Origin: Nakamurella lactea DSM 19367
GTDB taxonomy: Bacteria; Actinomycetota; Actinomycetes; Mycobacteriales; Nakamurellaceae
NCBI RefSeq assembly: GCF_000426645.1
Contig: NZ_AUFT01000008.1
Location: 124,001 to 188,000, forward strand
Direction of reading: 5' to 3'
Length of the DNA stretch: 64,000 nucleotides
Shown here: positions 1-64,000 of the stretch, piece by piece
Position numbering within the stretch: the first letter of the stretch is position 1
Layout of the letters: each line of letters starts with the position of its first letter
Translations under genes and position numbers: made by a program
The notes under the pieces: generated by a model
What the model saw: the letters and a program-made list of their open reading frames with translations, nothing else
Database searches by the model: none
Told to the model about the DNA's origin: nothing

Positions 1-1
1 G

Positions 2-484
2 GCCACCGGGACCGAAGCCGCCGGGGAGAAGCTGTTGGCGGACATGGACTCCACCCTCGTGAACGGCAAGGCCGCGCTGGCCGCAGCGGGCAACGCCGGC
101 GACCCGTTCCTGATGGCGGATGGTTGGAAGGAAGGGTCGGCGGTGGCGATCCGGGTCTTCGCGAAGGGCTCGCAGAACTCGGACGTCGCCGAGGCGCTCG
201 GGCTGAAGAACGCCTGGACCGGCAAGGGCGACGCCGCCTGGGGCCTGGCCCAGACCGACGTGGAGGGCATGGCGGCGATGACCGACCCGGCGCTGCGGCT
301 GTTCTACAGCGCCTCGGAGGAGGACGTTTTCGTCGACGGGCTGGCGCAGAACCCGATCTGGAAGTCGCTGCCCTTCGTCAAGAGTGAGCAGCTGACGAAG
401 TTGAGGACCGGCACCTGGACCTTCGGCGGTCCGGCCTCCGTCGACTTCTTCGTCGAGCAGGTCCTTGCGGCCTACGGCGCCTGA
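2..484 (+). CDS. Iron-siderophore ABC transporter substrate-binding protein, 3' part
   Basis: The reading frame is open from the window edge, so the 5' part of the gene lies outside. The visible 160 residues look like the C-terminal lobe of a siderophore-binding (FepB/FecB-like) protein, with phrases such as AEALGLKNAW and a closing FFVEQVLAAYGA helix. Proteins of this family are exported lipoproteins that deliver ferric siderophores to a FecCD permease. The permease gene follows directly, which supports the call. The family assignment rests on weak C-terminal similarity plus context; the lipobox cannot be seen here. Confidence 0.75.
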   Translation, partial: ATGTEAAGEKLLADMDSTLVNGKAALAAAGNAGDPFLMADGWKEGSAVAIRVFAKGSQNSDVAEALGLKNAWTGKGDAAWGLAQTDVEGMAAMTDPALRLFYSASEEDVFVDGLAQNPIWKSLPFVKSEQLTKLRTGTWTFGGPASVDFFVEQVLAAYGA

Positions 485-494
485 TCGTCCCGTT

Positions 495-2624
495 GTGACC
501 GCCCTCGACCTCCAGAAAAGCGACCCGGCGGGATCACCGGCGGGCAACGCCGGTGCGCCCGGCGGGTCAGGGGGCAGACCGGCACTGCCCGCCGGCGGCC
601 GGGCCAGGATCGGCTTGCTGTTCGCCGGCGTCAGTGCATTGTTACTGGTGCTGGCGGCCTTTCATCTGACTCAGGGCACGTCCGGCATCGGGCTGGCCGA
701 TCTGTGGGCGCAGCTGACGCACAGCGGCGATGACGCCCATCGGACCCTGGTCGGGACGATCCTGACCGGGTCGCGGATCCCGCGGCTGGTGACCGGCCTG
801 TTGGTCGGCGTCGTGCTCGGCGTCGCCGGGGTGGCCATGCAGTCGCTGGCCCGCAACCCATTGGCCTCGCCGGACACTCTGGCGGTCAACGCCGGCGCCC
901 AGTTCGCGGTCACGATGGTTGCCGCGCTTGGCATCTCGCTACCGGCGTTGCCGGGCAACGGGGTGGCCTTCATCGGCGGACTGTTGGCGGCGGGAGTCGT
1001 GGTGCTGATCGGCGGCAGCGGCAGCACCGCGCGGCTGGTGCTCGCGGGGACGGCGCTGGCGATGGCGTTGTCCGCGGTCACCAGCACCATGATGATCCTG
1101 TTCCAGCAGGAGACGGCAGGCCTTTTCGCTTGGGGCAGTGGCAGTCTGCTACAGATCGACCTGGACACCGTCCGGCAGCTGCTGCCGGTGATGGTGGCGG
1201 CGATCGGCGTGCTGCTGCTGCTGAGCCACCGGATGGACCTACTGGCACTCGGCGACGACACGGCCAGCATGCTCGGGGTGCACGTCGGGCGGCTCCGGGT
1301 GGTGGTGCTGCTGGTGTCGGTGCTGCTGGCGACCACGGCGGTGGCGATGGCCGGGCCGATCGGTTTCGTCGGGCTGTTCGCCCCGGCCAGCGTCGGGCTG
1401 TTGGTGCGTTTCGCGCCCGGGTTGGCCAGGCATCGGGTGCGGTACCCGGCCGCCGCGCTGATCGGCGCAGTCACGGTGATCGGTGCGGATGTGTTGCTGC
1501 GTGCCATCTTCGGCGACACGGCCGGGGTCAACGTGCCGACCGGGGTGGTGACGACGGTGCTCGGCGCGATCCTGCTGGTGGCGATCGCCCGCCGGACGTC
1601 GGCGTCCAGGGTTGCCAGCAGCACCGGCGCAGTAGCCACCGGCAGCCGCCGCCGGTTCGCCTGTTGGCTCGCGGTGGCGATTGTCGCCGCCGTCATCTTC
1701 CTGGTCTCCGGCATCGTCCTCGGCGGACGGCTGGTGTTGTTGGGCGACCTGCCGAACTGGCTGGCCGGTCGGTCGAGCGTCGAACTGTCCGGCGTGCTGG
1801 ACGAGCGGATGCCGCGGGTGCTGGGTGCGTTCCTGGCCGGTGCCGCGCTGGCCGCGGCCGGCACCACGGTTCAGGCCGTCTGCCGAAACCCGTTGGCCGA
1901 GCCGGGTTTGCTCGGAATCACCGCCGGGGCCGGGCTCGGTGCGGTGCTGGTGATCACCGTGTTCCCGGCGGCCGGGGCGGTCACCATCATGGCCGCGGCG
2001 GCCGCCGGCGCGGTGCTGGCTTTCGGCCTGGTCTACCTGTTGGCCAGGCGCAACGGCCTCGACTCCGGTCGACTGGTGCTGGTCGGCATCGGCGTTTTCG
2101 CCGGTGGCACCGCCCTGATCAGCATGCTGATCGTGCTGACCGACCCGTGGAACCAGGTGAAGGCGCTCACCTGGCTGTCCGGCTCCACCTACGGCCGGAC
2201 GATCACGCAGATCCTGCCGGTGGCCGTGTTGCTGGTGGTGCTGTTGCCGCTGATGATGGCGGGTCGCCGCAGGCTCGACCTGATGTCGCTCGACGATGAT
2301 GCCCCACGGCTGCTCGGGGTCGAGTTGGAACGTGCGCGGCTGCTGCACCTGGGCGGTGCCGCACTGCTGACGGCGGCCGCGGTCTGCGCCGTCGGGGTCG
2401 TCGGGTTCGTCGGACTGGTGGCGCCGCACTGCGCGCGGGCGCTGGTCGGTGCCCGCAACGGCCGGGTGCTGCCGGTCGCCGCGCTGATCGGCGGCGTCCT
2501 GGTGAGCGTTGGCGACACCGTCGGCCGCACGGTGATCTTCCCGGCTCAACTGCCGGCCGGCCTGGTCGCGACCGTGATCGGCGCTCCGTACTTCGTCTAC
2601 CTGCTCTGGAGAACTCGTGACTGA
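495..2624 (+). CDS. Fused FecCD-type iron-siderophore ABC permease (FhuB-like, two halves in one chain)
   Basis: Membrane permease for ferric-siderophore uptake. It is about 709 residues, roughly twice a normal FecCD subunit, and has two homologous halves. Each half carries the family motif: ARNPLASPDTLAVNAGA near residue 120 and CRNPLAEPGLLGITAGAG near 470, followed by GPIGFVGLFAP and GVVGFVGLVAPHCAR. About 18-20 hydrophobic segments are visible. This duplicated layout is known from FhuB. I prefer the GTG at 495, ten bases after the upstream stop; an in-frame TTG at 465 would overlap the binding-protein gene. It overlaps the next gene by 8 bases, so the three are likely one operon. No ATPase gene is visible downstream. 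Confidence 0.9.
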   Translation: MTALDLQKSDPAGSPAGNAGAPGGSGGRPALPAGGRARIGLLFAGVSALLLVLAAFHLTQGTSGIGLADLWAQLTHSGDDAHRTLVGTILTGSRIPRLVTGLLVGVVLGVAGVAMQSLARNPLASPDTLAVNAGAQFAVTMVAALGISLPALPGNGVAFIGGLLAAGVVVLIGGSGSTARLVLAGTALAMALSAVTSTMMILFQQETAGLFAWGSGSLLQIDLDTVRQLLPVMVAAIGVLLLLSHRMDLLALGDDTASMLGVHVGRLRVVVLLVSVLLATTAVAMAGPIGFVGLFAPASVGLLVRFAPGLARHRVRYPAAALIGAVTVIGADVLLRAIFGDTAGVNVPTGVVTTVLGAILLVAIARRTSASRVASSTGAVATGSRRRFACWLAVAIVAAVIFLVSGIVLGGRLVLLGDLPNWLAGRSSVELSGVLDERMPRVLGAFLAGAALAAAGTTVQAVCRNPLAEPGLLGITAGAGLGAVLVITVFPAAGAVTIMAAAAAGAVLAFGLVYLLARRNGLDSGRLVLVGIGVFAGGTALISMLIVLTDPWNQVKALTWLSGSTYGRTITQILPVAVLLVVLLPLMMAGRRRLDLMSLDDDAPRLLGVELERARLLHLGGAALLTAAAVCAVGVVGFVGLVAPHCARALVGARNGRVLPVAALIGGVLVSVGDTVGRTVIFPAQLPAGLVATVIGAPYFVYLLWRTRD

Positions 2625-3600
2625 GCTTGCGACCCGCACCACCGAGGTCCTGCCCTGGGCGACCTTCCGCGTGCTGGCCCACCGGGTGCAGCGGCTGAGT
2701 CCGCACCTGGTCCGGGTCACCCTGCGCGGCACCGACCCCGGCGGCCTGGCGGATCTGGCCGACAACGGCTACGACCAGCGGATCAAGCTGATCCTGCCGC
2801 CGGCCGGCGGGAACCTGGACGAACTCCCGACCGGTGCCGATTGGTACCGACTCCTGCGGGCGATGCCGGATCGGAACCGGCCAACGGTGCGTACCTACAC
2901 GATCCGGGCGGTGCGGGGCGTCGGTACCGAGACGGCCGAACTGGACCTCGACATGGTGCTGCACGGCGTCAGCGGACCGGCCTCGGCTTGGGTGTGCCGG
3001 CTGTTGGAGGCCGATGCGTCGGCCCGGAGCCGTCCAGAGCTGCAGGCGGCGGTGCTGGCGCCGAGCGCCGGTCACGGCGGTCCACACGGCGGGCTGGAGT
3101 TCGTCACCTCGGTGACCGAAGGGCTGCTGCTGGCCGGTGACGAAACCGCGCTGCCGGCGATCGCGGCGATCCTGGAGCGGCTGCCCTGGCACGCAACCGG
3201 TACCGCGTTGATCGAGGTTCCGGAGCCTGCCGACGCGATCACCCTGACTGCGCCCCAAGGCATCCGGATCGTCTGGCTGCCACGCGACGGTGCCGGCTGC
3301 GGGTCCCGGCTGGCTGCTGCCGGAACGTCCTGGCGCCCGGAGCCCGGCCGGCCGCAGCCGGGTCGGCACGAAGCGGGAACCGAACTGCCGGAACCGGACG
3401 ACGAGGAGCTGGTGTGGGAGGTGCCGGACGAACCTGCCGAAGCCACCGCATCGGCCGCCGGTCCAGGCATCCGGGCCTGGATCGCGGGCGAGGCCGGCGC
3501 GGTGAAGGCGATTCGTCGTCATCTGGTCGGCGAGTGCGGGCTGGCCCGTCAGCAGGTCGCCTTCATGGGGTACTGGCGGCTCGGTCGCGCCGAATCCTGA
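2617..3600 (+). CDS. Siderophore-interacting protein (FAD/NAD(P)H ferric-siderophore reductase)
   Basis: A 327-residue member of the SIP family, which uses FAD and NAD(P)H to reduce ferric siderophore in the cytoplasm and release iron. The N-terminal flavin-binding barrel includes VQRLSPHLVRVTLRG and the RTYTIRAVR motif that contacts FAD. The C-terminal SIP domain has LLLAGDETALPAIAAILE and the typical ending AFMGYWRLGRAES. A spacer rich in Pro, Glu and Asp (about residues 245-285) is longer than usual. The GTG start overlaps the permease stop by 8 bases, so translation is probably coupled. Confidence 0.93.
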   Translation: MTELATRTTEVLPWATFRVLAHRVQRLSPHLVRVTLRGTDPGGLADLADNGYDQRIKLILPPAGGNLDELPTGADWYRLLRAMPDRNRPTVRTYTIRAVRGVGTETAELDLDMVLHGVSGPASAWVCRLLEADASARSRPELQAAVLAPSAGHGGPHGGLEFVTSVTEGLLLAGDETALPAIAAILERLPWHATGTALIEVPEPADAITLTAPQGIRIVWLPRDGAGCGSRLAAAGTSWRPEPGRPQPGRHEAGTELPEPDDEELVWEVPDEPAEATASAAGPGIRAWIAGEAGAVKAIRRHLVGECGLARQQVAFMGYWRLGRAES

Positions 3601-3828
3601 TCGAGGAGTTCGATCGGCGACGGCATTCCGGACGTATGCGCAATTGTGACCTCCGGAACAACGGCGACGAGATCCCGTTGTCTGTAACAGCTCTCGGCCG
3701 GCAACTCGGCGGAGTTGCTGTGCCCTAAGGTCGTTCGATTGGGGCGAACCACCGGTCACTGTTAACGTCGATGCCTTGTCAGGGCCCCGACCGGGACCCG
3801 ACTCGTGCATGGACTTGTTGGGAGTGTT
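3601..3828 (+). promoter_or_regulatory. Intergenic region between the siderophore genes and proV
   Basis: This 228-base stretch has no convincing gene. It contains a 7-bp hairpin, GCAACTC at 3701-3707 and GAGTTGC at 3712-3718, without a U-tract, which could be a weak terminator. It should also hold the promoter of the betaine uptake operon. I could not identify a riboswitch or a clear -10/-35 pair. Confidence 0.35.
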
Positions 3829-5028
3829 GTGCCGGCGATCAAAGCCGAAGGTATTTACAAGGTTTTCGGACGAAACGCCGAACGAGGAGTCGCGCGACTG
3901 CACAACGGAGACAGCAGGGAGACGCTGCGCGCCGACGGCCTGACGGCCGCCGTGATCGACGCATCGTTCCAGGTCGACGACGGCGAGATCTTCGTCGTGA
4001 TGGGCCTGTCCGGATCCGGCAAGTCGACGCTGATCCGCACCGTCAACGGACTGCTGGAGCCCACTGCCGGCTCGATGCAGGTGCACGGCCAGGACATCAC
4101 CACCCTGTCGCCGAAAGCACTGCGGGCAGTTCGCCGGGACCGAATCAGTATGGTGTTCCAGCACTTCGCCCTCTTCCCGCACCGCACGGTCGGCGAGAAC
4201 GCCGCGTACGGGCTGAAGGTCCGCGGACTCAACCGGTCGGACCGGATGGCGAAGGCCGACGAGGCGCTGCGGATGGTGGGCCTGGACAAGTGGGCGGGGT
4301 CGCTGCCCGGCGAGCTTTCCGGCGGCATGCGGCAGCGGGTCGGACTGGCCAGGGCACTGGCCGCCGGCACCGACATCCTGCTGATGGACGAGGCGTTCAG
4401 TGCGCTCGACCCGCTGATCCGCCGCGAGATGCGTGACCAGCTCATCGATCTGCAGCAACAGCTGGGGAAGACCATCCTGTTCATCACCCACGACCTCAAC
4501 GAGGCGATGCAGCTCGGCGACCGGATCGCGATGATGCGGGACGGCCGGATCGTCCAGATCGGCACCGCCGAGGAGATCCTCAACGACCCGGCGAACGACT
4601 ACGTCGCCTCCTTCGTCCAGGACGTCGACCGCGCCAGGGTGCTGACGGCCGAGTCGGTGATGGAGCCACCCGCCGTGCTGCTCGGCGCCGATCAGGGGCC
4701 GCGGATGGCGCACAAGCTGATGCGGGAGAACCAGGTGTCGCAACTCTTCGTGGTGTCCCGTGACCGGGTGCTGCGCGGGGTGGTCACCGAGGACGACGTG
4801 GCCGCCGCCGTGCAGCACGGCCAGTCGGATCTGGCCGGACTGATCCGCACCGATATTCCGACCGTCACCGAAGGCACTGCGCTGGCCGACCTGTTCGGTG
4901 AGTCCGCCGAGAGTCGCGGCGCACTGCCGGTGCTCGGCGAGCGCGATCGACTGGTCGGCGTGATCCCCCGGGTCACCCTGTTGAACGCGTTGAGCACCAA
5001 GGGATCTGAGCAGGAGGTGACGCAGTGA
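3829..5028 (+). CDS. proV: Glycine betaine/proline ABC transporter ATP-binding protein with CBS domains
   Basis: ATPase of an osmoprotectant (glycine betaine/proline) importer of the ProVWX/OpuA type, 399 residues. Visible motifs are Walker A GLSGSGKST, signature LSGGMRQRV, Walker B ILLMDEAFSALD and the H-loop FITHDLNEAM. The C-terminal 130 residues resemble the paired CBS domains that sense ionic strength in OpuA-type transporters. I chose GTG at 3829 because GGGAG lies four bases upstream; a GTG at 3805 would add eight residues. The stop overlaps the proW start as GTGA, so the two are translationally coupled. Confidence 0.95.
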   Translation: MPAIKAEGIYKVFGRNAERGVARLHNGDSRETLRADGLTAAVIDASFQVDDGEIFVVMGLSGSGKSTLIRTVNGLLEPTAGSMQVHGQDITTLSPKALRAVRRDRISMVFQHFALFPHRTVGENAAYGLKVRGLNRSDRMAKADEALRMVGLDKWAGSLPGELSGGMRQRVGLARALAAGTDILLMDEAFSALDPLIRREMRDQLIDLQQQLGKTILFITHDLNEAMQLGDRIAMMRDGRIVQIGTAEEILNDPANDYVASFVQDVDRARVLTAESVMEPPAVLLGADQGPRMAHKLMRENQVSQLFVVSRDRVLRGVVTEDDVAAAVQHGQSDLAGLIRTDIPTVTEGTALADLFGESAESRGALPVLGERDRLVGVIPRVTLLNALSTKGSEQEVTQ

Positions 5029-5927
5029 GTCTGTGGAACAGTGACTTCCTGCCGACGTTGAACGTCGGGCAGTGGTTCAACAACGTGGTGAGCTGGATGA
5101 ACGACAATCTCGGCCCACTGCTGAACGTGATCGACGACGCGCTGACCACCCTGAACGACGGTCTGACGGATTTCCTCAACTGGGTGCCGCCGCTGATCAT
5201 GGTGTTGCTGCTCGCCGGTCTCGGCACCTGGGTGCGCGGCTGGCTGTTCGGGCTCTTCGCGGTTATCGGACTGCTGCTGATCCAGGCGATGCCGACCGCC
5301 GATCTGTGGCCCGAGGCGATGGAGTCGTTCGCCCTGGTGCTGGTGGCGGCGGTGATAGCGATGATCCTGGCCATCCCGATCGGAATCTTGGCTGCCAGCA
5401 ACGGGATCGCCTCCCGGATCATCCGGCCGGTGATGGACCTGATGCAGACCATGCCGGCCTATGTCTATCTGGTTCCGGCGTTGTTCTTCTGGAGTGTCGG
5501 GCCGACCACCGGCCTGGTCGCCACCATCGTGTTCGCGATGCCGCCCGGCGTCCGGCTGACCGAGCTGGGTATCCGCCAGGTCGACCCCGAGATGGTGGAG
5601 GCGGGCCACGCGTTCGGCGCGCCGCGTCGGCAGATCCTGCGCGGCATCCAGTTCCCGCTGGCGATGCCGACCGTGATGGCCGGCATCAACCAGGTGATCA
5701 TGCTGTCGCTGTCGATGGTGGTGATCGCCGGGCTGGTGGGCTCCGGTGGGCTCGGTGAGCCGGTGTACCAAGGTATTTCGAATCTCGACCTGGTGACGGC
5801 GTCCGAGGCCGGGCTGGCCGTGGTGGTGCTGGCCATCTACCTCGACCGGCTGACGTCGGCGTTCGGGGACAAGTCGGCGGTGGCCAGGGCGAGCCGACCC
5901 AGGAAGAAGGCGGCCGCCACGGCGTGA
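5025..5927 (+). CDS. proW: Glycine betaine/proline ABC transporter permease
   Basis: A 300-residue inner-membrane permease of the ProW/OpuAB family. After an amphipathic N-terminus that includes LNVGQWFNNVVSWMNDN there are about six membrane segments. The coupling loop for the ATPase is the stretch around LTELGIRQVDPEMVEAGHAFGAPRRQIL, with the conserved EAG...G pattern (EAGHAFGAP). It starts with GTG in a four-base overlap with proV. Together with ProV and ProX it forms the importer that accumulates compatible solutes at high osmolarity. Confidence 0.95.
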   Translation: MSLWNSDFLPTLNVGQWFNNVVSWMNDNLGPLLNVIDDALTTLNDGLTDFLNWVPPLIMVLLLAGLGTWVRGWLFGLFAVIGLLLIQAMPTADLWPEAMESFALVLVAAVIAMILAIPIGILAASNGIASRIIRPVMDLMQTMPAYVYLVPALFFWSVGPTTGLVATIVFAMPPGVRLTELGIRQVDPEMVEAGHAFGAPRRQILRGIQFPLAMPTVMAGINQVIMLSLSMVVIAGLVGSGGLGEPVYQGISNLDLVTASEAGLAVVVLAIYLDRLTSAFGDKSAVARASRPRKKAAATA

Positions 5928-6000
5928 AACCGCGAGCAAGGAAGAACTGCAGTGAACTGAACACGGTGCAAACAGCTGCACGAACGATGAAGGGGAGAAC

Positions 6001-7056
6001 ATGCAGAGCAAGAAACTGAGGTTCCTGGCCGTCGCCCTCGCCGGCGCGGTCGCCATGTCGGTAGCCGCCTGTGGCAGCCGCGATGACGACAGCAGTGGCA
6101 GCAGTGCTGCCGATGCCGCCGCCGGCGGCAGCGAGTCGACCCAGAGCAGTGCGGCAGGTGGCGAGTCGGCCGGCAGTAGTGCGGCCGGCAGCGGTGCGGC
6201 CAGCGGTGCGGCCGGCAGTAGTGCGGCCGGCAGCGGTGCGGCCGGCGCCGGCGCTGGGAGTATCGGCGCCGACGAGGACACCAACATCACCATCGCCTAC
6301 ATCCCTTGGGACGAGGACGTCGCCGTCACCCATCTGTGGAAGAAGGTGTTGGAGGACAAGGGCTACACCGTCAAGATGCAGCAGCTGGAGGTGTCGCCGA
6401 CCTTCGACGCGGTGGCCAACGACAAGGCCGACCTCTTTTTCGACGTCTGGCTGCCGGTGACCCACGCGCCGCAGTGGGCGAAGTACAAGGACAAGGTCGA
6501 GGACCTGGGCACCTGGTACGACCAGGCCACGCTGAACATCGCCGTCCCGACCTATATGAAGGACGTCAACACGATCGCCGACCTGAAGAACGTCGCCGAT
6601 CAGGTGGACGGCAAGATCGTCGGGATCGAGTCCGGCGCCGGCCTGACCAGGGTCACCAAGGAGATGCTGGCCAAGTACGGCTTCGACGATCTGGACCTGC
6701 AGACGTCCAGCACCTCGGCGATGCTGGCTGCACTGGAGAAGGCCACCAAGGCCGAGGATCCGATCGTCGTCACCCTGTGGCACCCGCACTGGGCGTACTC
6801 GGCGTACCCGATCAAGGACCTGGAGGATCCGGACGGCGTGATGGGCGACAAGGAGCAGATCCACGTCATCGGCAACCAAGGCTTCGCCGCGGACCATCCG
6901 ATGGCGGCGGCCATGCTGAAGAACTTCACGTTGTCCGACGAGCAGTTGGCCGACCTGGAGAACGAGGTGCTGATCAAGAACAAGTCGAACCCGGACGCCG
7001 GTGTCGACGCCTGGCTGCAGAACAACCAGGAGCTGATCGACGGGCTCAGCAAGTAG
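6001..7056 (+). CDS. proX: Glycine betaine-binding lipoprotein
   Basis: Substrate-binding lipoprotein of the betaine importer, 351 residues. The N-terminal signal peptide ends in the lipobox SVAAC at about residues 20-24. Residues 25-90 are an unusually long linker made almost only of Ser, Ala and Gly with repeated SSAAGSGAA-like units. The OpuAC-type domain follows: ITIAYIPWDEDVAVTHLWKK, the ligand-binding Trp-rich patches FFDVWLPVTHAPQW and VTLWHPHWAYSAYPIKDLEDP. GGGGAG at 5993-5998 lies a few bases before the ATG. It is the last gene of the operon and is followed by a strong hairpin. Confidence 0.95.
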   Translation: MQSKKLRFLAVALAGAVAMSVAACGSRDDDSSGSSAADAAAGGSESTQSSAAGGESAGSSAAGSGAASGAAGSSAAGSGAAGAGAGSIGADEDTNITIAYIPWDEDVAVTHLWKKVLEDKGYTVKMQQLEVSPTFDAVANDKADLFFDVWLPVTHAPQWAKYKDKVEDLGTWYDQATLNIAVPTYMKDVNTIADLKNVADQVDGKIVGIESGAGLTRVTKEMLAKYGFDDLDLQTSSTSAMLAALEKATKAEDPIVVTLWHPHWAYSAYPIKDLEDPDGVMGDKEQIHVIGNQGFAADHPMAAAMLKNFTLSDEQLADLENEVLIKNKSNPDAGVDAWLQNNQELIDGLSK

Positions 7057-7081
7057 CACCTGGTCGTCAGCCCTGATGTGC

Positions 7082-7143
7082 GAACGCCGGCACTGGTCGG
7101 CAACGCCCACGCGCGTTGCTCACCACTGCCGGCGTTCTGTTTC
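7082..7143 (+). terminator. Rho-independent terminator of the proVWX operon
   Basis: A long, nearly perfect hairpin. GAACGCCGGCA (7082-7092) pairs with TGCCGGCGTTC (7127-7137), and the inner TGGT and GCAACGC pair with GCGTTGC and ACCA. It is followed by TGTTT. It sits 25 bases after the proX stop, which fits intrinsic termination. Confidence 0.8.
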
Positions 7144-7184
7144 CGGGCAGTCACGGCCGCCGTGATGTCTGCTATGACGACCTC

Positions 7185-7402
7185 ATGCGCACCACGTCGG
7201 ATCTGAACGAAACGGTGCTGGCGGCCGCTCGTTCCAAAGCTCGGACCGAGGTGTGCACGTCCATCACCAGCATGCGCGCGCCGGGTTGAACGGGTTCGAC
7301 GGCGGCTGGGCCACGGGTCTGCCGATCGAGGCCGCACTGGTTCGTCTGCTGATCGGCCGACTCACGGCGGACGATCCAGCGGACGCCGAGGCAGATCCGT
7401 AA
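7185..7402 (+). pseudogene. Remnant of a vapBC toxin-antitoxin pair (fused fragments)
   Basis: An ATG at 7185 opens a 34-codon frame reading MRTTSDLNETVLAAARSKAR, which looks like the ribbon-helix-helix N-terminus of a VapB antitoxin. From about 7259 another frame, open to TAA at 7400, reads HHQHARAGLNGFDGGWATGL and then PIEAALVRLL. This resembles the middle of a PIN-domain VapC toxin, where HVHH...WF...GWATCPITE is usual. The VapB C-terminus, the VapC start with its first catalytic Asp, and the VapC end are missing. One internal deletion in an ancestral vapBC operon would explain this. The family call is by pattern only. Confidence 0.55.
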
Positions 7403-7405
7403 CGA

Positions 7406-8746
7406 TCAGACCGCGCGCCGCTGCAACGCCCGCGTCCCCCACCAGAACCAGCCGGCGGCGATCAGGTAGACGACGGCGATCAGGATCGGCGCGACGACCG
7501 TCCGGCCGTCCGGCGGCACCAGCAACACGCCGACCGCGAAGGCGGCCACATAGAAGACGTTGTTGCCGGTGTCGTAGAGCGCGAACACCCGGCCGACGTG
7601 CGCATCGTCGGAGTCGGACTGCACCACGGTGTCGGCGCAGACCTTCGCCGATTGGTAGCCGAAGGCCAGCACGAACGCGGTGAGCATCGTCATCGGCTCG
7701 GTGAACCGCGACCCGGCGACCAGCACCACCATCGCGGACACCACCAGCAGGATCACCAGGTAGTGGTGCATGCCGAGTCGGCGGGCGAACCAGGCGGTCG
7801 ACACCGCGCCGGCCAGCAACCCGGCGCCGGCCACCGCCAGCACCTGTCCGATCCCGGCCACCCCGGCAGCGAAGATGCCGTGCCCGACGAAGTGGTGCTG
7901 GAACAGCAGCAGCACCAACAGCGTGGCCAGTCCGAAGCAGAACCGAACCAGCATCACCACCCCGATGGCCAGGCCCACGCTGGGTTTGCGCACCAGGTAC
8001 CGCAGCGACGAGCCGAGGCCCTGCAGTACAGCCAACAGCGGCTGCGGCGGCTCGTCGGTCTCGTCCGGCCCGAGCGCCCGGCGGCTGAATGGGGTGGCCG
8101 ACCAGGCGGCCAGCAGGTAGAAGACCACCACACTGCAGGTGACGAACGCGATCGGCCAGTGGGTGTCGCCGATGAGTGCCCGCAGTCCGAAGGCGACGCC
8201 GCCGCCGATCAATGTGGCGATCGAGCCCACCGTGGTGGACAGCGAGTTCGCGCCGGTCAGCGAGTCGGCCGGCGCGGTGTGCGGGATGGCCGCCGACAGC
8301 CCGGAACCGACGAACCGGGAGGCGCCGGTGACGAACAACGCGGTGACGAACAACACCACTTCCGGCGCCTCGGCCGCGATGGCGACCGCGACCACCAGCA
8401 CCAGCAGGCAGCGGATCAGGTTCGCCCAGACCAGCACCTGCCGCCGGCTCCAACGGTCAAGCAGCGCCCCGGCGAAAGGTCCGAGCACCGAGTACGGCAG
8501 CAGCAGCACGGCGAAGCCGGCGGCGATGGAGGTGGCGTCCGAGTGGCGCTCCGGGCTGAACAGCACCGCCCCGGCCAGCGCACCCTGGAACGCGCCGTCG
8601 CCGAGTGCGCCGAGCAGTCGCAGAATCACCAGCTGCCGCAGGCCGCGCAGCGCGAGCAGCGCGCGGGGCCCGCGGACGCTGGGATGGCGCGCGTCATCGC
8701 CGTAGCGGTCGCCGGCGGCGGCGCCGAGCTGCTGACGGCTGGTCAC
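7406..8746 (-). CDS. MFS transporter
   Basis: A 446-residue major facilitator superfamily protein with about 12 hydrophobic segments. The loop motif DRWSRRQVLVWANL after TM2-TM3 corresponds to the MFS signature GxxxDRxxRR. Low-similarity groups of this kind are usually annotated as drug or small-molecule exporters; the substrate cannot be told. It lies downstream of the sigJ-ahpD-like pair on the same strand with a 100-base gap, and its end is only four bases from the vapBC remnant. Confidence 0.88.
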   Translation of the reverse strand: MTSRQQLGAAAGDRYGDDARHPSVRGPRALLALRGLRQLVILRLLGALGDGAFQGALAGAVLFSPERHSDATSIAAGFAVLLLPYSVLGPFAGALLDRWSRRQVLVWANLIRCLLVLVVAVAIAAEAPEVVLFVTALFVTGASRFVGSGLSAAIPHTAPADSLTGANSLSTTVGSIATLIGGGVAFGLRALIGDTHWPIAFVTCSVVVFYLLAAWSATPFSRRALGPDETDEPPQPLLAVLQGLGSSLRYLVRKPSVGLAIGVVMLVRFCFGLATLLVLLLFQHHFVGHGIFAAGVAGIGQVLAVAGAGLLAGAVSTAWFARRLGMHHYLVILLVVSAMVVLVAGSRFTEPMTMLTAFVLAFGYQSAKVCADTVVQSDSDDAHVGRVFALYDTGNNVFYVAAFAVGVLLVPPDGRTVVAPILIAVVYLIAAGWFWWGTRALQRRAV

Positions 8747-8813
8747 GAATCGACGCTACGTGAGTTCCAGGGGTCTGGCGATGGCCGTAGCTGCCGTGTG
8801 GACTGTCCACCCA

Positions 8814-8851
8814 GCTGGGTGATCAGTGGTCGGCTGGGTGACCAGCGGTCA
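8814..8851. repeat. Imperfect 19-bp tandem duplication
   Basis: GCTGGGTGATCAGTGGTCG (8814-8832) is followed directly by GCTGGGTGACCAGCGGTCA (8833-8851), three differences in 19. It lies between the MFS gene and the sigma-factor gene and just touches the sigma stop codon. Its function is unknown; it could be a pair of binding sites upstream of the MFS gene or a slippage product. Confidence 0.5.
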
Positions 8852-9715
8852 CCTGGCGAGTGCGGCCGGCCTGTCCAGCCGTGTCAGCTTCTGCGGATTT
8901 CGCATCAGATAGATCCGGGTGATGCTTCCGTCCTCCACGACGACGCTCACCGCGGTCGTCTCGCCGTTGATCTCGAACCGGCCCGCCGGCGCGCCGTTGA
9001 GCCACACGGTCGTCGTCTCGAACCCGGCCTCCAGTCCATGTGCGCGGGCGAGCACCTTCGCCACCAGCTCGGCCCCGTGAATCGGAGCCAGCGCGGCGGC
9101 CACGATCCCGCCGCCATCAGCGGTCAGGACCACGTCCGGTGCCATCACCTCCATCAGCTCCAGCAACTGGCCGGTGCGCAGGGCGAGTAGGAAGCGTTCC
9201 ACCACGGCCTGCTGCTCCGACCGGCTGACCCGCACCCGCGGCCGCCTGGCCGCCACATGCACGCGGGCCCGCCGACCGATCTGCCGCACCGCGGCCGCGG
9301 ACTTCCCGATGGCCTCGGCGATCTCTTCGTACGGCAGGTCGAAGACCTCGCGGAGCACGAACACCGCGCGCTCGGCCGGGCCGAGCGTTTCCAGCACGGT
9401 CAGCATCGCGATCGAGACGCTCTCCGCGAGTTCGACGTCGTCGGCGACATCAGCGCTGGTCAACAGCGGCTCCGGCAGCCAATGGCCGATGTACTCCTCA
9501 CGGCGGCGCGACAACGTTCGCAGCCGGTTGAGCGCCTGCCGGGTAACGATTCTGACGAGATACGCCCGCGAGTCGCGCACCTGGCTGCGGTCGACGTCGG
9601 CCCACCGCAGCCAGGACTCCTGCAGCACGTCCTCCGCGTCGGCGGCCGACCCGAGCATCTCGTAGGCGACCGTGAACAGCAGGCTGCGATGGGCGACGAA
9701 CGGGTCGTCAGTCAT
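8849..9715 (-). CDS. sigJ: SigJ-type RNA polymerase sigma factor (ECF sigma with SnoaL-like C-terminal domain)
   Basis: A 288-residue ECF sigma factor. Region 2 is LLFTVAYEMLGSAADAEDVLQESWLRW with the DAED/VLQE motif, and region 4 is AVFVLREVFDLPYEEIAEAIGKSAAAVRQIGRRA. After about residue 165 a SnoaL-like domain follows (VVERFLLALRTGQLLELMEVMAPDVVLTADGGG), the hallmark of the SigJ/ECF41 group, in which this domain controls the sigma instead of a separate anti-sigma factor. The ATG overlaps the preceding gene by four bases (ATGA). The pairing with a carboxymuconolactone-decarboxylase-like gene is typical of ECF41 loci. Confidence 0.93.
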   Translation of the reverse strand: MTDDPFVAHRSLLFTVAYEMLGSAADAEDVLQESWLRWADVDRSQVRDSRAYLVRIVTRQALNRLRTLSRRREEYIGHWLPEPLLTSADVADDVELAESVSIAMLTVLETLGPAERAVFVLREVFDLPYEEIAEAIGKSAAAVRQIGRRARVHVAARRPRVRVSRSEQQAVVERFLLALRTGQLLELMEVMAPDVVLTADGGGIVAAALAPIHGAELVAKVLARAHGLEAGFETTTVWLNGAPAGRFEINGETTAVSVVVEDGSITRIYLMRNPQKLTRLDRPAALAR

Positions 9716-10290
9716 GCCGTGGACGCTACGCCCGAGCGTGCTGGCCGTGCGGCCAGCGGGATCTGGCAGCTATCGGAGTAGCCCTGTGACGTGATCCCTT
9801 GCGCCGTATTACATCTGGTCGACAGGTTGGCGAAGCCGATGAATACGGTGAGCTCAACCAGCGCGGCCGGGCCGAGCCGCTCCAGCAGGCTCGCCGACAA
9901 CCCGTCGGTGACGGTCGTCGGCGTATTGGTCATGGCTTCGGCGTACTCCATCACGTCCCGCTCCAGCGGCGTGAACACCTCCGACTGCCGCCAGCGCGGC
10001 ACCTGGCTGGCCTTCGTCAGGTCCAGGTTTTGGTTCTGTGCCAGGAAGTAATTGACGTCCAGGCACCAGCTGCAACCGACCTGCGCAGCGACGGCCATGT
10101 GCGCGAACGTCTTGAGGCTCGCGTCGGCAGCGCCCCAGCCGGCGACGCCGGCGGAGAATTCCTGGCTGGCCATCGCCACTTCGGGGTTGTTGTAGAGGAC
10201 CTCGACCGGTTCGGGCACGGACCCGAGCTGCTCGATCAGGTTCTCCCTGATTTCGGTGGGGACCTCTGCCTTCGGAACTCGCAACGCCAT
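9712..10290 (-). CDS. Carboxymuconolactone decarboxylase / AhpD-like protein
   Basis: A 192-residue alpha-helical protein with the AhpD core motif VGCSWCLDVNYFLAQ; the two Cys of CSWC are the redox pair in alkylhydroperoxidase D. I chose the ATG at 10290, giving MALRVPKAEVPTEIRENL, because GAGGAG lies about seven bases upstream; a longer start at 10323 lacks such a site. ECF41/SigJ sigma factors usually direct transcription of exactly this kind of neighbour, so it is the likely SigJ target and probably acts in peroxide or quinone stress. The stop is coupled to the sigJ start. Confidence 0.9.
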   Translation of the reverse strand: MALRVPKAEVPTEIRENLIEQLGSVPEPVEVLYNNPEVAMASQEFSAGVAGWGAADASLKTFAHMAVAAQVGCSWCLDVNYFLAQNQNLDLTKASQVPRWRQSEVFTPLERDVMEYAEAMTNTPTTVTDGLSASLLERLGPAALVELTVFIGFANLSTRCNTAQGITSQGYSDSCQIPLAARPARSGVASTA

Positions 10291-10416
10291 CGTGTTCTCC
10301 TCGCCAGTTGGATTGTTCGGCATGAAGACACCGTGTTCCCAGCGAATGTGACAGCCCCGAGCCTTGAACGAGTACCGGCCGGCTCGGTTCTCGCGATATC
10401 TGGGCGGGTGTCAAGG

Positions 10417-11046
10417 CTACGGGTGGCGGACGAGGCCGAGGGTGGCGATCAGGTCCTCGTGGAGTTCGAACCAGACGCGGTGGCAGGAGTCGAGGTCGGT
10501 GCGGTCGACCCAGCCGCCGTCCCCGCGCCAGGCCTGCTGGAGTGCGGCGGCGAATCGCGGGTCGTAGCTCCGGAACCGGGTGAGGGAGCCGCCCAGCCGC
10601 TCGGCGAGTGGAGTGAGTCCGCGGTGAATGGCGGCGAGCTCGTCGAGGACGGCGTCGTCCCAGGCGGGATCGGAGTGGTCGTTGACGGCGAGCGGATCAC
10701 CCGGGGTGGGGCGCAGTTGCCAACGGGTGCAAGCCTTTTGCAGGCGGGTGTTGAGTGGCAGGAAGTCGCGGTAGACCGCGCGGACCTCGTCGCCGGCGCC
10801 GACCTGATCGAGCTCGGCAGCGAGCCGGCGTTCATTCTCTTGACGGCCGGACTCGCGCAGGGACCATCCGGCGAGGTCGGCGAAGGCGGCGCGTTCGACC
10901 CAGCCGCGCACCTGGAAGTCCTCGAGCAGCGCCGCGGTCCGGGCCGGATCCATGCAATAGCGGCGGGTGATCGCCGCGGTGTCGGCGAATCCGAGGAGGC
11001 GAACGGCATGCAGGGTCAGCAGTTCGGGACGCGAGCTGTGGGTCAT
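10417..11046 (-). CDS. Putative winged-helix regulatory protein, function unknown
   Basis: A 209-residue soluble protein. The first 60 residues (LTLHAVRLLGFADTAAITRR, then ALLEDFQVRGWVER) look like a small winged helix. The remainder is helical and rich in Leu, Arg and Trp, with RDFLPLNTRLQKACTRWQLRP and DPRFAAALQQAWRG. I do not recognise a catalytic motif. It is the second gene of a two-gene minus-strand operon: its ATG overlaps the stop of the small HTH gene by four bases. The pair is divergent from a PEP-synthase-like gene, so both may regulate it. Confidence 0.7.
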   Translation of the reverse strand: MTHSSRPELLTLHAVRLLGFADTAAITRRYCMDPARTAALLEDFQVRGWVERAAFADLAGWSLRESGRQENERRLAAELDQVGAGDEVRAVYRDFLPLNTRLQKACTRWQLRPTPGDPLAVNDHSDPAWDDAVLDELAAIHRGLTPLAERLGGSLTRFRSYDPRFAAALQQAWRGDGGWVDRTDLDSCHRVWFELHEDLIATLGLVRHP

Positions 11047-11438
11047 GAGTCGGCGCTCTGTCGGCCGGCCAGCCGGTTGAAGTACTGCTGGCAGGCCTGC
11101 GGGGAATTGAATCCCATCGCCTCCGCGATCTGCGCCCAGGTGAGGCCGGCGCTCCGGGCGGTGAACAGCAGCCCGGCCTCGAGTCCGTCGATCTCGGCCC
11201 GGGCGGCGGGCAGCAGCGTGAGTGCGCTCAGCACCCCCGAGGGGTCCAGATTGCCGGCGCGCCAGAGCGCGAAATGAGCGAGGTCAACGGCGGACGGCGG
11301 GGCCGGCGGCGGCCGCCATGGACGGGCGGCGAGCGTTTCGGCGCCGAGCCGGCGCAGAACCTCGCCGGCGTCCTGTTCCCGGCGCGCTCGATGGTGATCG
11401 CGACGGGCCGCCTCGTCGCTCTCCTGATTGCGTTCCAT
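11043..11438 (-). CDS. Small HTH DNA-binding protein
   Basis: A 131-residue protein. An Arg-rich N-terminus is followed by a helical middle and a C-terminal helix-turn-helix, AGLTWAQIAEAMGFNSPQAC, then QQYFNRL. Proteins of this pattern are common in actinobacteria and are taken as regulators. A relative sits at 40491-40862 in this window (GATWKDIGALYGLSKQGAQQ). I prefer the ATG at 11438; a GTG three codons earlier is possible. It is divergent from the PEP-synthase-like gene, and the shared 56-base intergenic region holds two TCAAC-N5-GTTG sites, suggesting autoregulation. Confidence 0.75.
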   Translation of the reverse strand: MERNQESDEAARRDHHRARREQDAGEVLRRLGAETLAARPWRPPPAPPSAVDLAHFALWRAGNLDPSGVLSALTLLPAARAEIDGLEAGLLFTARSAGLTWAQIAEAMGFNSPQACQQYFNRLAGRQSADS

Positions 11439-11456
11439 GGTCCCCACCCTGCAGAA

Positions 11457-11485
11457 TCAACAGAATGTTGTCAACGTTTTGTTGA
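11457..11485. promoter_or_regulatory. Tandem operator candidates TCAAC-N5-GTTG
   Basis: Two adjacent dyads, TCAACAGAATGTTGT (11457-11471) and TCAACGTTTTGTTGA (11471-11485), together form a 29-base imperfect palindrome that matches its own reverse complement at most positions. It fills the divergent intergenic region and ends ten bases before the ATG at 11495, next to the AGAGG ribosome site. The same 15-mer pattern recurs at 40873-40910 beside a related HTH gene. Confidence 0.6.
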
Positions 11486-11494
11486 GAGGTCCGG

Positions 11495-12697
11495 ATGATC
11501 GTCGCCCTCCGCGACGCCGCCGCCGGGACAAGCGGCGGTAAGGCGGCCGCGCTGGCTGCGTTGCTGGCCGCCGGGCTGCCGGTGCCCGACGGCTTCGTCA
11601 TCCCGTTCGACAGCTTCCGGGCGGCCGCCGACGGTTTGCCTGACGGCCTCCGCCGTCCTCTCCCAGCCGGGCTGATCGGCGCTCTTGCCGACGGGTTGGA
11701 AGAGTTCGGTGACGTGCCGGTCGCGGTCCGTTCGTCAGCCGATTCCGAGGACACGAATGACGCGTCAGGCGCCGGTCAGCACGACAGCGTGCTCGGAGTG
11801 CGTGGTGTCCACGACGTCGCTGACGCAGTCCGAACATGTTGGGCCTCACTGCATTCGGCGCGCGCCGTCAGCTACCGACGTCGTGCAGATCCCAGTGGCA
11901 CCGATCAGGACCGGCCGCCGGCACGTCCGGCGATGGCGGTGCTCGTTCAACGCCTCGTCGATGCCGAGGTCTCCGGCGTCATGTTCACCCCGGCGGGCGC
12001 GAACGATGGCACCGCGATCGAGGCATCGTGGGGTCTGGGTCCCAGCGTCGTCGGCGGAATCGTCACCCCCGATTCCTACCGGGTGGCCGCGGACGGGTCG
12101 ATCGACAGCACCATCTCGGACAAGCGAACCCGCATTGATCGCGATGGCGGACGGTTGGTCACCCGGCCGGTGCCGGCCGACGCCAGCAACCGGCCGGCGC
12201 TCGACAGTGCGGAGCTCACCCGGCTCGCCGCAATGGGCCACAAGATCGCCGACCTGCTCGGCGGGCCGCAGGACGTCGAGTGGGCGATCACCGGCGGCCA
12301 ACTCTGGATCCTGCAGTCCCGGCCGGTCACCGCCGCCGCACCGCAGACCGTCGGAATTCGGACCGCCCCGACTGCCACCCTGGCCGGAACACCGGGCAGT
12401 CACGGATCCGCGACCGGCGTGGCGCGAGTGGTCCGGGGCGCCGACGACTTCCACCGGGTACGTCGCGGCGACATCCTGATCTGCCCCTACACCGATCCGG
12501 GCTGGACGCCGCTGCTGCGGATCGCCGCCGGAGTCGTCACCGAGACCGGCGGCGTGCTCTGCCATGCCGCGATCGTCGCCCGCGAGTTGCGTATCCCCGC
12601 AGTCCTCGGCTGCCGGAACGCCACCACCGAGATCCGCGACGGGACCACCATCACCATCGACGGCACCACCGGGACCATCGTCAGCGTGCCATCGTGA
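11495..12697 (+). CDS. PEP/pyruvate-binding domain protein, two-domain form (ATP-grasp plus swivelling His domain)
   Basis: A 400-residue protein with the N-terminal ATP-grasp domain of PEP synthase and pyruvate phosphate dikinase (GGKAAALAALLAAGLPVPDG, VAVRSSADSEDTNDASGAGQ, QRLVDAEVSGVMFTP, DVEWAITGGQLWILQSRPVT). The C-terminal mobile domain carries the phospho-acceptor His in GGVLCHAAIVARELRIPAVLG. There is no PEP-binding TIM barrel and no rifamycin-binding insert, so it is neither a full PEP synthase nor a normal rifampin phosphotransferase. It probably transfers phosphate from ATP through the His to an unknown acceptor. It overlaps the phosphatase gene by four bases (GTGA). Confidence 0.88.
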   Translation: MIVALRDAAAGTSGGKAAALAALLAAGLPVPDGFVIPFDSFRAAADGLPDGLRRPLPAGLIGALADGLEEFGDVPVAVRSSADSEDTNDASGAGQHDSVLGVRGVHDVADAVRTCWASLHSARAVSYRRRADPSGTDQDRPPARPAMAVLVQRLVDAEVSGVMFTPAGANDGTAIEASWGLGPSVVGGIVTPDSYRVAADGSIDSTISDKRTRIDRDGGRLVTRPVPADASNRPALDSAELTRLAAMGHKIADLLGGPQDVEWAITGGQLWILQSRPVTAAAPQTVGIRTAPTATLAGTPGSHGSATGVARVVRGADDFHRVRRGDILICPYTDPGWTPLLRIAAGVVTETGGVLCHAAIVARELRIPAVLGCRNATTEIRDGTTITIDGTTGTIVSVPS

Positions 12698-13296
12698 CCC
12701 GCCACCTTTACGTCGCCCGTCACGGAGAGGCGGACGCGTTCGGTGAAATCACCGACATCGGCCGGCGACAGGCCGCTCTGCTCGGCCGGCGTCTGGCCGA
12801 CATCGAGTTCGACGCGGTCTGGCACTCCCCGTTGCCACGGGCCGTCGAAAGTACTCGCGAACTGGCACCGCTCCTGCGCCCTGGCACTCCCGCCGCCGAG
12901 GCCGCCGAACTGATCGACCACGTTCCGTACGTTCCCACTCCCGCGGAGACACCCGCCGGCTGGATCCCGTTCTTCGACGGCTATGACGCCACCGACGCCG
13001 CAGCCGGGAACCGGATCGCGGAGCGCCTGGTCGTCCGTTTCGGCACCGCCCCCGAGGCCGATGCCCCTGACACCCACGAGCTGCTGATCACCCACGCGTA
13101 CCCGATCGCCTGGCTGGTCCGCCACGCCTTGGACGCTCCACCAGCCCGTTGGCTCGGGCTGGACAGCGCCAACACCGCACTCACCGTCATCGAATACCGG
13201 CCCCAGCTGCCGCCCGGACTCGTCATGTTCAACGACCAGAGCCACCTGCCCGCAGAACTGCGCTGGACCGGGTTCGGTACCAGGGCACGAACCTGA
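12694..13296 (+). CDS. Histidine phosphatase family protein
   Basis: A 200-residue phosphoglycerate-mutase-like protein. The catalytic motif is YVARHGEAD near the N-terminus, with the second conserved His in LLITHAYPIAWLVRHAL and the acidic/Arg region HSPLPRAVESTREL. The GTG start overlaps the stop of the PEP-synthase-like gene (GTGA), so the two proteins are made together. A phospho-transferring enzyme coupled to a phosphatase suggests they act on the same phosphorylated compound or protein; this is an inference from context. Confidence 0.9.
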   Translation: MTRHLYVARHGEADAFGEITDIGRRQAALLGRRLADIEFDAVWHSPLPRAVESTRELAPLLRPGTPAAEAAELIDHVPYVPTPAETPAGWIPFFDGYDATDAAAGNRIAERLVVRFGTAPEADAPDTHELLITHAYPIAWLVRHALDAPPARWLGLDSANTALTVIEYRPQLPPGLVMFNDQSHLPAELRWTGFGTRART

Positions 13297-13313
13297 CTGG
13301 AACCCCCGTTATC

Positions 13314-13352
13314 GGGGAAATTTGGCCGCGTAGTCTCGGCCGAATTGCACCC
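13314..13352. repeat. Palindromic repeat, diverged copy of the GGCCGCGTAGTCGCGGCC family
   Basis: The core GGCCGCGTAGTCTCGGCC in this 139-base gap between the phosphatase gene and pntA is a variant of the longer element found exactly twice at 45392-45435 and 46486-46529. The arms around it (GGGGAAATT and AATTGCACC) also resemble those copies. It can fold into a hairpin and may act as a terminator or be a REP-like element. Confidence 0.6.
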
Positions 13353-13435
13353 AATCCAGGGTCCGGGACGGCGGGCAGTACGGTCACAGCAGGGTCGGCC
13401 CCGAACGTCAACGGTGTCGACGGCGAGGAGGCGGC

Positions 13436-15127
13436 GTGCTGATCGGAGTTCCGCGGGAGTCGACCCCCGGCCGGCAGATGGTGGCTGCAACGCCCAAGTC
13501 GGTCGGTGTGCTGATCGGACTGGGGCACCGGGTCCGGGTGCAGCGCCAGGCCGGCACCGTCGCCGGATTCCCCGATGCGGATTACGCCGCTGCCGGCGCC
13601 GAACTGTCCGAACGAGAGCAGGTGTTCGCCTGCGAGCTGGTCACCATGATCGGCCCGCCGACCGCCGACGAGATCGGCCTGCTGCGGCCCGGTGCCCTGC
13701 TCGCCGCCCAGCTGGCGCCGGCCCGATCCCCCGAACTGCTCGCCGCGCTGGCCCGGGCGAACGTCACCGCGCTGGCAGTGGATGCCGTCCCGCGGATCTC
13801 TCGGGCGCAGTCGCTGGACGTGCTCAGCTCGATGGCGAACCTGGCCGGGTATCGGGCGGTGATCGAGGCGGCGCATGCCTACGGCGGGCTGTTCTCCGGG
13901 CAGGTCACAGCGGCCGGGAAGTCCCAGCCCGCCAGGGTTTTCGTCGTCGGGGCCGGCGTCGCCGGGCTGGCCGCGGTCGGCGCGGCCAACAGCCTCGGCG
14001 CCCGGGTGCTCGCCTTCGACGTGCGACCCGAGGTGGCCGAACAGGTCGAGTCGATGGGCGCCGAGTTCGTCCGGCTGGATCTGGGCGACGCGCAGCAGAC
14101 CAGGGCCGACGGCTATGCCTCCGAACTCAGCGGGGGCGCGGAGGCGTTGGCCGCCAAGATGTATGACGAACAGGCACGGGCCGCCGACGTAGTGATCACC
14201 ACCGCGCTGATCCCCGGCCGGCCCGCGCCCCGGCTGATCACCGACGCCACCGTGGCCGTGATGCGGCCCGGCAGCGTGCTGGTCGACCTGGCCGCGGCAA
14301 ACGGTGGCAACGTCGCCGGCACGGTGCCCGGCGAGCGCGTGGTCACCGACAACGGGGTGACGATTCTCGGCTATACCGACCTGGCCGACCGGCTACCCAC
14401 CCAGGCGTCCCAGCTGTTCGGCACCAACATGGTGAATCTGGTGAAGCTGCTCGACCGGGACAACCCCGCTACGCCTCAGCGGGACAACCCCGCTACGCCC
14501 CCGCGGGACAACCCCGCTACGCCTCAGCGGGACAACCCCGCTACGCCCGAGCGGGACAACCCCGCTACGCCCGGGACCGCGACAGTTGAGGCCGGAGCCA
14601 GAACCGCGGCGCCGGCCGTCGACCTGGACGACGAGGTGCTCCGCGGGATGACGGTGGCCCACCAGGGCCGGGTGCTGTGGCCGCCACCGCCGATCGCGGT
14701 GAGCGCGGCCGTTCCGGCCGCCGCGGCTGTCCCGGATCCCGCTGCGCTGGCGGAGAAGCCGGACGCTGCAACGCTTCCCGGCGGCCTGCGCCGCCGGACC
14801 GTCATCCTCGGGCTGTTGGCGGTGCTGTTCGCGCTGGGCGCGACCTTCTCGCCACCGGCCTTCCTCGGGCACCTGACGGTGTTCGCGCTGGCGGTGGTGG
14901 TCGGCTTCTATGTCATCACCAACGTCACCCACGCGCTGCACACCCCGCTGATGTCGGTGACCAACGCGATCTCCGGGATCATCGCGGTCGGCGCGCTGTT
15001 GCAGGTGGGCAGCAGCAACACCGCGATCATGCTGATCTCACTGGCCGGCCTGGTGGTCGCCTCGATCAACATCTTCGGTGGCTTCGCGGTGACCGACCGC
15101 ATGCTCGGCATGTTCCGGCGGGACTGA
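13436..15127 (+). CDS. pntA: NAD(P) transhydrogenase, alpha subunit (with repeat-encoded linker)
   Basis: Alpha subunit of the proton-translocating transhydrogenase, which drives NADPH formation from NADH, 563 residues. The N-terminal NAD-binding domain I includes [20 protein letters not shown] and the Rossmann motif [20 protein letters not shown]. The C-terminal part of about 115 residues has four membrane helices ([20 protein letters not shown]). Both parts are fused as in E. coli PntA. Between them, residues about 341-380 are five repeats of RDNPATPx encoded by a 24-bp repeat array. GAGGAG before the GTG supports the start. pntB follows after five bases. Confidence 0.95.
14456..14575 (+). 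repeat. Five 24-bp repeats inside pntA, coding RDNPATPx
   Basis: Five head-to-tail units of exactly 24 bp. The first 20 bases of each, CGGGACAACCCCGCTACGCC, are invariant and the last four vary. Because 24 is a multiple of three the array is translated in frame as eight-residue units. The same 20-mer occurs three more times outside coding sequence after pntB (16548-16648), so a dispersed repeat has been accepted into the linker between the NAD-binding and membrane domains. Confidence 0.95.
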
Positions 15128-15132
15128 CCGCG

Positions 15133-16539
15133 ATGACGCTGAATGCGACCGTCCAGGTCGCCTACATCCTCGCGGCGCTGTTGTTCATCGCCGCGCTGGC
15201 CGGCCTGTCCCGGCACGAAACCGCCAAGCGCGGCAATCGATTCGGCATCGCCGGAATGACGATCGCGGTCGTTGCCACCGCCGTGGTGGCGGTGCGGGAC
15301 TCCAGCCGCGGGGCACTGCTCACCCTGCTGTTGATCGCGGTCGCGATGGCGATCGGCGCCAGCATCGGCATCTGGCGTGCGCGCAAGGTGCAGATGACCG
15401 GCATGCCGGAATTGATCGCCATGTTGCACAGTTTCGTCGGGCTGGCCGCGGTGCTGGTCGGCTTCAACACCTACCTCGAGCACGAGCCGCTGTCCGGCGG
15501 CGAGCTGCGGATCCACCTGGTGGAGATCGTGCTCGGGGTGTTCGTCGGCGCGGTGACGCTGACCGGCTCGATCATCGCCTGGGGCAAGCTGTCTGCTCGT
15601 ATTTCGTCAGCCCCGTTGATGTTGCCGCACCGGCATCTGCTCAATCTGTTGGTGCTGATCGTCACCCTGGCCCTGACCATTTGGTTCGCTGTTTCCCCCA
15701 GCCTGGTGCTGCTGCTGATCGTCGCGGTGATCGCGCTGGCCTTCGGGCTGCACCTGGTCGCCTCGATCGGCGGCGGCGACATGCCGGTGGTGATCTCGAT
15801 GCTCAACTCCTACAGCGGGTGGGCCGCGGCGTTCGCCGGCTTCATGCTGGGCAACGACCTGCTGATCGTCACCGGCGCGCTGGTCGGCAGTTCGGGCGCG
15901 TTCCTGAGCTACCTGATGTGCAAGGGGATGAACCGCTCGTTCTTCTCGGTGATCGCCGGCGGTTTCGGCGCCGGCAGCACGACCGGCGCGGGTAGCGGGA
16001 ACAGCACCGAGTACGGCGAGCATCGGGAGATCACCGCCGATCAGACCGCGGAGCTGCTGCGGCAGGCCACGTCCGTGGTGATCACCCCCGGCTACGGGAT
16101 GGCGGTGGCGCAGGCCCAGCACCCGGTGGCCGACCTGGCCGCGCGGCTGCGGGCGAACGGGACCCAGGTGCGGTTCGGCATCCATCCGGTCGCCGGCCGG
16201 CTGCCAGGACACATGAACGTGCTGCTGGCCGAGGCGAGGGTGCCCTACGACATCGTGCTGGAGATGGACGAGATCAACGGCGATCTGGCCGGTACCGACG
16301 TGGTGCTGGTGATCGGCGCCAACGACACGGTGAACCCGGCGGCGCTTGACGAGCCGGGCAGCCCGATCGCCGGCATGCCGGTGCTGCACGTCTGGGACGC
16401 CCGCGACGTGGTGGTGTTCAAGCGGTCGATGGCCACCGGCTATGCCGGCGTGCAGAACCCACTGTTCTTCAAGGACAACAGCCAGATGCTCTTCGGCGAC
16501 GCCAAAGACCGGGTCGAGGACATCCTGCGCGCGCTCTGA
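15133..16539 (+). CDS. pntB: NAD(P) transhydrogenase, beta subunit
   Basis: A 468-residue beta subunit of the membrane transhydrogenase. About eight or nine membrane helices come first (for example [20 protein letters not shown] and [21 protein letters not shown]). The C-terminal NADP(H)-binding domain III starts near residue 300 with [20 protein letters not shown] and includes [34 protein letters not shown] and [17 protein letters not shown]. The ATG at 15133 is five bases after the pntA stop, so the genes form an operon. The gene is followed at once by a palindrome made of the same repeat that sits inside pntA. Confidence 0.96.
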
Positions 16540-16547
16540 CCCCATCA

Positions 16548-16648
16548 GGCGTAGCGGGGTTGTCCCGGCCTCCGGCGGGACAACCCCGCTACGCCGTCGG
16601 GCGGGGGCGCCCCGGGTGGCGCCGACTCCGGGACAACCCCGCTACGCC
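16548..16648. repeat. Palindrome and extra copy of the CGGGACAACCCCGCTACGCC element after pntB
   Basis: GGCGTAGCGGGGTTGTCCCG at 16548-16567 and its exact reverse complement at 16576-16595 form a 20-bp perfect hairpin with an 8-base loop, nine bases after the pntB stop. A third copy in the forward orientation is at 16629-16648. The hairpin lacks a U-tract but could end transcription. The 20-mer is identical to the unit repeated in pntA. Confidence 0.9.
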
Positions 16649-16680
16649 CGTCGGGGGTGCGGGCGGGGCAGAATCGACGG

Positions 16681-17292
16681 ATGGATCGTCCGTCGTTCGG
16701 CCCTGGTTCGTTGCTGGTGGCCACCCCGAGCCTGATCGATCCGTCGTTCCAGCGGACCGTCATCCTGCTACTGGCGCACGGTGACGACGGCACCCTCGGC
16801 GTGGTGCTGAACCGGCCGTCGGAGACCTCGGTGCAGACGGTGCTGCCGGGCTGGGAGCGCTGGGTGTCCAAGCCGCGGGCGATGTTCTACGGCGGCCCGG
16901 TCGGATCCTCGTCCGCGCTGTGTGTCGGCGTGCGCCGGGCCGGTACCTCCGCACCGGCCGGCTCGCTGGAGCAGGAGATCGATTCCCTGCTCGACCCGGT
17001 GGCCAGGCCATTGGCCAGGGTCTCCGGCGAACTCGTGCTGGTCGACCTGGACTCCGATCCGCTGGAGATCTTCACCCAGCTGCGCGGCGCTCGCGTCTAT
17101 GCCGGACATTCCGGTTGGGGCGCAGGTCAATTGGCTGACGAGATCGACCAGGGGTCGTGGTACGTGCTGGATTCGGAAGCCGATGACGTGCTCGCCGGCC
17201 CGAGCGTCGATCTGTGGTTCAGGGTGCTGCGACGGCAGGGCCTGCCGCTGGCGCTGGCGGCCTATCAGCCGCTCGAACCGTCACTCAACTGA
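16681..17292 (+). CDS. YqgE/AlgH family protein
   Basis: A 203-residue YqgE/AlgH (UPF0301) protein of unknown biochemical role. The family features are clear: FGPGSLLVATPSLIDPSFQRTVILLLAHGDDGTLGVVLNRPS near the start, MFYGGPVG in the middle and RVYAGHSGWGAGQLADEI near residue 140. It lacks signal peptide and membrane segments and is therefore cytoplasmic. It stands alone after the pnt genes, with the palindromic repeat between them. Confidence 0.95.
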   Translation: MDRPSFGPGSLLVATPSLIDPSFQRTVILLLAHGDDGTLGVVLNRPSETSVQTVLPGWERWVSKPRAMFYGGPVGSSSALCVGVRRAGTSAPAGSLEQEIDSLLDPVARPLARVSGELVLVDLDSDPLEIFTQLRGARVYAGHSGWGAGQLADEIDQGSWYVLDSEADDVLAGPSVDLWFRVLRRQGLPLALAAYQPLEPSLN

Positions 17293-17509
17293 GCGAAGTT
17301 CGGCGGTCGCCAAGACCCATGCGGCCGCTCGAATCGATGAGACGATCTCCGCACGGTCGCCGTTCGAGAGCACGGGAACGGGGGGATTCACCCGAATGGG
17401 TGCTGATGGTGCCATTGCGACAACAGGCGTCGCCCCATAGATTTGATTTGTTCTGACCGAATTCTGGGGAATCTCCGTCTTGCCTCCCGTCGTCCTGAAA
17501 GGCACACCT

Positions 17510-20500
17510 GTGCGCTTCGTTGACCGCCATCGATCCGGCCGACACCGGCAGACCCGGCTGACTGCGGCGCTGCGTCGCACTGCACGCCGCAGCGGCATCG
17601 CGGTGGCGATCACGGCCCTGATCGGCTGCGGCCTGCTGGCGACCAGTGTTCCGGCAGCGCGGGCCGCCGCAGATCCGGTGGCAACCAACGACTTCTACCC
17701 CGGCGACGCCGGCGAGCACCTGGTCGTCGACGCTCCAGGGGTGCTGGCCAACGACTCCGACACCGACGGGTATCAGCCGCTGGTGATGTCCCCGCCGGAT
17801 GCCGGCACCGTGTCCCTGCACGCCGACGGATCCTTCGACTACGACCCGCAGGGAGCCACCGGCGAGCACACCTTCAGCTACTGCCTGGTCGCGGCGCCCG
17901 GTGGTGGCTCCTGCGTATCGGACCCCGCCATCGTGTCGTTGTTCATCGACGAACCGTTCGTTGCCCTGCACTTCTACACGACCGTCCAGGACGAAGCACT
18001 CACCGTCAATGCACCGGGGCTGCTGGAGGGCTCGCGGAACCCGGGACCGCAGGACACGCTGTATCTGAAGAGCTCGCCACCGAACGGCGTTGTCAGCGAC
18101 TTCAACACCGATGGCTCCTTCACCTACACCCCGAACGCCGGGTTCGTCGGCAATGACGCCTTCGCCTACTGCTTCTCCAACGAACAGGTGTGGCCGCAAT
18201 GCTCGGGAAACGCGGGCTCGGTGACCATCACCGTGGACCCGCCGGTACTCGTTGAGACCACCACCACGCAGACAGCGCCGGCCAGCATCTTCTACGGGCA
18301 GACCGCGACCCTCACCGCGACGGTCTCGCCCGTCGTCGCGGGCGGCACCATCACCTTCAGCGGCGGCGGCGCCACCGTCTGCCAGGACGTCCCGGTGACG
18401 AGTTCGACCGCCACCTGCACCGTTCCAGCCGCCTCGCTGGACGTCGGCGCCCACAGCTACGTCGCGTCTTTCTCGGGATTCGGCAAGTTCTTCCCTTCCA
18501 CCAGCCCAGTGGCAACGGTGACGGTAAACCCCGCGCCGACGGCGCTCGCCTACACCGGTGCCTCCACGGGCACGATCGGGTCCCCTGTTCAGGTCTCGGC
18601 GGAGCTGACGAATGCCGCCGACGGTGCCACCGGTCCGGTCCCTGGCCAGACGCTGAGGTTCGGGATGGCTAATGGCCTCTCCTGTACGGCGGACACCAAT
18701 GCGGCCGGCATCGCGAGTTGCAGCATGACGGCCAATCGGGTCGGCAATCTGGCGGTGACGGTGGCTTACAACGGAGACGTCCACTACCAGGGTGAGCAGA
18801 TCGACGGCGTGGTCCTGGTCGCCAAGAAGGCCAGTGCCACCTCCGTGCACGCAGCCCCGAACCCCGTTCCGTGGAGCGATGACGTCACCCTGACCGCAGC
18901 GGTGACGGCCGGCGCGACCGGAACGGTCGCCTTCGAGGTTGCCGGCGTCGCGATCACCGGATGCGTTGCGGTGCCGGTGACGGACGGGACGGCCACGTGC
19001 GTCACCGACGGCCTCGAGGCCGGTTCGCAGCAGGTCACCGCCCACTATTCCGGGGACGACACCTATGCCGACTCCCTCGGCAACGCAACGGTGCAGGTGC
19101 AGAAGCGAGCCGTCGACATCAGCTACGTCGGACCGGCCACCGGGACGGTCGGCAGCGCGTTGGCGCTGTCCGGCAAGGCGATCGACCACCTCTCCGGTGA
19201 ACCGGTCGCCGGCCTCCGGCTCGACCTTTCGTTCCAGGGCCTCGGCTGCGGCGGCAACACCGACGCCAGCGGAATCGCCAGCTGCAACGTGTTCGTCCGT
19301 CAGGCCGGTACCTCGGACGCGACAGTGACTTTCGCCGGCGACCCGCACTACCTGACGTCGGACGGATCGGGCGCGGTGACGATCGCCAAGGCAGCGGCCG
19401 CCATCACGGTGACCATCGACCCGACACCGACGGACTTCACCCTCCCGGTCACCGTGACCGCGACGGTGACGCCGACCGACGGCGGCACCGTCGCCTTCAC
19501 CACCGGCGGCACTGCGCTGGCCGGGTGTGACGCGGTCGCGCTGGTCCAGGACAGCGTGCAGCCCGCGAGGTGGACGGCGTCCTGTACCACCGCCATCCTG
19601 CCGGTCGGCGACGACGAGATCACCGCCACCTTCAGCGGCACCGACAACTACCTCGGCTCCGCCGACTCGGCGACGGCTACCGTGCGGCCGGCCCCGACGG
19701 CACTGAGCTACACCGGCGCGACGGCCGGCACCGTCGCTGCGCCGCTGGCGGTCTCGGCGGTGCTGACCAACATTGCCGGCGCCGACCCGGTGCCGCTTTC
19801 CGGCCGGACCGTGGTCTTCACCCTGGCCGACGGGATCACCTGCACCGCCGTCACGGACGACAGCGCGACGGCCACCTGCACCCTCACCCCGACCGCGATC
19901 GCCCAGGCCGGCCCGCTCTCGGTGACCTTCGGTGGGACGACCGACTACCTGAAATCGACGACCACGGCGGACATCTCGGTGGCGCCGGCGGCAACGACGA
20001 CGGCCGTCACCGCGCCGGAGACGGCAGCGTTCGGCACCGCCGTCACCATCGAGGCGGCCGTCAGCCCGAACGACGGGGTCGGCGCCGTCGCCTTCACCCT
20101 GGCCGGCACCGCCATCGAGGGTTGTGAGGCAGTGACGCCCACCGATCGGGCCGGCCACTGGGTGGCCGGCTGCGTCACCACCGCGCTGCCGGTCGGCGAC
20201 GACGAGATCACCGCCACCTACTCCGGCACCGCGGACTATCTCGGCTCTGCCGGGACGGCCACCGTGGTGGAGACGCCGGCACCGACCGCACTGGCCTACA
20301 CCGGCGGGACCGAAGGCATTGTCGGTGCCCCGCTGACGGTCTCGGCCGTGCTGACGAATACCGCGGCCGACGCCACCATCGCCGGACAGCTCGTCGACTT
20401 CACCCGGGGCGGGCTGGCCTGCACGGCAACGACCGGGGATGACGGCACCGCAGCGTGTGAGCTGACGCCGACCGCGGTGGCCCAGGCCGGGCCGATCTCC

Positions 20501-21196
20501 GTCACCTTCGCCGGCACCACCGACTACCTGGAATCCGCTGTCGCATCGGACATCTCGGTCGCGCCGGCGGCTACCACCCTGGACTATCTCGGCCCGGACG
20601 CCGGTACCGCCGGCAGCCCGCTCGCGGTCAGTGCCGAACTGCGCATCGTTTCATCAGCTCCGGCCCCGACGGTCGCCGCCGCGGTGGATGGGCATCCGTT
20701 GCGGGGCATCTCCGCGGTTCGGGTCGCGGCCGCGCCGGCACCGGCCACCGCGGTGAGCGTCGCCGGTCTGAGAGTCACCTTCACCCTGGGCTCGGTGAGT
20801 TGTACCGCCGTGACCGATGCGGCCGGAAACGCCGATTGCTCGCTGACCCCGACCGCCGCGGATCCCACCGCGCAACTGGTGGTCGCCTTCGCCGGCACCG
20901 CCGACCTGGCCGCCGCCGAAGCGACGACGAGCATCGTGGTCGCCCTCGCACCGCAAGCGCCGCCAACGACTTCCGGCCCGCCGGCCACCAGCACCGGCCC
21001 GACCTCGACGGCCGGCGTGCCGCCGACATCGAGCCCCGGGGCGTTCCCGCCGGCGGCCGACGACGGGCTGGCGTCGACCGGGTTCGACCCGACCGGATGG
21101 CTGACCATCGGAGTCCTGTTGTTGGCGGCCGGTGCACTGCTGTTCGTCGTCGGCCGGCTGCGCCGGACCTCGACGCATCGCCACCGGATCGGCTGA
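17510..21196 (+). CDS. Cell-wall-anchored Ig-like repeat surface protein (LASTG sorting signal)
   Basis: An exported protein of about 1228 residues. A signal peptide (IAVAITALIGCGLLATSVPAARA) is followed by two cadherin-like/VCBS-type units with GVLANDSDTDGYQPL and SFTYTPNAGFVGNDAFAY, then about nine bacterial Ig-like units with repeated phrases such as LPVGDDEITATFSGTDNYLGS and LAYTGA. The C-terminus has a Thr/Ser/Pro spacer, LASTG, a membrane helix and an Arg-rich tail, as in class E sortase substrates of actinobacteria. I prefer the GTG at 17510 with AAAGG upstream; a TTG at 17480 is the alternative. It probably acts as an adhesin or surface stalk. Confidence 0.85.
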   Translation: MRFVDRHRSGRHRQTRLTAALRRTARRSGIAVAITALIGCGLLATSVPAARAAADPVATNDFYPGDAGEHLVVDAPGVLANDSDTDGYQPLVMSPPDAGTVSLHADGSFDYDPQGATGEHTFSYCLVAAPGGGSCVSDPAIVSLFIDEPFVALHFYTTVQDEALTVNAPGLLEGSRNPGPQDTLYLKSSPPNGVVSDFNTDGSFTYTPNAGFVGNDAFAYCFSNEQVWPQCSGNAGSVTITVDPPVLVETTTTQTAPASIFYGQTATLTATVSPVVAGGTITFSGGGATVCQDVPVTSSTATCTVPAASLDVGAHSYVASFSGFGKFFPSTSPVATVTVNPAPTALAYTGASTGTIGSPVQVSAELTNAADGATGPVPGQTLRFGMANGLSCTADTNAAGIASCSMTANRVGNLAVTVAYNGDVHYQGEQIDGVVLVAKKASATSVHAAPNPVPWSDDVTLTAAVTAGATGTVAFEVAGVAITGCVAVPVTDGTATCVTDGLEAGSQQVTAHYSGDDTYADSLGNATVQVQKRAVDISYVGPATGTVGSALALSGKAIDHLSGEPVAGLRLDLSFQGLGCGGNTDASGIASCNVFVRQAGTSDATVTFAGDPHYLTSDGSGAVTIAKAAAAITVTIDPTPTDFTLPVTVTATVTPTDGGTVAFTTGGTALAGCDAVALVQDSVQPARWTASCTTAILPVGDDEITATFSGTDNYLGSADSATATVRPAPTALSYTGATAGTVAAPLAVSAVLTNIAGADPVPLSGRTVVFTLADGITCTAVTDDSATATCTLTPTAIAQAGPLSVTFGGTTDYLKSTTTADISVAPAATTTAVTAPETAAFGTAVTIEAAVSPNDGVGAVAFTLAGTAIEGCEAVTPTDRAGHWVAGCVTTALPVGDDEITATYSGTADYLGSAGTATVVETPAPTALAYTGGTEGIVGAPLTVSAVLTNTAADATIAGQLVDFTRGGLACTATTGDDGTAACELTPTAVAQAGPISVTFAGTTDYLESAVASDISVAPAATTLDYLGPDAGTAGSPLAVSAELRIVSSAPAPTVAAAVDGHPLRGISAVRVAAAPAPATAVSVAGLRVTFTLGSVSCTAVTDAAGNADCSLTPTAADPTAQLVVAFAGTADLAAAEATTSIVVALAPQAPPTTSGPPATSTGPTSTAGVPPTSSPGAFPPAADDGLASTGFDPTGWLTIGVLLLAAGALLFVVGRLRRTSTHRHRIG

Positions 21197-21339
21197 CGGC
21201 GACGCCCACCATCGCCGCGACATCCAAGGCTGACTGCTCTGCCGCCGATCGGGTGAGGATTGCCATCCGGCTGCCGACAGATCACACTTGTCGCTGACTG
21301 ACAGTTGTGGTCGGGCTGATCCGGATCGGCACGGTGGTC

Positions 21340-22731
21340 ATGATGGACGGACTCACGCGGCGTCTCGCGGTGATGGTGTCGCTGCTGGCGGTGGCCGCGG
21401 CGGGTTGTTCGACGGTCACCGGGACGGCGGCCGTTGCGACCTCGACCGGGCCGGCGTCGGTCTCCGTGAGTCCATCGACCGTCGGCGCCGGAACGACCGG
21501 CCTGCTGCCGATCGCCACCCCGCCGGCGTCACCGTCGCTATCCCGGTCCGCGTCCGACAGGTCGACGACTCCGTCGATGACGAACACAACGATGACGAAC
21601 ACCACGACGACGGCTGCCTCACCGATCCCCACCACCCCACCGGCATCGACGACACCGACCCGGTCGAAGCCCGACCCGTCGACGACCTTTCGCAGCAGTA
21701 CGGCGCGAAGCACCGGCACCGCAACCGGTTCGGCGACGAGGGTGATCGAGTTCAGCCCGCTGGCTGCGGTCGGAAAGCTGAAGTCCGGCTTCGCCGCTGA
21801 GTCGCAGGACGGATCGATTTCCGGGTGCGGACAGTCACCGGTCAGCCGCACCGCGCAGGTGTACCAGTGCGGACCGTCGGCGCTATATGCACCGGCCTGC
21901 TGGCCGCAGGATGCTCGGCATGTCTACTGCATGTCGACCCCGGACGATCCGACGATCCGGGTCTTCGCCGCCGACGAGCCGCTGCCCGACGGTGCCGCGA
22001 GCAGTGAGCCGTTGCCCTGGGCGCTGAAACTGACCAACGGAGCGTTCTGCAGCATCCGGATCGGCGGCGCCTGGGGCGGCCGGGCCGATGGCTACGTCGG
22101 CGCCTACTCCTGCACAGGTGGCCACAGCGGCGACGTGGTGCTGGTGGCGTCCACCGAGCACACCCCGATCGACGCCGGCGCTCCCCTGTGGACGGTTCCG
22201 TACGGCCCGCTGGGACCGAACGGCACCGAGACATTCCCTGCACCGCAACACATCGGCGTCAGCACCGCCTGGTTCGCGGTGAACCGCACTCCCGGCATCG
22301 CCGCGCAGGCCGGTCCGGGCAGTAACGGAACCAGCTCCGCCGGTAGTGCCGTCAACCCGGACGACTTCGCCGACCACGCGATCCACAACTTCAAGAGTCC
22401 GAGTGGCAACCTGTACTGCGAGATGACCGACACGGTGCGGTGCGTCATCTTCAGCTACGACTTCACTGTGCCGACCCCGACGGATGCACCGTCGCTGTGC
22501 CCCGCCGCAAGCGCCAGGGCCGTGAACCAGCTGATGATCGACGCGGCAGGCCGGGCAGGAACGGCCTGCAACGGTGATCCGGGTGAGGTACATCCGAAGA
22601 TCCTGCCGTACGGCAGATCCCTGACCATCGGCCAGTTCCGGTGCAGCAGCGCCACCACTGGCGTGGACTGCCGCAGCACCCGGACCGGACACGGGTTCAC
22701 CCTGGCGAAGGCCGCGGTGGACGTCTACTGA
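21340..22731 (+). CDS. Ser/Thr-rich lipoprotein with C-terminal DUF6636-like domain
   Basis: About 463 residues. The signal peptide ends in the lipobox AAAGC near residue 25. Next come about 120 residues very rich in Thr, Ser and Pro, probably a flexible or glycosylated stalk. Two Cys-containing blocks follow: the first around SGCGQSPVSRTAQVYQCG and the second from HNFKSPSGNLYCEMTDTVRCVIF to TTGVDCRSTRTGHGF. The second matches the pattern of the actinobacterial DUF6636 domain. Its function is unknown. Two adjacent ATGs (21340, 21343) are possible starts; no strong ribosome site is visible. Confidence 0.75.
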   Translation: MMDGLTRRLAVMVSLLAVAAAGCSTVTGTAAVATSTGPASVSVSPSTVGAGTTGLLPIATPPASPSLSRSASDRSTTPSMTNTTMTNTTTTAASPIPTTPPASTTPTRSKPDPSTTFRSSTARSTGTATGSATRVIEFSPLAAVGKLKSGFAAESQDGSISGCGQSPVSRTAQVYQCGPSALYAPACWPQDARHVYCMSTPDDPTIRVFAADEPLPDGAASSEPLPWALKLTNGAFCSIRIGGAWGGRADGYVGAYSCTGGHSGDVVLVASTEHTPIDAGAPLWTVPYGPLGPNGTETFPAPQHIGVSTAWFAVNRTPGIAAQAGPGSNGTSSAGSAVNPDDFADHAIHNFKSPSGNLYCEMTDTVRCVIFSYDFTVPTPTDAPSLCPAASARAVNQLMIDAAGRAGTACNGDPGEVHPKILPYGRSLTIGQFRCSSATTGVDCRSTRTGHGFTLAKAAVDVY

Positions 22732-22787
22732 CGTATCACGCCTGTCGGTCGAGCGGACCGCGCCGCAGCTCGGCCGCCGCGGCCGGA

Positions 22788-23858
22788 TCAGGGTGCCGGG
22801 CGCAGCCGGATCACCCGGTCGGTGCCGCCACCGTTGCTGGTCATGATCCACAGCGATCCGTCGCCGCGACCCTGCACGCCGCGGATCCTGCCGTAGGTGC
22901 CGATCAGTTTGGGGGTCGCGCTGGGCGCGGTGGCTCCCGAGACGGCGATCTTCCAGACCCGTTGCCCGCGAAGGGCGCCGACGTAGAACCGGGTGACGGA
23001 GCCCGTGGTCACCGTGGTGATTCCGGACGGTGAGGCCTGCGCGGGGCTCCAGGTGCGGGCCGGGTCGCGGAATCCGGCGCGGTGACAGACGCCCTCGCAG
23101 ATCGGCCAGCCGTAGTTGCCGCCGACCACCAGGTAGTTCAGTTCGTCGTGCGTGTCTTGGCCGAGTTCGGTGGCCCACAGCCGCTTCTCGCCCGGCGAGA
23201 ACACCAGGTCCTGCACGTTCCGGTGGCCGATCGACGACACGCGGCCCCACCGGTTGCCCGATGCTGCCGCTCCGTTGAGGTTGACCTTGAGCACCTTGCC
23301 GCCCAGGCTCTTGGTGTTCTGCGCGAGGGCCCGGTTGCCGGTGTCGCCGGTTCCGATGTACAGGTAGCCGGTCGACCTGGCGACCAGTCCCCCGCCGTTG
23401 TGGATGGTGCCCTTCGGGATCCCGGTGACGATCGGCTTGGGTCGCGCCGTCGAGCCGAGAACCACTCTGGCCACCCGGTTGTCGGTCGCCGTCGTGTAGT
23501 AGATGAAGTACGCCTTGGTCCGGGCGAAGTCGGGTGACAGGGCGATGCCGAGCAGGCCACCCTCGCCCGCCGGCCGGGTCTCGGTGACGGTGTAGACGAC
23601 GCTCGCCCTGGTGCCCGGCTTGACCCGCCAGATCCGCCCGGAGTCGCGTTCGGTGACCAGCGCACCCCCGTCCGGCAGGGCGGCGATGCCCCACGGGATG
23701 CTCAGCCCCGATGCCAGCACGTCGGTCGCGGCGGCGGCGCGGGTGGCGGCGGCTCGGTGCCCGGTCGCCGTCCGGTCGGCGCCCGCTGCCGCGGGCGTGA
23801 GCGGTACCGCCAGGATGACGGCCATCAGTGCGACACCCAGTGTCCTCAAACCAATCAT
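22788..23858 (-). CDS. PQQ-dependent sugar dehydrogenase-type beta-propeller protein, exported
   Basis: A 356-residue exported protein of the glucose/sorbosone dehydrogenase family. The signal peptide is IGLRTLGVALMAVILAVPLTPAAAGA. Propeller blades are visible as WGIAALPDGGALVTERDSGR, GLLGIALSPDF, GGLVARSTGYLYIGTGDTG and GNRWGRVSSIGHRNVQDLVF. The family oxidises sugars with bound PQQ, but many actinobacterial members have no known substrate. GAGGAGG lies seven bases before the ATG at 23858, which rules out a longer start at 23933. It is followed by a short gap before the surface-lipoprotein gene on the other strand. Confidence 0.92.
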   Translation of the reverse strand: MIGLRTLGVALMAVILAVPLTPAAAGADRTATGHRAAATRAAAATDVLASGLSIPWGIAALPDGGALVTERDSGRIWRVKPGTRASVVYTVTETRPAGEGGLLGIALSPDFARTKAYFIYYTTATDNRVARVVLGSTARPKPIVTGIPKGTIHNGGGLVARSTGYLYIGTGDTGNRALAQNTKSLGGKVLKVNLNGAAASGNRWGRVSSIGHRNVQDLVFSPGEKRLWATELGQDTHDELNYLVVGGNYGWPICEGVCHRAGFRDPARTWSPAQASPSGITTVTTGSVTRFYVGALRGQRVWKIAVSGATAPSATPKLIGTYGRIRGVQGRGDGSLWIMTSNGGGTDRVIRLRPAP

Positions 23859-23990
23859 GTCGGCCTCCTCGGGTCGCCGACCATTGTCGGCCGATCCGCA
23901 CGGACCCGCTCGGTCGGTCCTCGGGCGCGACACCGACCCGTCGCCCGATCCGTCGGCGGTCCGGCGCGCGTGGACGTCAAGGGCGACCTG

Positions 23991-24859
23991 CTACCCCTGG
24001 ATCTTCTTGATGAATTCGGCAACGGTGAGGCCGGTGACCTCACGAACCAGGGGATCGTCACTGCCTGGCGCTCCGGCGATACGGCCGCTGGCATCCACCG
24101 GCAAAGCGCCCGAGCAGGTGAAGTGGTAGGACCCGTCTGGGTCCTTCTGGAGCGCGAAGACTGCCGTCGATCCGTCCTCGAGGCGCGCCGTCCCGGCATG
24201 GTCAGCGGATACCAATTCGGATCGTCGATCTGGCCGCGCGTCCACCCGACGTCGGTCATGTCAAAGGCCGAATCTGCGCGAACATCTCCGGAGATCGTCT
24301 GCTGAACGCTGACCGTGAGGATTCTCGGCAGGAGTGTGACTTCCGGCGTATAGCTGCCCAGATCGTTGCTCGTCGGTGCCGAAGTTGTCGCAAGGACGCT
24401 GAGATCCTTGCGCACGGCGGTCACCTTGCCGAGCACGATGATGGCTGTTTTCGATTTCAGTTGGCCGGCATTCTCGACATAGCCGTCTTTACTGCAGGCG
24501 CCGCTCGCCGTTTGTGGTTCGTCGTTGTGGAAGGTCATGCCGCGCTCGACTTCGACCCGAGCCTGCGTCTCAGTGACGCGAGTCGAAGCCTGCGTCCCAG
24601 TGACCCGGGGCGACACCTGCTGGTCCGGTGTCGGCTGGGGTTGCGCCTGTAGGGGCCCGGAGTCGGGTCGCATGAGCAGTATCGATGTGGTCACTACTGC
24701 GATCGCCACCAGGCCGGCAGCAATGGCGAGGAGGCTATTCCGATGACGCCGGCGGTGGTTGCTGGGGCGTGCCCGCACCTCGCCCGGGCCTCGCAGCTGG
24801 TCCTCGGTCACGCTCGCTGCCTGTCGCCGGAGCGCACGCGCGATGTCATCTGTGTTCAT
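23991..24859 (-). pseudogene. Anti-sigma-factor-like membrane protein gene with a frameshift
   Basis: The frame starts with MNTDDIARALRRQAASVTED, has one membrane helix (LLAIAAGLVAIAVVTTSILL) and a secreted-side domain up to DDPNWYPLTMPG near 24190. There the frame changes: the natural continuation TARLEDGSTAVFALQKDPDG, ending FIKKIQG at 23991, lies in the -1 frame. Without the shift the first frame runs on as Arg-rich nonsense. One missing base in the CCGGGA run at about 24190 would explain it. The layout (short cytoplasmic N-terminus, one helix, sensor) and the upstream sigma gene suggest an anti-sigma or sigma-associated sensor. A sequencing error is possible. Confidence 0.65.
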
Positions 24860-25355
24860 CGGTGTCCCTCGCCATCCACAATTTCAACGACTGAATGGCG
24901 CGGTGCGTGGAGGAACGCACCGCGCCGACGGATATGCCCAGCTCATGGGCCGTTCGTTCGGTCGACCAATCCAGATAGAAGCGGAGGATCAGGACGTCCT
25001 ACTGTCGGTTGGGGAGCCGCCGTATCGACAGCATCAGCGCCCGATCGAAGGCCGCCAGCGGATCCTCGGACACGTCTGCTCCTGCCAGTGGCGCAGCCGC
25101 AAGTCTGTCGATCGCGCGGCGCTCGCTGTTCTTGCGGCGTACCGCCGACCGCGCGCGGTTGGCCACAACAGTCCGAAGGAACGGCAATGGCGACGAGATC
25201 TCGGAGAGCTGCAGGTTTGCAAAGGCGTCTTGGACGACGTCCTCGGCCTCCGCGGTGTTGACGGTCCACAGGCTCGCGAGGCGCACCAGATCCAAGTAGT
25301 GCTTGCGGAACAGTTGCTCCACCCCCGCGTCGTCAGATCTGTCGGGACGCGGCAC
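24846..25355 (-). pseudogene. SigE-family ECF sigma factor gene interrupted by an in-frame TAG
   Basis: From GTG at 25355 (GGGGGAG just upstream) the protein reads VEQLFRKHYLDLVRLASLW and TAEAEDVVQDAFANL, a sigma region 2. It then stops at TAG (24999-25001) after SIRRLPNRQ. The same frame continues without another stop as DVLILRFYLDWSTERTAHEL and GISVGAVRSSTHRAIQSLKL, a complete region 4 helix-turn-helix, to TGA at 24846. The reconstructed protein would be about 169 residues with one nonsense codon where R or Q is expected. The end overlaps the anti-sigma-like gene by 14 bases, so the two were coupled. Upstream (25356-25529) I see no gene. Confidence 0.75.
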
Positions 25356-25529
25356 TGTCTCCCCCTCACTCGCAGGCACCGCGGAACGGCTCATACGTGT
25401 ATGACGCCTGAGGACCCGCTCGACGTTCACACGATCTTGTTCGCCCACGGCAATCGACCGCGCACCGGGTGCCCGGTTCGGGAATCCGAGGCCCCGCCCT
25501 CACGACGGACCGTTCACCACCAGACGCCG

Positions 25530-26567
25530 TCAGCGACCGGGGTGCACGACCACCTTCAGCTGGTCGGGAGCACCGGCTACCGACAATGCCTGCTCCACCT
25601 CGGCCAGGCCGAAGGTCGCGGTGACCAGCGAGTCCAACTCCACCGTGCCGTCGGCCGCCCACCGAGCCGCCAGCGGGTAGGTGTCGGTGTAGCGGAAGAT
25701 GCCGGTGACGTTCAGCTCGCCGTTCTGGATCGCCGGGATGGGCAGCGGCATGCTGTCGATCCCGGTGCCGACCAGCACCACGGTGCCGCCCGGCCGAACC
25801 GCCGAAACGCCCGACAGCACAGCGGGTTGCGCACCGGAGGCGTCGATGAAGGCGTCCACCTGCAGGTCTGCGAACGCGCCGCCGTCGGCCACCGGGTCGA
25901 TCACACCGGTCGCTCCGTACCGCTGCACGGTGTCCCGGCGCTGCTCCATCGGATCCGAGACGATCACCTCGCCGGCGCCGAAGGCCCGGGCGGTCTGCGC
26001 CATGATGACGCCGATCGGGCCGGCGCCGGCGATCAGTACCCGGTCCCCCGGTCGCAGTCGGGCCTTGCGGGCGGCAGCGATGCCGACGGAAAGCGGTTCG
26101 AGCATGCCGGCTGCCTCGTCGCTGACGGAATCGGCGACGTCGAAGGCGAAGTCGCTGCCGATCACCACGTACTGGCAGAAAGCGCCGTCGATCGGCGGTG
26201 TGGCGTAGAACTCGATTCGCGGGCACAGGTTGTACTGGCCGCGCTTGCAGGCGGCGCAGACCCGGCACGGTTTCTGCGGCTCGATGGCCACCCGGCTGCC
26301 GACCCTGGCCGGGTCGACACCCGCACCGACCGCGACGATGGAGCCGCCCGCCTCGTGACCGAGGATCAGGTCGCCGGTCACCACATGATCGGCGATTCGG
26401 CCATCGCGGTAGTAATGGACGTCGGAGCCGCAGACGCCGACCGCGCCCACCTCGATCAGCACCTCTCCGGGGGCCGGCTGCGGCACCGGGCGGTCTTCGA
26501 CGGTGATGCTGCGGTCCACGTGCAGCACGGCGGCGCGCATCGTCGACCCGCCGGTCGGTGCACTCAT
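25530..26567 (-). CDS. Zinc-dependent alcohol dehydrogenase, polyol (sorbitol/xylitol) dehydrogenase-like
   Basis: A 345-residue medium-chain dehydrogenase. Catalytic zinc ligands are in VGVCGSDVHYYRDG and ILGHEAGGSIV, the four structural-zinc Cys are in CRVCAACKRGQYNLCPR, and the NAD-binding fold has VLIAGAGPIGVIMAQTARAFGAGEVIVSD. This pattern matches polyol dehydrogenases acting on sorbitol, xylitol or L-iditol; the exact substrate is unknown. The ATG at 26567 overlaps the sseB-like stop by four bases (ATGA), so I take it over the internal Met at 26540. Confidence 0.92.
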   Translation of the reverse strand: MSAPTGGSTMRAAVLHVDRSITVEDRPVPQPAPGEVLIEVGAVGVCGSDVHYYRDGRIADHVVTGDLILGHEAGGSIVAVGAGVDPARVGSRVAIEPQKPCRVCAACKRGQYNLCPRIEFYATPPIDGAFCQYVVIGSDFAFDVADSVSDEAAGMLEPLSVGIAAARKARLRPGDRVLIAGAGPIGVIMAQTARAFGAGEVIVSDPMEQRRDTVQRYGATGVIDPVADGGAFADLQVDAFIDASGAQPAVLSGVSAVRPGGTVVLVGTGIDSMPLPIPAIQNGELNVTGIFRYTDTYPLAARWAADGTVELDSLVTATFGLAEVEQALSVAGAPDQLKVVVHPGR

Positions 26568-27313
26568 TCGCCCCACGGCCCGTCGGCCGACTCCTCGAAG
26601 AACAGCCCGATCTGTTCCGGACCCGGCGCGAAGGTCTGGGCGGCCATCAGCATCAACATGGCGGCGCCGGTCATCGTCTCCTCGTCCGCGATCGCGTACT
26701 TGCGGGAGGCGGCGCCGTCCTCGTCATGTTCGGCGTCGGCCCAGCCCTCCAGGTTCACCGCCGGGAATGCCTCGACCACCGACAGCCACGCGCCGTCGTC
26801 ATCGCGGACCACCGACGAGCGGACGCACGGAGGCTCCATCTCGGCCAGCCCCGGCCGGGAGAAGATCACCGCCTCACCGCGGCGGGCGGCCTGCACCAGC
26901 ATCTGCCGGATCCGCTCCCGGTAGGCATCCATCGGCACCGGAAGGGTCTTCTCGTCGACCACCGTCACCGGCCACTGGTCGTCCTCCAGACCCTTGAGCA
27001 CCAGCCGCTTCTGGTCGACCACCACGCACTGTGCGGTGGTGCCCTCACCGCCCTCGCGCCGGGGCAACGATCCGGCGGCGATCTTCGCCTGCAGGGTGGC
27101 CGGCACCTGCCAGATGATGCCGGAGCCGGCGGCGTCGTAGGTGGTGAGCCGGTCGCCGTAGGGCACAGCGACCGTGGTCAGCACCAGCGCGTCTTCCTCG
27201 GCGATGTCCTCGGGGGCCATCCCGTCCGGCGCCGTCTCCGTCGGACCCTGCGGGTCCGGTGGCGTCGGCGAGCCGTTCTGCTGTCCGTTCTCGGGTTGCT
27301 CGGTCACGGGCAC
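26564..27313 (-). CDS. SseB family protein
   Basis: A 249-residue soluble acidic protein. The central part (EDALVLTTVAVPYGDRLTTY, then VVVDQKRLVLKGLEDDQWPVTVVDEKTLPVP, with REAVIFSRPGL-like and LVQAARRGEAVIF segments) looks like the SseB N-terminal domain found in enhanced-serine-sensitivity and type III secretion-related families; in actinobacteria its role is unknown. The N-terminal 30 residues are Gln/Pro/Gly rich and probably disordered. Its stop is coupled to the dehydrogenase gene. Fourteen bases separate it from the crcB gene upstream. Confidence 0.7.
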   Translation of the reverse strand: MPVTEQPENGQQNGSPTPPDPQGPTETAPDGMAPEDIAEEDALVLTTVAVPYGDRLTTYDAAGSGIIWQVPATLQAKIAAGSLPRREGGEGTTAQCVVVDQKRLVLKGLEDDQWPVTVVDEKTLPVPMDAYRERIRQMLVQAARRGEAVIFSRPGLAEMEPPCVRSSVVRDDDGAWLSVVEAFPAVNLEGWADAEHDEDGAASRKYAIADEETMTGAAMLMLMAAQTFAPGPEQIGLFFEESADGPWGE

Positions 27314-27327
27314 AAACGTACCCGCCG

Positions 27328-27693
27328 TCAGACCAACGCCTGTCCGATCGTCCAGCCGAGCGAGGCGGCACCCAGTCCGGCCAGCAGGGTGACCACGACG
27401 TTGGCCACCGCCTGCCGGTGGGCGCCGGACCTGGTCAGCTGGAGCGTTTCGAATCCGAAGGTGGAAAACGTCGACAGCGCACCGCAGAAGCCGGTGCCGA
27501 TCAGCATCGCCAGCTGCGGATCAAGGCCGGCGTTCGCCCCGGCCAACCCGCCGAGGATCAACGACCCCAGAATGTTGACCCCCAGCGTGCCCCAGGGGAA
27601 GACGCTGCTGTGCCTGGACTGCACGAACCGGTCGATCAGATATCGGGAAGGCGCGCCGACGGCGGCGCCGACCACGAGTAGCAGCACCGTCAT
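27328..27693 (-). CDS. crcB: Fluoride efflux channel subunit CrcB/Fluc (second of pair)
   Basis: A 121-residue membrane protein with four helices. CrcB motifs are GAAVGAPSRYLIDRFVQ, FPWGTLGVNILGSLILGGLAG and GTGFCGALSTFSTFGFET, where the Asn of VNxxG and the Phe of the TFSTF box line the fluoride pore. Fluc channels are dual-topology dimers; here two genes encode the two orientations, as is common in Gram-positives. The ATG at 27693 overlaps the stop of the partner gene (ATGA). Confidence 0.95.
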   Translation of the reverse strand: MTVLLLVVGAAVGAPSRYLIDRFVQSRHSSVFPWGTLGVNILGSLILGGLAGANAGLDPQLAMLIGTGFCGALSTFSTFGFETLQLTRSGAHRQAVANVVVTLLAGLGAASLGWTIGQALV

Positions 27694-28250
27694 CCCCTGG
27701 CCTCCGGCGTGGCCGGCGTGACGTCCGCCGGGCCCGGCCCGGGCACCGGACCGATGCCGCGGCGGGTGACGGATCCGGTCACCACCCAGCCCAGCCATAC
27801 CGCCAGCAGGCAGGCGACCATGGTGAGCGCCAGGTATCCGAGCGCGGCTGTCGGTCGGCCGGCCAGCACCAGGGTCTGCGCGTCGACGGCGAACGTCGAA
27901 TACGTGGTGAAGCCGCCGAGCACGCCGACCCCGAGGAACGGCCGCAGCAGTCGCGGCGGATGCGGGCGACGCAACAGCAGCGACATCAGCACGCCGATCA
28001 GCAGGCAGCCGGAGACGTTGACCAGCAGGGTGGACCAGGGGAAACCGCCGGGCGGGTGCGGAACTGCGAGGTCCAGCCCGTGCCGCGAGAGGGTGCCGAT
28101 CACCCCGCCGGCCGAGATCGCCAGCAGCAGGTCCCACTCCCGCGGGCGGGTCTCGGCGAGCTGGTCGGCATCGTGCAGATCGACATCGGGGTCGATCACC
28201 GTGAAGCCGTCGGGAAGGTTGGTCCGATGACGCTCGGATCGGTCGGGCAC
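27690..28250 (-). CDS. crcB: Fluoride efflux channel subunit CrcB/Fluc (first of pair)
   Basis: A 186-residue homologue of the next gene, with motifs AGGVIGTLSRHGLDLAV, FPWSTLLVNVSGCLLIGVL and GVGVLGGFTTYSTFAVDAQ. It has a 45-residue hydrophilic N-terminal extension and a Pro/Gly-rich tail that the partner lacks. The GTG at 28250 has GGAGGT four bases upstream. The two subunits probably form an antiparallel heterodimer exporting fluoride. A degenerate fluoride-riboswitch-like segment lies about 80 bases upstream (28331-28376). Confidence 0.93.
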   Translation of the reverse strand: MPDRSERHRTNLPDGFTVIDPDVDLHDADQLAETRPREWDLLLAISAGGVIGTLSRHGLDLAVPHPPGGFPWSTLLVNVSGCLLIGVLMSLLLRRPHPPRLLRPFLGVGVLGGFTTYSTFAVDAQTLVLAGRPTAALGYLALTMVACLLAVWLGWVVTGSVTRRGIGPVPGPGPADVTPATPEARG

Positions 28251-28330
28251 GCGCTACCTCCAGGTCTGGACAGAACTGTCGAGGTAGGGACCGTTGGCGG
28301 CGGCACTGCGGGTGATCCGGAACTGCACCT

Positions 28331-28376
28331 GATCCGGAACAGCAGCCGACGCGGTTGACGGCGAGCCCCTCCGCCG
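28331..28376 (-). promoter_or_regulatory. Possible degenerate fluoride (crcB) riboswitch
   Basis: On the minus strand, 81 bases before the crcB start, GGCG...CGCC encloses an 8-9 base G-rich loop, followed by TCAACCGC and CGGCTGCTG. This order resembles the crcB motif (short stem, AACxGCC, GGCUGAUG). The pseudoknot partner of the loop is poor and the conserved GAUG is GCTG here, so a working riboswitch is doubtful. I saw no gene in the surrounding 28251-28473. Confidence 0.15.
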
Positions 28377-28473
28377 TTCCTGCAGATTAGTCCATCGCGA
28401 ACGGCGCCCGTCGGCCGCGGCCGGGACTCGGTCCTGCGAGTCGGGCCCGGGACTCGGCCCGAGCCGGGTCGCC

Positions 28474-28923
28474 CTACGCCTGAGCAGCTGCCGACCGGGT
28501 GAGTCCGGCGCAGCCGCCGGATCCGCAGGCGCAGCCTTCACAGCCGACCGGCTTGGCCGCAGGCTTCGGCACCGTCGCGGCCGCGCGCTCGCCGAGTGAG
28601 CCGCCGGCGATCAGCAGCGCGATACCGCCGATCAGCGCCACCGCGAAGATCACCAGGGTGGTCCCCGTCGGCTGCCGGAGGGCAAGGGTCAGGATCGCGC
28701 CGATGACGAACACCGCGGCGGCGGCCAGCACCACCGGCGCTGCGACCCGGTTGGCCATCGCGGAGGCGGCCGGCGAGACCGCTGCTGCCGGACCGTGCAC
28801 TCCCAGTTTCGAGTCCGCAGGCAGGGTGCCGGCCCGACCCCGCAGGCCGGCCGACGCTGCCGCGGCCGCCGGAACCAGCAGCAGTACCGCGAGCGGGACG
28901 GTCAGGAACCAGGAAGCGGACAC
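28474..28923 (-). CDS. SdpI-like small membrane protein with Cys-rich tail
   Basis: A 149-residue protein with an N-terminal hydrophobic segment (LTVPLAVLLLVPAAAAASAGL) and two more helices (VVLAAAAVFVIGAILTLAL, TTLVIFAVALIGGIALLIAGG). The segment between them, LGVHGPAAAVSPAASAMANRVAAP, resembles the SdpI family pattern of immunity-like membrane proteins. The tail is unusual: CEGCACGSGGCAG, four Cys in 13 residues, which could bind a metal. The assignment to SdpI is tentative. It is divergent from dinB. Confidence 0.6.
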   Translation of the reverse strand: MSASWFLTVPLAVLLLVPAAAAASAGLRGRAGTLPADSKLGVHGPAAAVSPAASAMANRVAAPVVLAAAAVFVIGAILTLALRQPTGTTLVIFAVALIGGIALLIAGGSLGERAAATVPKPAAKPVGCEGCACGSGGCAGLTRSAAAQA

Positions 28924-29025
28924 GTGTCGATCTTAGGCGGTGGCCCGAACGGCTCCCGATCCAGCCGCGGGGACGGCCAGCTCGTCCGAACAGGACTGTC
29001 GGACTCAGGGTCCATCCTGTGCTCC

Positions 29026-30153
29026 ATGCAGGTACCGAACACCGCGACGGTTCCCGGTCTGTCGTTCCCGGCCGGCCTCACCCCCGAGACGGTGGCGCCC
29101 GACGGGCAGCCGATCCTGCATGCCGACGCAGATGCGTTCTTCGCCTCGGTGGAGGCCAGGGATCGCCCGGAGTTGCTGGACGTGCCGTTCGTGGTGATCG
29201 CCGGGCTGGGTGAGGTGGTGGCCTGCCCGAACTACCCGGCCCGTGCCTACGGGATCCACGGCGGGATGACGCTGCACCAGGCCCGTCGCCGGTGCGCCGA
29301 GCTGGTCACGGTGCCGGCCAGGGCCGAGCCGTACCGGCAGGCCAGCGAGGAGCTGTTCGCGCTGTTCGCCAGGTATGCCGTCGCGATCGAGCCCGGTTCG
29401 ATGGAGGAGGCGTTCCTGGATGTCGGCGACCGCGATCCGGTGGACGTCGGCAGCCGGCTCCGCCGGGAGGTGCGCGCCGAGATCGGCCTGCCGTTGAGCG
29501 TCGGCGTCGGCCGCACCAAACTGGTGGCCAAACTGGCCAGTCGGCGGGCGAAGCCCGACGGTCTGGTGGTGATCGCCGGCGACGCCGAGCAGCAGCTCCG
29601 CGACGAGCTGCGGATCGCCGATGTCTGGGGCGTCGGTCAGGTCACCCGGGAACGGTTGTGCGACCTCGGCATCCATACCGTCCGTGATCTGGACGGGCTC
29701 GAGCTGCCGGAACTCGCCGCGGTGGTCGGGCTGGCGATGGCCCGTCGGCTGGTGTCGATCGCGATGGGCACCGACGACGCCGCGGTGCAGGCGCCGAAGC
29801 CCGGCCGGCTGATCAGCGGCGAGCGGACCGTGACGCCGACCTCGAGGTCGGCGACCAGGGTGGCCGAGGTGCTGACCGCCGCGACCGATTCCGCGGTGGA
29901 GCGGCTGGACTCCCGAGGTCAGCTGGCATCCAGGCTCGAGGTGGTGGTCCGCTACGACGACCAGCAGTCGGTGGCCACCCGGCTGGCCCTGCCGGTCGCT
30001 ACCGACGATGCCGACCAGATCCACCGGCTGGCTCTTGAGCTGTTGGGCCGCACCGGGTTCAGTGAAGACGGTCGGGGTGTGCAGCGGGTCGGCGTTGTGC
30101 TGACGTTGTATCGCGGCCGGCAGCCGTACCTGGATCAGCCCGCGCTGTTCTGA
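29026..30153 (+). CDS. dinB: Y-family DNA polymerase, DinB/Pol IV-like
   Basis: A 375-residue translesion polymerase. The palm starts with HADADAFFASVEARDRPELL, where Asp34 is the first metal ligand, and the helix-hairpin-helix thumb includes WGVGQVTRERLCDLGIHTVRDL. The little-finger domain reads ERTVTPTSRSATRVAEVL. The usual S-[IL]-D-E box is GSMEEAF here, so the second catalytic Asp is Glu127; the conservative change could keep or alter activity. The frame is open further upstream, but the ATG at 29026 fits the usual N-terminal length best. It probably forms a short operon with the next two genes. Confidence 0.9.
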   Translation: MQVPNTATVPGLSFPAGLTPETVAPDGQPILHADADAFFASVEARDRPELLDVPFVVIAGLGEVVACPNYPARAYGIHGGMTLHQARRRCAELVTVPARAEPYRQASEELFALFARYAVAIEPGSMEEAFLDVGDRDPVDVGSRLRREVRAEIGLPLSVGVGRTKLVAKLASRRAKPDGLVVIAGDAEQQLRDELRIADVWGVGQVTRERLCDLGIHTVRDLDGLELPELAAVVGLAMARRLVSIAMGTDDAAVQAPKPGRLISGERTVTPTSRSATRVAEVLTAATDSAVERLDSRGQLASRLEVVVRYDDQQSVATRLALPVATDDADQIHRLALELLGRTGFSEDGRGVQRVGVVLTLYRGRQPYLDQPALF

Positions 30154-30182
30154 ACCAGCAGCCGAAGCAAAGGAGAACGCTC

Positions 30183-30605
30183 GTGGTGACGGCCGAGCAG
30201 ATCGCCGCACTGGCCCGCACCTTGCCAAGGGCCGAGGAGGCGTGGGTGCACGAACGGCGCAAGTTCCGGGTGCGCGGCATCGTCTTCCTGTCGATCTCGC
30301 CGGACGAGACGGTGCTGGGATTCGGCTTCCCGAAGCTGGAACGCGACGCGCTGGTCGCCTCCGAGCCGGCAAAATTCCTGCTGCCGAGGGAATCCGACCT
30401 GCGCTTCAACTGGGTGTGTGCCCGGCTGGCCGCGCTGGACCTGGCCGAGATGCGCGAGCTGGTGCTCGATGCCTGGCAGATGGTGGTGCCGAAGAAGGTG
30501 ATCCGGGAGTACTGGGAGCATCGAAACCTGTTGGCGGCGGCCGATACCGTCGACCCGACCGAATCGACGGGACCGGATGTCGGGGCGCCGCCGGCGTCGA
30601 CCTGA
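30183..30605 (+). CDS. MmcQ/YjbR family protein
   Basis: A 140-residue protein of the MmcQ/YjbR fold (CyaY-like DNA-binding domain). Typical pieces are QIAALARTLPRAEEAWVHER near the start, KFRVRGIVFLSISPDETVLGFGFPK, and the helix ending WVCARLAALDLAEMRELVLDAW. Members are often annotated as DNA-binding; no role has been shown. AAAGGAG lies before the GTG. It follows dinB by 29 bases and precedes the hydrolase gene by 14. Confidence 0.85.
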   Translation: MVTAEQIAALARTLPRAEEAWVHERRKFRVRGIVFLSISPDETVLGFGFPKLERDALVASEPAKFLLPRESDLRFNWVCARLAALDLAEMRELVLDAWQMVVPKKVIREYWEHRNLLAAADTVDPTESTGPDVGAPPAST

Positions 30606-30619
30606 CGGACAATGGCCCG

Positions 30620-31249
30620 ATGAATGATCGAGTGGCTGACGTCACCGAGGTCGAGACTGCACACGGCCCGGCCAGGCTGCACCTGCACCGACCGACCGGC
30701 GCACCGATCGGGCTGCTGATGCTCGGACACGGCGCCGGCGGCGGGATCACCGCCGGCGACCTGGAGGCCGCCGCGCGGGTGGCGCTCGACCTGGGAATGG
30801 CGGCCGCGCTGATCGAGCAGCCCTACCGGGTGGCCGGCCGGAAGGCGCCGGCACCGGCGGCCCAGGTGGACACTGCCTGGACGACCGTTGCGGAGTGGTT
30901 GCACGGCGCCGACGCGGAGTTCGCCGGTCTCCCGCTGGTCACCGGCGGCCGCTCGTTCGGTGCCAGGGTCGCCTGCCGCACCTCGGCGGGCACCGGCAGC
31001 GCCGGGGTGCTCTGCCTGGCCTTTCCGCTGCACCCGCCGGGTCGGCCGGAGAAATCGCGGCAGGAGGAACTGTCCGGGGTCACCGTTCCGGCGCTGGTGA
31101 TCCAGGGCGAGCGGGATCCGTTCGGCCGGCCGGAGGGATCGGCGACCTGCCGGGTCGTGGTGGTGGCTGGTGACCATTCGTTGAAGAAGGACCTGCCCCT
31201 GATCCGCGAGACGATCGCCGGCTGGTTGCCACAGGTGTTGGCGCGGTAG
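30620..31249 (+). CDS. Alpha/beta-hydrolase family protein (KANL3/Tex30-like)
   Basis: A 209-residue serine-hydrolase-like protein. The oxyanion-loop motif is LMLGHGAGGGI, the nucleophile elbow is GGRSFGAR with Ser at the expected position, an acidic residue follows in VIQGERDPFGRPEG, and the catalytic His is in VVAGDHSLKK. Its substrate is unknown. It closes a likely three-gene operon with dinB and the YjbR gene. Confidence 0.88.
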   Translation: MNDRVADVTEVETAHGPARLHLHRPTGAPIGLLMLGHGAGGGITAGDLEAAARVALDLGMAAALIEQPYRVAGRKAPAPAAQVDTAWTTVAEWLHGADAEFAGLPLVTGGRSFGARVACRTSAGTGSAGVLCLAFPLHPPGRPEKSRQEELSGVTVPALVIQGERDPFGRPEGSATCRVVVVAGDHSLKKDLPLIRETIAGWLPQVLAR

Positions 31250-31290
31250 ATGTTTCGGGCTCAGGTGTCTCGCGCTGAGGCGGAGCTAGC

Positions 31291-31911
31291 TCACTGGATG
31301 TGAGAACGCTGCGTGAGCGCGTTCCAGCCGGCCATCGCGCCACTGATCACCGCTTCCAGTTCGCCGCGGTCCGCACCGTCACGGGCCTGGATCGACAGGC
31401 CCTGCACCACGGTGGCGTAGAAGCGGGCAACGGCGTCCAGATCACCGGCAGGGACGGTGAGGTCCCCCTCGACGACACCCCGGGCGAGGCGCCCTCTGAT
31501 CGCGGCGAACTGCTCGCGCCGGATGTCGGCGAGGAATTCGCGAATCGCGTCGTTCTCCACGGCGCCGGTCGGCGCGGCCAGGATGAGCATGCAGTAGTGG
31601 GGTGCGTCGGAGCGGGTGATCTGGTCCGCGGTCGCGCGCAGCATGGCGTGGATCGCGTCCCGGGTGGTCGCGTGTTCGGTGAGCGCGTTCCGCGGCGGCG
31701 CGCCTGCTGTGCTGCCGTAGAGCGCCATGACCCTGCGGAACAGGTCGTCCTTGCTGCCGAAGCACGCATAGATGCTGGCCGAGGCGATGCCCATGGCCCG
31801 GGCCAGGTCGCTGAGCGAGGTGCCCTCGTAGCCGTGTTCCCAGAACACCTCCAGCGCCTGGCGCAGGGCGATGTCCGGGTCGAACGTGCGAGGTCTGCCG
31901 CGAGCTGCCAT
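31291..31911 (-). CDS. TetR/AcrR family transcriptional regulator
   Basis: A 206-residue repressor. The N-terminal helix-turn-helix is [20 protein letters not shown] followed by [16 protein letters not shown]. The C-terminal ligand domain is typical of the family ([20 protein letters not shown]). I use the ATG of [12 protein letters not shown] at 31911. It is divergent from the quinone-oxidoreductase gene, and the shared region contains two TGATCGATCA-like palindromes, so it probably represses both genes and responds to an electrophile or quinone; the ligand is inferred only. Confidence 0.92.
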
Positions 31912-31931
31912 CGGTCTCCACATTTCTTTGA

Positions 31932-31995
31932 TGATCGATCAATATTACCGCCGAGCTGCGCTACGGTGGCATCGGCGGGATTATTGGTCGATCAA
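31932..31995. promoter_or_regulatory. Two operator candidates for the divergent TetR regulator
   Basis: TGATCGATCA (31932-31941) is a perfect palindrome 21 bases before the regulator start. TTGGTCGATCAA (31984-31995) is a near-perfect copy and ends just before the AAAGGAG ribosome site of the reductase gene. Both share the core GATCGATC/GGTCGATC in an AT-richer stretch, as expected for TetR binding at divergent promoters. Confidence 0.65.
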
Positions 31996-32013
31996 CAAAA
32001 AAAGGAGCACCTC

Positions 32014-33015
32014 ATGCAAACCCCCTCCACGATGCGCGCGCTCCTGCAGACCTCGTACCGGGGCCCGCAGGACCTGGGTTTGATGACGGACGCACCGGTC
32101 CCGAACCCCGGACCTGGCGAGGTACTGATTCGGGTGACGGCCGCCGGCCTCAACTTCCTCGACCTGTCACGGTCAAGGGGCGAAGCAGGCGACTGGAGTC
32201 CGCGGCCGCCGTACGTCGCCGGCATCGAGGGTGCCGGTGAGGTGGTCGCCGTCGGGGAGGGGGTAACGAGCCCAGGCCCGGGCGCACACGTCATCGGCGT
32301 CGGTGCCAACGGCGGCGCGTTCGCCGAGTACATGGTGCTCGCCGCCGCCGGCGCGGTTCCGGTTCCAAGCGGCTGGGGTGACGAGCAGGCGGTTGGGCTG
32401 TGCGTGAGCTGGCCCGCGGCGTTGGCGGCGCTCCGCCCGTTCGGTGACCTGAAGGGCGGGCAGACCGTGCTGATCCACGCCGCCGCCGGCGGCACCGGAC
32501 AGGCCGCTGTGACGATGGCCAAACACTATGGTGCAACGGTGATCGGCACCGCCTCCCCGGGTAAGCACGATCTGCTGCGAACGCTCGGCGCCGACCACGT
32601 CATCGACTCGCGCGGTGCGGACATCGCCGCCGAGGTGCTCCAGCTGACCGGCGGTGCCGGCGTCGATCTGGTCCTGGAATCTGCGGGTGGCGCCAATTTC
32701 CAGGCCAGCCTGGCCGCGGCCAAGCGGGTCACCGGCAAGGTGGTGGTCTTCGGTGTCGCCGGCGGCGCGGCGACTCTCACCAACTGGGACCTGGTGTACC
32801 GGCACCAGATCCAGCTCATCGGGCTGAATCTGGGAACGCTGATCCGGTCGGCGCCTCAGATCTTCGGCGAGGTGATGGCCGAAATGTTCGGGCTTCTGGC
32901 AACGGGAGTCCTCGGCCCCGGGCGGCCCACTACCTATCCGCTGGCCGATGGGCCGCGAGCACTCGCCGACCTCGAGGCGCGAGCCACCGTCGGCAAGTTG
33001 GCGCTACTGCCCTGA
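32014..33015 (+). CDS. Zinc-free NADPH:quinone oxidoreductase
   Basis: A 333-residue medium-chain reductase of the quinone oxidoreductase type. It lacks the structural-zinc Cys cluster. The substrate domain has GPGEVLIRVTAAGLNFLDLSRSRG and the NADPH-binding fold has VLIHAAAGGTGQAAVTMAKHYGATVIGTASPGKHDLL. AAAGGAG eight bases before the ATG at 32014 fixes the start. It likely reduces quinones or enones with NADPH and is probably under control of the divergent TetR protein. Confidence 0.93.
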   Translation: MQTPSTMRALLQTSYRGPQDLGLMTDAPVPNPGPGEVLIRVTAAGLNFLDLSRSRGEAGDWSPRPPYVAGIEGAGEVVAVGEGVTSPGPGAHVIGVGANGGAFAEYMVLAAAGAVPVPSGWGDEQAVGLCVSWPAALAALRPFGDLKGGQTVLIHAAAGGTGQAAVTMAKHYGATVIGTASPGKHDLLRTLGADHVIDSRGADIAAEVLQLTGGAGVDLVLESAGGANFQASLAAAKRVTGKVVVFGVAGGAATLTNWDLVYRHQIQLIGLNLGTLIRSAPQIFGEVMAEMFGLLATGVLGPGRPTTYPLADGPRALADLEARATVGKLALLP

Positions 33016-33040
33016 ATTGGACCGACCGGGTGTTGCGGCG

Positions 33041-33451
33041 TCAGCCGGCGCGGTGCGCCCGGAGCGCAGGGATCACCTTGCGAGCCAGCAGCGGGGCGAG
33101 CTCGGGCGCCGGCGCGGCGTCGAGCGGGTACCAGCGCAGTTCGGCGATCTCGGCCAGCGGCTTCGGACTGTCGGTGGCGGTCAGCGCGCCGACGAACACG
33201 GTGGCCCTGACGGTGGCGCCCGGTTCGTTGGCGGCCTTGTCGGTGAACTCGCCGAGCGGCACCTGCTCGGCACCGGAGCAGTCCAGCCCGATCTCCTCCG
33301 ACACCTCGCGAACGGCTGCTTGCCAAGGAGTTTCGCCCGGATCGATCTTGCCGCCGGGTAGCTGGAAGCGCTGCGTCCCGGCCTTGCGGACGGTCAGCAG
33401 TCGGCCGTCGCGGACGAAACAGAAGGCGGCGGTGATGAAGGTCGGCGTCAC
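33041..33451 (-). CDS. NUDIX hydrolase
   Basis: A 136-residue nucleoside-diphosphate-X hydrolase. The Nudix box is complete: GGKIDPGETPWQAAVREVSE followed by EIG, with the Glu residues that bind magnesium. The N-terminus TFITAAFCFVRDGRLLTVRK resembles MutT-like proteins that clean up oxidised or unusual nucleotides, but the substrate cannot be read from sequence. It stands alone, convergent with the quinone-reductase gene. Confidence 0.92.
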   Translation of the reverse strand: MTPTFITAAFCFVRDGRLLTVRKAGTQRFQLPGGKIDPGETPWQAAVREVSEEIGLDCSGAEQVPLGEFTDKAANEPGATVRATVFVGALTATDSPKPLAEIAELRWYPLDAAPAPELAPLLARKVIPALRAHRAG

Positions 33452-33588
33452 CCGCGCAGACTATCGGGGCCGGCCGGTGGCCCGCCTCGGGTGCGTCGGG
33501 CGGTGCGCCGGTTCGCTCGAACGACGAACAGCTGGCAATTCAGTCAAACCCCTTGCCCGATCGGCGACTCCCAGGTACTCATCCCTAG

Positions 33589-34116
33589 ATGACCCTTTCG
33601 GCCGGCCAGGTCAAGCTCGTTCCGCTGATCGCCACCGTGATCCAGCGCCGGCTGGAACGCGCCGACTTCACCGCAACGCTGCTCGGAGTGAAGGAACCGG
33701 TCCGGTTCGGCGACGAGTGGCCAGGTGACCTGCTGCCGATCTTTCCGGTGTTCGCCTCCGCCCTGTCCGGCAACGAGGCGGCGCTCGGCCAATACATCGT
33801 GGTCGACACCGATCGGTCGTTGGCGGTTGGCGCGACCGGCATCCTTGGCCAGGTCGAGCACGGATCGGTCGAGATCGGCTACGGAATCAACGCTTCCGAG
33901 CGCGGGCGGGGCTTCGCCGGCACCGCGGTGCGGCTGCTGGTCGCCCGCCTGTGGGACCGCAAGGTGGTACCGGCCGACGTCACCGAGATCACCGCGAAGA
34001 CCGCCGTCGACAACCGGGCCAGCGAACGGGTGCTGGAGAAGAACGGCTTCGTCCGCACCGGGACCGACCACAGCGACGAGGACGGCGACCTGATCACCTG
34101 GGCGATCCGCCGGTAA
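33589..34116 (+). CDS. GNAT family N-acetyltransferase
   Basis: A 175-residue acetyltransferase of the RimJ-like branch. The beta-strand and pyrophosphate loop are VEIGYGINASERGRGFAGTAVRLLVARLW, and the closing motif is TAVDNRASERVLEKNGFVRTG. The family transfers acetyl from acetyl-CoA to an amine; the acceptor is unknown. No adjacent gene points to a substrate. The preceding 137 bases contain no gene. Confidence 0.9.
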   Translation: MTLSAGQVKLVPLIATVIQRRLERADFTATLLGVKEPVRFGDEWPGDLLPIFPVFASALSGNEAALGQYIVVDTDRSLAVGATGILGQVEHGSVEIGYGINASERGRGFAGTAVRLLVARLWDRKVVPADVTEITAKTAVDNRASERVLEKNGFVRTGTDHSDEDGDLITWAIRR

Positions 34117-34206
34117 CCGACCGTCAAGTCCGAACCCGGCACTCGATTCGGTATCGCCCGAAGCGTCGATGGGTCAGGATGGACGAATCCGACGATCGGA
34201 GGTCCG

Positions 34207-34803
34207 ATGACGCTGTCACCAGGTTTTCGCGGTCGGCACCGGTCCCAGGCGGCCGGGCTGCCGCCCGGCCAGTACCTGACGACGGACTTTCCGGTGCTCT
34301 CGGCCGGGCCTACCCCGCGGATCTCGAGGGAACGCTGGGAGTTCACCATCCGCACCGAACACCAGGTGGAACACCGTTGGTCCTGGTCGCAGCTGCAGCA
34401 ACTGCCCGTGCAGACCCCGACCGTCGACCTGCACTGCGTCACCAAGTGGTCGAAGCTGGCCACCAGTTGGCGCGGGGTGTCGCTGGACGACCTGTTCGCC
34501 GGGGTCGACACCGCCGCCGAGTTCGCCATGGTGCACTCTTTCGGCGGGTACACCACCAACCTGCCGGTTGCCGACCTGCTCGACGGCAAGGCCTGGATCG
34601 TGCACACCTACGAAGGCGCCGACCTGCATCCCGAGCACGGCGGCCCGGCCCGGCTGCTGGTGCCGCACCTGTACCTGTGGAAGTCGGCGAAGTGGGTGCG
34701 TGGCATCGAACTGATGGTGCAGAACCGGCCCGGATTCTGGGAGGGCGTCGGCTATCACGACTACGGAGACCCATGGCGGGAACAGCGATATCAGGGCGAT
34801 TGA
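34207..34803 (+). CDS. Molybdopterin-dependent oxidoreductase, small sulfite-oxidase-like
   Basis: A 198-residue protein of the sulfite-oxidase Mo-cofactor fold. The core includes TPTVDLHCVTKWSKLATSWRGV, where the Cys of HCVT is the expected molybdenum ligand, and GGYTTNLPVADLLDGKAWIVH and WKSAKWVRGIELM. It is much shorter than sulfite oxidases because the dimerisation and haem domains are absent; similar small forms are seen with FNR-like partners. The next gene overlaps it by 31 bases and encodes a reductase that probably feeds it electrons. Confidence 0.92.
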   Translation: MTLSPGFRGRHRSQAAGLPPGQYLTTDFPVLSAGPTPRISRERWEFTIRTEHQVEHRWSWSQLQQLPVQTPTVDLHCVTKWSKLATSWRGVSLDDLFAGVDTAAEFAMVHSFGGYTTNLPVADLLDGKAWIVHTYEGADLHPEHGGPARLLVPHLYLWKSAKWVRGIELMVQNRPGFWEGVGYHDYGDPWREQRYQGD

Positions 34804-35537
34804 CCGGCCGGCTGGTGTGGCAGCGGGCGACCCTGCTGGCAGTCACGGAGGAGACGGCCGGCGCCCGTTCGCTGGCCTTTGAGGTCCCCGGCTGGCCTGG
34901 GCACCTGGGCGGCCAGCACGTCGACCTTCGGCTGACGGCCGACGACGGATACACCGCGCAACGCTCGTACTCGATGTCGGCACCCGCCGGCGGCGACCTG
35001 GTGACCATCACGGTCCAACGGGTCGACGACGGTGAGGTGTCGCCGTACCTGGTGGACCAGCTGCGGATCGGCGACGCGGTCGAGCTCCGCGGGCCGGTCG
35101 GCGGCTGGTTCGTCTGGCGCCCGACCGATCCGGCGCCTGTCCTGCTGGTCGGTGGCGGATCGGGGGTGGTGCCGCTGATGGCGATGATCCGGGCCCGCCG
35201 TGCCGCGGGCTCCCGGGTGCCGTTCCGGCTGATCTACTCCGTGCGCACGCCGGCGGACGTGTTGTTCGCCCGGGAACTGCGGCAGCCGCCGATCGCGGAC
35301 GGCGGACTGGACACCGCGTGGGTCTACACCCGGGAGGCGCCGGCCGGCGCCGCCGGCCTCCCGCACCGGATCACCCTGTCGGACCTGACCGCACACGGCT
35401 GGCCCGCCGACCTGGAGCCGATGTGCTTCGTCTGCGGCCCAACGGGTTTCGTCGAGGCGGTGGCGACGGCCCTGGTCGATCTCGGGCATCCGGCCGATCG
35501 GGTCAAGACCGAGCGGTTCGGCCCGAGCGGCAGTTGA
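34773..35537 (+). CDS. FAD/NAD(P)H oxidoreductase (FNR family, no 2Fe-2S domain)
   Basis: A 254-residue reductase. The FAD barrel has QRSYSMSAPAGGDLVTITVQ (RxYS motif) and the NAD(P) domain has PVLLVGGGSGVVPLMAMIRAR and MCFVCGPTGFVEAVATALVDLG. Like its relatives it ends in an aromatic/charged tail near KTERFGPSG. The ATG at 34773 lies inside the Mo-enzyme gene, 31 bases before its stop, so the pair is translationally coupled. It probably passes electrons between NAD(P)H and the sulfite-oxidase-like subunit. Confidence 0.92.
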   Translation: MAGTAISGRLTGRLVWQRATLLAVTEETAGARSLAFEVPGWPGHLGGQHVDLRLTADDGYTAQRSYSMSAPAGGDLVTITVQRVDDGEVSPYLVDQLRIGDAVELRGPVGGWFVWRPTDPAPVLLVGGGSGVVPLMAMIRARRAAGSRVPFRLIYSVRTPADVLFARELRQPPIADGGLDTAWVYTREAPAGAAGLPHRITLSDLTAHGWPADLEPMCFVCGPTGFVEAVATALVDLGHPADRVKTERFGPSGS

Positions 35538-35581
35538 GTGACCAGTCGACAGCAGGCAACGACGACAGGACGGAGCACGAG

Positions 35582-35833
35582 ATGGCGCTGGACGGCAATA
35601 CCCTCGCCGGACCGCTGAGCGAGCTGTTCGCGGTGGACGTCACCGCCGCGGTCAGCCGGTGCGCCGGCTGCGGCCAGCAGGACGCGGTCGCCGATCTGCT
35701 GGTCTACGGGCCTGACCCCGGCTGGGTGGCCCGCTGTCCGGGCTGCGATTCGGTGGTCTTGCGGATCGTCCGCGGGCCGTCGGCGGTCTGGCTGGACTTG
35801 CACGGGTCGGCCGCACTGCGTATCCCGCTATGA
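35582..35833 (+). CDS. DUF6510-type small zinc-ribbon protein
   Basis: An 83-residue protein with two CxxC pairs, CAGCGQQ and CPGCDSV, spaced as in a zinc ribbon. The N-terminus (LDGNTLAGPLSELFAVDVTAAVSRCAGCG) matches the DUF6510 family, which I know as a frequent partner of sulfite-oxidase-like and FNR-like genes in actinobacteria. This context supports a role as a third subunit or an assembly factor. Its stop overlaps the next gene's ATG (ATGA). Confidence 0.85.
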   Translation: MALDGNTLAGPLSELFAVDVTAAVSRCAGCGQQDAVADLLVYGPDPGWVARCPGCDSVVLRIVRGPSAVWLDLHGSAALRIPL

Positions 35834-36456
35834 CCATGCGCAACCGGGTGACGCCGATGGGTGACATCGTCGCGATCCCGCAGCGCGGGGCCTGGCTGGG
35901 AAATCGCGGAATCCTGCACCGGGGCACCGACATCGTCCGCTTCCACGCCTCGAAGCTGTGGATCACCTGCGCGTTGCAGTTCCGCGGCTGGCAGCTGCAG
36001 CAGTGGCATCCGCACCACTTCACCGTGTTGTTCTTCTACGACGAGGCGGTCACCCTCGCGGCCGGCCACCGTCCCTGTGCGTTGTGCCGGCGGCCGGCCT
36101 ACAACGAGTTCCGGGCGGCCCTCGGCGAGCCGGACCTGCATGCCGCCGACCTGGACGGCCGGTTGCACGCCGAGCGGCTGTATGCCGGGACGCACCGACG
36201 GCGGCTGCACCGGCTGCCGTGGCGCGAACTGCCGGACGGCGCCTTCGTGCTGCTGGACGAGGGCCCGGCCCTGGTGGCCGGGGAGGCCCTGCGCCCATGG
36301 AGCGCCGACGGCTACGGCGGGCCGCTCACCCGACCGACCGCCGGCGCCGCGAGCGTCGTCACTCCGCCGTTGGCGCTCGCCGCGCTACGTGGTGGCTATC
36401 CGGTGCAATTGGCCCTGAGGGAACCATCCGGCCAGCGCCGGCCGTTGGCTCAGTGA
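35830..36456 (+). CDS. Conserved hypothetical protein with a CALC motif
   Basis: A 208-residue soluble protein that I do not recognise. Features seen are an N-terminal beta-rich part (RGAWLGNRGILHRGTDIVRF, WITCALQFRGWQLQQWHPHH), a Cys/His motif GHRPCALCRRPAYNEF that could bind a metal, and a C-terminal half rich in Arg, His and Leu. It is coupled by ATGA to the DUF6510 gene, so it may belong to the oxidoreductase cluster. There is no signal peptide. Confidence 0.75.
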   Translation: MTMRNRVTPMGDIVAIPQRGAWLGNRGILHRGTDIVRFHASKLWITCALQFRGWQLQQWHPHHFTVLFFYDEAVTLAAGHRPCALCRRPAYNEFRAALGEPDLHAADLDGRLHAERLYAGTHRRRLHRLPWRELPDGAFVLLDEGPALVAGEALRPWSADGYGGPLTRPTAGAASVVTPPLALAALRGGYPVQLALREPSGQRRPLAQ

Positions 36457-36533
36457 GGTACCGGCGATCCGAACCGCGGTCGCCCGCCTCTGTAAGAGCA
36501 GCACCTCAACCATCAGGATCGGGGCATCACCGC

Positions 36534-36989
36534 ATGGCAATCTGGAACCAACTCCGGCAGGCGGCGCAGGGCATGCAGTCGCAGCTCGTCGCCAAGAAGA
36601 ACGACCTGAAGAGCGGCGCCTTCCGCGACGCCAGCATGGCGATGTGTGCGCTGGTCGCCGCCGCCGACGGCAGCATCGACGCCGACGAGAAGCGCAAGGT
36701 CGCGGCGCTGATCACCAGCAACGACGTGCTGGCGAACTTCCCGGCCGACGACCTGTTGGCCAAGTTCGCCGGCTTCGCCGACAAGCTGGCCGCCGACTTC
36801 GACTTCGGCAAGGTCAGCGTGCTGCAGGAGATCGGCAAGACCAAGAAGAAGCCGGTCGAGGCCCGCGCGGTGATCCAGATCGGCATCATCATCGGCGGCG
36901 CCGACGGCAATTTCGACGACGACGAGAAGAAGGTCGTCAAGGAGGCTTGCTTCGCCGTCGGGCTCGACCCGGCCGAGTTCGAGCTCTGA
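36534..36989 (+). CDS. TerB family (tellurite-resistance-like) protein
   Basis: A 151-residue acidic helical protein of the TerB type. Two EF-like acidic loops are visible: AADGSIDADEKRKVAALI and GADGNFDDDEKKVVKEAC, typical of TerB metal-binding helices. The family is tied to tellurite resistance and general stress or phage-defence complexes with TerD proteins. There is no TerD here; the gene is followed four bases later by a phospholipase-D-like gene, so the two probably form an operon. Confidence 0.92.
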   Translation: MAIWNQLRQAAQGMQSQLVAKKNDLKSGAFRDASMAMCALVAAADGSIDADEKRKVAALITSNDVLANFPADDLLAKFAGFADKLAADFDFGKVSVLQEIGKTKKKPVEARAVIQIGIIIGGADGNFDDDEKKVVKEACFAVGLDPAEFEL

Positions 36990-36993
36990 CACC

Positions 36994-38712
36994 ATGCGCG
37001 CGTCGGCGGCGGCGAACGGGCTGACGGTCCACGCCGTCGCCGGCACGTACACGGTGTTGTTGGGGTTCGACCTGGCCGATCCGGCCGGCTGCCTGGGATT
37101 CGGCATCCGGCGCACAGACCACGACGAGGGTGAGACGCGCTGGCTGCGCGGAATGAAGACGTTCGAGTCGGTGGTGCCCAACCCGCCGCCGGGCAGCGAC
37201 TACAGCACCAGGACCGAGCCGATCCAGAGCTTCCAGTGGGGCGACTACACGGCAAAGCCCGGTCACCACTACAGCTATGACGTCTCGGCGTTGAGCGGGC
37301 AGCCGTCAGCCCTTGTCGTCCTGGCAACAGTGACCGTCGAGGTGACCGCCGAGGACGAGGACGACGGGATCCACGGCATCTGGTTCAACCGCGGGGTGGC
37401 CGGCTCACAGGCCTTCGAGAAGCGCTTCCCCGGCTTCACCCCTGGTCCGGACGTCGACGAGGCCGACGCCGCCATGGTCTGGCTGTCCCGCGGCCTGGGC
37501 GAGGCGTTCACCGGTTTCTGCGCGGAGGCGCTCGGGCCCGGCTGGGCGCTGCGCGGCGCCTTCTACGAATTCACCTGGGGAACGGGGCTGACGGCGCTGG
37601 CCGCCGCGCGCGACCGCGGCGCCGACGTGGCGCTGGTGATCCACGGCCGGGATTCCGATTCGGCCGCGGCCACCGAGGCCGGCGAAGACGACGACACCAC
37701 CGCCGCCGATGCCCGGGAGGCCGCCCAGAAGTACGGCCTGACCGACCTGATCACCTGGCGCACGGCACCGAACAAGTCGGCCCTGATGCACGACAAGTTC
37801 CTGGTGTTGCTGCATCATGGCAGCCCGGTAGCCGTCTGGACCGGATCCACCAACCTGACCCGCGGCGCGGTGTTCGGCCACTCCAACGTCGGGCACCTGA
37901 TTCGTGACACCACCGTTGCCAGGGACTTCCTGCACGAGTGGCAGCGGCTGCAGACCCCGGACACCACCGCGCAGTTGCGGACGCTGCACGAAAGCGAAAA
38001 CGCTGTGGCCGAGCAGGTCCCGGCGACCCGGAAGGTGGGACGGGTGTTCTCGCCGCGGGCCACCAACTCGACCGTGCTGCAGTGGTACTCCGACGTTTTC
38101 GCCGACGCCGGGCAGAGCGCGCACATCACCGGTGCCTTCGGCCTGAACGAGGTCTTCCGGGACAAGCTTGGGGTCGCCGAGCCGTCGGTCGTGCGCACCG
38201 TGTTGCTGGACAAGGTGCCGCCGGCCTCCGGCCGGATCCCGCTGACCGACCCGAACGTGCGGCTGTCCACCGGATCTCACCTGGCCGCCGGACCTCTGGA
38301 CCAGTGGGCGGCCGAACACCTGACCGGCTTCAACACCCACGTGAAGTACATCCACACCAAGATCATCCTGATCGACCCGCTGACCGACGACCCGACCGTG
38401 CTCACCGGATCGGCCAACTACTCCGGCGCCTCGACCACCAGCAACGAGGAGAACACCGTGGTGATCCGCGGCGGCTCGAGTCGCGCCGCCGGCCGGGCCG
38501 CGGTGCGCCGGGTCGCCGACATCTACCTGACCGAATACCACCGGTTGTTCATGCACTCCGTCTTCCGTGCCTGGGCGCAGGGCCGGTCGATCAACGACGG
38601 GCAGCGTCGCTCGATCGGTTACCTCGAGGAGACCGACGGCTGGACAGCCCGCTACTACCGTGACGGCGCCTGGGAGGCGCTGCAGCGCAAGGTGTTCTCC
38701 GGGCAGGGCTGA
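36994..38712 (+). CDS. Phospholipase-D-like (HKD) domain protein
   Basis: A 572-residue protein with two HKD-type motifs. The first is SALMHDKFLVLLHHGSPVAV...GSTNLTRG (around residue 265) and the second is VKYIHTKIILIDP...GSANYSG (around 455), so both catalytic His/Lys pairs are present. The N-terminal 150 residues (YTVLLGFDLADPAGCLGFGI) look like a separate beta-rich domain. PLD-fold enzymes cut phosphodiester bonds of lipids or nucleic acids; without a signal peptide a cytoplasmic nuclease role is as likely as a lipase role. Confidence 0.85.
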   Translation: MRASAAANGLTVHAVAGTYTVLLGFDLADPAGCLGFGIRRTDHDEGETRWLRGMKTFESVVPNPPPGSDYSTRTEPIQSFQWGDYTAKPGHHYSYDVSALSGQPSALVVLATVTVEVTAEDEDDGIHGIWFNRGVAGSQAFEKRFPGFTPGPDVDEADAAMVWLSRGLGEAFTGFCAEALGPGWALRGAFYEFTWGTGLTALAAARDRGADVALVIHGRDSDSAAATEAGEDDDTTAADAREAAQKYGLTDLITWRTAPNKSALMHDKFLVLLHHGSPVAVWTGSTNLTRGAVFGHSNVGHLIRDTTVARDFLHEWQRLQTPDTTAQLRTLHESENAVAEQVPATRKVGRVFSPRATNSTVLQWYSDVFADAGQSAHITGAFGLNEVFRDKLGVAEPSVVRTVLLDKVPPASGRIPLTDPNVRLSTGSHLAAGPLDQWAAEHLTGFNTHVKYIHTKIILIDPLTDDPTVLTGSANYSGASTTSNEENTVVIRGGSSRAAGRAAVRRVADIYLTEYHRLFMHSVFRAWAQGRSINDGQRRSIGYLEETDGWTARYYRDGAWEALQRKVFSGQG

Positions 38713-38840
38713 GATTCGGATGACGCTGATCGAGTTCGGCGGCCCGCCGGCGCCGCCGGGCACCACCGCCGAGGTCGCCGACTGTCTGGCCGAGATCCAT
38801 GGCTACCTCCTGGCCCGGTCCACTGGCTCCCGACCCGACG

Positions 38841-39371
38841 TCACGCCCGCCGCGCGGTGAAGCTGTAACAGCCGGCGAGCACGTTGTGCGACTGGACGAA
38901 GTCGACCTCCGGGTCGGCCAGCATCTCCTCGATCGCCGCCAGCAGTCCGGTACCCGGCTCGACGAGTCGGCCCAGCCGGTAGACGATCCGGTGGTGGTGG
39001 CCGTAGCCGCGCAGGATCTGCCGGCGCTGCTCGAACGGCTCGGGCAGCGAACCGTCGGGGACCGACGGGCAGCGGTCGGCGTGGATGACGATCGGGCCCG
39101 CCGCCCGGTAGGCGCCGTGCCAGGGGAACGGCGACCAGTTGACGATCGCCAGCCGGTCGCCGACCCGCGAATCGGTGAGACAGCACCGCATCGGCCAGTC
39201 GCCCTCGTCATCGGTGAAGGGCTGCACCGGATTGCCGTCGTGGTCGACGCCGGACTCGCGCAGCCGAGCCAGCTCGTCGAGGTCGATGCCGGTGATCCGG
39301 GCCGACTGGGTCCGGGTGTGAATACGTGCCGGTGCCGGTGCCGGTGCTGATGTCGGTGTCATGTCCTTCAT
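38841..39371 (-). CDS. DUF1203 family protein
   Basis: A 176-residue protein of the DUF1203 family, whose function is unknown. Recognised pieces are MRCCLTDSRVGDRLAIVNWSPFP, GAYRAAGPIVIHADRC and the C-terminal VDFVQSHNVLAGCYSFTARRA. The N-terminus contains a run APAPAPA from a GCC/GGT-type short repeat near 39330. Its 3' end meets the end of the PLD region on the other strand. The gap 39372-39536 holds no gene that I can support. Confidence 0.85.
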   Translation of the reverse strand: MKDMTPTSAPAPAPARIHTRTQSARITGIDLDELARLRESGVDHDGNPVQPFTDDEGDWPMRCCLTDSRVGDRLAIVNWSPFPWHGAYRAAGPIVIHADRCPSVPDGSLPEPFEQRRQILRGYGHHHRIVYRLGRLVEPGTGLLAAIEEMLADPEVDFVQSHNVLAGCYSFTARRA

Positions 39372-39536
39372 CGTGCCGATGCGCCGGGCCCGGCACCGGC
39401 GGAAATCGGACGCGGCACCCGGCGTGACTCGAGATGGCCGCCGATCGCGCTGTCGATCTGTTGATCGTGCAGGCCAACGACTATGCCCGGCAGAATGCCT
39501 ACCTGTCCGGCGCTGTGATGGGCAGCCGGTGGTCCG

Positions 39537-40484
39537 TCAGCCCCACCGTTGCTGCAGCCAATCCAGAGCGGCGTCGGCCTGCGCCCGTTGGAAGGCGCGG
39601 ATCGTCGGGAGTCCGGGGATCGGCGGCTGCAGTGATGAGCTGACGAAGAACCCGACGGCGGCGACCAGCACCGCATCGACGTCCGCCGGATCGACCGCCG
39701 CGACCAGCGGATGCCGGGCAGCGAACGATTCCGCCGCCGGTGCGCCCGGCAGCATGGCCAGAGCGGGCAGGGCGAGAACCGTATCGATCCACGGCGCCCC
39801 GACGGCCGCCGAGGGCCAGTCGACAGCGTATGCCGCGTCGTCGGCGATCAGGACGTTGTCCAGGCGCAGATCGCCGTGCAGCAGCGCAGTTCCGGCCATC
39901 GCCTGCCGCCAGCCGGCCGCGGTCTCGACGAGCCGATCGAGCTGATTCGTCAGCCACGGCCGGTAGCTCTGCAGGCCGGGGAGCCCTCGATCGATACCGG
40001 ACCAGCGGTCGAAAGTGCCGTCGGCAGCGGTAATCGGGTGCAGGCCCGCGACCGGGCAGGGATCCAGCTCGGCCAGCCGCACGGTGAGCTCGACGACCAG
40101 GTCCAGGTCGTCGGCGTTGGCCGCGATGGGCGGCCGACCGTCGATGTGGGAGAGCAGCAGCCCGATCCACCGATCGCCGGCCACACCCAGATCGAAGGAA
40201 TCGAGCAGCCGCGCGGTGGGCGCGACGTCGGGCAGTTGCGCGGTGATACGCGCCTCGTCGCGGTACATGCCGGCACCGACCGGGTTGCTGGACTCGGCGA
40301 TCACCTTGGCGAACGCTCGCCGGCCGTCGGTCAGGGTGAGCGCGCCGGCGTAGCCGTTGCTGAATCCGGTGGTCACCGACCCGGCCGCGACCACCGGCGC
40401 GCCGAGCAGCCGCTCGATGTGTCGGTGCACCTCCGTCGGCAGGTCCGGCCAGCGCGGGCGGGGCGTGGCCGCGATCTGGTACAT
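39537..40484 (-). CDS. Aminoglycoside phosphotransferase (APH/choline kinase-like) family protein
   Basis: A 315-residue kinase-like protein. The Brenner motif is LLHGDLRLDNVLIADDAAYA with catalytic Asp and metal-binding Asn, followed by VDWPSAAVGAPWID in place of the usual DFG/DWE segment. The N-lobe has VTTGFSNGYAGALTLTDGRR and the Lys in FAKVI. Such proteins phosphorylate antibiotics, sugars or choline-like alcohols; nothing nearby indicates which. It is separated by six bases from the HTH gene upstream, so both may be in one operon. Confidence 0.88.
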   Translation of the reverse strand: MYQIAATPRPRWPDLPTEVHRHIERLLGAPVVAAGSVTTGFSNGYAGALTLTDGRRAFAKVIAESSNPVGAGMYRDEARITAQLPDVAPTARLLDSFDLGVAGDRWIGLLLSHIDGRPPIAANADDLDLVVELTVRLAELDPCPVAGLHPITAADGTFDRWSGIDRGLPGLQSYRPWLTNQLDRLVETAAGWRQAMAGTALLHGDLRLDNVLIADDAAYAVDWPSAAVGAPWIDTVLALPALAMLPGAPAAESFAARHPLVAAVDPADVDAVLVAAVGFFVSSSLQPPIPGLPTIRAFQRAQADAALDWLQQRWG

Positions 40485-40490
40485 GCGGAG

Positions 40491-40862
40491 TCAGTCCGGC
40501 GTTGCCAGATTGCTCGGCAGTGTGGGTTTGCCTGCCGGCTTCGGCGCCGGTTTGGTCGCGGGCGGCGGTGCTGGTTTGGGGTTCGGCTTCGGTGAGCGCT
40601 TCAGGGCCGGGGCCGCCGGCCGGAATCGTTGCTGTGCGCCCTGTTTGCTGAGGCCGTAGAGCGCTCCGATGTCCTTCCAGGTGGCGCCGGACGTGCGCGC
40701 CGCGACCACGGTGGCGGCTTCGAGTGCCTCGAGCTGTTCCCGCGAACTGCGCACCGCATCGAGCCGGTCCAGCGGGTCGCCGACATCACGGAGCGCCTGT
40801 AGGGCCCGCTCGAACCGTTTGACGTGCGCCGGATCTGCCACGCCGGTCAGAATAGCTTGCAT
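40491..40862 (-). CDS. Small HTH DNA-binding protein with Lys/Pro-rich tail
   Basis: A 123-residue protein. A helical N-terminal part (HVKRFERALQALRDVGDPLD) precedes a helix-turn-helix, GATWKDIGALYGLSKQGAQQ. The last 36 residues are nearly only Lys, Pro and Ala (KRSPKPNPKPAPPPATKP), a disordered basic tail. The HTH is similar to that of the protein at 11043-11438. Two TCAA(C/T)-N5-GTTGA sites lie in the divergent region toward the polylysine microgene, so it probably controls itself and that gene. Confidence 0.75.
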   Translation of the reverse strand: MQAILTGVADPAHVKRFERALQALRDVGDPLDRLDAVRSSREQLEALEAATVVAARTSGATWKDIGALYGLSKQGAQQRFRPAAPALKRSPKPNPKPAPPPATKPAPKPAGKPTLPSNLATPD

Positions 40863-40872
40863 TCGCCGGGCG

Positions 40873-40910
40873 TCAACGATATGTTGATGGCGGAGTCAAT
40901 GAACAGTTGA
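40873..40910. promoter_or_regulatory. Two operator candidates TCAA(C/T)-N5-GTTGA
   Basis: TCAACGATATGTTGA (40873-40887) and TCAATGAACAGTTGA (40896-40910) lie between the HTH gene and the polylysine microgene. They match the pattern at 11457-11485, which also sits beside an HTH gene of the same type. Two half-sites in each dyad and two dyads per locus suggest cooperative dimer binding. Confidence 0.6.
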
Positions 40911-40965
40911 CCACGAGCCCGCGTTCCGACGAGTGCGGGCAGCAACCGCGCAGAGGAGGTTCACC

Positions 40966-41034
40966 ATGTCGAAGAAGAAGGACAAGAAGGACAAGAAGGA
41001 CAAGAAAAAGAAGAACAACAAGAAGAAGAAGTAA
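40966..41034 (+). CDS. 22-residue polylysine microprotein
   Basis: The ATG at 40966 follows an excellent ribosome site, AGAGGAGGT (40952-40960), at ideal spacing. The 22 codons encode Met-Ser and then 15 Lys, 3 Asp and 2 Asn; Lys-Lys-Asp repeats fill the middle and the peptide ends in four Lys. The codons mix AAG and AAA and include GAC, unlike the GC-rich genes around. It is bracketed by operators upstream (40873-40910) and a perfect 15-bp hairpin downstream (41047-41094), so it looks like an independent transcription unit. Its function is unknown; binding to nucleic acid, ribosomes or anionic lipids would fit the charge. Confidence 0.7.
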   Translation: MSKKKDKKDKKDKKKKNNKKKK

Positions 41035-41046
41035 CTTCTGGTTCCA

Positions 41047-41094
41047 CGAACCCGCCCGCTCACCGGCCCGTTGCCGACCGAGCGGGCGGGTTCG
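41047..41094 (+). terminator. Strong hairpin after the polylysine gene
   Basis: CGAACCCGCCCGCTC (41047-41061) pairs perfectly with GAGCGGGCGGGTTCG (41080-41094), 15 bp with an 18-base loop, starting 12 bases after the TAA. No long U-tract follows, as is common in high-GC actinobacteria. Confidence 0.75.
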
Positions 41095-41141
41095 CTGTAT
41101 CCGGGCCCACCGCCGTCCGGGCCGACCGGCAGGTAGGCCTC

Positions 41142-41205
41142 TGTGCTCCGGAGCCGCTGTGGTCCGGAGTCAGTGTGGTCCGGAGTCACTGTGGTCCGGA
41201 GTCAC
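41142..41205. repeat. Tandem array of four 16-bp units
   Basis: Units TGTGGTCCGGAGTCAC at 41158-41205 (three copies, one with a single change) and a degenerate first copy at 41142-41157. It is the first of three adjacent tandem arrays upstream of the helicase gene. I see no gene in 41095-41663. Confidence 0.85.
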
Positions 41206-41209
41206 GGTC

Positions 41210-41265
41210 GGGACCCATTTGTCTGGACCCACTTGGCTGGACCCGCTTGGCTGGACCCACTGTTG
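41210..41265. repeat. Tandem array of four 14-bp units
   Basis: Units related to TGGACCCACTTGGC: 41210-41223, 41224-41237, 41238-41251 and 41252-41265. The two middle copies differ at one base; the outer copies are more diverged. It follows the 16-bp array after four bases but has a different unit. Confidence 0.8.
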
Positions 41266-41305
41266 TCCGCTGTTGTCCCGACCCGGGTCGCCGTCAGCCC
41301 CGATT

Positions 41306-41535
41306 GCGACGTCTCGACGTGCTTCCGGTCGCCCGGCGTGGGTTCCGGCTGCGTTTGCGACGTCTCGACGCGGTTGCGGTCGCCCGGCGTGGGTTCCGGC
41401 TGCGTTTGCGACGTCTCGACGCGGTTGCGGTCGCCCGGCGTGGGTTCCGGCTGCGTTTGCGACGTCTCGACGCGGTTGCGGTCGCCCGGCGTGGGTTCCG
41501 GCTGCGTTTGCGACGTCTCGACGCGGTTGCGGTCG
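41306..41535. repeat. Tandem array of 51-bp units, four and a half copies
   Basis: Units begin GCGACGTCTCGACG and end GGCTGCGTTT: 41306-41356 (few changes), 41357-41407, 41408-41458 and 41459-41509 (the last three identical), then a 26-base partial copy at 41510-41535. The unit length is a multiple of three, so all frames stay open through it, but I see no gene function; the array ends about 130 bases before the helicase ATG. It looks like a minisatellite that can vary in copy number. Confidence 0.9.
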
Positions 41536-41663
41536 TCGGCGCCGCCGATCCGCCGATCCCGCAGGACGCGCGGCGACAGGCGTCACCGGAGGGCGGTCCG
41601 CGGATCACCGGCAATGTGGACAGAACCAGCGCCGTGTCGGCGCGCGCCTCTACGGTGGCGAGC

Positions 41664-43766
41664 ATGACCCTGACCGAGGCCCGACAGCAGACCGCGACCC
41701 GCGTCATCGAAGCCCTGGCCGGACCTGGCGCAACCCTGCGCGGGGACCAACTGGCCGCAATCGAGGGCCTGCTCGAGCCGGCTGCCAGGGTGTTGGTGGT
41801 GCAGGCCACCGGCTGGGGGAAGTCGGCGGTCTACTGGGTGGCAACGGCCATCCGCCGCTCCGAGGGTGCCGGTCCGACGTTGGTCGTCTCGCCGCTGCTG
41901 TCGCTGATGCGGGACCAGGTCGGGGCCGCGGCCAGGGCCGGCCTGAACGCGGCGACGCTGAACTCGTCGAACATCTCCGACTGGTCGGCCATCGAGAACG
42001 ACCTTCGGGACGGTGTGATCGACGTGCTGCTGGTCTCGCCCGAACGCCTGGCCAACCCTGGCTTCGGTCGGCGGGTGCTGGACGCGCTGGCCGGAAACCT
42101 CGGCATGCTGGTGATCGACGAGGCGCACGCGGTGTCCGACTGGGGCCACGACTTCCGGCCCGACTACCGGCGGGTGGCCGACACGGTCCGCGCGCTCAAC
42201 CCGGACACTCCGGTGCTGGCCACCACCGCCACGGCGAATCAGCGGGTTACCGACGACGTGTCCGGGCAGCTCGGCGCCAACACCCTCACCTTCCGCGGCC
42301 CGCTGGCCCGCAGCAGCCTGCAGCTGGCGGTGATCGACTCACTCACTCCGTTGCAGCGATACGCCTGGGTGGTGGAGAACCTGCCGAAGCTGCCGGGCTC
42401 CGGCATCGTCTACGCCCTCACCGTCGCCGACGCCCACCGGCTGGCCGACGCCATCAATGAACAGCACGGCGCAGTACGCCCGATCGTCGCCGCCTACACC
42501 GGGCAACTGGACGGCGCGGAACGCGAACGGCTGGAGGAAGCGTTGCGTGGCAACGAGTTGAAGGCGCTGGTGGCGACCTCAGCGCTGGGCATGGGTTACG
42601 ACAAGCCGGACCTCGGTTTCTGCGTGCACGTCGGGTCGCCGCCGTCGCCGGTGGCGTACTACCAGCAGGTCGGCCGGGCCGGCCGCGGCATCGATCATGC
42701 GGTCGTCATGCTGCTCACCTCGCCGGCCGACGTCGGGGTCTGGGACTACTTCGCCACCGCGTCCATCCCGGAGCCGCGGTCGATGGAGAAGTTGCTGGCC
42801 GTCACCCCCGTCAGTCCGGCGGAGCCGGCCAGCGTGCCGGCGCTGGAGGCCGAGTCCGGCCTGCGCCGGACCAAGGTCGAGCTGATGCTCAAGCAGTTGG
42901 CCGTCGACGACATCGTCGAGCGCACCGAGAGCGGCTGGGTGCGCACCGGCAAGCAGTGGCATTACGACGCCGAGCACTACGACGGGGTGGTCGCCGTCCG
43001 CGAGCGCGAGGCCGACATCATGCGGGACTACTCGCGCGGCCGGCGTTGCCTGATGCAACTGCTGCAGGAGGCGTTGGACGATCCGACCGCCGCGCCGTGC
43101 GGGAGGTGCAGCGTCTGCATCGGGCAGCTGCCCGACGGATTGCCAAGTGAGCCGGCGATCGACGTGACCCGCGCCGTTGCCGGCGTGCTGCGTACTCAAT
43201 CGCACCTCGTCGAGCCGCGAAAGATGTGGCCAGGTGGTGCATTCGGCAGCCGCGGCCGGATACCGGCGAACGAGCAGGCGGCCGTCGGCCGGGCACTGAT
43301 CCACGCCGACGCACCCGAGTGGCGAGAGCTGGTGCAGCAGGTCTTCGGTGGCAGCGATACCGACGCCGAACCGCCGAAGGAGCTGGTGGACGGGCTGGTC
43401 GCGGTCCTCTCGTCGTGGCGCCGGGATTGGGCGAGCCGGCCGGAGGTGGTGATCGGCCTGCCGGCCGCCGGATTCCGGAACCTGACGGACGCTCTGGTGG
43501 CCCGGATCGCCGAGATCGGTCGGATGGAAACCGCCGGGCTGACGGTGAACGGCCCGGTCTCCCGTGATCTGTCCTCGCCCGAGGAGGCGGCGGCCTGGGC
43601 GAAGAACATCGTGGTGTCGGATCCCGGGGCGATCGCCGGGAAGGTGGTGCTGCTGCTGGTGGACGCCACCGGGTCGCTGTGGCCGGTGACGATCGCCGCG
43701 TCGATGCTGCGGAGCAACGGTGCGGCCGCGGTGCTGCCGCTGGTGGTGCATCGGCGGGTCGGGTAG
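41664..43766 (+). CDS. RecQ-family ATP-dependent DNA helicase
   Basis: A 700-residue superfamily 2 helicase. Motifs in order: ALRGDQLAAIEGLL-like Q region, Walker A QATGWGKSAVYW (about residue 50), motif Ia VVSPLLSLMRDQ, DEAH box LVIDEAHAVSDWGHDFRPDY, TTATANQRV, and motif VI YYQQVGRAGRGID. A four-Cys zinc element follows in the RQC region (CGRCSVCIG plus RRCLMQLLQEAL). The last 150 residues resemble a phosphoribosyltransferase-like fold (KVVLLLVDATGSLWPVTIAA), as in a group of actinobacterial RecQ relatives. The ATG at 41664 is chosen because the frame upstream runs through tandem repeats only. Confidence 0.92.
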   Translation: MTLTEARQQTATRVIEALAGPGATLRGDQLAAIEGLLEPAARVLVVQATGWGKSAVYWVATAIRRSEGAGPTLVVSPLLSLMRDQVGAAARAGLNAATLNSSNISDWSAIENDLRDGVIDVLLVSPERLANPGFGRRVLDALAGNLGMLVIDEAHAVSDWGHDFRPDYRRVADTVRALNPDTPVLATTATANQRVTDDVSGQLGANTLTFRGPLARSSLQLAVIDSLTPLQRYAWVVENLPKLPGSGIVYALTVADAHRLADAINEQHGAVRPIVAAYTGQLDGAERERLEEALRGNELKALVATSALGMGYDKPDLGFCVHVGSPPSPVAYYQQVGRAGRGIDHAVVMLLTSPADVGVWDYFATASIPEPRSMEKLLAVTPVSPAEPASVPALEAESGLRRTKVELMLKQLAVDDIVERTESGWVRTGKQWHYDAEHYDGVVAVREREADIMRDYSRGRRCLMQLLQEALDDPTAAPCGRCSVCIGQLPDGLPSEPAIDVTRAVAGVLRTQSHLVEPRKMWPGGAFGSRGRIPANEQAAVGRALIHADAPEWRELVQQVFGGSDTDAEPPKELVDGLVAVLSSWRRDWASRPEVVIGLPAAGFRNLTDALVARIAEIGRMETAGLTVNGPVSRDLSSPEEAAAWAKNIVVSDPGAIAGKVVLLLVDATGSLWPVTIAASMLRSNGAAAVLPLVVHRRVG

Positions 43767-43874
43767 CAGGGATCCGGTGTTCGGCGATCTCGTGCTGTGA
43801 TCGAGATCGGGCCGTAGCGTCTGCACAGCGTGGTGATTCCAGAATTCACTTGACCGGTAGAGAAGATCCTCGTA

Positions 43875-43908
43875 CTGTACCGCTACAGAGGTTGCTGTAG
43901 CGGTACAG
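43875..43908. promoter_or_regulatory. Paired palindromic operator sites CTGTANCGNTACAG
   Basis: CTGTACCGCTACAG (43875-43888) and CTGTAGCGGTACAG (43895-43908) are exact reverse complements of each other, and each is itself a dyad CTGTA-N4-TACAG. They lie 42 bases before the small gene at 43951 in a locally AT-richer stretch. The pattern is typical of TetR-type repressor sites. No TetR gene is adjacent, so the regulator is probably elsewhere in the genome. Confidence 0.65.
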
Positions 43909-43950
43909 ATCGTCCGCGCAGCGAGCCTCCCGATTCGAGAGGAACGCACG

Positions 43951-44166
43951 ATGATTGACCCCACCGCCATGATCATGGCCAGGTCAGCCCAGCGCAGGCA
44001 TCTGGACGCTGCCCGATTGGATGGCCCGGTTGAGCCTGCCCGGCGGGAACCCCAACGGCGGGTGCGGCGGTCGCTGTCGGCCCTGCTGATCCGCGCCGGC
44101 CGGGGACTCGAGCCCTCGCCGCGCTCCGCCGGTCAGGGTCAGCCGCTCCGGTCGGTCGGCGCCTGA
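43951..44166 (+). CDS. Small Arg-rich hypothetical protein
   Basis: A 71-residue protein that I do not recognise. It starts MIDPTAMIMARSAQRRHLDA and continues with an Arg-rich segment (EPARREPQRRVRRSLSALLI). No signal peptide or Cys is present. The ribosome site GAGAGGAA lies nine bases before the ATG, and a pair of palindromic operators lies just upstream, so it is likely expressed under control of a repressor. Short basic proteins with this start are common in actinobacteria and have no assigned role. Confidence 0.6.
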   Translation: MIDPTAMIMARSAQRRHLDAARLDGPVEPARREPQRRVRRSLSALLIRAGRGLEPSPRSAGQGQPLRSVGA

Positions 44167-44256
44167 CGTGCCGCCGCCGCCCGTCGCCGGGCGGACCCAG
44201 CAGACGGGCTACCGTCGACTTCCGGAGACCAGGTGGCACGGGAGGCGGGCGCGACG

Positions 44257-45360
44257 ATGGCAAGGGTGACCCTGCAGACGATCGCCGACAAGATGGGTGT
44301 CTCCCGGATGACGGTGTCGAATGCCTTCTCCCGCCCCGACCAGTTGTCCGCCGCGCTGCGTGAGAAGGTGCTGGCCACCGCCGACGAACTCGGCTATGCC
44401 GGCCCTGACCCGTCGGCCAGAGCACTAGCGCGCGGCTCGACCGGGGCGGTCGGGATCGTGCTCACGGACTCGGCCGTCACCGCCTTCACCGACGAGGTAG
44501 CCACCCGCTTCTTCGGCGCCATCGCCACCGAGCTGGCGCCGACCGGGTTGGCACTGACCCTGGTGCCGGCCGTCGAGGTCGGCGACCAGGTGCCGGCCCG
44601 CGACGTGCCGATGGATGCCGCGCTGCTGTATCACTGCGATCCGCAGTCCCCCGCCCTGCACTGGCTGCAGAAGCGTGGCCTGCCGCTGGTTCTGGTCGAT
44701 CAGTACCCGCGGGAGGACACCGTCAGCGTCAATGTCGAGGACCGGGCGGGTGCCAGGGCCGCCGCCCAGCACCTGGTCGATCTCGGCCATCGGCACGTCG
44801 GCGTCGTCGCCTTCGCCGTCCGCCCGCCGCACGGCGTCACCGAACCGACGCCGCTGCCGACCGAGGGCTTCGGATCCAGCGAACGGATGCACGGCTGGCT
44901 CGAGGCGCTGGGCGCGGCCGGCATCACCCCGACGGTCTTTCGCACCAACGACCCGGCGGGCGGCGCCGCCGCGCTGGACGGTCTGGTGGCGGCGGACCCG
45001 GCGATCACCGGCGTGCTGTGCTTCTCCGACGTGATCGCCCGTGGCCTGATGCTGGCCGCGCAGCAACGCGGGCTGGAGGTGCCCGGCGATCTCTCGGTGG
45101 TGGGCTTCGACAACACCCCGCTGGCGGCGCATCTGCAGCCGCCGCTCACCACCGTCGATCAGGACGTGATCGAGAAGGGTCGGATCGCCGCGGCCGCGGT
45201 GATCCGGCTGCTCGGGCGTGTCGGCGCCGGGTCGGCCGCGGCGGATGACGACTCCGCGCCGTCGGTCGCGGCTGGTGACGCCTCCGCGCCGGAGCATGCC
45301 GTGTTGCCGACGACGCTGGTGGTCAGGCAGAGCACCGGTCCTCCGCGGGATCGGGATTGA
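44257..45360 (+). CDS. LacI family transcriptional regulator
   Basis: A 367-residue regulator. The N-terminal LacI helix-turn-helix is VTLQTIADKMGVSRMTVSNAFSRPDQ, and the hinge helix is SARALARGSTGAVGIVLTDS. The periplasmic-binding-protein-like domain has VNVEDRAGARAAAQHLVDLGHRHVGVVAF and ITGVLCFSDVIARGLMLAAQQ. The ligand is probably a sugar or nucleoside but no sugar genes are nearby. I prefer the ATG at 44257 (GGGAGGCGGGC upstream); GTG at 44233 would add eight residues. Confidence 0.92.
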   Translation: MARVTLQTIADKMGVSRMTVSNAFSRPDQLSAALREKVLATADELGYAGPDPSARALARGSTGAVGIVLTDSAVTAFTDEVATRFFGAIATELAPTGLALTLVPAVEVGDQVPARDVPMDAALLYHCDPQSPALHWLQKRGLPLVLVDQYPREDTVSVNVEDRAGARAAAQHLVDLGHRHVGVVAFAVRPPHGVTEPTPLPTEGFGSSERMHGWLEALGAAGITPTVFRTNDPAGGAAALDGLVAADPAITGVLCFSDVIARGLMLAAQQRGLEVPGDLSVVGFDNTPLAAHLQPPLTTVDQDVIEKGRIAAAAVIRLLGRVGAGSAAADDDSAPSVAAGDASAPEHAVLPTTLVVRQSTGPPRDRD

Positions 45361-45391
45361 TTCGACGACCGTTCGGTTGCGGAGCGGTTGT

Positions 45392-45435
45392 GGGGCAATT
45401 CCGGCCGCGTAGTCGCGGCCGAAACTGCCCCGATC
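45392..45435. repeat. 44-bp palindromic repeat, copy 1
   Basis: Starts GGGGCAATTCCGGCCGCG and ends CGCGGCCGAAACTGCCCC plus GATC; the arms pair as an imperfect hairpin with a TAGT loop. The identical 44 bases occur in the same orientation at 46486-46529, on the other side of the DUF559 gene. A diverged copy is at 13314-13352. Confidence 0.95.
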
Positions 45436-45444
45436 TTCACCGGC

Positions 45445-46404
45445 TCAGCGCTGGCAGCGCGGACACCGCTCGGGAAGGCCGGTCCATCCGGCCCTGATCA
45501 GCAGCTCGCCGACCTGCATCGCGATACTGCACGGATCCTGGTCGATGTCCGCAGACCCGTAGCGCAGCGTCACATCGCCGACGATCAGGGCGGCGTTGTC
45601 GCGCCGGAAGTCGCGGAACCGGCCGGCACCCTGATGTCCGATCCGGCCGTCCAGCTCCACCAGCACCCGGTACTGCTGGTAGTAGACGTCGCGGTACACC
45701 AACGTGTTGGTGCGGGTGTCCCGGACCTGACGGCGGCCACGAGGGAGCCCGTGCGCCCGCTCCACGTCGCGCAGGTAGCGCAGCTCCAACGGGGACTGTG
45801 CACCCGCACCGGTGTCGCCGAGCAGTTCGGCCAGCTCGCGGCGCCCGCTGACCCGCGGCCGCTGGTTCAGGGCGGACAGCAGGCGGTGGGTGGTGGTCAG
45901 CCGACGCTGCACGGCCACGGTGATCCAGTGCGCGGCGGACTCACCGGACGGCTGCGGCGAGTCCGTGCACAGATCCAGCACGGTGTCCTCGATCCGGGTC
46001 CGCGGCGGACTGCCGACCGAGCGGGCATTCCGCACCCCGTCACGTTCCCGGCGGAAGCGAACGGGCGGGGTGTCCAGCAAGCGGCGCACATGCGGATGCA
46101 GGACCACGATCTCGTCCGGTGTGGAGTCGACGAGCCCGCAGAGGTGTCCGGCCGCCAGTCCGCCGAGACGGGCGAATTCGCCGGCCCGCAGCACTCCGGC
46201 CCATGCCCAGGCGCGCCAGTCCGGCGGCTGGCCGTGGACCAGCAGCAGCCCCGGCCCCGGACGCTGCCAGAGGCCCTGCCGCACCAGCCGCTGTTGGCCG
46301 TGTCGTCCGATGCCGAACTTCTCCGCCTGCAGTGTTGTCAGCACGCCACCCTGCAGCGCGGCGAGCTGGCGGAGCTCCGGCGACGGGTCGATGCGCGGGT
46401 GCAT
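45445..46404 (-). CDS. AbiEi/DUF559-type protein (winged-helix antitoxin-like N-terminus, VSR-like nuclease fold)
   Basis: A 319-residue protein. The N-terminal part (LAALQGGVLTTLQAEKFGIG, RHGQQRLVRQGLWQRPGPG) resembles the AbiEi winged helix of type IV toxin-antitoxin systems. The C-terminal 110 residues, with YYQQYRVLVELDGRIGHQGAGRFRDFRRDNAALI, match DUF559, a Vsr-like endonuclease fold. Four Cys near the end (ERCPRCQR) may bind zinc. Such genes are common solitary accessory genes in actinobacteria and their function is unproven. It is flanked by two identical 44-bp repeats about 1.1 kb apart. Confidence 0.8.
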   Translation of the reverse strand: MHPRIDPSPELRQLAALQGGVLTTLQAEKFGIGRHGQQRLVRQGLWQRPGPGLLLVHGQPPDWRAWAWAGVLRAGEFARLGGLAAGHLCGLVDSTPDEIVVLHPHVRRLLDTPPVRFRRERDGVRNARSVGSPPRTRIEDTVLDLCTDSPQPSGESAAHWITVAVQRRLTTTHRLLSALNQRPRVSGRRELAELLGDTGAGAQSPLELRYLRDVERAHGLPRGRRQVRDTRTNTLVYRDVYYQQYRVLVELDGRIGHQGAGRFRDFRRDNAALIVGDVTLRYGSADIDQDPCSIAMQVGELLIRAGWTGLPERCPRCQR

Positions 46405-46485
46405 GGGTAGAGCCTGCAGCCCTGCGCGCCGGACGTGGGGTACGGAGACCGCTCATGTGGATGGTTCGAGGTGGGTGGATGGACC

Positions 46486-46529
46486 GGGGCAATTCCGGCC
46501 GCGTAGTCGCGGCCGAAACTGCCCCGATC
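46486..46529. repeat. 44-bp palindromic repeat, copy 2
   Basis: Exactly the same 44 bases as at 45392-45435, in the same orientation. It lies 80 bases upstream of the AbiEi/DUF559 start and 46 bases before the leuS leader peptide. The pair brackets the gene like the ends of a cassette, although no target duplication or recombinase is visible. Confidence 0.95.
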
Positions 46530-46574
46530 GCGGTGTGCGATGTCGGCTGAGTCTTGCCGGGATACTATGGACCT

Positions 46575-46610
46575 ATGGCACGGACGCTGCTGCTTCCCGG
46601 GCCGCGCTGA
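46575..46610 (+). CDS. leuS leader peptide with three Leu codons
   Basis: A short frame upstream of leuS encodes MARTLLLPGPR, 11 residues with the adjacent codons CTG CTG CTT. Consecutive codons for the amino acid that the downstream gene handles are typical of ribosome-mediated attenuators. The leader stop lies inside the first of two hairpins, so a ribosome stalled at Leu codons would change RNA folding. No strong ribosome site was seen before its ATG. Confidence 0.55.
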   Translation: MARTLLLPGPR

Positions 46611-46692
46611 CCGGACGACGATTCGAGGTCAGCGCGGCGATCCCTCTCGCCCCCGATGGGCCGGAGGGATTTCTGCTGTTCAGGCCCGGGAA
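46594..46692 (+). promoter_or_regulatory. Candidate transcription/translation attenuator of leuS
   Basis: Three pairings can form. GCCGCGCTGACC (46601-46612) pairs with GGTCAGCGCGGC (46627-46638), 12 bp and covering the leader stop. ATCCCTC (46640-46646) pairs with GAGGGAT (46664-46670), followed by TTCTGCTGTT, a terminator-like shape. TTCCCGGGCC (46594-46603), inside the leader Pro-Gly codons, pairs perfectly with GGCCCGGGAA (46683-46692), just before the leuS ribosome site, and competes with the first hairpin. This is the layout expected if leucyl-tRNA shortage alters leuS expression. Confidence 0.55.
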
Positions 46693-46712
46693 CGTGCGAG
46701 GAGAGATCTCAG

Positions 46713-49637
46713 ATGACCATCGAACGAACGGCATCGGCCGCCGGTGTCGGCGCCGCTGACGACACCCCCCCCTTCCGCTACACCGCCGCGATGGCCAACG
46801 ACATCGAGGCGAAGTGGCAGGACGTCTGGGAGGAGACCGGCACCTTCAACACCCCGAACCCGGTCGGCGAGCTGTCTCCGACGGACGGGAAACCGGTCGC
46901 CGACGACAAGACCTACGTGCTGGACATGTTCCCGTACCCGTCGGGCAAGGGGCTGCACGTCGGGCACCCGCTGGGTTACATCGGCACCGACGTCTGGGGC
47001 CGCTTCCTGCGGATGACCGGCCGCAACGTCTTGCACACCGTCGGGTTCGACTCGTTCGGGCTGCCGGCCGAGCAGTACGCGATCCGTACCGGTACCCATC
47101 CGAAGGTCACCACGGACGAGAACATCGCCCGCTACCGCTCTCAGCTGCGCCGGTTGGGCTTTGCCCACGACCAGCGCCGTAGCGTCGCCACCACCGACCC
47201 GGAATTCGTTCGCTGGACCCAGTGGATCTTCACCCAGCTGTTCGAGTCGTGGTTCGACCCGCAGGCCGAGCCGGCACCCGGCGGCGGGCAGACCGGCAAG
47301 GGCCGCGCCCGGCCGATCGCCGACCTGATCGGCGAGTTCTCCTCCGGTGCCCGTGAGATACCCGACGGCCGGCCATGGGCGGAGCTGTCCAAGGCCGACC
47401 GGGCCGCCGTCGTCGACAGTTACCGGCTGGTCTACATCACCGAGGCGCCGGTGAACTGGTGCCCCGGCCTTGGCACTGTGCTGTCCAACGAAGAGGTGAC
47501 GGCCGACGGCCGCAGCGAGATCGGCAATTTTCCGGTCTTCCGACGCAGCATGCGGCAGTGGATGATGCGGATCACCGCCTACGGCGATCGGCTGATCGAC
47601 GACCTGGACCGCTTGGACTGGCCAGAGTCGGTGAAGTCCATGCAGCGCAACTGGATCGGCCGGTCGTACGGCGCACAGGTGGCGTTCCGGTTGGCCGATG
47701 ATGCGCACGCCGGCGCCGGGCCGATCGAGGTCTACACCACCCGGCCGGACACGCTGTTCGGTGCCACCTACATGGTGTTGGCGCCCGAACACCCACTGGT
47801 GGACACCATTTCCGCGGCCGAGTGGCCGGCTGACGTGCCGGAATCCTGGACCGGCGGGGCCGCGACGCCGATCGACGCCGTCGCCGGGTACCGATTGGCA
47901 GCCTCCCGCAAATCCGATCTGGACCGGCAGGAGAACAAGCAGAAGACCGGCGTCTTCACCGGTGCCTACGCGGTGAACCCGGTGAACGACAACAGGATCC
48001 CGGTGTTCATCGCCGACTATGTGCTGATGGGCTACGGCACCGGGGCGATCATGGCGGTCCCGGCGCACGACGCCCGCGACTACGAGTTCGCCGGCGTCTT
48101 CGGGCTGCCGATCGTGGACACCGTCGAACGTCCGGAGGGGATGCCGTCGGATGAGTTCCACGGCGGCGAGGGACCGGCGATCAACTCCGCCAACGACGAG
48201 GTGTCGCTGAACGGCATGGCCATCGACGAGGCCAAGTCGACGATCACCAGGTGGCTGCAGGACAAGGGCTTCGGCCATCCACGCAAGCAGTACAAGCTGC
48301 GGGATTGGCTGTTCTCCCGGCAGCGCTACTGGGGCGAGCCGTTCCCGATCGTCTACGACGCCGACGGCATCGCACATTCACTGCCCGACACCCAGCTGCC
48401 GTTGACCCTGCCGCCGCTGGTCGACTTCTCGCCGGCCGACCTGGACCCGGACGACCCGAACTCGGAGCCGGTGCCGCCGTTGGGCAAGGCGACCGAGTGG
48501 AACACCGTCACCCTGGACCTGGGCGACGGCGAGCAGACCTACACCCGCGAACTGAACGTGATGCCGCAATGGGCCGGCTCCTGCTGGTACGAGCTGCGAT
48601 ATCTGGATCCGACGAATTCGAAGTCGTTCTGCGATCCGGAGAACGAGCGGTACTGGATGGGCAAGGATCCGAGCCGGCCGAACGATCCCGGCGGGGTCGA
48701 CCTGTACGTCGGCGGCGTGGAACACGCTGTGCTGCATCTGTTGTACGCCAGGTTCTGGCACAAGGCGCTGTTCGACCTGGGGCATGTGTCCAGTGAGGAG
48801 CCGTTCCGCCGGCTGTTCAACCAGGGCTACATCCAGGCCTACGCCTATACCGATGCCCGCGGCGTCTATGTGCCGGCCGAGGACGTCACCGAGGAGACCC
48901 CAGGCGAATTCCGTTACCAGGGGCAGCCGGTCCATCGCGAGTACGGGAAGATGGGCAAGTCACTGAACAACGTGGTGACGCCGGACGACATGTGCGCCGC
49001 CTACGGCGCCGACGTCTTCCGGATGTACGAGATGGGCATGGGCCCGCTGCACGAGTCGCGGCCGTGGCAGACCCGCGACGTGGTCGGGTCACAGCGGTAC
49101 CTGCAGCGGTTGTGGCGGACGGTGATCGATGAGGACACCGGTGCCGTCAGGGTTTCCGACGACGCGCCCGATGTCGAGACGCTGACCCTGATGCATCGCA
49201 CCATCGACGGGGTGCGCACCGACTACGCCGCGATGGGATACAACACGGCGATCGCCAAGCTGATCGTGCTGACCAATCATCTGACCAAGAGCGGCGTCGA
49301 CCCGGCCCGCGAGGTGGTCGAAGCGCTGGTGCTGATGACCGCCCCGCTGGCCCCGCATGTCTGTGAGGAGCTGTGGAATCGGCTGGGCCACGACGAGTCG
49401 CTGGCGCACGGCCCGTTCCCGCAGGCCGATGCGGAGTTTCTTCTCGACGAGACGGTCGAATACCCGATCCAGGTGAAGGGCAAGGTTCGGTCCCGGATCA
49501 CCGTGCCGGCCGACGCCGACGCGGCCGCGGTCGAGGCTACGGCGCTGGCCGACGAGAAGATCGTCGAACTGCTGGCCGGGGCCGCGCCGCGCAAGGTGGT
49601 CGTGGTGCCCGGCCGGATGGTGTCGATCGTCCCCTGA
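46713..49637 (+). CDS. leuS: Leucine--tRNA ligase
   Basis: A 974-residue leucyl-tRNA synthetase that charges tRNA-Leu. Class I signatures are the HIGH-like HVGH at residues 82-85 ([16 protein letters not shown]) and the KMSKS loop KMGKS near 746. The CP1 editing domain includes [20 protein letters not shown]. The C-terminal anticodon region ends at [18 protein letters not shown]. The ATG at 46713 has GAGGAGA ten bases upstream; the frame is open further upstream only through the leader region. A leader peptide and hairpins precede it. Confidence 0.98.
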
Positions 49638-49652
49638 GCCCTCCCTCCGCGG

Positions 49653-49715
49653 GGTAGCGGAAAGTTGGTCGGGCAGCGGGCGTGTCGCCGCGTGTCGGTG
49701 CAACTTTCCGCTACC
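49653..49715. terminator. Perfect 15-bp inverted repeat between convergent leuS and SDR genes
   Basis: GGTAGCGGAAAGTTG (49653-49667) and its exact reverse complement (49701-49715) enclose a 33-base loop. It lies 16 bases after the leuS stop and 27 bases from the end of the opposing SDR gene, so it could end transcription from both sides. GTAGCGG at its tip also occurs in the pntB palindrome. Confidence 0.65.
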
Positions 49716-49741
49716 TGCCAACGGGCAAGTGTGGCCGAGGG

Positions 49742-50539
49742 CTACCAGGCGGTCCAGCCGCCGTCGACGACGAGCTGGGTGCCGGTGACGAAGGAGGCCG
49801 CCGGCGACACCAGGAACACCACGGCGCCGGCGACCTCGTCGGCGCGGCCGACCCGACCCAACGGAACCCTGCTGCCCAGCTTCTGCACGAACGCCGATTC
49901 GGCCCCTTGGCCGGCCGGGTTCGGGAACGGTCCCGGCACTACCGCGTTCACCCGGATGCCATCGCGCCCGAGTTGCACCGACTGATAGCGGACCAGTTGC
50001 AGGATGCCGGCTTTGGCCATCCCGTACTCGATCGGGTTCACCGGCAGGTCGCCGTAGTTGGCCGGATCGGGGCTGACGATTCCGTACATGCTGCCGAATT
50101 GCACGATGCTGCCACCCGGACCCATCAGCCGACCGGCGGCCCGGGAGAACAGCATCGCCCCCACCAGGTTGATCCGCAGCGTCCCCTCGAGGTCTGAACG
50201 GGTGATCTCGTCGTAGCTCAGGCCTGCCCCGACGGCAGCCAGGTTGACCGCGAAGTCGAGCCGACCGTGTTCGCCGACGATCTCGGCGGCCTGGGCGTCG
50301 ACGGCGGCCTCGTCGCCGATGTCCAGTGCCTTCCCGGTGGCCGCGTAACCGTCGGCGCGAAGTTCGGAGGCGACCTGTTCGGCGCGTTCGGGGTTGGCGT
50401 CGGTGACCACGACGTGGGCGCCGTGCTCGGCCAGTGCCCGGCTGACGTGACTGCCGAGGTAGCCGGCGCCGCCGGCCACCCAGCCGACCTTCCCGGCCAG
50501 GTCGAAACGAGCGATCGCTGGTGAACTGTTGTGGGTCAT
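49742..50539 (-). CDS. SDR family oxidoreductase
   Basis: A 265-residue short-chain dehydrogenase. The nucleotide-binding motif is VGWVAGGAGYLGSHVSRAL, NAG is represented by VNLAAVGAG, the catalytic Ser is in VQFGSMYG and the catalytic pair in YGMAKAG. The substrate is unknown; the nearest relatives are generic NAD(P)-dependent alcohol dehydrogenases. GAGAGGAA eight bases before the ATG at 50539 sets the start. It lies ten bases downstream of the aldo/keto reductase gene on the same strand, so both may act in one pathway. Confidence 0.92.
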   Translation of the reverse strand: MTHNSSPAIARFDLAGKVGWVAGGAGYLGSHVSRALAEHGAHVVVTDANPERAEQVASELRADGYAATGKALDIGDEAAVDAQAAEIVGEHGRLDFAVNLAAVGAGLSYDEITRSDLEGTLRINLVGAMLFSRAAGRLMGPGGSIVQFGSMYGIVSPDPANYGDLPVNPIEYGMAKAGILQLVRYQSVQLGRDGIRVNAVVPGPFPNPAGQGAESAFVQKLGSRVPLGRVGRADEVAGAVVFLVSPAASFVTGTQLVVDGGWTAW

Positions 50540-50549
50540 GGTGTTCCTC

Positions 50550-51512
50550 TCAGGATGTCTTCGGGTAGGCCGACCAGCGCGAAGGGTCGACGAGATCGTG
50601 CGGGCCACCGTCGATCGTCCGGTGCACCAGCTCGATCCCTTCGGCAGACAGGGGCGCAGCAGAGGTCGCGGTCAGGATGTCGGCGAGTTGCGCCGGCCTC
50701 CGAACGCCGAGCACGACGGCGTCGACCCACGGGTGACCCAGGACGTAGCCGATTGCCAGGTCGAGCGGGTCCAGACGACCCAGCTCGGCGACCAGCCTGG
50801 TCATTGCAGACTGGGTTGCGGATGCATCGACACCCGGGATCGCCGGCCATCGGCGCGGATCGTCGCTGGACAGCAGCCCCTGCAGCAGAACGGATCGAAC
50901 GACGATCCTGATGTCCCGACGCTCGCGCAATGCCTGCTGCACGGGTTCGGCGAGCCAGCGGCGATCGAGCAGGTTGAACGGCAACTGAACGTACCCGACG
51001 CCTGGTGTTGCGCACGCGGCGAGCAGATCGTCCACCGATCCGACCGACACGCCCCAGCGGGCCGCGGTCCCCTCGGAGACCAGCGCGTCGAGCGTGGTGA
51101 CGGCGGTTCCGCCGGCCACCGTCAGATCGCGGGCCCGATGCAGCAGCAACGCGTCGACGTTCGCCCTGCGCAACTGCTCCAGGGAGGTCCGGATGCTTGC
51201 TCTGATGGCGTGCTCGGCGGTCGCCGGATCGTCATCGACGGAGATGTCGTCCAGCGGGCGCACCTTGGTGACGATCCGCAGCCGGTCGCCGGCTGGTCCG
51301 ATGGTCCCCAGGGCCTGGCCGATGGCGCTCTCGCTGGCGCCATAGGCGCGGGCGGTATCGATCTCGTCGACACCGCCGTCGAGGGCGGTGCGCAGGATCT
51401 CGGCGGCAACTGCATTGTCGGGCGGCTCGCGGTCCACGCCGTTCCCGTAGGACTGTCCGAACTGTGCCGCGCCGAGGACGAGTCGTCCCGGCCGGATGGG
51501 GTCGGTGGCCAC
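50550..51512 (-). CDS. Aldo/keto reductase
   Basis: A reductase of about 320 residues of the AKR superfamily. The catalytic tetrad is visible: Asp in DEIDTARAYG, Tyr in the same segment, Lys in RIVTKVRPLD and His in DALLLHRAR. The barrel ends with YVLGHPWVDAVVLGVRRPAQLADIL. I prefer the GTG at 51512, giving MATDPIRPGRLVLGAAQFG with AAAGG just upstream; an ATG at 51536 would add eight residues. It probably forms an operon with the SDR gene, with which it may share a carbonyl substrate. Confidence 0.9.
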   Translation of the reverse strand: MATDPIRPGRLVLGAAQFGQSYGNGVDREPPDNAVAAEILRTALDGGVDEIDTARAYGASESAIGQALGTIGPAGDRLRIVTKVRPLDDISVDDDPATAEHAIRASIRTSLEQLRRANVDALLLHRARDLTVAGGTAVTTLDALVSEGTAARWGVSVGSVDDLLAACATPGVGYVQLPFNLLDRRWLAEPVQQALRERRDIRIVVRSVLLQGLLSSDDPRRWPAIPGVDASATQSAMTRLVAELGRLDPLDLAIGYVLGHPWVDAVVLGVRRPAQLADILTATSAAPLSAEGIELVHRTIDGGPHDLVDPSRWSAYPKTS

Positions 51513-51599
51513 GCGAGCCTTTCGTCGCTGAAACAAGGTTCCATTAAGGCTACAGCTGGTTCCGGGACTCCTGCGTCGCGGCTGGCGCGGGGCCGCCAG

Positions 51600-51971
51600 C
51601 TAGCGGCTGATCAGCAACAGGATGGACGCGACCACCACCCCGATCGCGGTGCCGGCGTGGACCGCCAGTGCCGTCTTCCGGTTGCCGCGATTGGTCCAGA
51701 TGATCGCCGCGTCGCCGAACGGGGTGATCGCGGCGACCAGCAGCAGCCACCAGAGTGCTTGCGGCGCAGCGAAGATCGCGATGCCGAGAACCAGTCCGGA
51801 GACCACGTCCCTGATCCCCTTCACCTGCCACCAGCCACGGGCGTCCGGTGCCGGCAGCACCGGCAGGCCGAATCCGGCGGCATTGGCCTCGTTCTTGGCC
51901 AGGTAGGCGATGCCGATGCCGATGATGCCGACGACGACGACCCAAGTGATGGCGAGCCCGATGAAATGCAC
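51600..51971 (-). CDS. DUF4267 family membrane protein
   Basis: A 123-residue protein with four hydrophobic helices (FIGLAITWVVVVGIIGIGIAYL, VVSGLVLGIAIFAAPQALWW, LLLVAAITPFGDAAII and VVVASILLL). The central WQVKGIRDVVSGL and RGNRKTALAVHAGTAIGVV segments match DUF4267. Its role is unknown. It is divergent from a TetR gene and both share an intergenic region with palindromic sites, so it is a likely target of that regulator. Confidence 0.88.
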   Translation of the reverse strand: MHFIGLAITWVVVVGIIGIGIAYLAKNEANAAGFGLPVLPAPDARGWWQVKGIRDVVSGLVLGIAIFAAPQALWWLLLVAAITPFGDAAIIWTNRGNRKTALAVHAGTAIGVVVASILLLISR

Positions 51972-51991
51972 CGCTTGTTCCTACTTTCGAG

Positions 51992-52043
51992 TGGTGACCA
52001 GATCACCATGATCTAGCGCTGCTAGAAAGGTTAGCACTGCTAG
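51992..52043. promoter_or_regulatory. Operator candidates between the DUF4267 gene and the TetR gene
   Basis: TGGTGA-N5-TCACCA (51992-52008) is one dyad. CTAGCGCTGCTAG (52013-52025) is a perfect palindrome around GCT, and TTAGCACTGCTAG (52031-52043) is a one-mismatch copy 18 bases away. The repeated CTAGC-N3-GCTAG site lies directly before the TetR start at 52053 and is probably its own operator. Confidence 0.65.
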
Positions 52044-52052
52044 AGTGGTGAT

Positions 52053-52643
52053 GTGCCAGCGCATCGCAAACGTGTCGTGGATCCCGCCGAACGGGAGCGG
52101 GCGATCGTCGACAGTGCCAGATCGATCGCCGAGAGTGACGGCTGGCCCGCCGTCACCACCCGCAGGCTGGCCGACGAGATCGGCTACAGCCAACCCGTGC
52201 TCTACGGGCACTTCCCGGACGGCAAGGTCGGGATCAGGCGGATGGTCGCCCTCGACGGAATCCGCGAACTCACTACCGTGCTGGCGGCGGCACGCGCCCG
52301 CGCTCGCAGTGATCGTCAGCGGTTGGTCGCCGTCGCGGAGGCCTATCTGGAGTTCGGCAGGCAGCATCCGGCAACCTACGAGGCGATGTTCACCCTGCAG
52401 ACCGGCCTGCCGTTTGCCGATCCCCTCGCACCGCAGGAACTTCACGACGCATTCGCCGAACTCGGCGCCGCGCTGCCCCTGCCGGCGAGCGACCCGTTGT
52501 GGGGCGCTCGTACCGAGGTGCTGTGGGCGACCCTGCACGGCCTGGTCACCCTGACCAGGGACGGTCGGCTGTCGGATGCCGGGCCGCAGCGGATCGGTGC
52601 CCTGGTCGACCAGTTGCTCCGAGTCGGCGAAGGCGCCGTCTGA
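52053..52643 (+). CDS. TetR/AcrR family transcriptional regulator
   Basis: A 196-residue repressor. The HTH is DGWPAVTTRRLADEIGYSQP followed by VLYGHFPDGKVGIRRMVALDG. The C-terminal domain (ARSDRQRLVAVAEAYLEFGRQHPATYEAMF) resembles the WHG subfamily of TetR regulators. It starts with GTG at 52053. It is divergent from the DUF4267 gene and the intervening region carries palindromes, suggesting that it controls both genes. Confidence 0.92.
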   Translation: MPAHRKRVVDPAERERAIVDSARSIAESDGWPAVTTRRLADEIGYSQPVLYGHFPDGKVGIRRMVALDGIRELTTVLAAARARARSDRQRLVAVAEAYLEFGRQHPATYEAMFTLQTGLPFADPLAPQELHDAFAELGAALPLPASDPLWGARTEVLWATLHGLVTLTRDGRLSDAGPQRIGALVDQLLRVGEGAV

Positions 52644-52757
52644 CCGCCGACGTCAGACCGGAACCACCAGGACCCGCTGATCGTCGAGGACGACCTGCCC
52701 GTCGGTGGCCGCCGACTTTGTAGAGTCGAAGGCACCGCCGCATCCAGGAGGTTGCCC

Positions 52758-53558
52758 GTGCGAATCGCGATCGCGCAGTTCGAGCCGACCGACGACCCCG
52801 CCGCGAACGGCGCCACCCTCGCCGAGCTGGCCCAGCGCGCGGCTGACGGCGGTGCCAGGTTGATGCTCGCGCCGGAAGGATCGATCACCGATTTCCTGAC
52901 CGATCCGGCAGCCACCGTCAGAAATGCGCAGCCGTTGGACGGGCCTTTCGTCACCTCCCTGGTCGAGGCGTCCGGCCGGCTGGGGATCGCCGTCGTCGCC
53001 GGAACCTTCGTGCCGACGGATACCGCCGGAAAGGTGACGAACACCCTCGTCATCGCCGATCGCGGAGAGTTGCGGGGTACCTATCGCAAGATCCACCTGT
53101 ACGACGCGTTCTCCTTCCAGGAGTCCGACACGGTGGAGGCCGGCAGCCAGGCACCGCCGGTGCTGGAGTTCGACGGGATCTCGATCGGCTTTGCCACCTG
53201 CTACGACCTGCGTTACCCCGAGTTGTTCCGGGTGCTGCGCTCGGCCGGTGCCGACGTTCTGGCGTTGGCCAGCGCTTGGGTGGTCGGGCCCGGCAAGGAA
53301 GAACATTGGTTGACCTTGCTGCGAGCGCGGGCGATCGAGAACACCACCTACGTGATCGCGTCAGACCAGGTGGGCCGCAAGGGGATCGGCCGCTCGGCAG
53401 CGTTCGACCCGTTCGGCCTGCCGTTGCTGGACCTGGGGACGGCTGAGCCGGCGGTCGGTTTTGTCGACGTCGATCCGTCGCGCGTCGCCGCAGTCCGCAA
53501 GATGTTGCCCAGTGGCGAGAACATCCGCTTCGATATCAACACCGTCCCGCGCGCCTGA
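52758..53558 (+). CDS. Carbon-nitrogen hydrolase (nitrilase superfamily) amidase
   Basis: A 266-residue nitrilase-fold enzyme. The catalytic triad is visible: Glu in LAPEGSITDF, Lys in GTYRKIHLYDAF and Cys in GFATCYDLRYPELFRVL. The substrate is an amide or nitrile; many such actinobacterial members are omega-amidase or deaminated-glutathione amidase-like. AGGAGG (52746-52751) precedes the GTG at 52758 by six bases, which fixes the start. No operon partner is evident. Confidence 0.93.
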   Translation: MRIAIAQFEPTDDPAANGATLAELAQRAADGGARLMLAPEGSITDFLTDPAATVRNAQPLDGPFVTSLVEASGRLGIAVVAGTFVPTDTAGKVTNTLVIADRGELRGTYRKIHLYDAFSFQESDTVEAGSQAPPVLEFDGISIGFATCYDLRYPELFRVLRSAGADVLALASAWVVGPGKEEHWLTLLRARAIENTTYVIASDQVGRKGIGRSAAFDPFGLPLLDLGTAEPAVGFVDVDPSRVAAVRKMLPSGENIRFDINTVPRA

Positions 53559-53909
53559 TCGATCCCGGGCGCTTCTTCTCGAGCGCCGCGAGGGTCGAGA
53601 AGTCCTCGGATCTGGTCCGCCGTCGAGCGCAGGCGACATGACTTTCTGTGATCGATCGCCCGCCGCAGAGACCCGTCGGTGTCCGATGATCTCTGGAGAG
53701 CCCCTCGAATGCGGGCTGTCGTCACCCGAATGCGACGCGTTGTAGTCGTTACAGACCAAACAGATCATTTCGGACCACTCATCGGGCCGATTGTTGACGC
53801 ACCGTGCGCGCAACGATTGCATAACGAGGGCGGCCGCCCCATTTGGGTTAGGCAGTTCTCCCCATACTGTCCGCGATGTCGACCTACCTTTCCTCCCGCA
53901 AGGATCCAC
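53559..53909 (+). promoter_or_regulatory. Intergenic region upstream of the large surface protein
   Basis: These 351 bases hold no convincing gene. GC content is lower than around, as expected for a promoter. A dyad TGTA-N5-TACA lies at 53741-53753 and might be a CRP/FNR-like site, but its half-sites are short. I did not find a hairpin with a U-tract or a known riboswitch. Confidence 0.4.
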
Positions 53910-56900
53910 ATGAAGCGCGTCGCCTCGCTCCTGTCCGTGCTCTTGCTGGCCTTGGCCTCGATCGTTGTCGGGGGGTCGCTCGGCGCGAACCCCGCCGCCG
54001 CGGCGCCGTTACCGGCCCCCTACGCGGCCGACGCTCAGAGTTCTGTTCTCGGCGTCGGGCTCACCGTGGCCGCGCTCGATCTGGCCGGGGTCAACCTGGC
54101 CAACTCGCAGGCGAAGACCGACACCGCCGCATCACCGCAGGTGAATTCGTCCTCCCGAAACCTCGGGGTCGCCGTTGCCGGGTTGCCGATCACGGTGGTG
54201 GCGAACCAGAGATCCGCGCCGCCGCAGCTGGCGCCACTGGACGGTGCGCTGCTGGCGGTCAATGCCCTCGGCATCGGAGTCGGGGCGATGACCACCCACA
54301 ACGATGCGCGCTACACGAGCAACAACAGTTGTGTCACAGGCACTCTGCTGTCCGATGCGGTCAATCAGACCGCAGGTGCCACCGTGACCCCGGCCGGCCT
54401 GGCCAATCTGCTGACTCTCGGGGTGTCGTCGGTTCACAATACGAACAGTTTGATCGCCACCAGCGGTCTCAATCGTGCGACGCAGAGTGCCTCGACCGGC
54501 ACCATCTCCGGACTGAACCTGCTGAACGACGCCGTCCAGGTAGGAGTCCAGGGCGACGCCACCCTGACCGCAACCGCCAACGGCCAGACCGGCGGCGCCA
54601 CCATCACCCACCAGGCGCCGACGGTGACCGTGACCGGACCGGGGATCGGCACCGTCACCCTCACCGCCGCGCTGCCGTCGGTCACCGTCACCGTGCCGCT
54701 GGTCGGTAGTACGACAATCACGTTGCACCCGAACCCGACGATCACCACCCAGGCGGCAGACGGCACCGCGATCGCTGCCACCTGGAGCTTCCTGTCGGTG
54801 GACATCGACCTGCTGCTCAACGCGGCATCGGCGATCGTCGACCTCACCCCGATGGCTGTCAGCGCCACCGCGCCGGTCGGCGGAATCGACTGTCCTCCGC
54901 CCGCTCCGGTCATCACCTCCCCGGCCGACGGCAGTACCACCAGCGCCACCCCGACCTACAGCGGTACTGCCGAGCCGAATGCGACGGTCGACGTGCTGGT
55001 CGACGGAACCCCCGTCGGTACGGCGACGGCTGACGGGACGGGTGCCTGGACCACAACGCCGACCACGCCGCTGGCCGGAGGAGCGCACGCGGTCACCGCC
55101 ACTCAGACGATCGCCGGCGCCACGTCGCCGGAATCAGCGCCGAACAACTTCACCGTCGACGCGACAGCCCCACCGGCACCGGTGATCACTACCCCGGCGA
55201 ACGGATCGACGACCAACGACACCACCCCGGCGTTCAGCGGCACCGCCGAGCCCAGCTCGACCCTGTCCCTGACCATAGACAGTGCGGCCACGCCGATCTC
55301 GGTCCCGGTCAATGCCGCCGGCGACTGGACCTATACGCCGGCCACCCCGCTCGCCGAAGGACCACACACTGCGGTCGCGACTGCCACCGACGCGGTCGGG
55401 AACGTCTCGCCGCCGTCGAACACGGTGGCCTTCACCATTGACGCAACGGCGCCGGCAGCACCGGTGATCCAGGTTCCGGCGCAGAATCTGACGACCACCG
55501 ATACCACGCCGACCATCTCCGGAACGGCCGATCCGAACACCACCGTCACGGTGCTGCTCAACGGGAATCCCGTCGGCACCGCCAGTGCCGACGGTGCCGG
55601 CGCCTGGAGCATGTTGCCGGGCACCCCGCTGGCCGACGGACCGTACGCGGCCACCGCGACCGCGGCGGACGCCGCCGGCAACGTGTCTCCGGTGTCCAAC
55701 ACCCGCGACTTCACCGTCGACACCGCCGCGCCGGCGGCCCCGGTGATCACCGTGCCGGTCGATGGTTCGTCGACCAACGACACCACGCCGGACATCTCCG
55801 GTACCGCCGAGGCGAACTCGACCGTCACCGTGTCCGTCGAGGACGAGGTGATCGGGACCGCCGATGTCGACGGCACCGGGAACTGGACGCTGACGCCGAC
55901 GACTCCGCTGGCCCCTGGATCGCACACGGCGACGGCGACCGCCACCGACCTGGCCGGCAACATCTCCCCGGTCTCCAACGAGGTGGGCTTCACGGTCGAC
56001 ACCACCGCGCCGGTGGCACCGGTGATCACCGCCCCGGCCGATGGCTCGACCACCACGGACCCGACGCCGCCGATTTCCGGTACCGCCGAACCGCTTTCCA
56101 CGGTCACCGTGACCGTCGACGGGACCGTCATCGGCACTGCCGATGCCGACGGCGCCGGGAACTGGACGCTGACGCCGACCGCTCCGCTGCCCGACGGTGA
56201 GCACACCGCTACGGCAACCGCGACAGATGCCGCCGGCAACGTATCGCCGGCGTCCGCCCCGGTCACCTTCAGCACGGACGCGTCCGCCCCGGCCGCGCCG
56301 GTGATCACTGCCCCGGCTGACGGCTCGTCGACCAACGACACCACGCCGGACATCACCGGGTCCGCCGAGGCCAATTCGACCGTCACCGTGTCGGTGGATG
56401 GCACCGTGATCGGTACCGTCGACGCGGACGGGGCCGGGGCTTGGACCCTGACGCCGACGACTCCGCTGGCTCCGGGCCCGCATACCGCGTCGGCGACGGC
56501 GACGGATGCGGCCGGCAATGTGTCGGTTCCGTCGGCGCCGGTGAGTTTCACCGTCGACACCACGGCGCCGCCGGCGCCGGTGATCACTGCCCCGGTTGAC
56601 GGCTCGTCGACCAACGACACCACCCCGGACATCACCGGGTCCGCGGAGGCGAACTCGACGGTCACCGTGTCCATCGATGGTGCCGTTGTCGGTACCGCCG
56701 CCGCGGACGGCGCGGGCGCGTGGACGTTCACCCCGACGACGCCTCTGGCCGAGGGACCGCATACGGCGACGGCGACAGCTGCTGATGCGGCGGGCAATGT
56801 GTCGCCGGTGTCGAACGCGGTGACGTTCACCGTTGACACCACGGCGCCGGCGGCGCCGGTGATCACCGCTCCGGCTGACGGGTCGTCGACGAATGACACC

Positions 56901-59105
56901 ACGCCGGACGTGACCGGTACCGCTGAGCCGGGCTCGATCGTGACGGTGACGATCGACAGTGCGGTTGCCGGCACCGCGATCGCCGATCCGTCCGGGAACT
57001 GGACCTTCACTCCCGCAACGAATCTGACCGAAGGGCCGCACACTGCGTCGGCGACCGCGACCGATGCGGCCGGTAACGTGTCGGTTCCGTCAGCGCCGGT
57101 GACGTTCACCGTCGACACCACGGCACCGGCGGCGCCGGTGATCACCGCTCCGGTTGACGGCTCGTCGACCAGCGACACCACCCCGGACGTTATCGGCACG
57201 GCTGAGGCGAACTCGACGGTGACCGTCACCATCGACGCAGTGGTGGCCGGCATCGCCAACGCCGATGGCACCGGAGCCTGGACCTTCACTCCCGCAACAG
57301 ATCTGGCCGACGGTGAACACACAGCCACGGCGACCGCGACTGATGCCGCCGGTAACGTGTCGGTTCCGTCAGCGCCGGTGAGTTTCACCGTCGACACCAT
57401 TGCGCCCGGTGCGCCGGTGATCACCGCTCCGGCGAACGGCTCGTCGACGAATGACACCACGCCGGACGTCATCGGCACGGCTGAGGCGAACTCGACGGTC
57501 ACCGTGTCCATCGACGGCGCGGTCGTCGGTACCGCGCCGGCCGACGGCACCGGCGCCTGGACGTTCACCCCGACCACCGAACTGGCCGCCGGAGAGCACA
57601 CGGCATCCGCCACGGCGGCGGACGCGGCCGGCAACGTGTCCGGAGTCTCGAACACAGTGAGCTTCACCATCGACCTTTCTGCTCCGGCGGCTCCGGTCAT
57701 CACCTCGCCGACCGACGGCGCCACGACCGACGACACCACCCCGGACATCTCCGGCACGGCCGAACCGGGATCCGAAGTCGAGGTGTTCATCGACGGGTAC
57801 CCCATCGGCACCGTCACCGCCGATGATCAGGGCGGCTGGACCCTCACCGTGCCTGAGCCGTTGCCGGACGGTGACTACGAGATCTCCGCCACGGCAACGG
57901 ATCCGGCCGGCAACTCCTCGGATCCTTCGGATCCGGTGATGTTCACGGTGGTCGCCCCGGCGCCGGGAGCGCCGGTGATCATCGGGCCGCCGGAGAACTC
58001 CGTGCACACCGGGCCCGACGTGGTGGTCACTGGTACCGGAGACGCCGGGGCCATCCTGTTGATGATGGACCAGACCGGCAGGATCTACGGGCCGGTGACG
58101 GTCAGCGGCGGCTCGGCGGTGGCGAAGGTCGTATCGGCGACCGCGCCGAAGCTGTTGACCAACAGCGGATTCCAGTCGGGGGCGGCGCTGGCCGCAACCG
58201 CGGTGGCCCGCGGCACCTGGAGTCTGAAGATGACCGGTCTGGCCGACGGGCGATACACGGTGTCTGCCGTCGAGTTCGATGCGCAGGGCGCGATGTCGCC
58301 GGAGTCGAACTTCCGATCCTTCATCGTCGATTCGGCAGCGCCGACGGCACCGGCGATCACCAAGCCGACCGACGGCAGTGTCATCGACGACAACTCGCCG
58401 ACCGTCAGCGGAGTCGGTGAACCGGGGTCAATGGTGACGGTGACCGACCAGGACGGCAAGACGTACGGCCCGGCGACGGTGAAACCCGATGGCAGCTGGT
58501 CGATGCCGATCACCGGTCCGCTACCGGACGGTGTCTACACGCTGACCGCCACCCAGACCGACAGGGCCGGCAACTCCTCCGCGGCCTCCGATCCGGTGAC
58601 GTTCACCATCGACACCACCGCCCCGGATGCTCCGGTGATCACCACCCCCGCGCCCGGGTCGGGGTCAGCAGATACCACCCCGACGATCGGCGGCACCGCA
58701 GAACCGGGTAGCACCGTCACGGTGAGCATCGACGGAGATGTGGTCGGCACCACCGTCACGGATCCGCAGGGGCACTGGAGTTTCGTCCCGACCGAGCCGC
58801 TCGGCGTTGGAACGCATCGGGTGACGGCCACCGCGACCGATGCGATGGGCCACCGGTCGCCGGTATCCAGCGTCGTCGAGTTCACCGTGAACGGGCAGTC
58901 CGACGGCTCCGGCACTGGCGACTCGGATAATGGCAACTCGGGCACCGGGAACTCGGGCAACGGCAACGGCGGGTTGGCCCATACCGGTGCCCCACTGCTC
59001 GGACTCGGGCTCACCGGCCTGCTGCTCCTGCTGGGCGGCGCCCTGCTGATCAGACGGAGCAGGAGGGCCGGCGGCTCAGCTCCCGATGCCGTCCAACTCC
59101 GCTAG
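53910..59105 (+). CDS. Giant cell-wall-anchored protein with about 14 Ig-like (Big) repeats
   Basis: A 1731-residue exported protein. The signal peptide is VASLLSVLLLALASIVVGGS. About 300 residues of a Thr/Val-rich unique domain follow (QSSVLGVGLTVAALDLAGVN), then about 14 Ig-like units of roughly 93 residues starting near residue 330. They share phrases APVITAPADGSSTNDTTPD, VTVSIDGAVVGT and TATATDAAGNVS; units 4-11 are most alike and unit 12 is divergent. A Gly/Asn/Ser-rich spacer, LAHTG, a membrane helix and an Arg-rich tail form a class E sortase signal. The array is typical of adhesins. The stop overlaps the opposing reductase gene by 30 bases. Confidence 0.9.
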   Translation: MKRVASLLSVLLLALASIVVGGSLGANPAAAAPLPAPYAADAQSSVLGVGLTVAALDLAGVNLANSQAKTDTAASPQVNSSSRNLGVAVAGLPITVVANQRSAPPQLAPLDGALLAVNALGIGVGAMTTHNDARYTSNNSCVTGTLLSDAVNQTAGATVTPAGLANLLTLGVSSVHNTNSLIATSGLNRATQSASTGTISGLNLLNDAVQVGVQGDATLTATANGQTGGATITHQAPTVTVTGPGIGTVTLTAALPSVTVTVPLVGSTTITLHPNPTITTQAADGTAIAATWSFLSVDIDLLLNAASAIVDLTPMAVSATAPVGGIDCPPPAPVITSPADGSTTSATPTYSGTAEPNATVDVLVDGTPVGTATADGTGAWTTTPTTPLAGGAHAVTATQTIAGATSPESAPNNFTVDATAPPAPVITTPANGSTTNDTTPAFSGTAEPSSTLSLTIDSAATPISVPVNAAGDWTYTPATPLAEGPHTAVATATDAVGNVSPPSNTVAFTIDATAPAAPVIQVPAQNLTTTDTTPTISGTADPNTTVTVLLNGNPVGTASADGAGAWSMLPGTPLADGPYAATATAADAAGNVSPVSNTRDFTVDTAAPAAPVITVPVDGSSTNDTTPDISGTAEANSTVTVSVEDEVIGTADVDGTGNWTLTPTTPLAPGSHTATATATDLAGNISPVSNEVGFTVDTTAPVAPVITAPADGSTTTDPTPPISGTAEPLSTVTVTVDGTVIGTADADGAGNWTLTPTAPLPDGEHTATATATDAAGNVSPASAPVTFSTDASAPAAPVITAPADGSSTNDTTPDITGSAEANSTVTVSVDGTVIGTVDADGAGAWTLTPTTPLAPGPHTASATATDAAGNVSVPSAPVSFTVDTTAPPAPVITAPVDGSSTNDTTPDITGSAEANSTVTVSIDGAVVGTAAADGAGAWTFTPTTPLAEGPHTATATAADAAGNVSPVSNAVTFTVDTTAPAAPVITAPADGSSTNDTTPDVTGTAEPGSIVTVTIDSAVAGTAIADPSGNWTFTPATNLTEGPHTASATATDAAGNVSVPSAPVTFTVDTTAPAAPVITAPVDGSSTSDTTPDVIGTAEANSTVTVTIDAVVAGIANADGTGAWTFTPATDLADGEHTATATATDAAGNVSVPSAPVSFTVDTIAPGAPVITAPANGSSTNDTTPDVIGTAEANSTVTVSIDGAVVGTAPADGTGAWTFTPTTELAAGEHTASATAADAAGNVSGVSNTVSFTIDLSAPAAPVITSPTDGATTDDTTPDISGTAEPGSEVEVFIDGYPIGTVTADDQGGWTLTVPEPLPDGDYEISATATDPAGNSSDPSDPVMFTVVAPAPGAPVIIGPPENSVHTGPDVVVTGTGDAGAILLMMDQTGRIYGPVTVSGGSAVAKVVSATAPKLLTNSGFQSGAALAATAVARGTWSLKMTGLADGRYTVSAVEFDAQGAMSPESNFRSFIVDSAAPTAPAITKPTDGSVIDDNSPTVSGVGEPGSMVTVTDQDGKTYGPATVKPDGSWSMPITGPLPDGVYTLTATQTDRAGNSSAASDPVTFTIDTTAPDAPVITTPAPGSGSADTTPTIGGTAEPGSTVTVSIDGDVVGTTVTDPQGHWSFVPTEPLGVGTHRVTATATDAMGHRSPVSSVVEFTVNGQSDGSGTGDSDNGNSGTGNSGNGNGGLAHTGAPLLGLGLTGLLLLLGGALLIRRSRRAGGSAPDAVQLR

Positions 59106-59942
59106 GTCGGCTGCCGACAGCTGCATCCCGGCACCCTCGACGTTCGCCCGCAGATGGGCGACCGACGAGGTGCCGGGAATCAGCAGGATGTTCGGCGAGC
59201 GCTGCAGCAGCCAGGCAAGCGCAACCGCGTACGGCGTCGCCTGCAGGCGGGCGGCGACCGCCGCCAGCGTGTCCGACTGCAGCGGAGTGAAACCGCCGAG
59301 CGGGAAGTACGGCACGTAGGCGATCTGCTGCGCGGCAAGGGAATCGATCAGGGCGTCGTCTTCCCGGTGCGCGATGTTGTACCGGTTCTGCACGCTCACC
59401 ACGGGCGCGATGGTTTGCGCCTCGGCCACCTGCTCGGCGGTCACCGTGCTGATCCCCAGGTGTTTGATCAGGCCGTCCTGCTGAAGTTGCGCCAGCACGG
59501 TGAACGGTGCGGCAATGGATCCGGCAGTCGGCGCGTCGAACCCGCCGACCCGCAGGTTCACCACGTCCAGGGCGTCCAGCTTCAGGTTGCGCAGGTTGTC
59601 GTGCACCGCCTGCCGCAGCTGCCCGGGGGCCAACGCCGGCGGCCAGCCGCCCTCGGCGTCCCGGAGCGCACCGACCTTGGTGACGATCCGCAGTGATTCC
59701 GGGTAGGGGTGCAGCGCCTCGGCGATGATCTGGTTGGTGACGTGCGGGCCGTAGTAGTCGCTGGTGTCGATGTGGGTGATGCCGAGTTCGACCACCTCGC
59801 GGAGCACGGCGACGGCGCCGGCGCGATCGGCCGGTGGGCCGAATACATGTGGTCCGGCCAGCTGCATGGCGCCGTAGCCGACGCGGGTGACGGTCAGATC
59901 GTCGGCCATGCTGAACGTGCCGGCCGGAACAGTGGTGGTCAT
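59076..59942 (-). CDS. Aldo/keto reductase, YdbC-like
   Basis: A 288-residue AKR. Catalytic Asp and Tyr are in THIDTSDYYGPH and Lys in RIVTKVGALRD. At the position of the usual active-site His it reads LDVVNLRVGG, a pattern I know from YdbC-type pyridoxal reductases. The nucleotide-binding end is NILLIPGTSSVAHLRANVEGAG. AAGGA before the ATG at 59942 supports the start. The 3' end overlaps the 3' end of the surface-protein gene by 30 bases. It is preceded (59943-60100) by a short stretch without a gene. Confidence 0.92.
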   Translation of the reverse strand: MTTTVPAGTFSMADDLTVTRVGYGAMQLAGPHVFGPPADRAGAVAVLREVVELGITHIDTSDYYGPHVTNQIIAEALHPYPESLRIVTKVGALRDAEGGWPPALAPGQLRQAVHDNLRNLKLDALDVVNLRVGGFDAPTAGSIAAPFTVLAQLQQDGLIKHLGISTVTAEQVAEAQTIAPVVSVQNRYNIAHREDDALIDSLAAQQIAYVPYFPLGGFTPLQSDTLAAVAARLQATPYAVALAWLLQRSPNILLIPGTSSVAHLRANVEGAGMQLSAADLAELDGIGS

Positions 59943-60100
59943 CGGTGTCCTTCGCTTCGCATCGAACGTCGTGGCATTCCACGACCACTCCACTCTGCCG
60001 TCGATCCCGGCGATCATCCAGGGCGGACCGGTCCTAGGACCGGCGTCCCAGAACCGGAGCCCCAGGAACGGCGCGCTCCGCGGTCGGGCACTCCGCAAGA

Positions 60101-60733
60101 TCAGCGCTTGGAGGCCCGGTAGCCGGCGGCGACTGCGTCGGCCTCCGTGGCGAAACACTCCTCGGGATTGGTCCGGTCGTAGAACTCGCCGCCCGGCACG
60201 TGATAGATCATGCTGTCGGCGTTGCCCTTGATCGGCGCCTCCGCCGGACAACTGCCGCCGCTCGGGGGTACTGGGCCGCCGTCCGCGACCTGTTGGGGTG
60301 CTTCGGCTTGTTGGGCTGCTGTGCCCTCGGCCGTCACCGTCACCTTGACGACCTGCTGCACGGTGCGGTCGACGGAGAGGGTCTTGGTGACCTGGTGGGT
60401 GACGGCGACCGTGGTCGGCACCCGGACCGTCTGCTCCCGCAGGACGGTGCTGGCCACCTCGACGGTCTTCGTCTTCGGGGTGGCCGCCTTCGCCTTTTGG
60501 GTGACGGTGACCGCTGCCAACGCCTTCGGCTGGGCGGATACGGTGACCGTCGAACCGGCCCCGGCCGCGGTATCGGTCGGTGCAGTGCCGCCACCGGCGG
60601 CGTTTCCGATCACCAACCCGACCACCAGGGTGCCGGTTGCTACCAGGCCTGCTCCGAGCCACGGACGCTTGCGTTTCGGCGGCGCCGCCGGGCGGTCGAA
60701 GTTGTACGGGCTCTGCGGGAGGTCTGCGGACAT
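60101..60733 (-). CDS. Membrane-anchored sunset-domain protein
   Basis: A 210-residue protein. After a short basic N-terminus (APPKRKRPWLGAGLVATGTL) comes one membrane helix, then a long Val/Thr/Lys-rich region that alternates T and V (STVTVSAQPKALAAVTVTQK), and a C-terminal sunset domain, CPAEAPIKGNADSMIYHVPG followed by EFYDRTNPEECFATEADAVA. The sunset/excalibur-like motif with conserved Cys pairs occurs in secreted nucleases and cell-surface proteins of Gram-positives. No nuclease domain is present here, so the domain probably serves as a surface ligand-binding or anchoring unit. Confidence 0.88.
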   Translation of the reverse strand: MSADLPQSPYNFDRPAAPPKRKRPWLGAGLVATGTLVVGLVIGNAAGGGTAPTDTAAGAGSTVTVSAQPKALAAVTVTQKAKAATPKTKTVEVASTVLREQTVRVPTTVAVTHQVTKTLSVDRTVQQVVKVTVTAEGTAAQQAEAPQQVADGGPVPPSGGSCPAEAPIKGNADSMIYHVPGGEFYDRTNPEECFATEADAVAAGYRASKR

Positions 60734-60872
60734 CAGGTAACCACCAGGTGACAGCGACGCCGGCTCCCCCGAAGAGACCGAACGGGACCTGATCAGTCTC
60801 GCGCACGCCTTCGTTGTCGTCGGTAACGAAGTCGCAACGGAGGGCGGCCGGCCGCCAGGGCACAATGGCGCG

Positions 60873-61460
60873 GTGAACCTCTCCGTCGTCCGCCTGCAGG
60901 TGCAACGATCACCGCTCAAGCCCGGCCGGGCTCCTCGCCGCTGGTACGACCCGACTCCACTGCAGCAAGTGGATGCACTCGAGATGAGCGACGACGGCGC
61001 GGTCGGCATCACCGCAGATGGAGAGCGGATCGTTGACGTGCATCACCGACACCATCCACAGACCAGGGACCCGCAGGGCCGCGGCGGGATCAGCGTGATG
61101 GGTACCGGCGACTACCGGGTGCTCCGGGAGCGGTACGGACCGCACCTGGTGGACGGGATTGCCGGCGAATCCGTGTTGGTGGACGCCGATCCTGGACTCG
61201 CTGGGATCGCTCTCCCCGACTCGATCGAGGTACAGGGCGCCGACGAAACCCTGGTGCTGCAGGACTTCCGGGTCGCCGACCCGTGCGTCGAGTTCACCCG
61301 GTTCTGCCTCCGGCTGCCCGCCTCCGCGCCGGTCGACGCCCGACTCAAGGAGACGCTGAAGGCGCTCGGCGACGGTGCCCGCGGCTATCGGGCCTGGGTC
61401 GCCGGTCGCGGCACCGTCCGGGTCGGCGATCGACTGCAGGTGCGGGAGCCGAGAGTCTGA
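60873..61460 (+). CDS. MOSC domain protein
   Basis: A 195-residue MOSC (molybdenum cofactor sulfurase C-terminal) domain protein. Features are LKPGRAPRRWYDPTPLQQVD, GIAGESVLVDADPGLAGIAL, and the conserved Cys motif RVADPCVEFTRFCLR. MOSC proteins are thought to carry sulfur to the molybdenum cofactor, which would fit with the Mo-oxidoreductase at 34207, although the genes are not adjacent. It starts with GTG at 60873 and is divergent from the sunset gene. Confidence 0.9.
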   Translation: MNLSVVRLQVQRSPLKPGRAPRRWYDPTPLQQVDALEMSDDGAVGITADGERIVDVHHRHHPQTRDPQGRGGISVMGTGDYRVLRERYGPHLVDGIAGESVLVDADPGLAGIALPDSIEVQGADETLVLQDFRVADPCVEFTRFCLRLPASAPVDARLKETLKALGDGARGYRAWVAGRGTVRVGDRLQVREPRV

Positions 61461-61526
61461 AACCCGTCGCCAGACGGGCAAGACCGGTCGCTCCGGGCCC
61501 GATTCGATCAACTGGCGACGGTTTTT
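61461..61526 (+). terminator. Hairpin with U-tract after the MOSC gene
   Basis: AACCCGTCGCCAG (61461-61473) pairs with CTGGCGACGGTT (61512-61523) with one bulge, followed by TTTTT (61522-61526). It begins directly after the MOSC stop. This is a classical rho-independent shape. The following ABC-F gene starts about 105 bases later. Confidence 0.75.
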
Positions 61527-61630
61527 CAGGCATCGCGTCTCCCGGCCTCCGGCCGTGACCACCCGGTCAACACGCCGCCCGACCGATACCCGGGTGACAA
61601 CCCTCGCCATGCGATGGAAGGCTCGGCACC

Positions 61631-63313
61631 GTGGGACACCTGGACATCAACTCCGTCAGCTTCGACCTGCCCGACGGCCGGCCGCTGCTCAACGACGTCA
61701 GCCTGCGGGTCGGTGAGGGCGCGAAGGTCGCGCTGATCGGTCCCAACGGGACCGGCAAGACCACGCTGAGCCGGATCGTCGCCGGCGACCTGCCGGTCGG
61801 TGACGGCGCCGTCACCCGGTCCGGCGGGCTCGGCGTGATGCCGCAGTTCATCGGGTCGGTGCGGGACGAGTCCACGGTTCGCGACCTGCTGATCTCCGTT
61901 GCCCCGCAGAAGATCCGGGCCGCAGCGGCAGAGATCGACCGGACCGAGCTGCTGATGATGGAGACCGAGGACGAAGCCACTCAGCTCGCCTACGCCCAGG
62001 CCCTTTCGGACTGGTCGGACGCGGGCGGGCACGACTTCGAGACCCTGTGGGACGTCTGCACCGTCGCGGCCATCGGTGTGCCCTTCGACCGGGCGCAGTA
62101 CCGCAGCGTCACCTCGTTGTCCGGCGGCGAACAGAAGCGGCTGGTGCTGCAGGCCCTGCTCCGCGGACCGGACGAGGTGTTGTTACTGGACGAACCGGAC
62201 AACTATCTGGACGTGCCGGCGAAGCGGGAGCTGGAGGAGACCCTGCTGGCGTCGCCGAAGACGATCCTGTTCATCAGCCACGACCGGGAACTGCTGGACC
62301 GGGTGGCCACCAGGATCGCCACCCTCGAGCCGGGTGCCGCCGGCAGCACCCTGTGGGTGCACGCCGGCCACTTCGCGACCTATCACCAGGCCCGCGCCGA
62401 CCGGTTCGCCCGGCTCGAAGAGATGCGTAAACGGTGGGACGAGGAACACGCGAAGCTGCGCGCCCTGGTGCTGATGTACAAGCAGAAAGCCGCCTACAAC
62501 TCGGATATGGCCTCTCGTTACCACTCGGCGCAGACCAGGATGGCGCGCTTCGAGGCGGCCGGGCCGCCGGAGGAGCAGCCCTTCCAGCAGCACGTCAAGA
62601 TGCGGTTGGTCGGCGGCCGGACGGCGAAGAGAGCCGTTGTCTGCCAACAACTCGAGCTCACCAGCCTGATGCAACCGTTCGATCTGGAGGTGTTCTTCGG
62701 CGAGCGGGTGACGGTGCTGGGCAGTAACGGGTCCGGTAAGTCGCACTTCCTGCGATTGCTCGCGGCCGGCGGCACGGACCCGGAGGCGGAACACGAACCG
62801 GTGGGCGACATCCGACCGGATCCGGTGGCCTGCACCGGATCTGCCAAGCTCGGGTCCCGGGTGCGGCCCGGCTGGTTCGCCCAGACCCATCAGCATCCGA
62901 GCCTGCAGGGCCGGACGTTGCTGGAGATCCTGCACCGCGGTGACGAGCACCGTCGCGGCCGGCCGCGGGAGGAGGCGGCCAGGGCGCTGGACCGCTACGA
63001 GCTGGCCAGGGCGAGCGAGCAGACCTTCGACTCGCTGTCCGGCGGACAGCAGGCCCGCTTCCAGATCCTGCTGCTGGAGCTGTCCGGGGCGACCATGTTG
63101 CTGCTCGACGAGCCGACGGACAACCTCGACCTGCACTCGGCCGAGGCGCTGGAGGCGGCCCTCGACGCGTTCGAGGGCACCGTGCTGGCGGTGACGCACG
63201 ACCGTTGGTTCGCCCGCGGATTCGACCGGCACCTGGTGTTCGGCAGCGACGGTCGGGTGTTCGAGTCCGACGAGCCGGTGTGGGACGAGAAGCGGGTGCG
63301 ACGCGACAGGTGA
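61631..63313 (+). CDS. ABC-F family ATP-binding protein
   Basis: A 560-residue protein with two ATPase domains and no membrane helices. First domain: LIGPNGTGKTTLSRI, LSGGEQKRLVLQALL, LLLDEPDNYLDV. Second domain: VLGSNGSGKSHFLRL, LSGGQQARFQILLLEL, LLLDEPTDNLDLH. The linker (EMRKRWDEEHAKLRALVLMY) is helical and charged, as in ABC-F proteins that act on ribosomes and in some cases give antibiotic resistance. No resistance-type leader is evident. The GTG at 61631 begins MGHLDINSVSFDLPDGRP. Confidence 0.93.
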   Translation: MGHLDINSVSFDLPDGRPLLNDVSLRVGEGAKVALIGPNGTGKTTLSRIVAGDLPVGDGAVTRSGGLGVMPQFIGSVRDESTVRDLLISVAPQKIRAAAAEIDRTELLMMETEDEATQLAYAQALSDWSDAGGHDFETLWDVCTVAAIGVPFDRAQYRSVTSLSGGEQKRLVLQALLRGPDEVLLLDEPDNYLDVPAKRELEETLLASPKTILFISHDRELLDRVATRIATLEPGAAGSTLWVHAGHFATYHQARADRFARLEEMRKRWDEEHAKLRALVLMYKQKAAYNSDMASRYHSAQTRMARFEAAGPPEEQPFQQHVKMRLVGGRTAKRAVVCQQLELTSLMQPFDLEVFFGERVTVLGSNGSGKSHFLRLLAAGGTDPEAEHEPVGDIRPDPVACTGSAKLGSRVRPGWFAQTHQHPSLQGRTLLEILHRGDEHRRGRPREEAARALDRYELARASEQTFDSLSGGQQARFQILLLELSGATMLLLDEPTDNLDLHSAEALEAALDAFEGTVLAVTHDRWFARGFDRHLVFGSDGRVFESDEPVWDEKRVRRDR

Positions 63314-63448
63314 CGGTCGGCGGTGGTCCGCGAACCGGCACGTCACCCGCGCGGACCCCACCTCCGCAGCGGTCGGGCCTCGGGGCCTCCGCGAATTTCC
63401 CCGGTCGGGGCGTCCCACGGTGGGCGAAGTTCGGCCACACTGGCACCC

Positions 63449-64000
63449 GTGGAGACCTATGACTTGCTGGTGATCGGTTCCGGACCCGCCGGGCAGAAGG
63501 CGGCCATCGCGGCGGCGAAGCTGGGCAAGCGCGCAGCGGTGATCGAACGACGGGACATGATCGGCGGTGTCTGCATCAACACCGGGACCATTCCGTCCAA
63601 GACGATGCGCGAGGCGGTGCTGTACCTGACCGGGATGACGCAGCGCGAGCTGTACGGCCAGTCGTACCGGCTCAAGGACGAAATCACCGTCAGCGATCTG
63701 TCCGCACGGACCAGGCACGTGGTCGACCGGGAGATCGACGTCATCCGGAATCAGTTGTCCCGCAACCGGGTTGCCCTGCTGCCGGGGATCGCCAGGTTCA
63801 TCTCGCCACACGAGCTGCGGATCGACGACGGCACCGGCGACGACCACCAGGTGTCCGCGGAGAAAATCGTCATCGCGGTCGGTACCAAGCCGGCCCGGCC
63901 GGCCAGCGTCGCCTTCGACGGGTCGACCATCGTGGATTCCGACCAGATCCTGGACATGGATCGGGTGCCGAACTCGATGGTGGTGGTCGGCGCCGGGGTG
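63449..64000 (+). CDS. sthA: Soluble NAD(P)+ transhydrogenase (SthA-like), 5' part
   Basis: The gene runs off the window end; 184 residues are visible. The FAD-binding motif is [24 protein letters not shown], and the disulfide-region motif is [19 protein letters not shown], with Thr replacing the second redox Cys, which is typical of the soluble transhydrogenase rather than of lipoamide dehydrogenase. The next pieces, [20 protein letters not shown] and [12 protein letters not shown], agree. The protein interconverts NADH and NADPH and would balance the membrane-bound PntAB also encoded here. It starts with GTG at 63449. Confidence 0.93.

Follow-up and report, generated by a model that had tools for sequence, protein, structure and literature searches.

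The locus studied here lies on the minus strand of a 64-kb window (the whole stretch of DNA that was analysed) and comprises two overlapping genes: a frame for an ECF-type sigma factor, interrupted by a TAG between its two conserved regions, and a downstream gene in which the coding signal probably changes frame. Its features are the following:

25002–25355, minus strand: N-terminus and region 2 of a sigma factor gene, most probably a pseudogene; 118 codons from GTG 25355; Sigma70_r2 (PF04542) 33 bits, for a cut-off of 24
24999–25001, minus strand: in-frame TAG, in an alignment column that holds arginine in 124 of 132 homologues
24846–24998, minus strand: region 4 frame past the TAG, 50 codons plus the original TGA; on this 50-residue fragment alone, Sigma70_r4 (PF04545) 35.7 bits, for a cut-off of 24.1, and Sigma70_r4_2 (PF08281) 34.6 bits, for a cut-off of 25.7
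24194–24859, minus strand: downstream gene, first frame, partly overlapping the sigma frame; encodes a short N-terminal part, a single hydrophobic stretch and the beginning of a presumed outer domain
24169–24205, minus strand: zone in which the downstream gene probably shifts frame, with 24193 as the best breakpoint
23991–24192, minus strand: second-frame remainder of the coding signal of the downstream gene, ending in TAG 23991–23993

The sigma frame begins at GTG 25355, with a purine-rich GAGGGGGAG just upstream, and no stop occurs between the TAG and the terminal TGA (24846–24848, minus strand). The first-pass annotation had placed this frame and its coordinates exactly, and the region 4 that it had read after the TAG was confirmed, both region 4 models passing their cut-offs on the fragment alone. 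Regions 2 and 4 indeed occur in the usual order and spacing of ECF sigma factors of the TIGR02983 type, from which the gene differs by the in-frame TAG between the regions and by a score below the cut-off. The ECF superfamily model TIGR02937, applied only to the read-through frame, was passed with 63.5 bits (cut-off 42.9), and the best NCBIfam subfamily of the read-through protein was TIGR02983 (SigE-fam_strep), with 106.5 bits where the curated cut-off is 141.55. The SigE family proposed earlier thus holds as the nearest subfamily, but not as a membership at the curated threshold. Three intact relatives likewise scored below 141.55 (114.3 and 113.7 in genome G015, 130.2 on contig 15 of G000, the window's own genome), so that the gene is best named SigE-like ECF. 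With regard to ECF sigma factors as a class (group IV sigma-70), both regions are present, but they are not covered by a single uninterrupted frame, owing to the TAG.

The nearest homologues were two uninterrupted genes of G015, a genome of the same genus, with 51% and 48% identity. Both halves of the sigma frame align with them, which shows that this is not a chance open reading frame. The gene thus combines a disrupted frame with intact homologues elsewhere, as is typical of a pseudogene. An alignment was made of 132 homologues from the loci examined, after hits whose query coverage was short or whose matched stretch was identical had been removed from the 139 BLAST hits. Identity to the closest homologue in this alignment was 0.42 before the stop and 0.50 after it, so the post-stop part is no more decayed than the pre-stop part. 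Sixteen columns are conserved in 90% or more of the homologues, and the frame departs from the consensus in one of them, the TAG itself; at 80% or more it departs in 5 of 29 (median homologue 2), and at 70% or more in 14 of 49 (median homologue 5), a level of at least 14 departures being reached by 32 of the 132 homologues. The inactivation had previously been called recent, a claim that is moderately supported by the single broken column at the highest threshold; at the two lower thresholds the frame is somewhat more divergent than the typical homologue. The intact state of the remaining frame, from which recency had been argued, is weak evidence of age, since the DNA has 67–71% GC.

Internal stops were counted more widely. 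Such a stop was present in one of the 84 PF08281 (region-4-type) matches in the window's genome and in one of the 21 matches to the sigma protein in this genome, in both cases the sigma frame under study. When sigma matches were summed over 61 genomes, two out of 135 were flagged with a stop, the window's own and one TGA in genome G016; the latter is a natural terminator, since the open frame there ends three codons before the match does.

At the TAG column itself, the remaining homologues beside the 124 with arginine had lysine (4), glutamine (2), glycine (1) or alanine (1). The codon found there is one substitution away from TAG in 4 of the 132, two in 41 and three in 87, and the two closest homologues have CGC and CGT. 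As 128 homologue codons are two or three substitutions away, the single nonsense change put forward in the first-pass annotation should not be assumed, and it appears doubtful; the codon of the immediate ancestor may have been one for glutamine or lysine. The same count bears on an error of assembly or sequencing, according to which the real sigma codon would be a sense codon and the real downstream gene would have no frame change. The genome is indeed a draft in 27 contigs, and two lesions within less than 1 kb could signal a poorly resolved stretch. A one-base error, however, requires a codon one step from TAG, which makes the sequencing error envisaged earlier less likely in that form. In addition, no further unexplained frame switch was found in the 64 kb, and internal stops are absent from 83 of the genome's 84 region-4-type matches. 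We therefore regard such an error as unlikely.

Readthrough of the TAG, programmed or by a suppressor, would allow low-level production of a full-length sigma factor, in line with a frame that is intact and conserved past the TAG. This possibility, also raised previously, is nevertheless very unlikely. Indeed, none of the 59 tRNA genes of the genome, found with the Rfam tRNA model and assigned by ARAGORN (special tRNAs outside both models would escape), has a CTA, TTA or TCA anticodon and would read TAG. Moreover, TAG ends 6 of the 43 genes that codon statistics predict in the window and is thus an ordinary stop, and none of the other 134 sigma matches in the 61 genomes was reported with an internal TAG. 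Neither a TAG-reading tRNA nor an in-frame TAG conserved in homologues, either of which would point to a recoded gene, was thus found in these sets. As a separate observation, 14 tRNA genes lie within about 3.2 kb near a contig end (G000 contig 4, 300–3900), an array which largely duplicates isotypes encoded elsewhere in the genome and which may mark a mobile element or a phage. It includes a tRNA-Leu with anticodon AAG, which is unusual in bacteria.

Region 2 being intact, the truncated protein could also be kept for a function of its own, such as that of a core RNA polymerase competitor or an anti-sigma decoy. The presumed partner gene is probably broken too, and no homologue truncated at the same place was seen among the sigma matches of the 61 genomes, which makes this explanation very improbable. 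Alternatively, regions 2 and 4 could act as two chains of a split sigma factor, region 4 being produced by re-initiation after the TAG. A precedent has been described in Bacillus subtilis, whose sigma factor SigO-RsoA has its sigma-2 domain on one protein and its sigma-4 domain on another (PMC8103513). At the TAG itself there is an overlapping AGGA, and four bases further on comes an in-frame CTG, the third codon past the stop. By contrast with SigO and RsoA, which are encoded by two proper genes, the second part has no canonical start here. The first in-frame ATG, GTG or TTG past the TAG is GTG 24920, which sits within the helix-turn-helix, so that translation of the whole of region 4 would have to begin at a start such as CTG. 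Split versions were not seen among the homologues, and we consider a split factor extremely unlikely. Both this and readthrough are thus disfavoured, the former by the lack of an ATG, GTG or TTG yielding a complete region 4 and the latter by the tRNA gene content. If the split reading were true, sigma activity would depend on translational re-initiation, making the locus a single-gene counterpart of SigO-RsoA.

The downstream gene starts at ATG 24859, within the end of the sigma frame, with an overlap of 14 bases. Its two-frame log-likelihood was +26.8, versus −10.5 for one frame, i.e., the frame change is worth 37 log units, and a sliding view of the codon statistics displayed the same switch near 24193. 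When the 64-kb window was scanned by dynamic programming at three settings, same-strand frame switches numbered 18, 15, and 12, the loosest list also taking the terminal TAG of the downstream gene (23991) as a read-through stop. Fourteen of the 18 switches were ordinary gene junctions, with the upstream frame closing no more than about 40 bases away, and three corresponded to short or upstream stretches that lack domain matches. The first, at 31885, has an upstream frame of at most 25 codons and vanishes at the strictest setting. The second, at 39309, persists at that setting; the gene concerned has its DUF1203 match downstream of the switch, and the alternative frame has no Pfam match. The third, at 60743, is upstream of an aldo/keto reductase match, has no Pfam match in its alternative frame either, and vanishes at the strictest setting. 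The switch at 24196, in the downstream gene, was the one left.

This frameshift is probable rather than proved, since it is deduced from codon statistics and since no homologue spanning the switch was found, the first-frame part having been searched in 17 genomes, viral contigs and plasmids, and the second-frame part in 101 genomes. Both parts were compared with all open reading frames of at least 80 amino acids in the loci examined, minus five with the window's own place, and gave only weak matches besides the N-terminus of a G015 gene. The N-terminus of the downstream gene is 35% identical to this gene, found at the same place in G015, over 57 aligned positions, with an E value of 5e-5 in a single comparison and of 0.21 in the all-ORF search. 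Weak matches at three other loci (L140, L167, and L168), whose encoded proteins look unrelated to the operon, were treated as chance.

The product of the downstream gene is probably membrane-anchored, in line with its hydrophobic stretch (judged by eye), and is perhaps a regulator of the sigma factor, a putative role. Its position next to the sigma gene and the overlap fit the anti-sigma pattern, while its best family match, CU044_5270, reached 20.3 bits, far below the cut-off of 100. Similarly, an anti-sigma model matched one of the G015 neighbours weakly (18.4 bits for a cut-off of 100). The two sigma/membrane-protein pairs of G015 share with the present pair a second gene whose start lies within the last part of the sigma gene and an N-terminus with one hydrophobic stretch. 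They differ in that their sigma genes have no stop, their partner genes are uninterrupted, and the outer domain of the partner is not recognisably related to that of the window. It should also be mentioned that in G015, at 5071–6378 of locus L039, one close homologue of the sigma gene and a second sigma-like gene (5860–6378, plus strand) are arranged head to head, each of the two being followed by a membrane-protein-like gene, as read by eye. A possible ECF-like autoregulatory promoter was considered upstream of the sigma gene of the window, where one TGAAC...GCGTC is present. Since the two strands of the window together contain 41 occurrences of this loose motif and neither of the G015 upstream regions has it, the autoregulation reading was dropped.

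The family of the window's genome comprises 17 genomes of one genus, all of which (17 of 17) contained a sigma match with an E value of 1e-15 or better, none exceeding 51% identity besides G000. In these genomes, the best matches of the flanking genes were located away from the sigma matches, and no common neighbourhood was seen. An intact ancestor of the locus was thus not seen in the family, the nearest sigma homologue being only 51% identical and the flanking genes matching best elsewhere. In the named genome collection, none of the best 80 of 251 confirmed loci exceeded 42% identity in its best segment. Within the window, the pair is flanked on the minus strand by a glucose/sorbosone dehydrogenase-like gene (PF07995; 22788–23933) and a zinc alcohol dehydrogenase gene (PF08240 and PF00107; 25530–26576). 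Two adjoining minus-strand genes at 27328–28250 both match CrcB (PF02537), and we take them to be, possibly, a paired fluoride exporter. Another sigma-type gene, without internal stop, is located at 9257–9679 on the minus strand, in an open reading frame at 8849–9715 (genome matches within C6:133257–133679).

The best reading of the locus is that of an ordinary pseudogene: most likely, it is the remnant of a two-gene operon for an ECF-type sigma factor and a putative regulator, and this operon is on its way to being lost. Inactivation of the sigma factor by a nonsense codon, as proposed in the first-pass annotation, is the best reading of the TAG, which lies before region 4 and replaces the arginine of most homologues. 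The probable frameshift downstream had been missed, so that a decaying operon should be considered, rather than one broken gene. In terms of mechanism, the TAG would end translation after region 2 and lead to a protein without region 4, which should in turn be unable to recognise the −35 element. As ribosomes would be halted at the TAG, 140 bases short of the point where the downstream gene begins, lower translation of the latter would also be expected. The downstream gene itself has probably lost its frame in the presumed outer domain. Two lesions in one operon, together with the lack of any other unexplained frame switch in the window, suggest relaxed selection on the gene pair. According to our own arithmetic, the chance that a random second lesion would hit this neighbour of about 0.87 kb, within about 53 kb of called genes, is near 2%.

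The order of events may be envisaged in two ways. The sigma factor may have been lost first, the partner drifting afterwards, or the partner may have been damaged first, a nonsense mutation in the sigma gene then being favoured because it would silence an unrestrained sigma factor. This regulator-first order is biologically possible, by analogy with mucA-algU (algT) of Pseudomonas aeruginosa, for which nonmucoid strains combining a truncated MucA with a damping suppressor mutation in algU are described (PMC3750012). The analogy concerns the order of lesions only, the regulator role of the partner being putative in the window. Codon adaptation of the pair was 0.05–0.11 log units per codon, whereas the median was 0.30 among the 43 genes called in the window. 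Such poor adaptation is consistent with a locus that is little used, newly acquired or in decay, and it could instead reflect recent horizontal acquisition.

In practical terms, annotation of the two halves of the sigma frame as a working sigma factor should be avoided, and as a pseudogene the locus otherwise has little significance. It illustrates, on a small scale, how a sigma gene and the gene next to it are apparently being lost together.

Follow-up and report, generated by a model that had tools for sequence, protein, structure and literature searches.

A conserved polylysine microgene paired divergently with a ClpC2/RelI-type regulator gene in Nakamurella and Pseudonocardia

A 22-codon polylysine frame in Nakamurella lactea DSM 19367 is very probably a real, translated and selected microprotein gene. 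This conclusion comes from comparison with relatives; there are no transcript, ribosome or peptide data. Comparison establishes the gene, its frame, Shine-Dalgarno (SD) site, terminator and operators, as well as its partnership with a small helix-turn-helix (HTH) gene, with which it forms a divergent pair. The HTH product is in all likelihood a repressor of the ClpC2/RelI type that controls both itself and the microgene, which is inferred by analogy with ClpC2, without binding or reporter data. The features below are numbered within the window, the whole 64,000-nt stretch that was analysed.

40491-40862, minus strand: small HTH protein of the ClpC2/RelI type (sequence profile, AlphaFold2)
40849-40876, minus strand: predicted HTH-gene promoter, -35 TTGACG (into operator 1), 16-nt spacer, -10 TATTCT
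40872-40888, no strand assigned: operator 1, GTCAACGATATGTTGAT, one mismatch to GTCAA-N7-TTGAC (motif comparison with the ClpC2 operator)
40880-40885, plus strand: TATGTT, putative microgene -10 within the core of operator 1, weak in this genome (direct reading)
40895-40911 (G000:C6:164895-164911), no strand assigned: operator 2, GTCAATGAACAGTTGAC, perfect GTCAA-N7-TTGAC (motif search)
40952-40960, plus strand: SD site AGAGGAGGT, AGGAGG-to-ATG spacer of 6 nt
40966-41034, plus strand: polylysine microprotein frame MSKKKDKKDKKDKKKKNNKKKK (direct reading and HTH-anchored homologues)
41047-41094, plus strand: perfect hairpin with a 15-bp stem, probably an intrinsic terminator but lacking a T run (folding, inverted-repeat check)

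The microprotein has 22 aa (ATG 40966, TAA 41034), with 15 Lys, 3 Asp and 2 Asn, exactly as the first-pass annotation, made from the sequence alone, had stated. Its claims of an ideally spaced ribosome site and of a perfect 15-bp hairpin 12 nt past the stop also held, the hairpin arms (41047-41061 and 41080-41094) being 100% complementary. The RNA fold of 40912-41110 gave z = -4.0 against shuffles, and a scanner for T-run terminators did not call the hairpin. When the peptide was compared with NCBIfam models, which are perhaps insensitive at 22 aa, there were zero matches up to E 10, and an Rfam search returned nothing above threshold for the microgene. Between the terminator and a RecQ-like helicase, tandem arrays were observed at 41137-41261 and 41304-41535 (16 bp x 4.3, 14 bp x 3.6 and 51 bp x 4.5 (98% identical)). 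The same genome also contains a second Lys-rich short frame, MPKKRKKKKKGKKKKGKKKGKNRSGPGTR (L002; G000:C11:92716), with no SD site visible.

A blastn comparison of a 451-bp window region with relatives returned short Lys-rich frames, and in three same-genus genomes the polylysine frame and a gene orthologous to the window's HTH gene were divergently oriented. HTH-anchored searches were then made with the HTH protein or its alignment as the query, and the microgene was not used. The HTH protein search of 17 genomes recovered five strong orthologues in the window's genus, four of which had the microgene beside them; at the fifth (G012), the HTH gene and operators were kept and no polylysine frame was found. 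The HTH-alignment search of 62 Pseudonocardia genomes gave 21 orthologues (89-114 bits), and a divergent polylysine frame was present at 14 of them, for example MGKKKKDKKGKKKK and MAKDKKKKDKKGKKSKKK. The frame was thus found at 18 of 26 HTH-anchored loci overall. Some of the Pseudonocardia genomes had also been found by a microgene pattern; the HTH search itself was independent of the microgene. In Pseudonocardia dioxanivorans CB1190, a microgene was placed by computation at about NC_015312.1 4638085-4638129.

The 18 frames encode peptides of 13-22 aa with about 74% Lys, no Arg in 272 residues and a mean net charge of +9.8. All 18 microgenes were preceded by an SD site with 4-6 of 6 matches, compared to a background over all ATGs of these loci in which 9% had at least 5, and a stem of at least 9 bp followed 16 of the 18 frames against 20% in the background (a strong hairpin was lacking at L025). 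The hairpin sequences were unrelated among these loci, as expected for terminators kept by function. Frame length differed by whole codons among homologues, and synonymous variation was seen (AAG/AAA, GAC/GAT, AGC/TCA/TCG and GGC/GGT, with GCN and ACN in Rokubacteria); GAC, GGC, AGC, TCA and AAC codons broke the AAG run in the HTH-anchored frames. The HTH gene was the sole gene common to all 18 flanks, indicating that the HTH-microgene pair is the unit. The first-pass annotation had proposed looking in relatives for the frame and its SD site flanked by an HTH gene on one side and a terminator on the other, and this arrangement was found. It had also stated that loss of the frame or SD site while the DNA drifts would refute it; the frame and SD site were kept, whereas the hairpin sequence and flanks diverged. 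Its view of a regulated, independent gene and not chance is therefore supported by the HTH-anchored homologues, SD sites, hairpins and operators.

At the remaining 7 of the 21 Pseudonocardia HTH loci, the place of the microgene was taken by a gene unrelated to it, encoding about 95-110 aa, with the same operators and an SD site. This replacement family (motif DCHRAG; L186, L188 and L193-L197) did not reach the curated Pfam cut-off with any model, and its PDB matches were weak, mostly to designed helical proteins. In P. autotrophica (L063), the HTH gene and a replacement gene were on contig 33, while a polylysine microgene with two perfect operators was on contig 22, indicating that the link survives without adjacency.

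The ClpC2 protein of Mycobacterium binds the operator CGTCAAC-n5-GTTGACG and represses itself, as shown by experiment, and its authors infer operators over the -35 and -10 elements plus a leaderless transcript (PMC10030653). The 'operator-like dyads' of the first-pass annotation matched this known operator, the two window copies being off at one or a few positions. Both 17-bp dyads sit in the HTH-microgene intergenic region. Across relatives, GTCAA-N7-TTGAC occurred in 2-4 tandem copies in these intergenic regions, and operators were present at every HTH locus. Elsewhere in the genomes, tandem copies mostly accompanied paralogous HTH genes, many of whose products have a ClpC2-like C-terminal extension (judged by size and eye, with no domain search). 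At 19 of 25 relatives' loci the operator region contained an extended -10 (chance 1.7%), whereas the window itself yielded no such call; forward -35/-10 pairs were predicted in 14 of the 25 loci and reverse pairs in 12.

The HTH frame encodes 123 aa in all. Its true start is likely the GTG at 40841, giving a leaderless gene; homologues also begin there, and the predicted promoter puts the transcription start at about that position. AlphaFold2 gave a confident four-helix core with the HTH at residues 62-83. When the family profile was compared with PDB sequences, RelI was the best match (9sdc, E 9.4e-11) and the Rv2667/ClpC2 structure was also matched (8ada, E 6.6e-5, 50 positions); with the window sequence alone, the E values were 2.7e-5 for RelI and just 0.085 for ClpC2. 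Because Foldseek, run on the AlphaFold2 model, returned nothing significant, the assignment to this family depends on the sequence matches. Conserved Glu residues lie in the long helix, and no Pfam domain of the C-terminal ClpC1-like (cyclomarin-binding) kind was found in the protein. In the window the gene is flanked by the microgene and by a gene for an APH-family protein, with no RelS-type toxin. The C-terminal tail of the window protein is Lys/Pro-rich (KRSPKPNPKPAPPPATKPAPKPAGKP; 40491-40620, minus strand), a feature absent from the relatives compared.

We propose that the microgene has its own transcription unit, divergent from the HTH gene, and that an HTH dimer would occupy two to four tandem operators overlapping the divergent promoters and, as inferred from ClpC2, repress both genes. 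A signal not yet identified would relieve the repression, and a short, Arg-free, disordered polylysine peptide with a net charge of about +10 would then be made. As the second residue is A, G or S, the initiator Met would probably be removed. Once made, the peptide would most likely be a soluble polycation that acts in trans on polyanions of the cell, with RNA (ribosomal or other), DNA and polyphosphate as candidates. Binding to cellular polyanions is inferred from composition only, and we see as much reason to doubt it as to expect it; the functional guesses of the first-pass annotation (RNA, ribosome, polyphosphate, membrane) were neither confirmed nor excluded. Since Arg is wholly absent despite the high-GC genomes, lysine itself possibly matters, for example for polyphosphate or ribosome binding or for amine chemistry, which is speculation. 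For the whole explanation, comprising the gene, its HTH regulation and a polyanion-binding peptide, the balance tips only slightly in favor. Against it, one third of the Pseudonocardia HTH loci carry the unrelated gene, G012 has no polylysine frame, and in the window itself the microgene has only a weak promoter.

Compared with known systems, the window protein has the same HTH type (by profile match) as ClpC2 (Rv2667), an actinobacterial autorepressor with the same operator, in tandem and overlapping -35 and -10, and a proposed leaderless start. However, ClpC2 has a C-terminal ClpC1-like domain binding cyclomarin A that the window protein lacks, and the window HTH gene faces a divergent polylysine microgene, whereas the ClpC2 paper (PMC10030653) describes none. 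RelI, the antitoxin of RelS (PMC13284704), is likewise a short HTH protein of similar size. In RelS-RelI (Rv2663-Rv2664), the RelE/ParE-like RelS toxin is in the same operon, while the window pair has a divergent polylysine peptide instead; inverted repeats were not found upstream of relS-relI (PMC13284704), in contrast to the HTH-microgene loci, all of which have operators. The ribosomal proteins bS22, bL37 and bTHX are tiny and highly basic like the polylysine peptide. They mix Arg and Lys and have conserved sequences, whereas the peptide has no Arg, is a near-homopolymer and matches no NCBIfam model. The nucleoid protein Lsr2 is a neighbor of the microgene in one genus and has no sequence relation to it.

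The wider distribution was surveyed with a degenerate polylysine-frame pattern, which matched 5 of 399 genomes of the order (0 for the reversed control). A scan of 84,980 species took in 80 loci, in which 83 matches were complete in-frame frames of at most 25 aa with more than 45% Lys and three were not; about one third would be expected in frame from the variable gap of the pattern. Actinobacteria with microgenes included Pseudonocardia, Actinomycetospora, Kineosporia, Dactylosporangium, Actinoplanes, Virgisporangium, Frankiales and others. In another genus (f12/g12; genomes of 8.5-9.6 Mb), the microgene was divergent from lsr2 in all four genomes. Microgenes at these lsr2 loci and in Dactylosporangium, Actinoplanes and Kineosporia had no HTH gene nearby. 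At the lsr2-linked loci (L004, L005, L006, L009, L043 and L044), an acyl-CoA-dehydrogenase-like gene followed the microgene in at least two genomes.

Genomes of the Rokubacteria order matched the pattern in 33 of 60 cases (control 0), often with two microgenes in tandem, and had a gene like the AbiEi-type antitoxin/regulator upstream and recG downstream. At these loci (L048, L050, L052, L083, L118, L123 and others), the order was the AbiEi-like regulator, one or two polylysine microgenes, a CCTCCC hairpin, an SD-led frame of about 95 aa and recG; the hairpin might compete for the next SD site. Further matches were in Eisenbacteria, Planctomycetes, Verrucomicrobia and Anaerolineales. The Opitutaceae/Verrucomicrobia frames (L051, L074, L084, L095, L109 and L117) lacked a clear SD site and sat 3' of a 4-alpha-glucanotransferase-like gene; at several of them the stop was followed by a hairpin. 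We do not claim that microgenes outside Actinobacteria share their ancestry, as near-homopolymers could have arisen repeatedly by convergence.

Four other explanations were considered. In a toxin-antitoxin-like pair, the HTH protein would be a RelI-like antitoxin and autorepressor and the polylysine peptide a growth inhibitor. Sequence places the HTH protein nearest to RelI, the two genes occur as a unit only patchily and in flanks that are not conserved, and the upstream neighbor in Rokubacteria matches an AbiEi-type antitoxin/regulator. However, this reading is weakened because many microgenes occur without an HTH gene nearby; besides, the genes are divergent with no co-transcription, and no RelS-like frame is common to the 18 loci. 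We regard it as unlikely. Slightly less likely still is a peptide dedicated to modulating the HTH repressor, for example as an anti-repressor on its conserved acidic helix in a feedback switch. That these two genes alone are common to the loci and that the long helix has conserved Glu residues speak for it, and the microgenes without an HTH gene in other genera and phyla, together with the unrelated gene that can take the partner's place, speak against it.

A leader peptide, in which ribosome stalling at Lys codons would control the hairpin and a downstream gene, has in its favor the Lys-codon run followed by a hairpin and the conserved small frame and recG downstream in Rokubacteria. It is very unlikely and was rejected as an attenuator, because no downstream gene is common to the 18 HTH-anchored loci; in addition, the downstream gene is convergent to the microgene in same-genus relatives and the hairpin is terminator-like. 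A small RNA or terminator element with an incidental frame, or an AAG microsatellite, would suit the purine-rich repeat and short transcript, yet is all but excluded by the SD site at 18 of 18 loci, the in-frame start and stop, the synonymous changes, the D, G, S and N codons interrupting the AAG run and the lack of an Rfam match above threshold, with chance or a microsatellite ruled out by the reversed-pattern controls, frame statistics and HTH-anchored recovery.

In the preferred reading of a microprotein gene under a ClpC2/RelI-type repressor, the regulator half represents a variation on a known type and the novelty lies in the polylysine half. No description of polylysine microproteins was found in the open-access literature searched (subscription papers and preprints were outside the scope), and the microprotein, which matches no family tested, is new unless described elsewhere. 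Such microgenes are far below the size called by annotation pipelines, and the trypsin of standard proteomics would destroy a lysine peptide, so the whole class could have been overlooked. With a defined repressor, operator and terminator, the microgene is directly testable in harmless strains that are in culture, and ClpC2/RelI regulators, hitherto tied to antibiotic sensing and a toxin, gain a new output. A bolder reading is that free-standing, near-homopolymeric polylysine microproteins are a functional gene class in several phyla, placed in Actinobacteria under a dedicated ClpC2/RelI-type repressor, and act as genetically encoded polyamine- or protamine-like effectors that adjust RNA, ribosomes, DNA or polyphosphate when needed; we offer this tentatively, since we would slightly sooner expect it to fail than to hold.

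A plasmid search gave no match. A phage origin was rejected: 55 viral contigs matched the pattern, but nearly all had no SD site before the ATG, and the matches were interpreted as internal starts or Lys-rich tails belonging to longer frames rather than as free-standing units. Lys-rich ends recurred in these viral contigs (L198-L252), MGKKKPKKKKK and MAKKKKMMRGGMAKKKK among them, mostly within longer frames.
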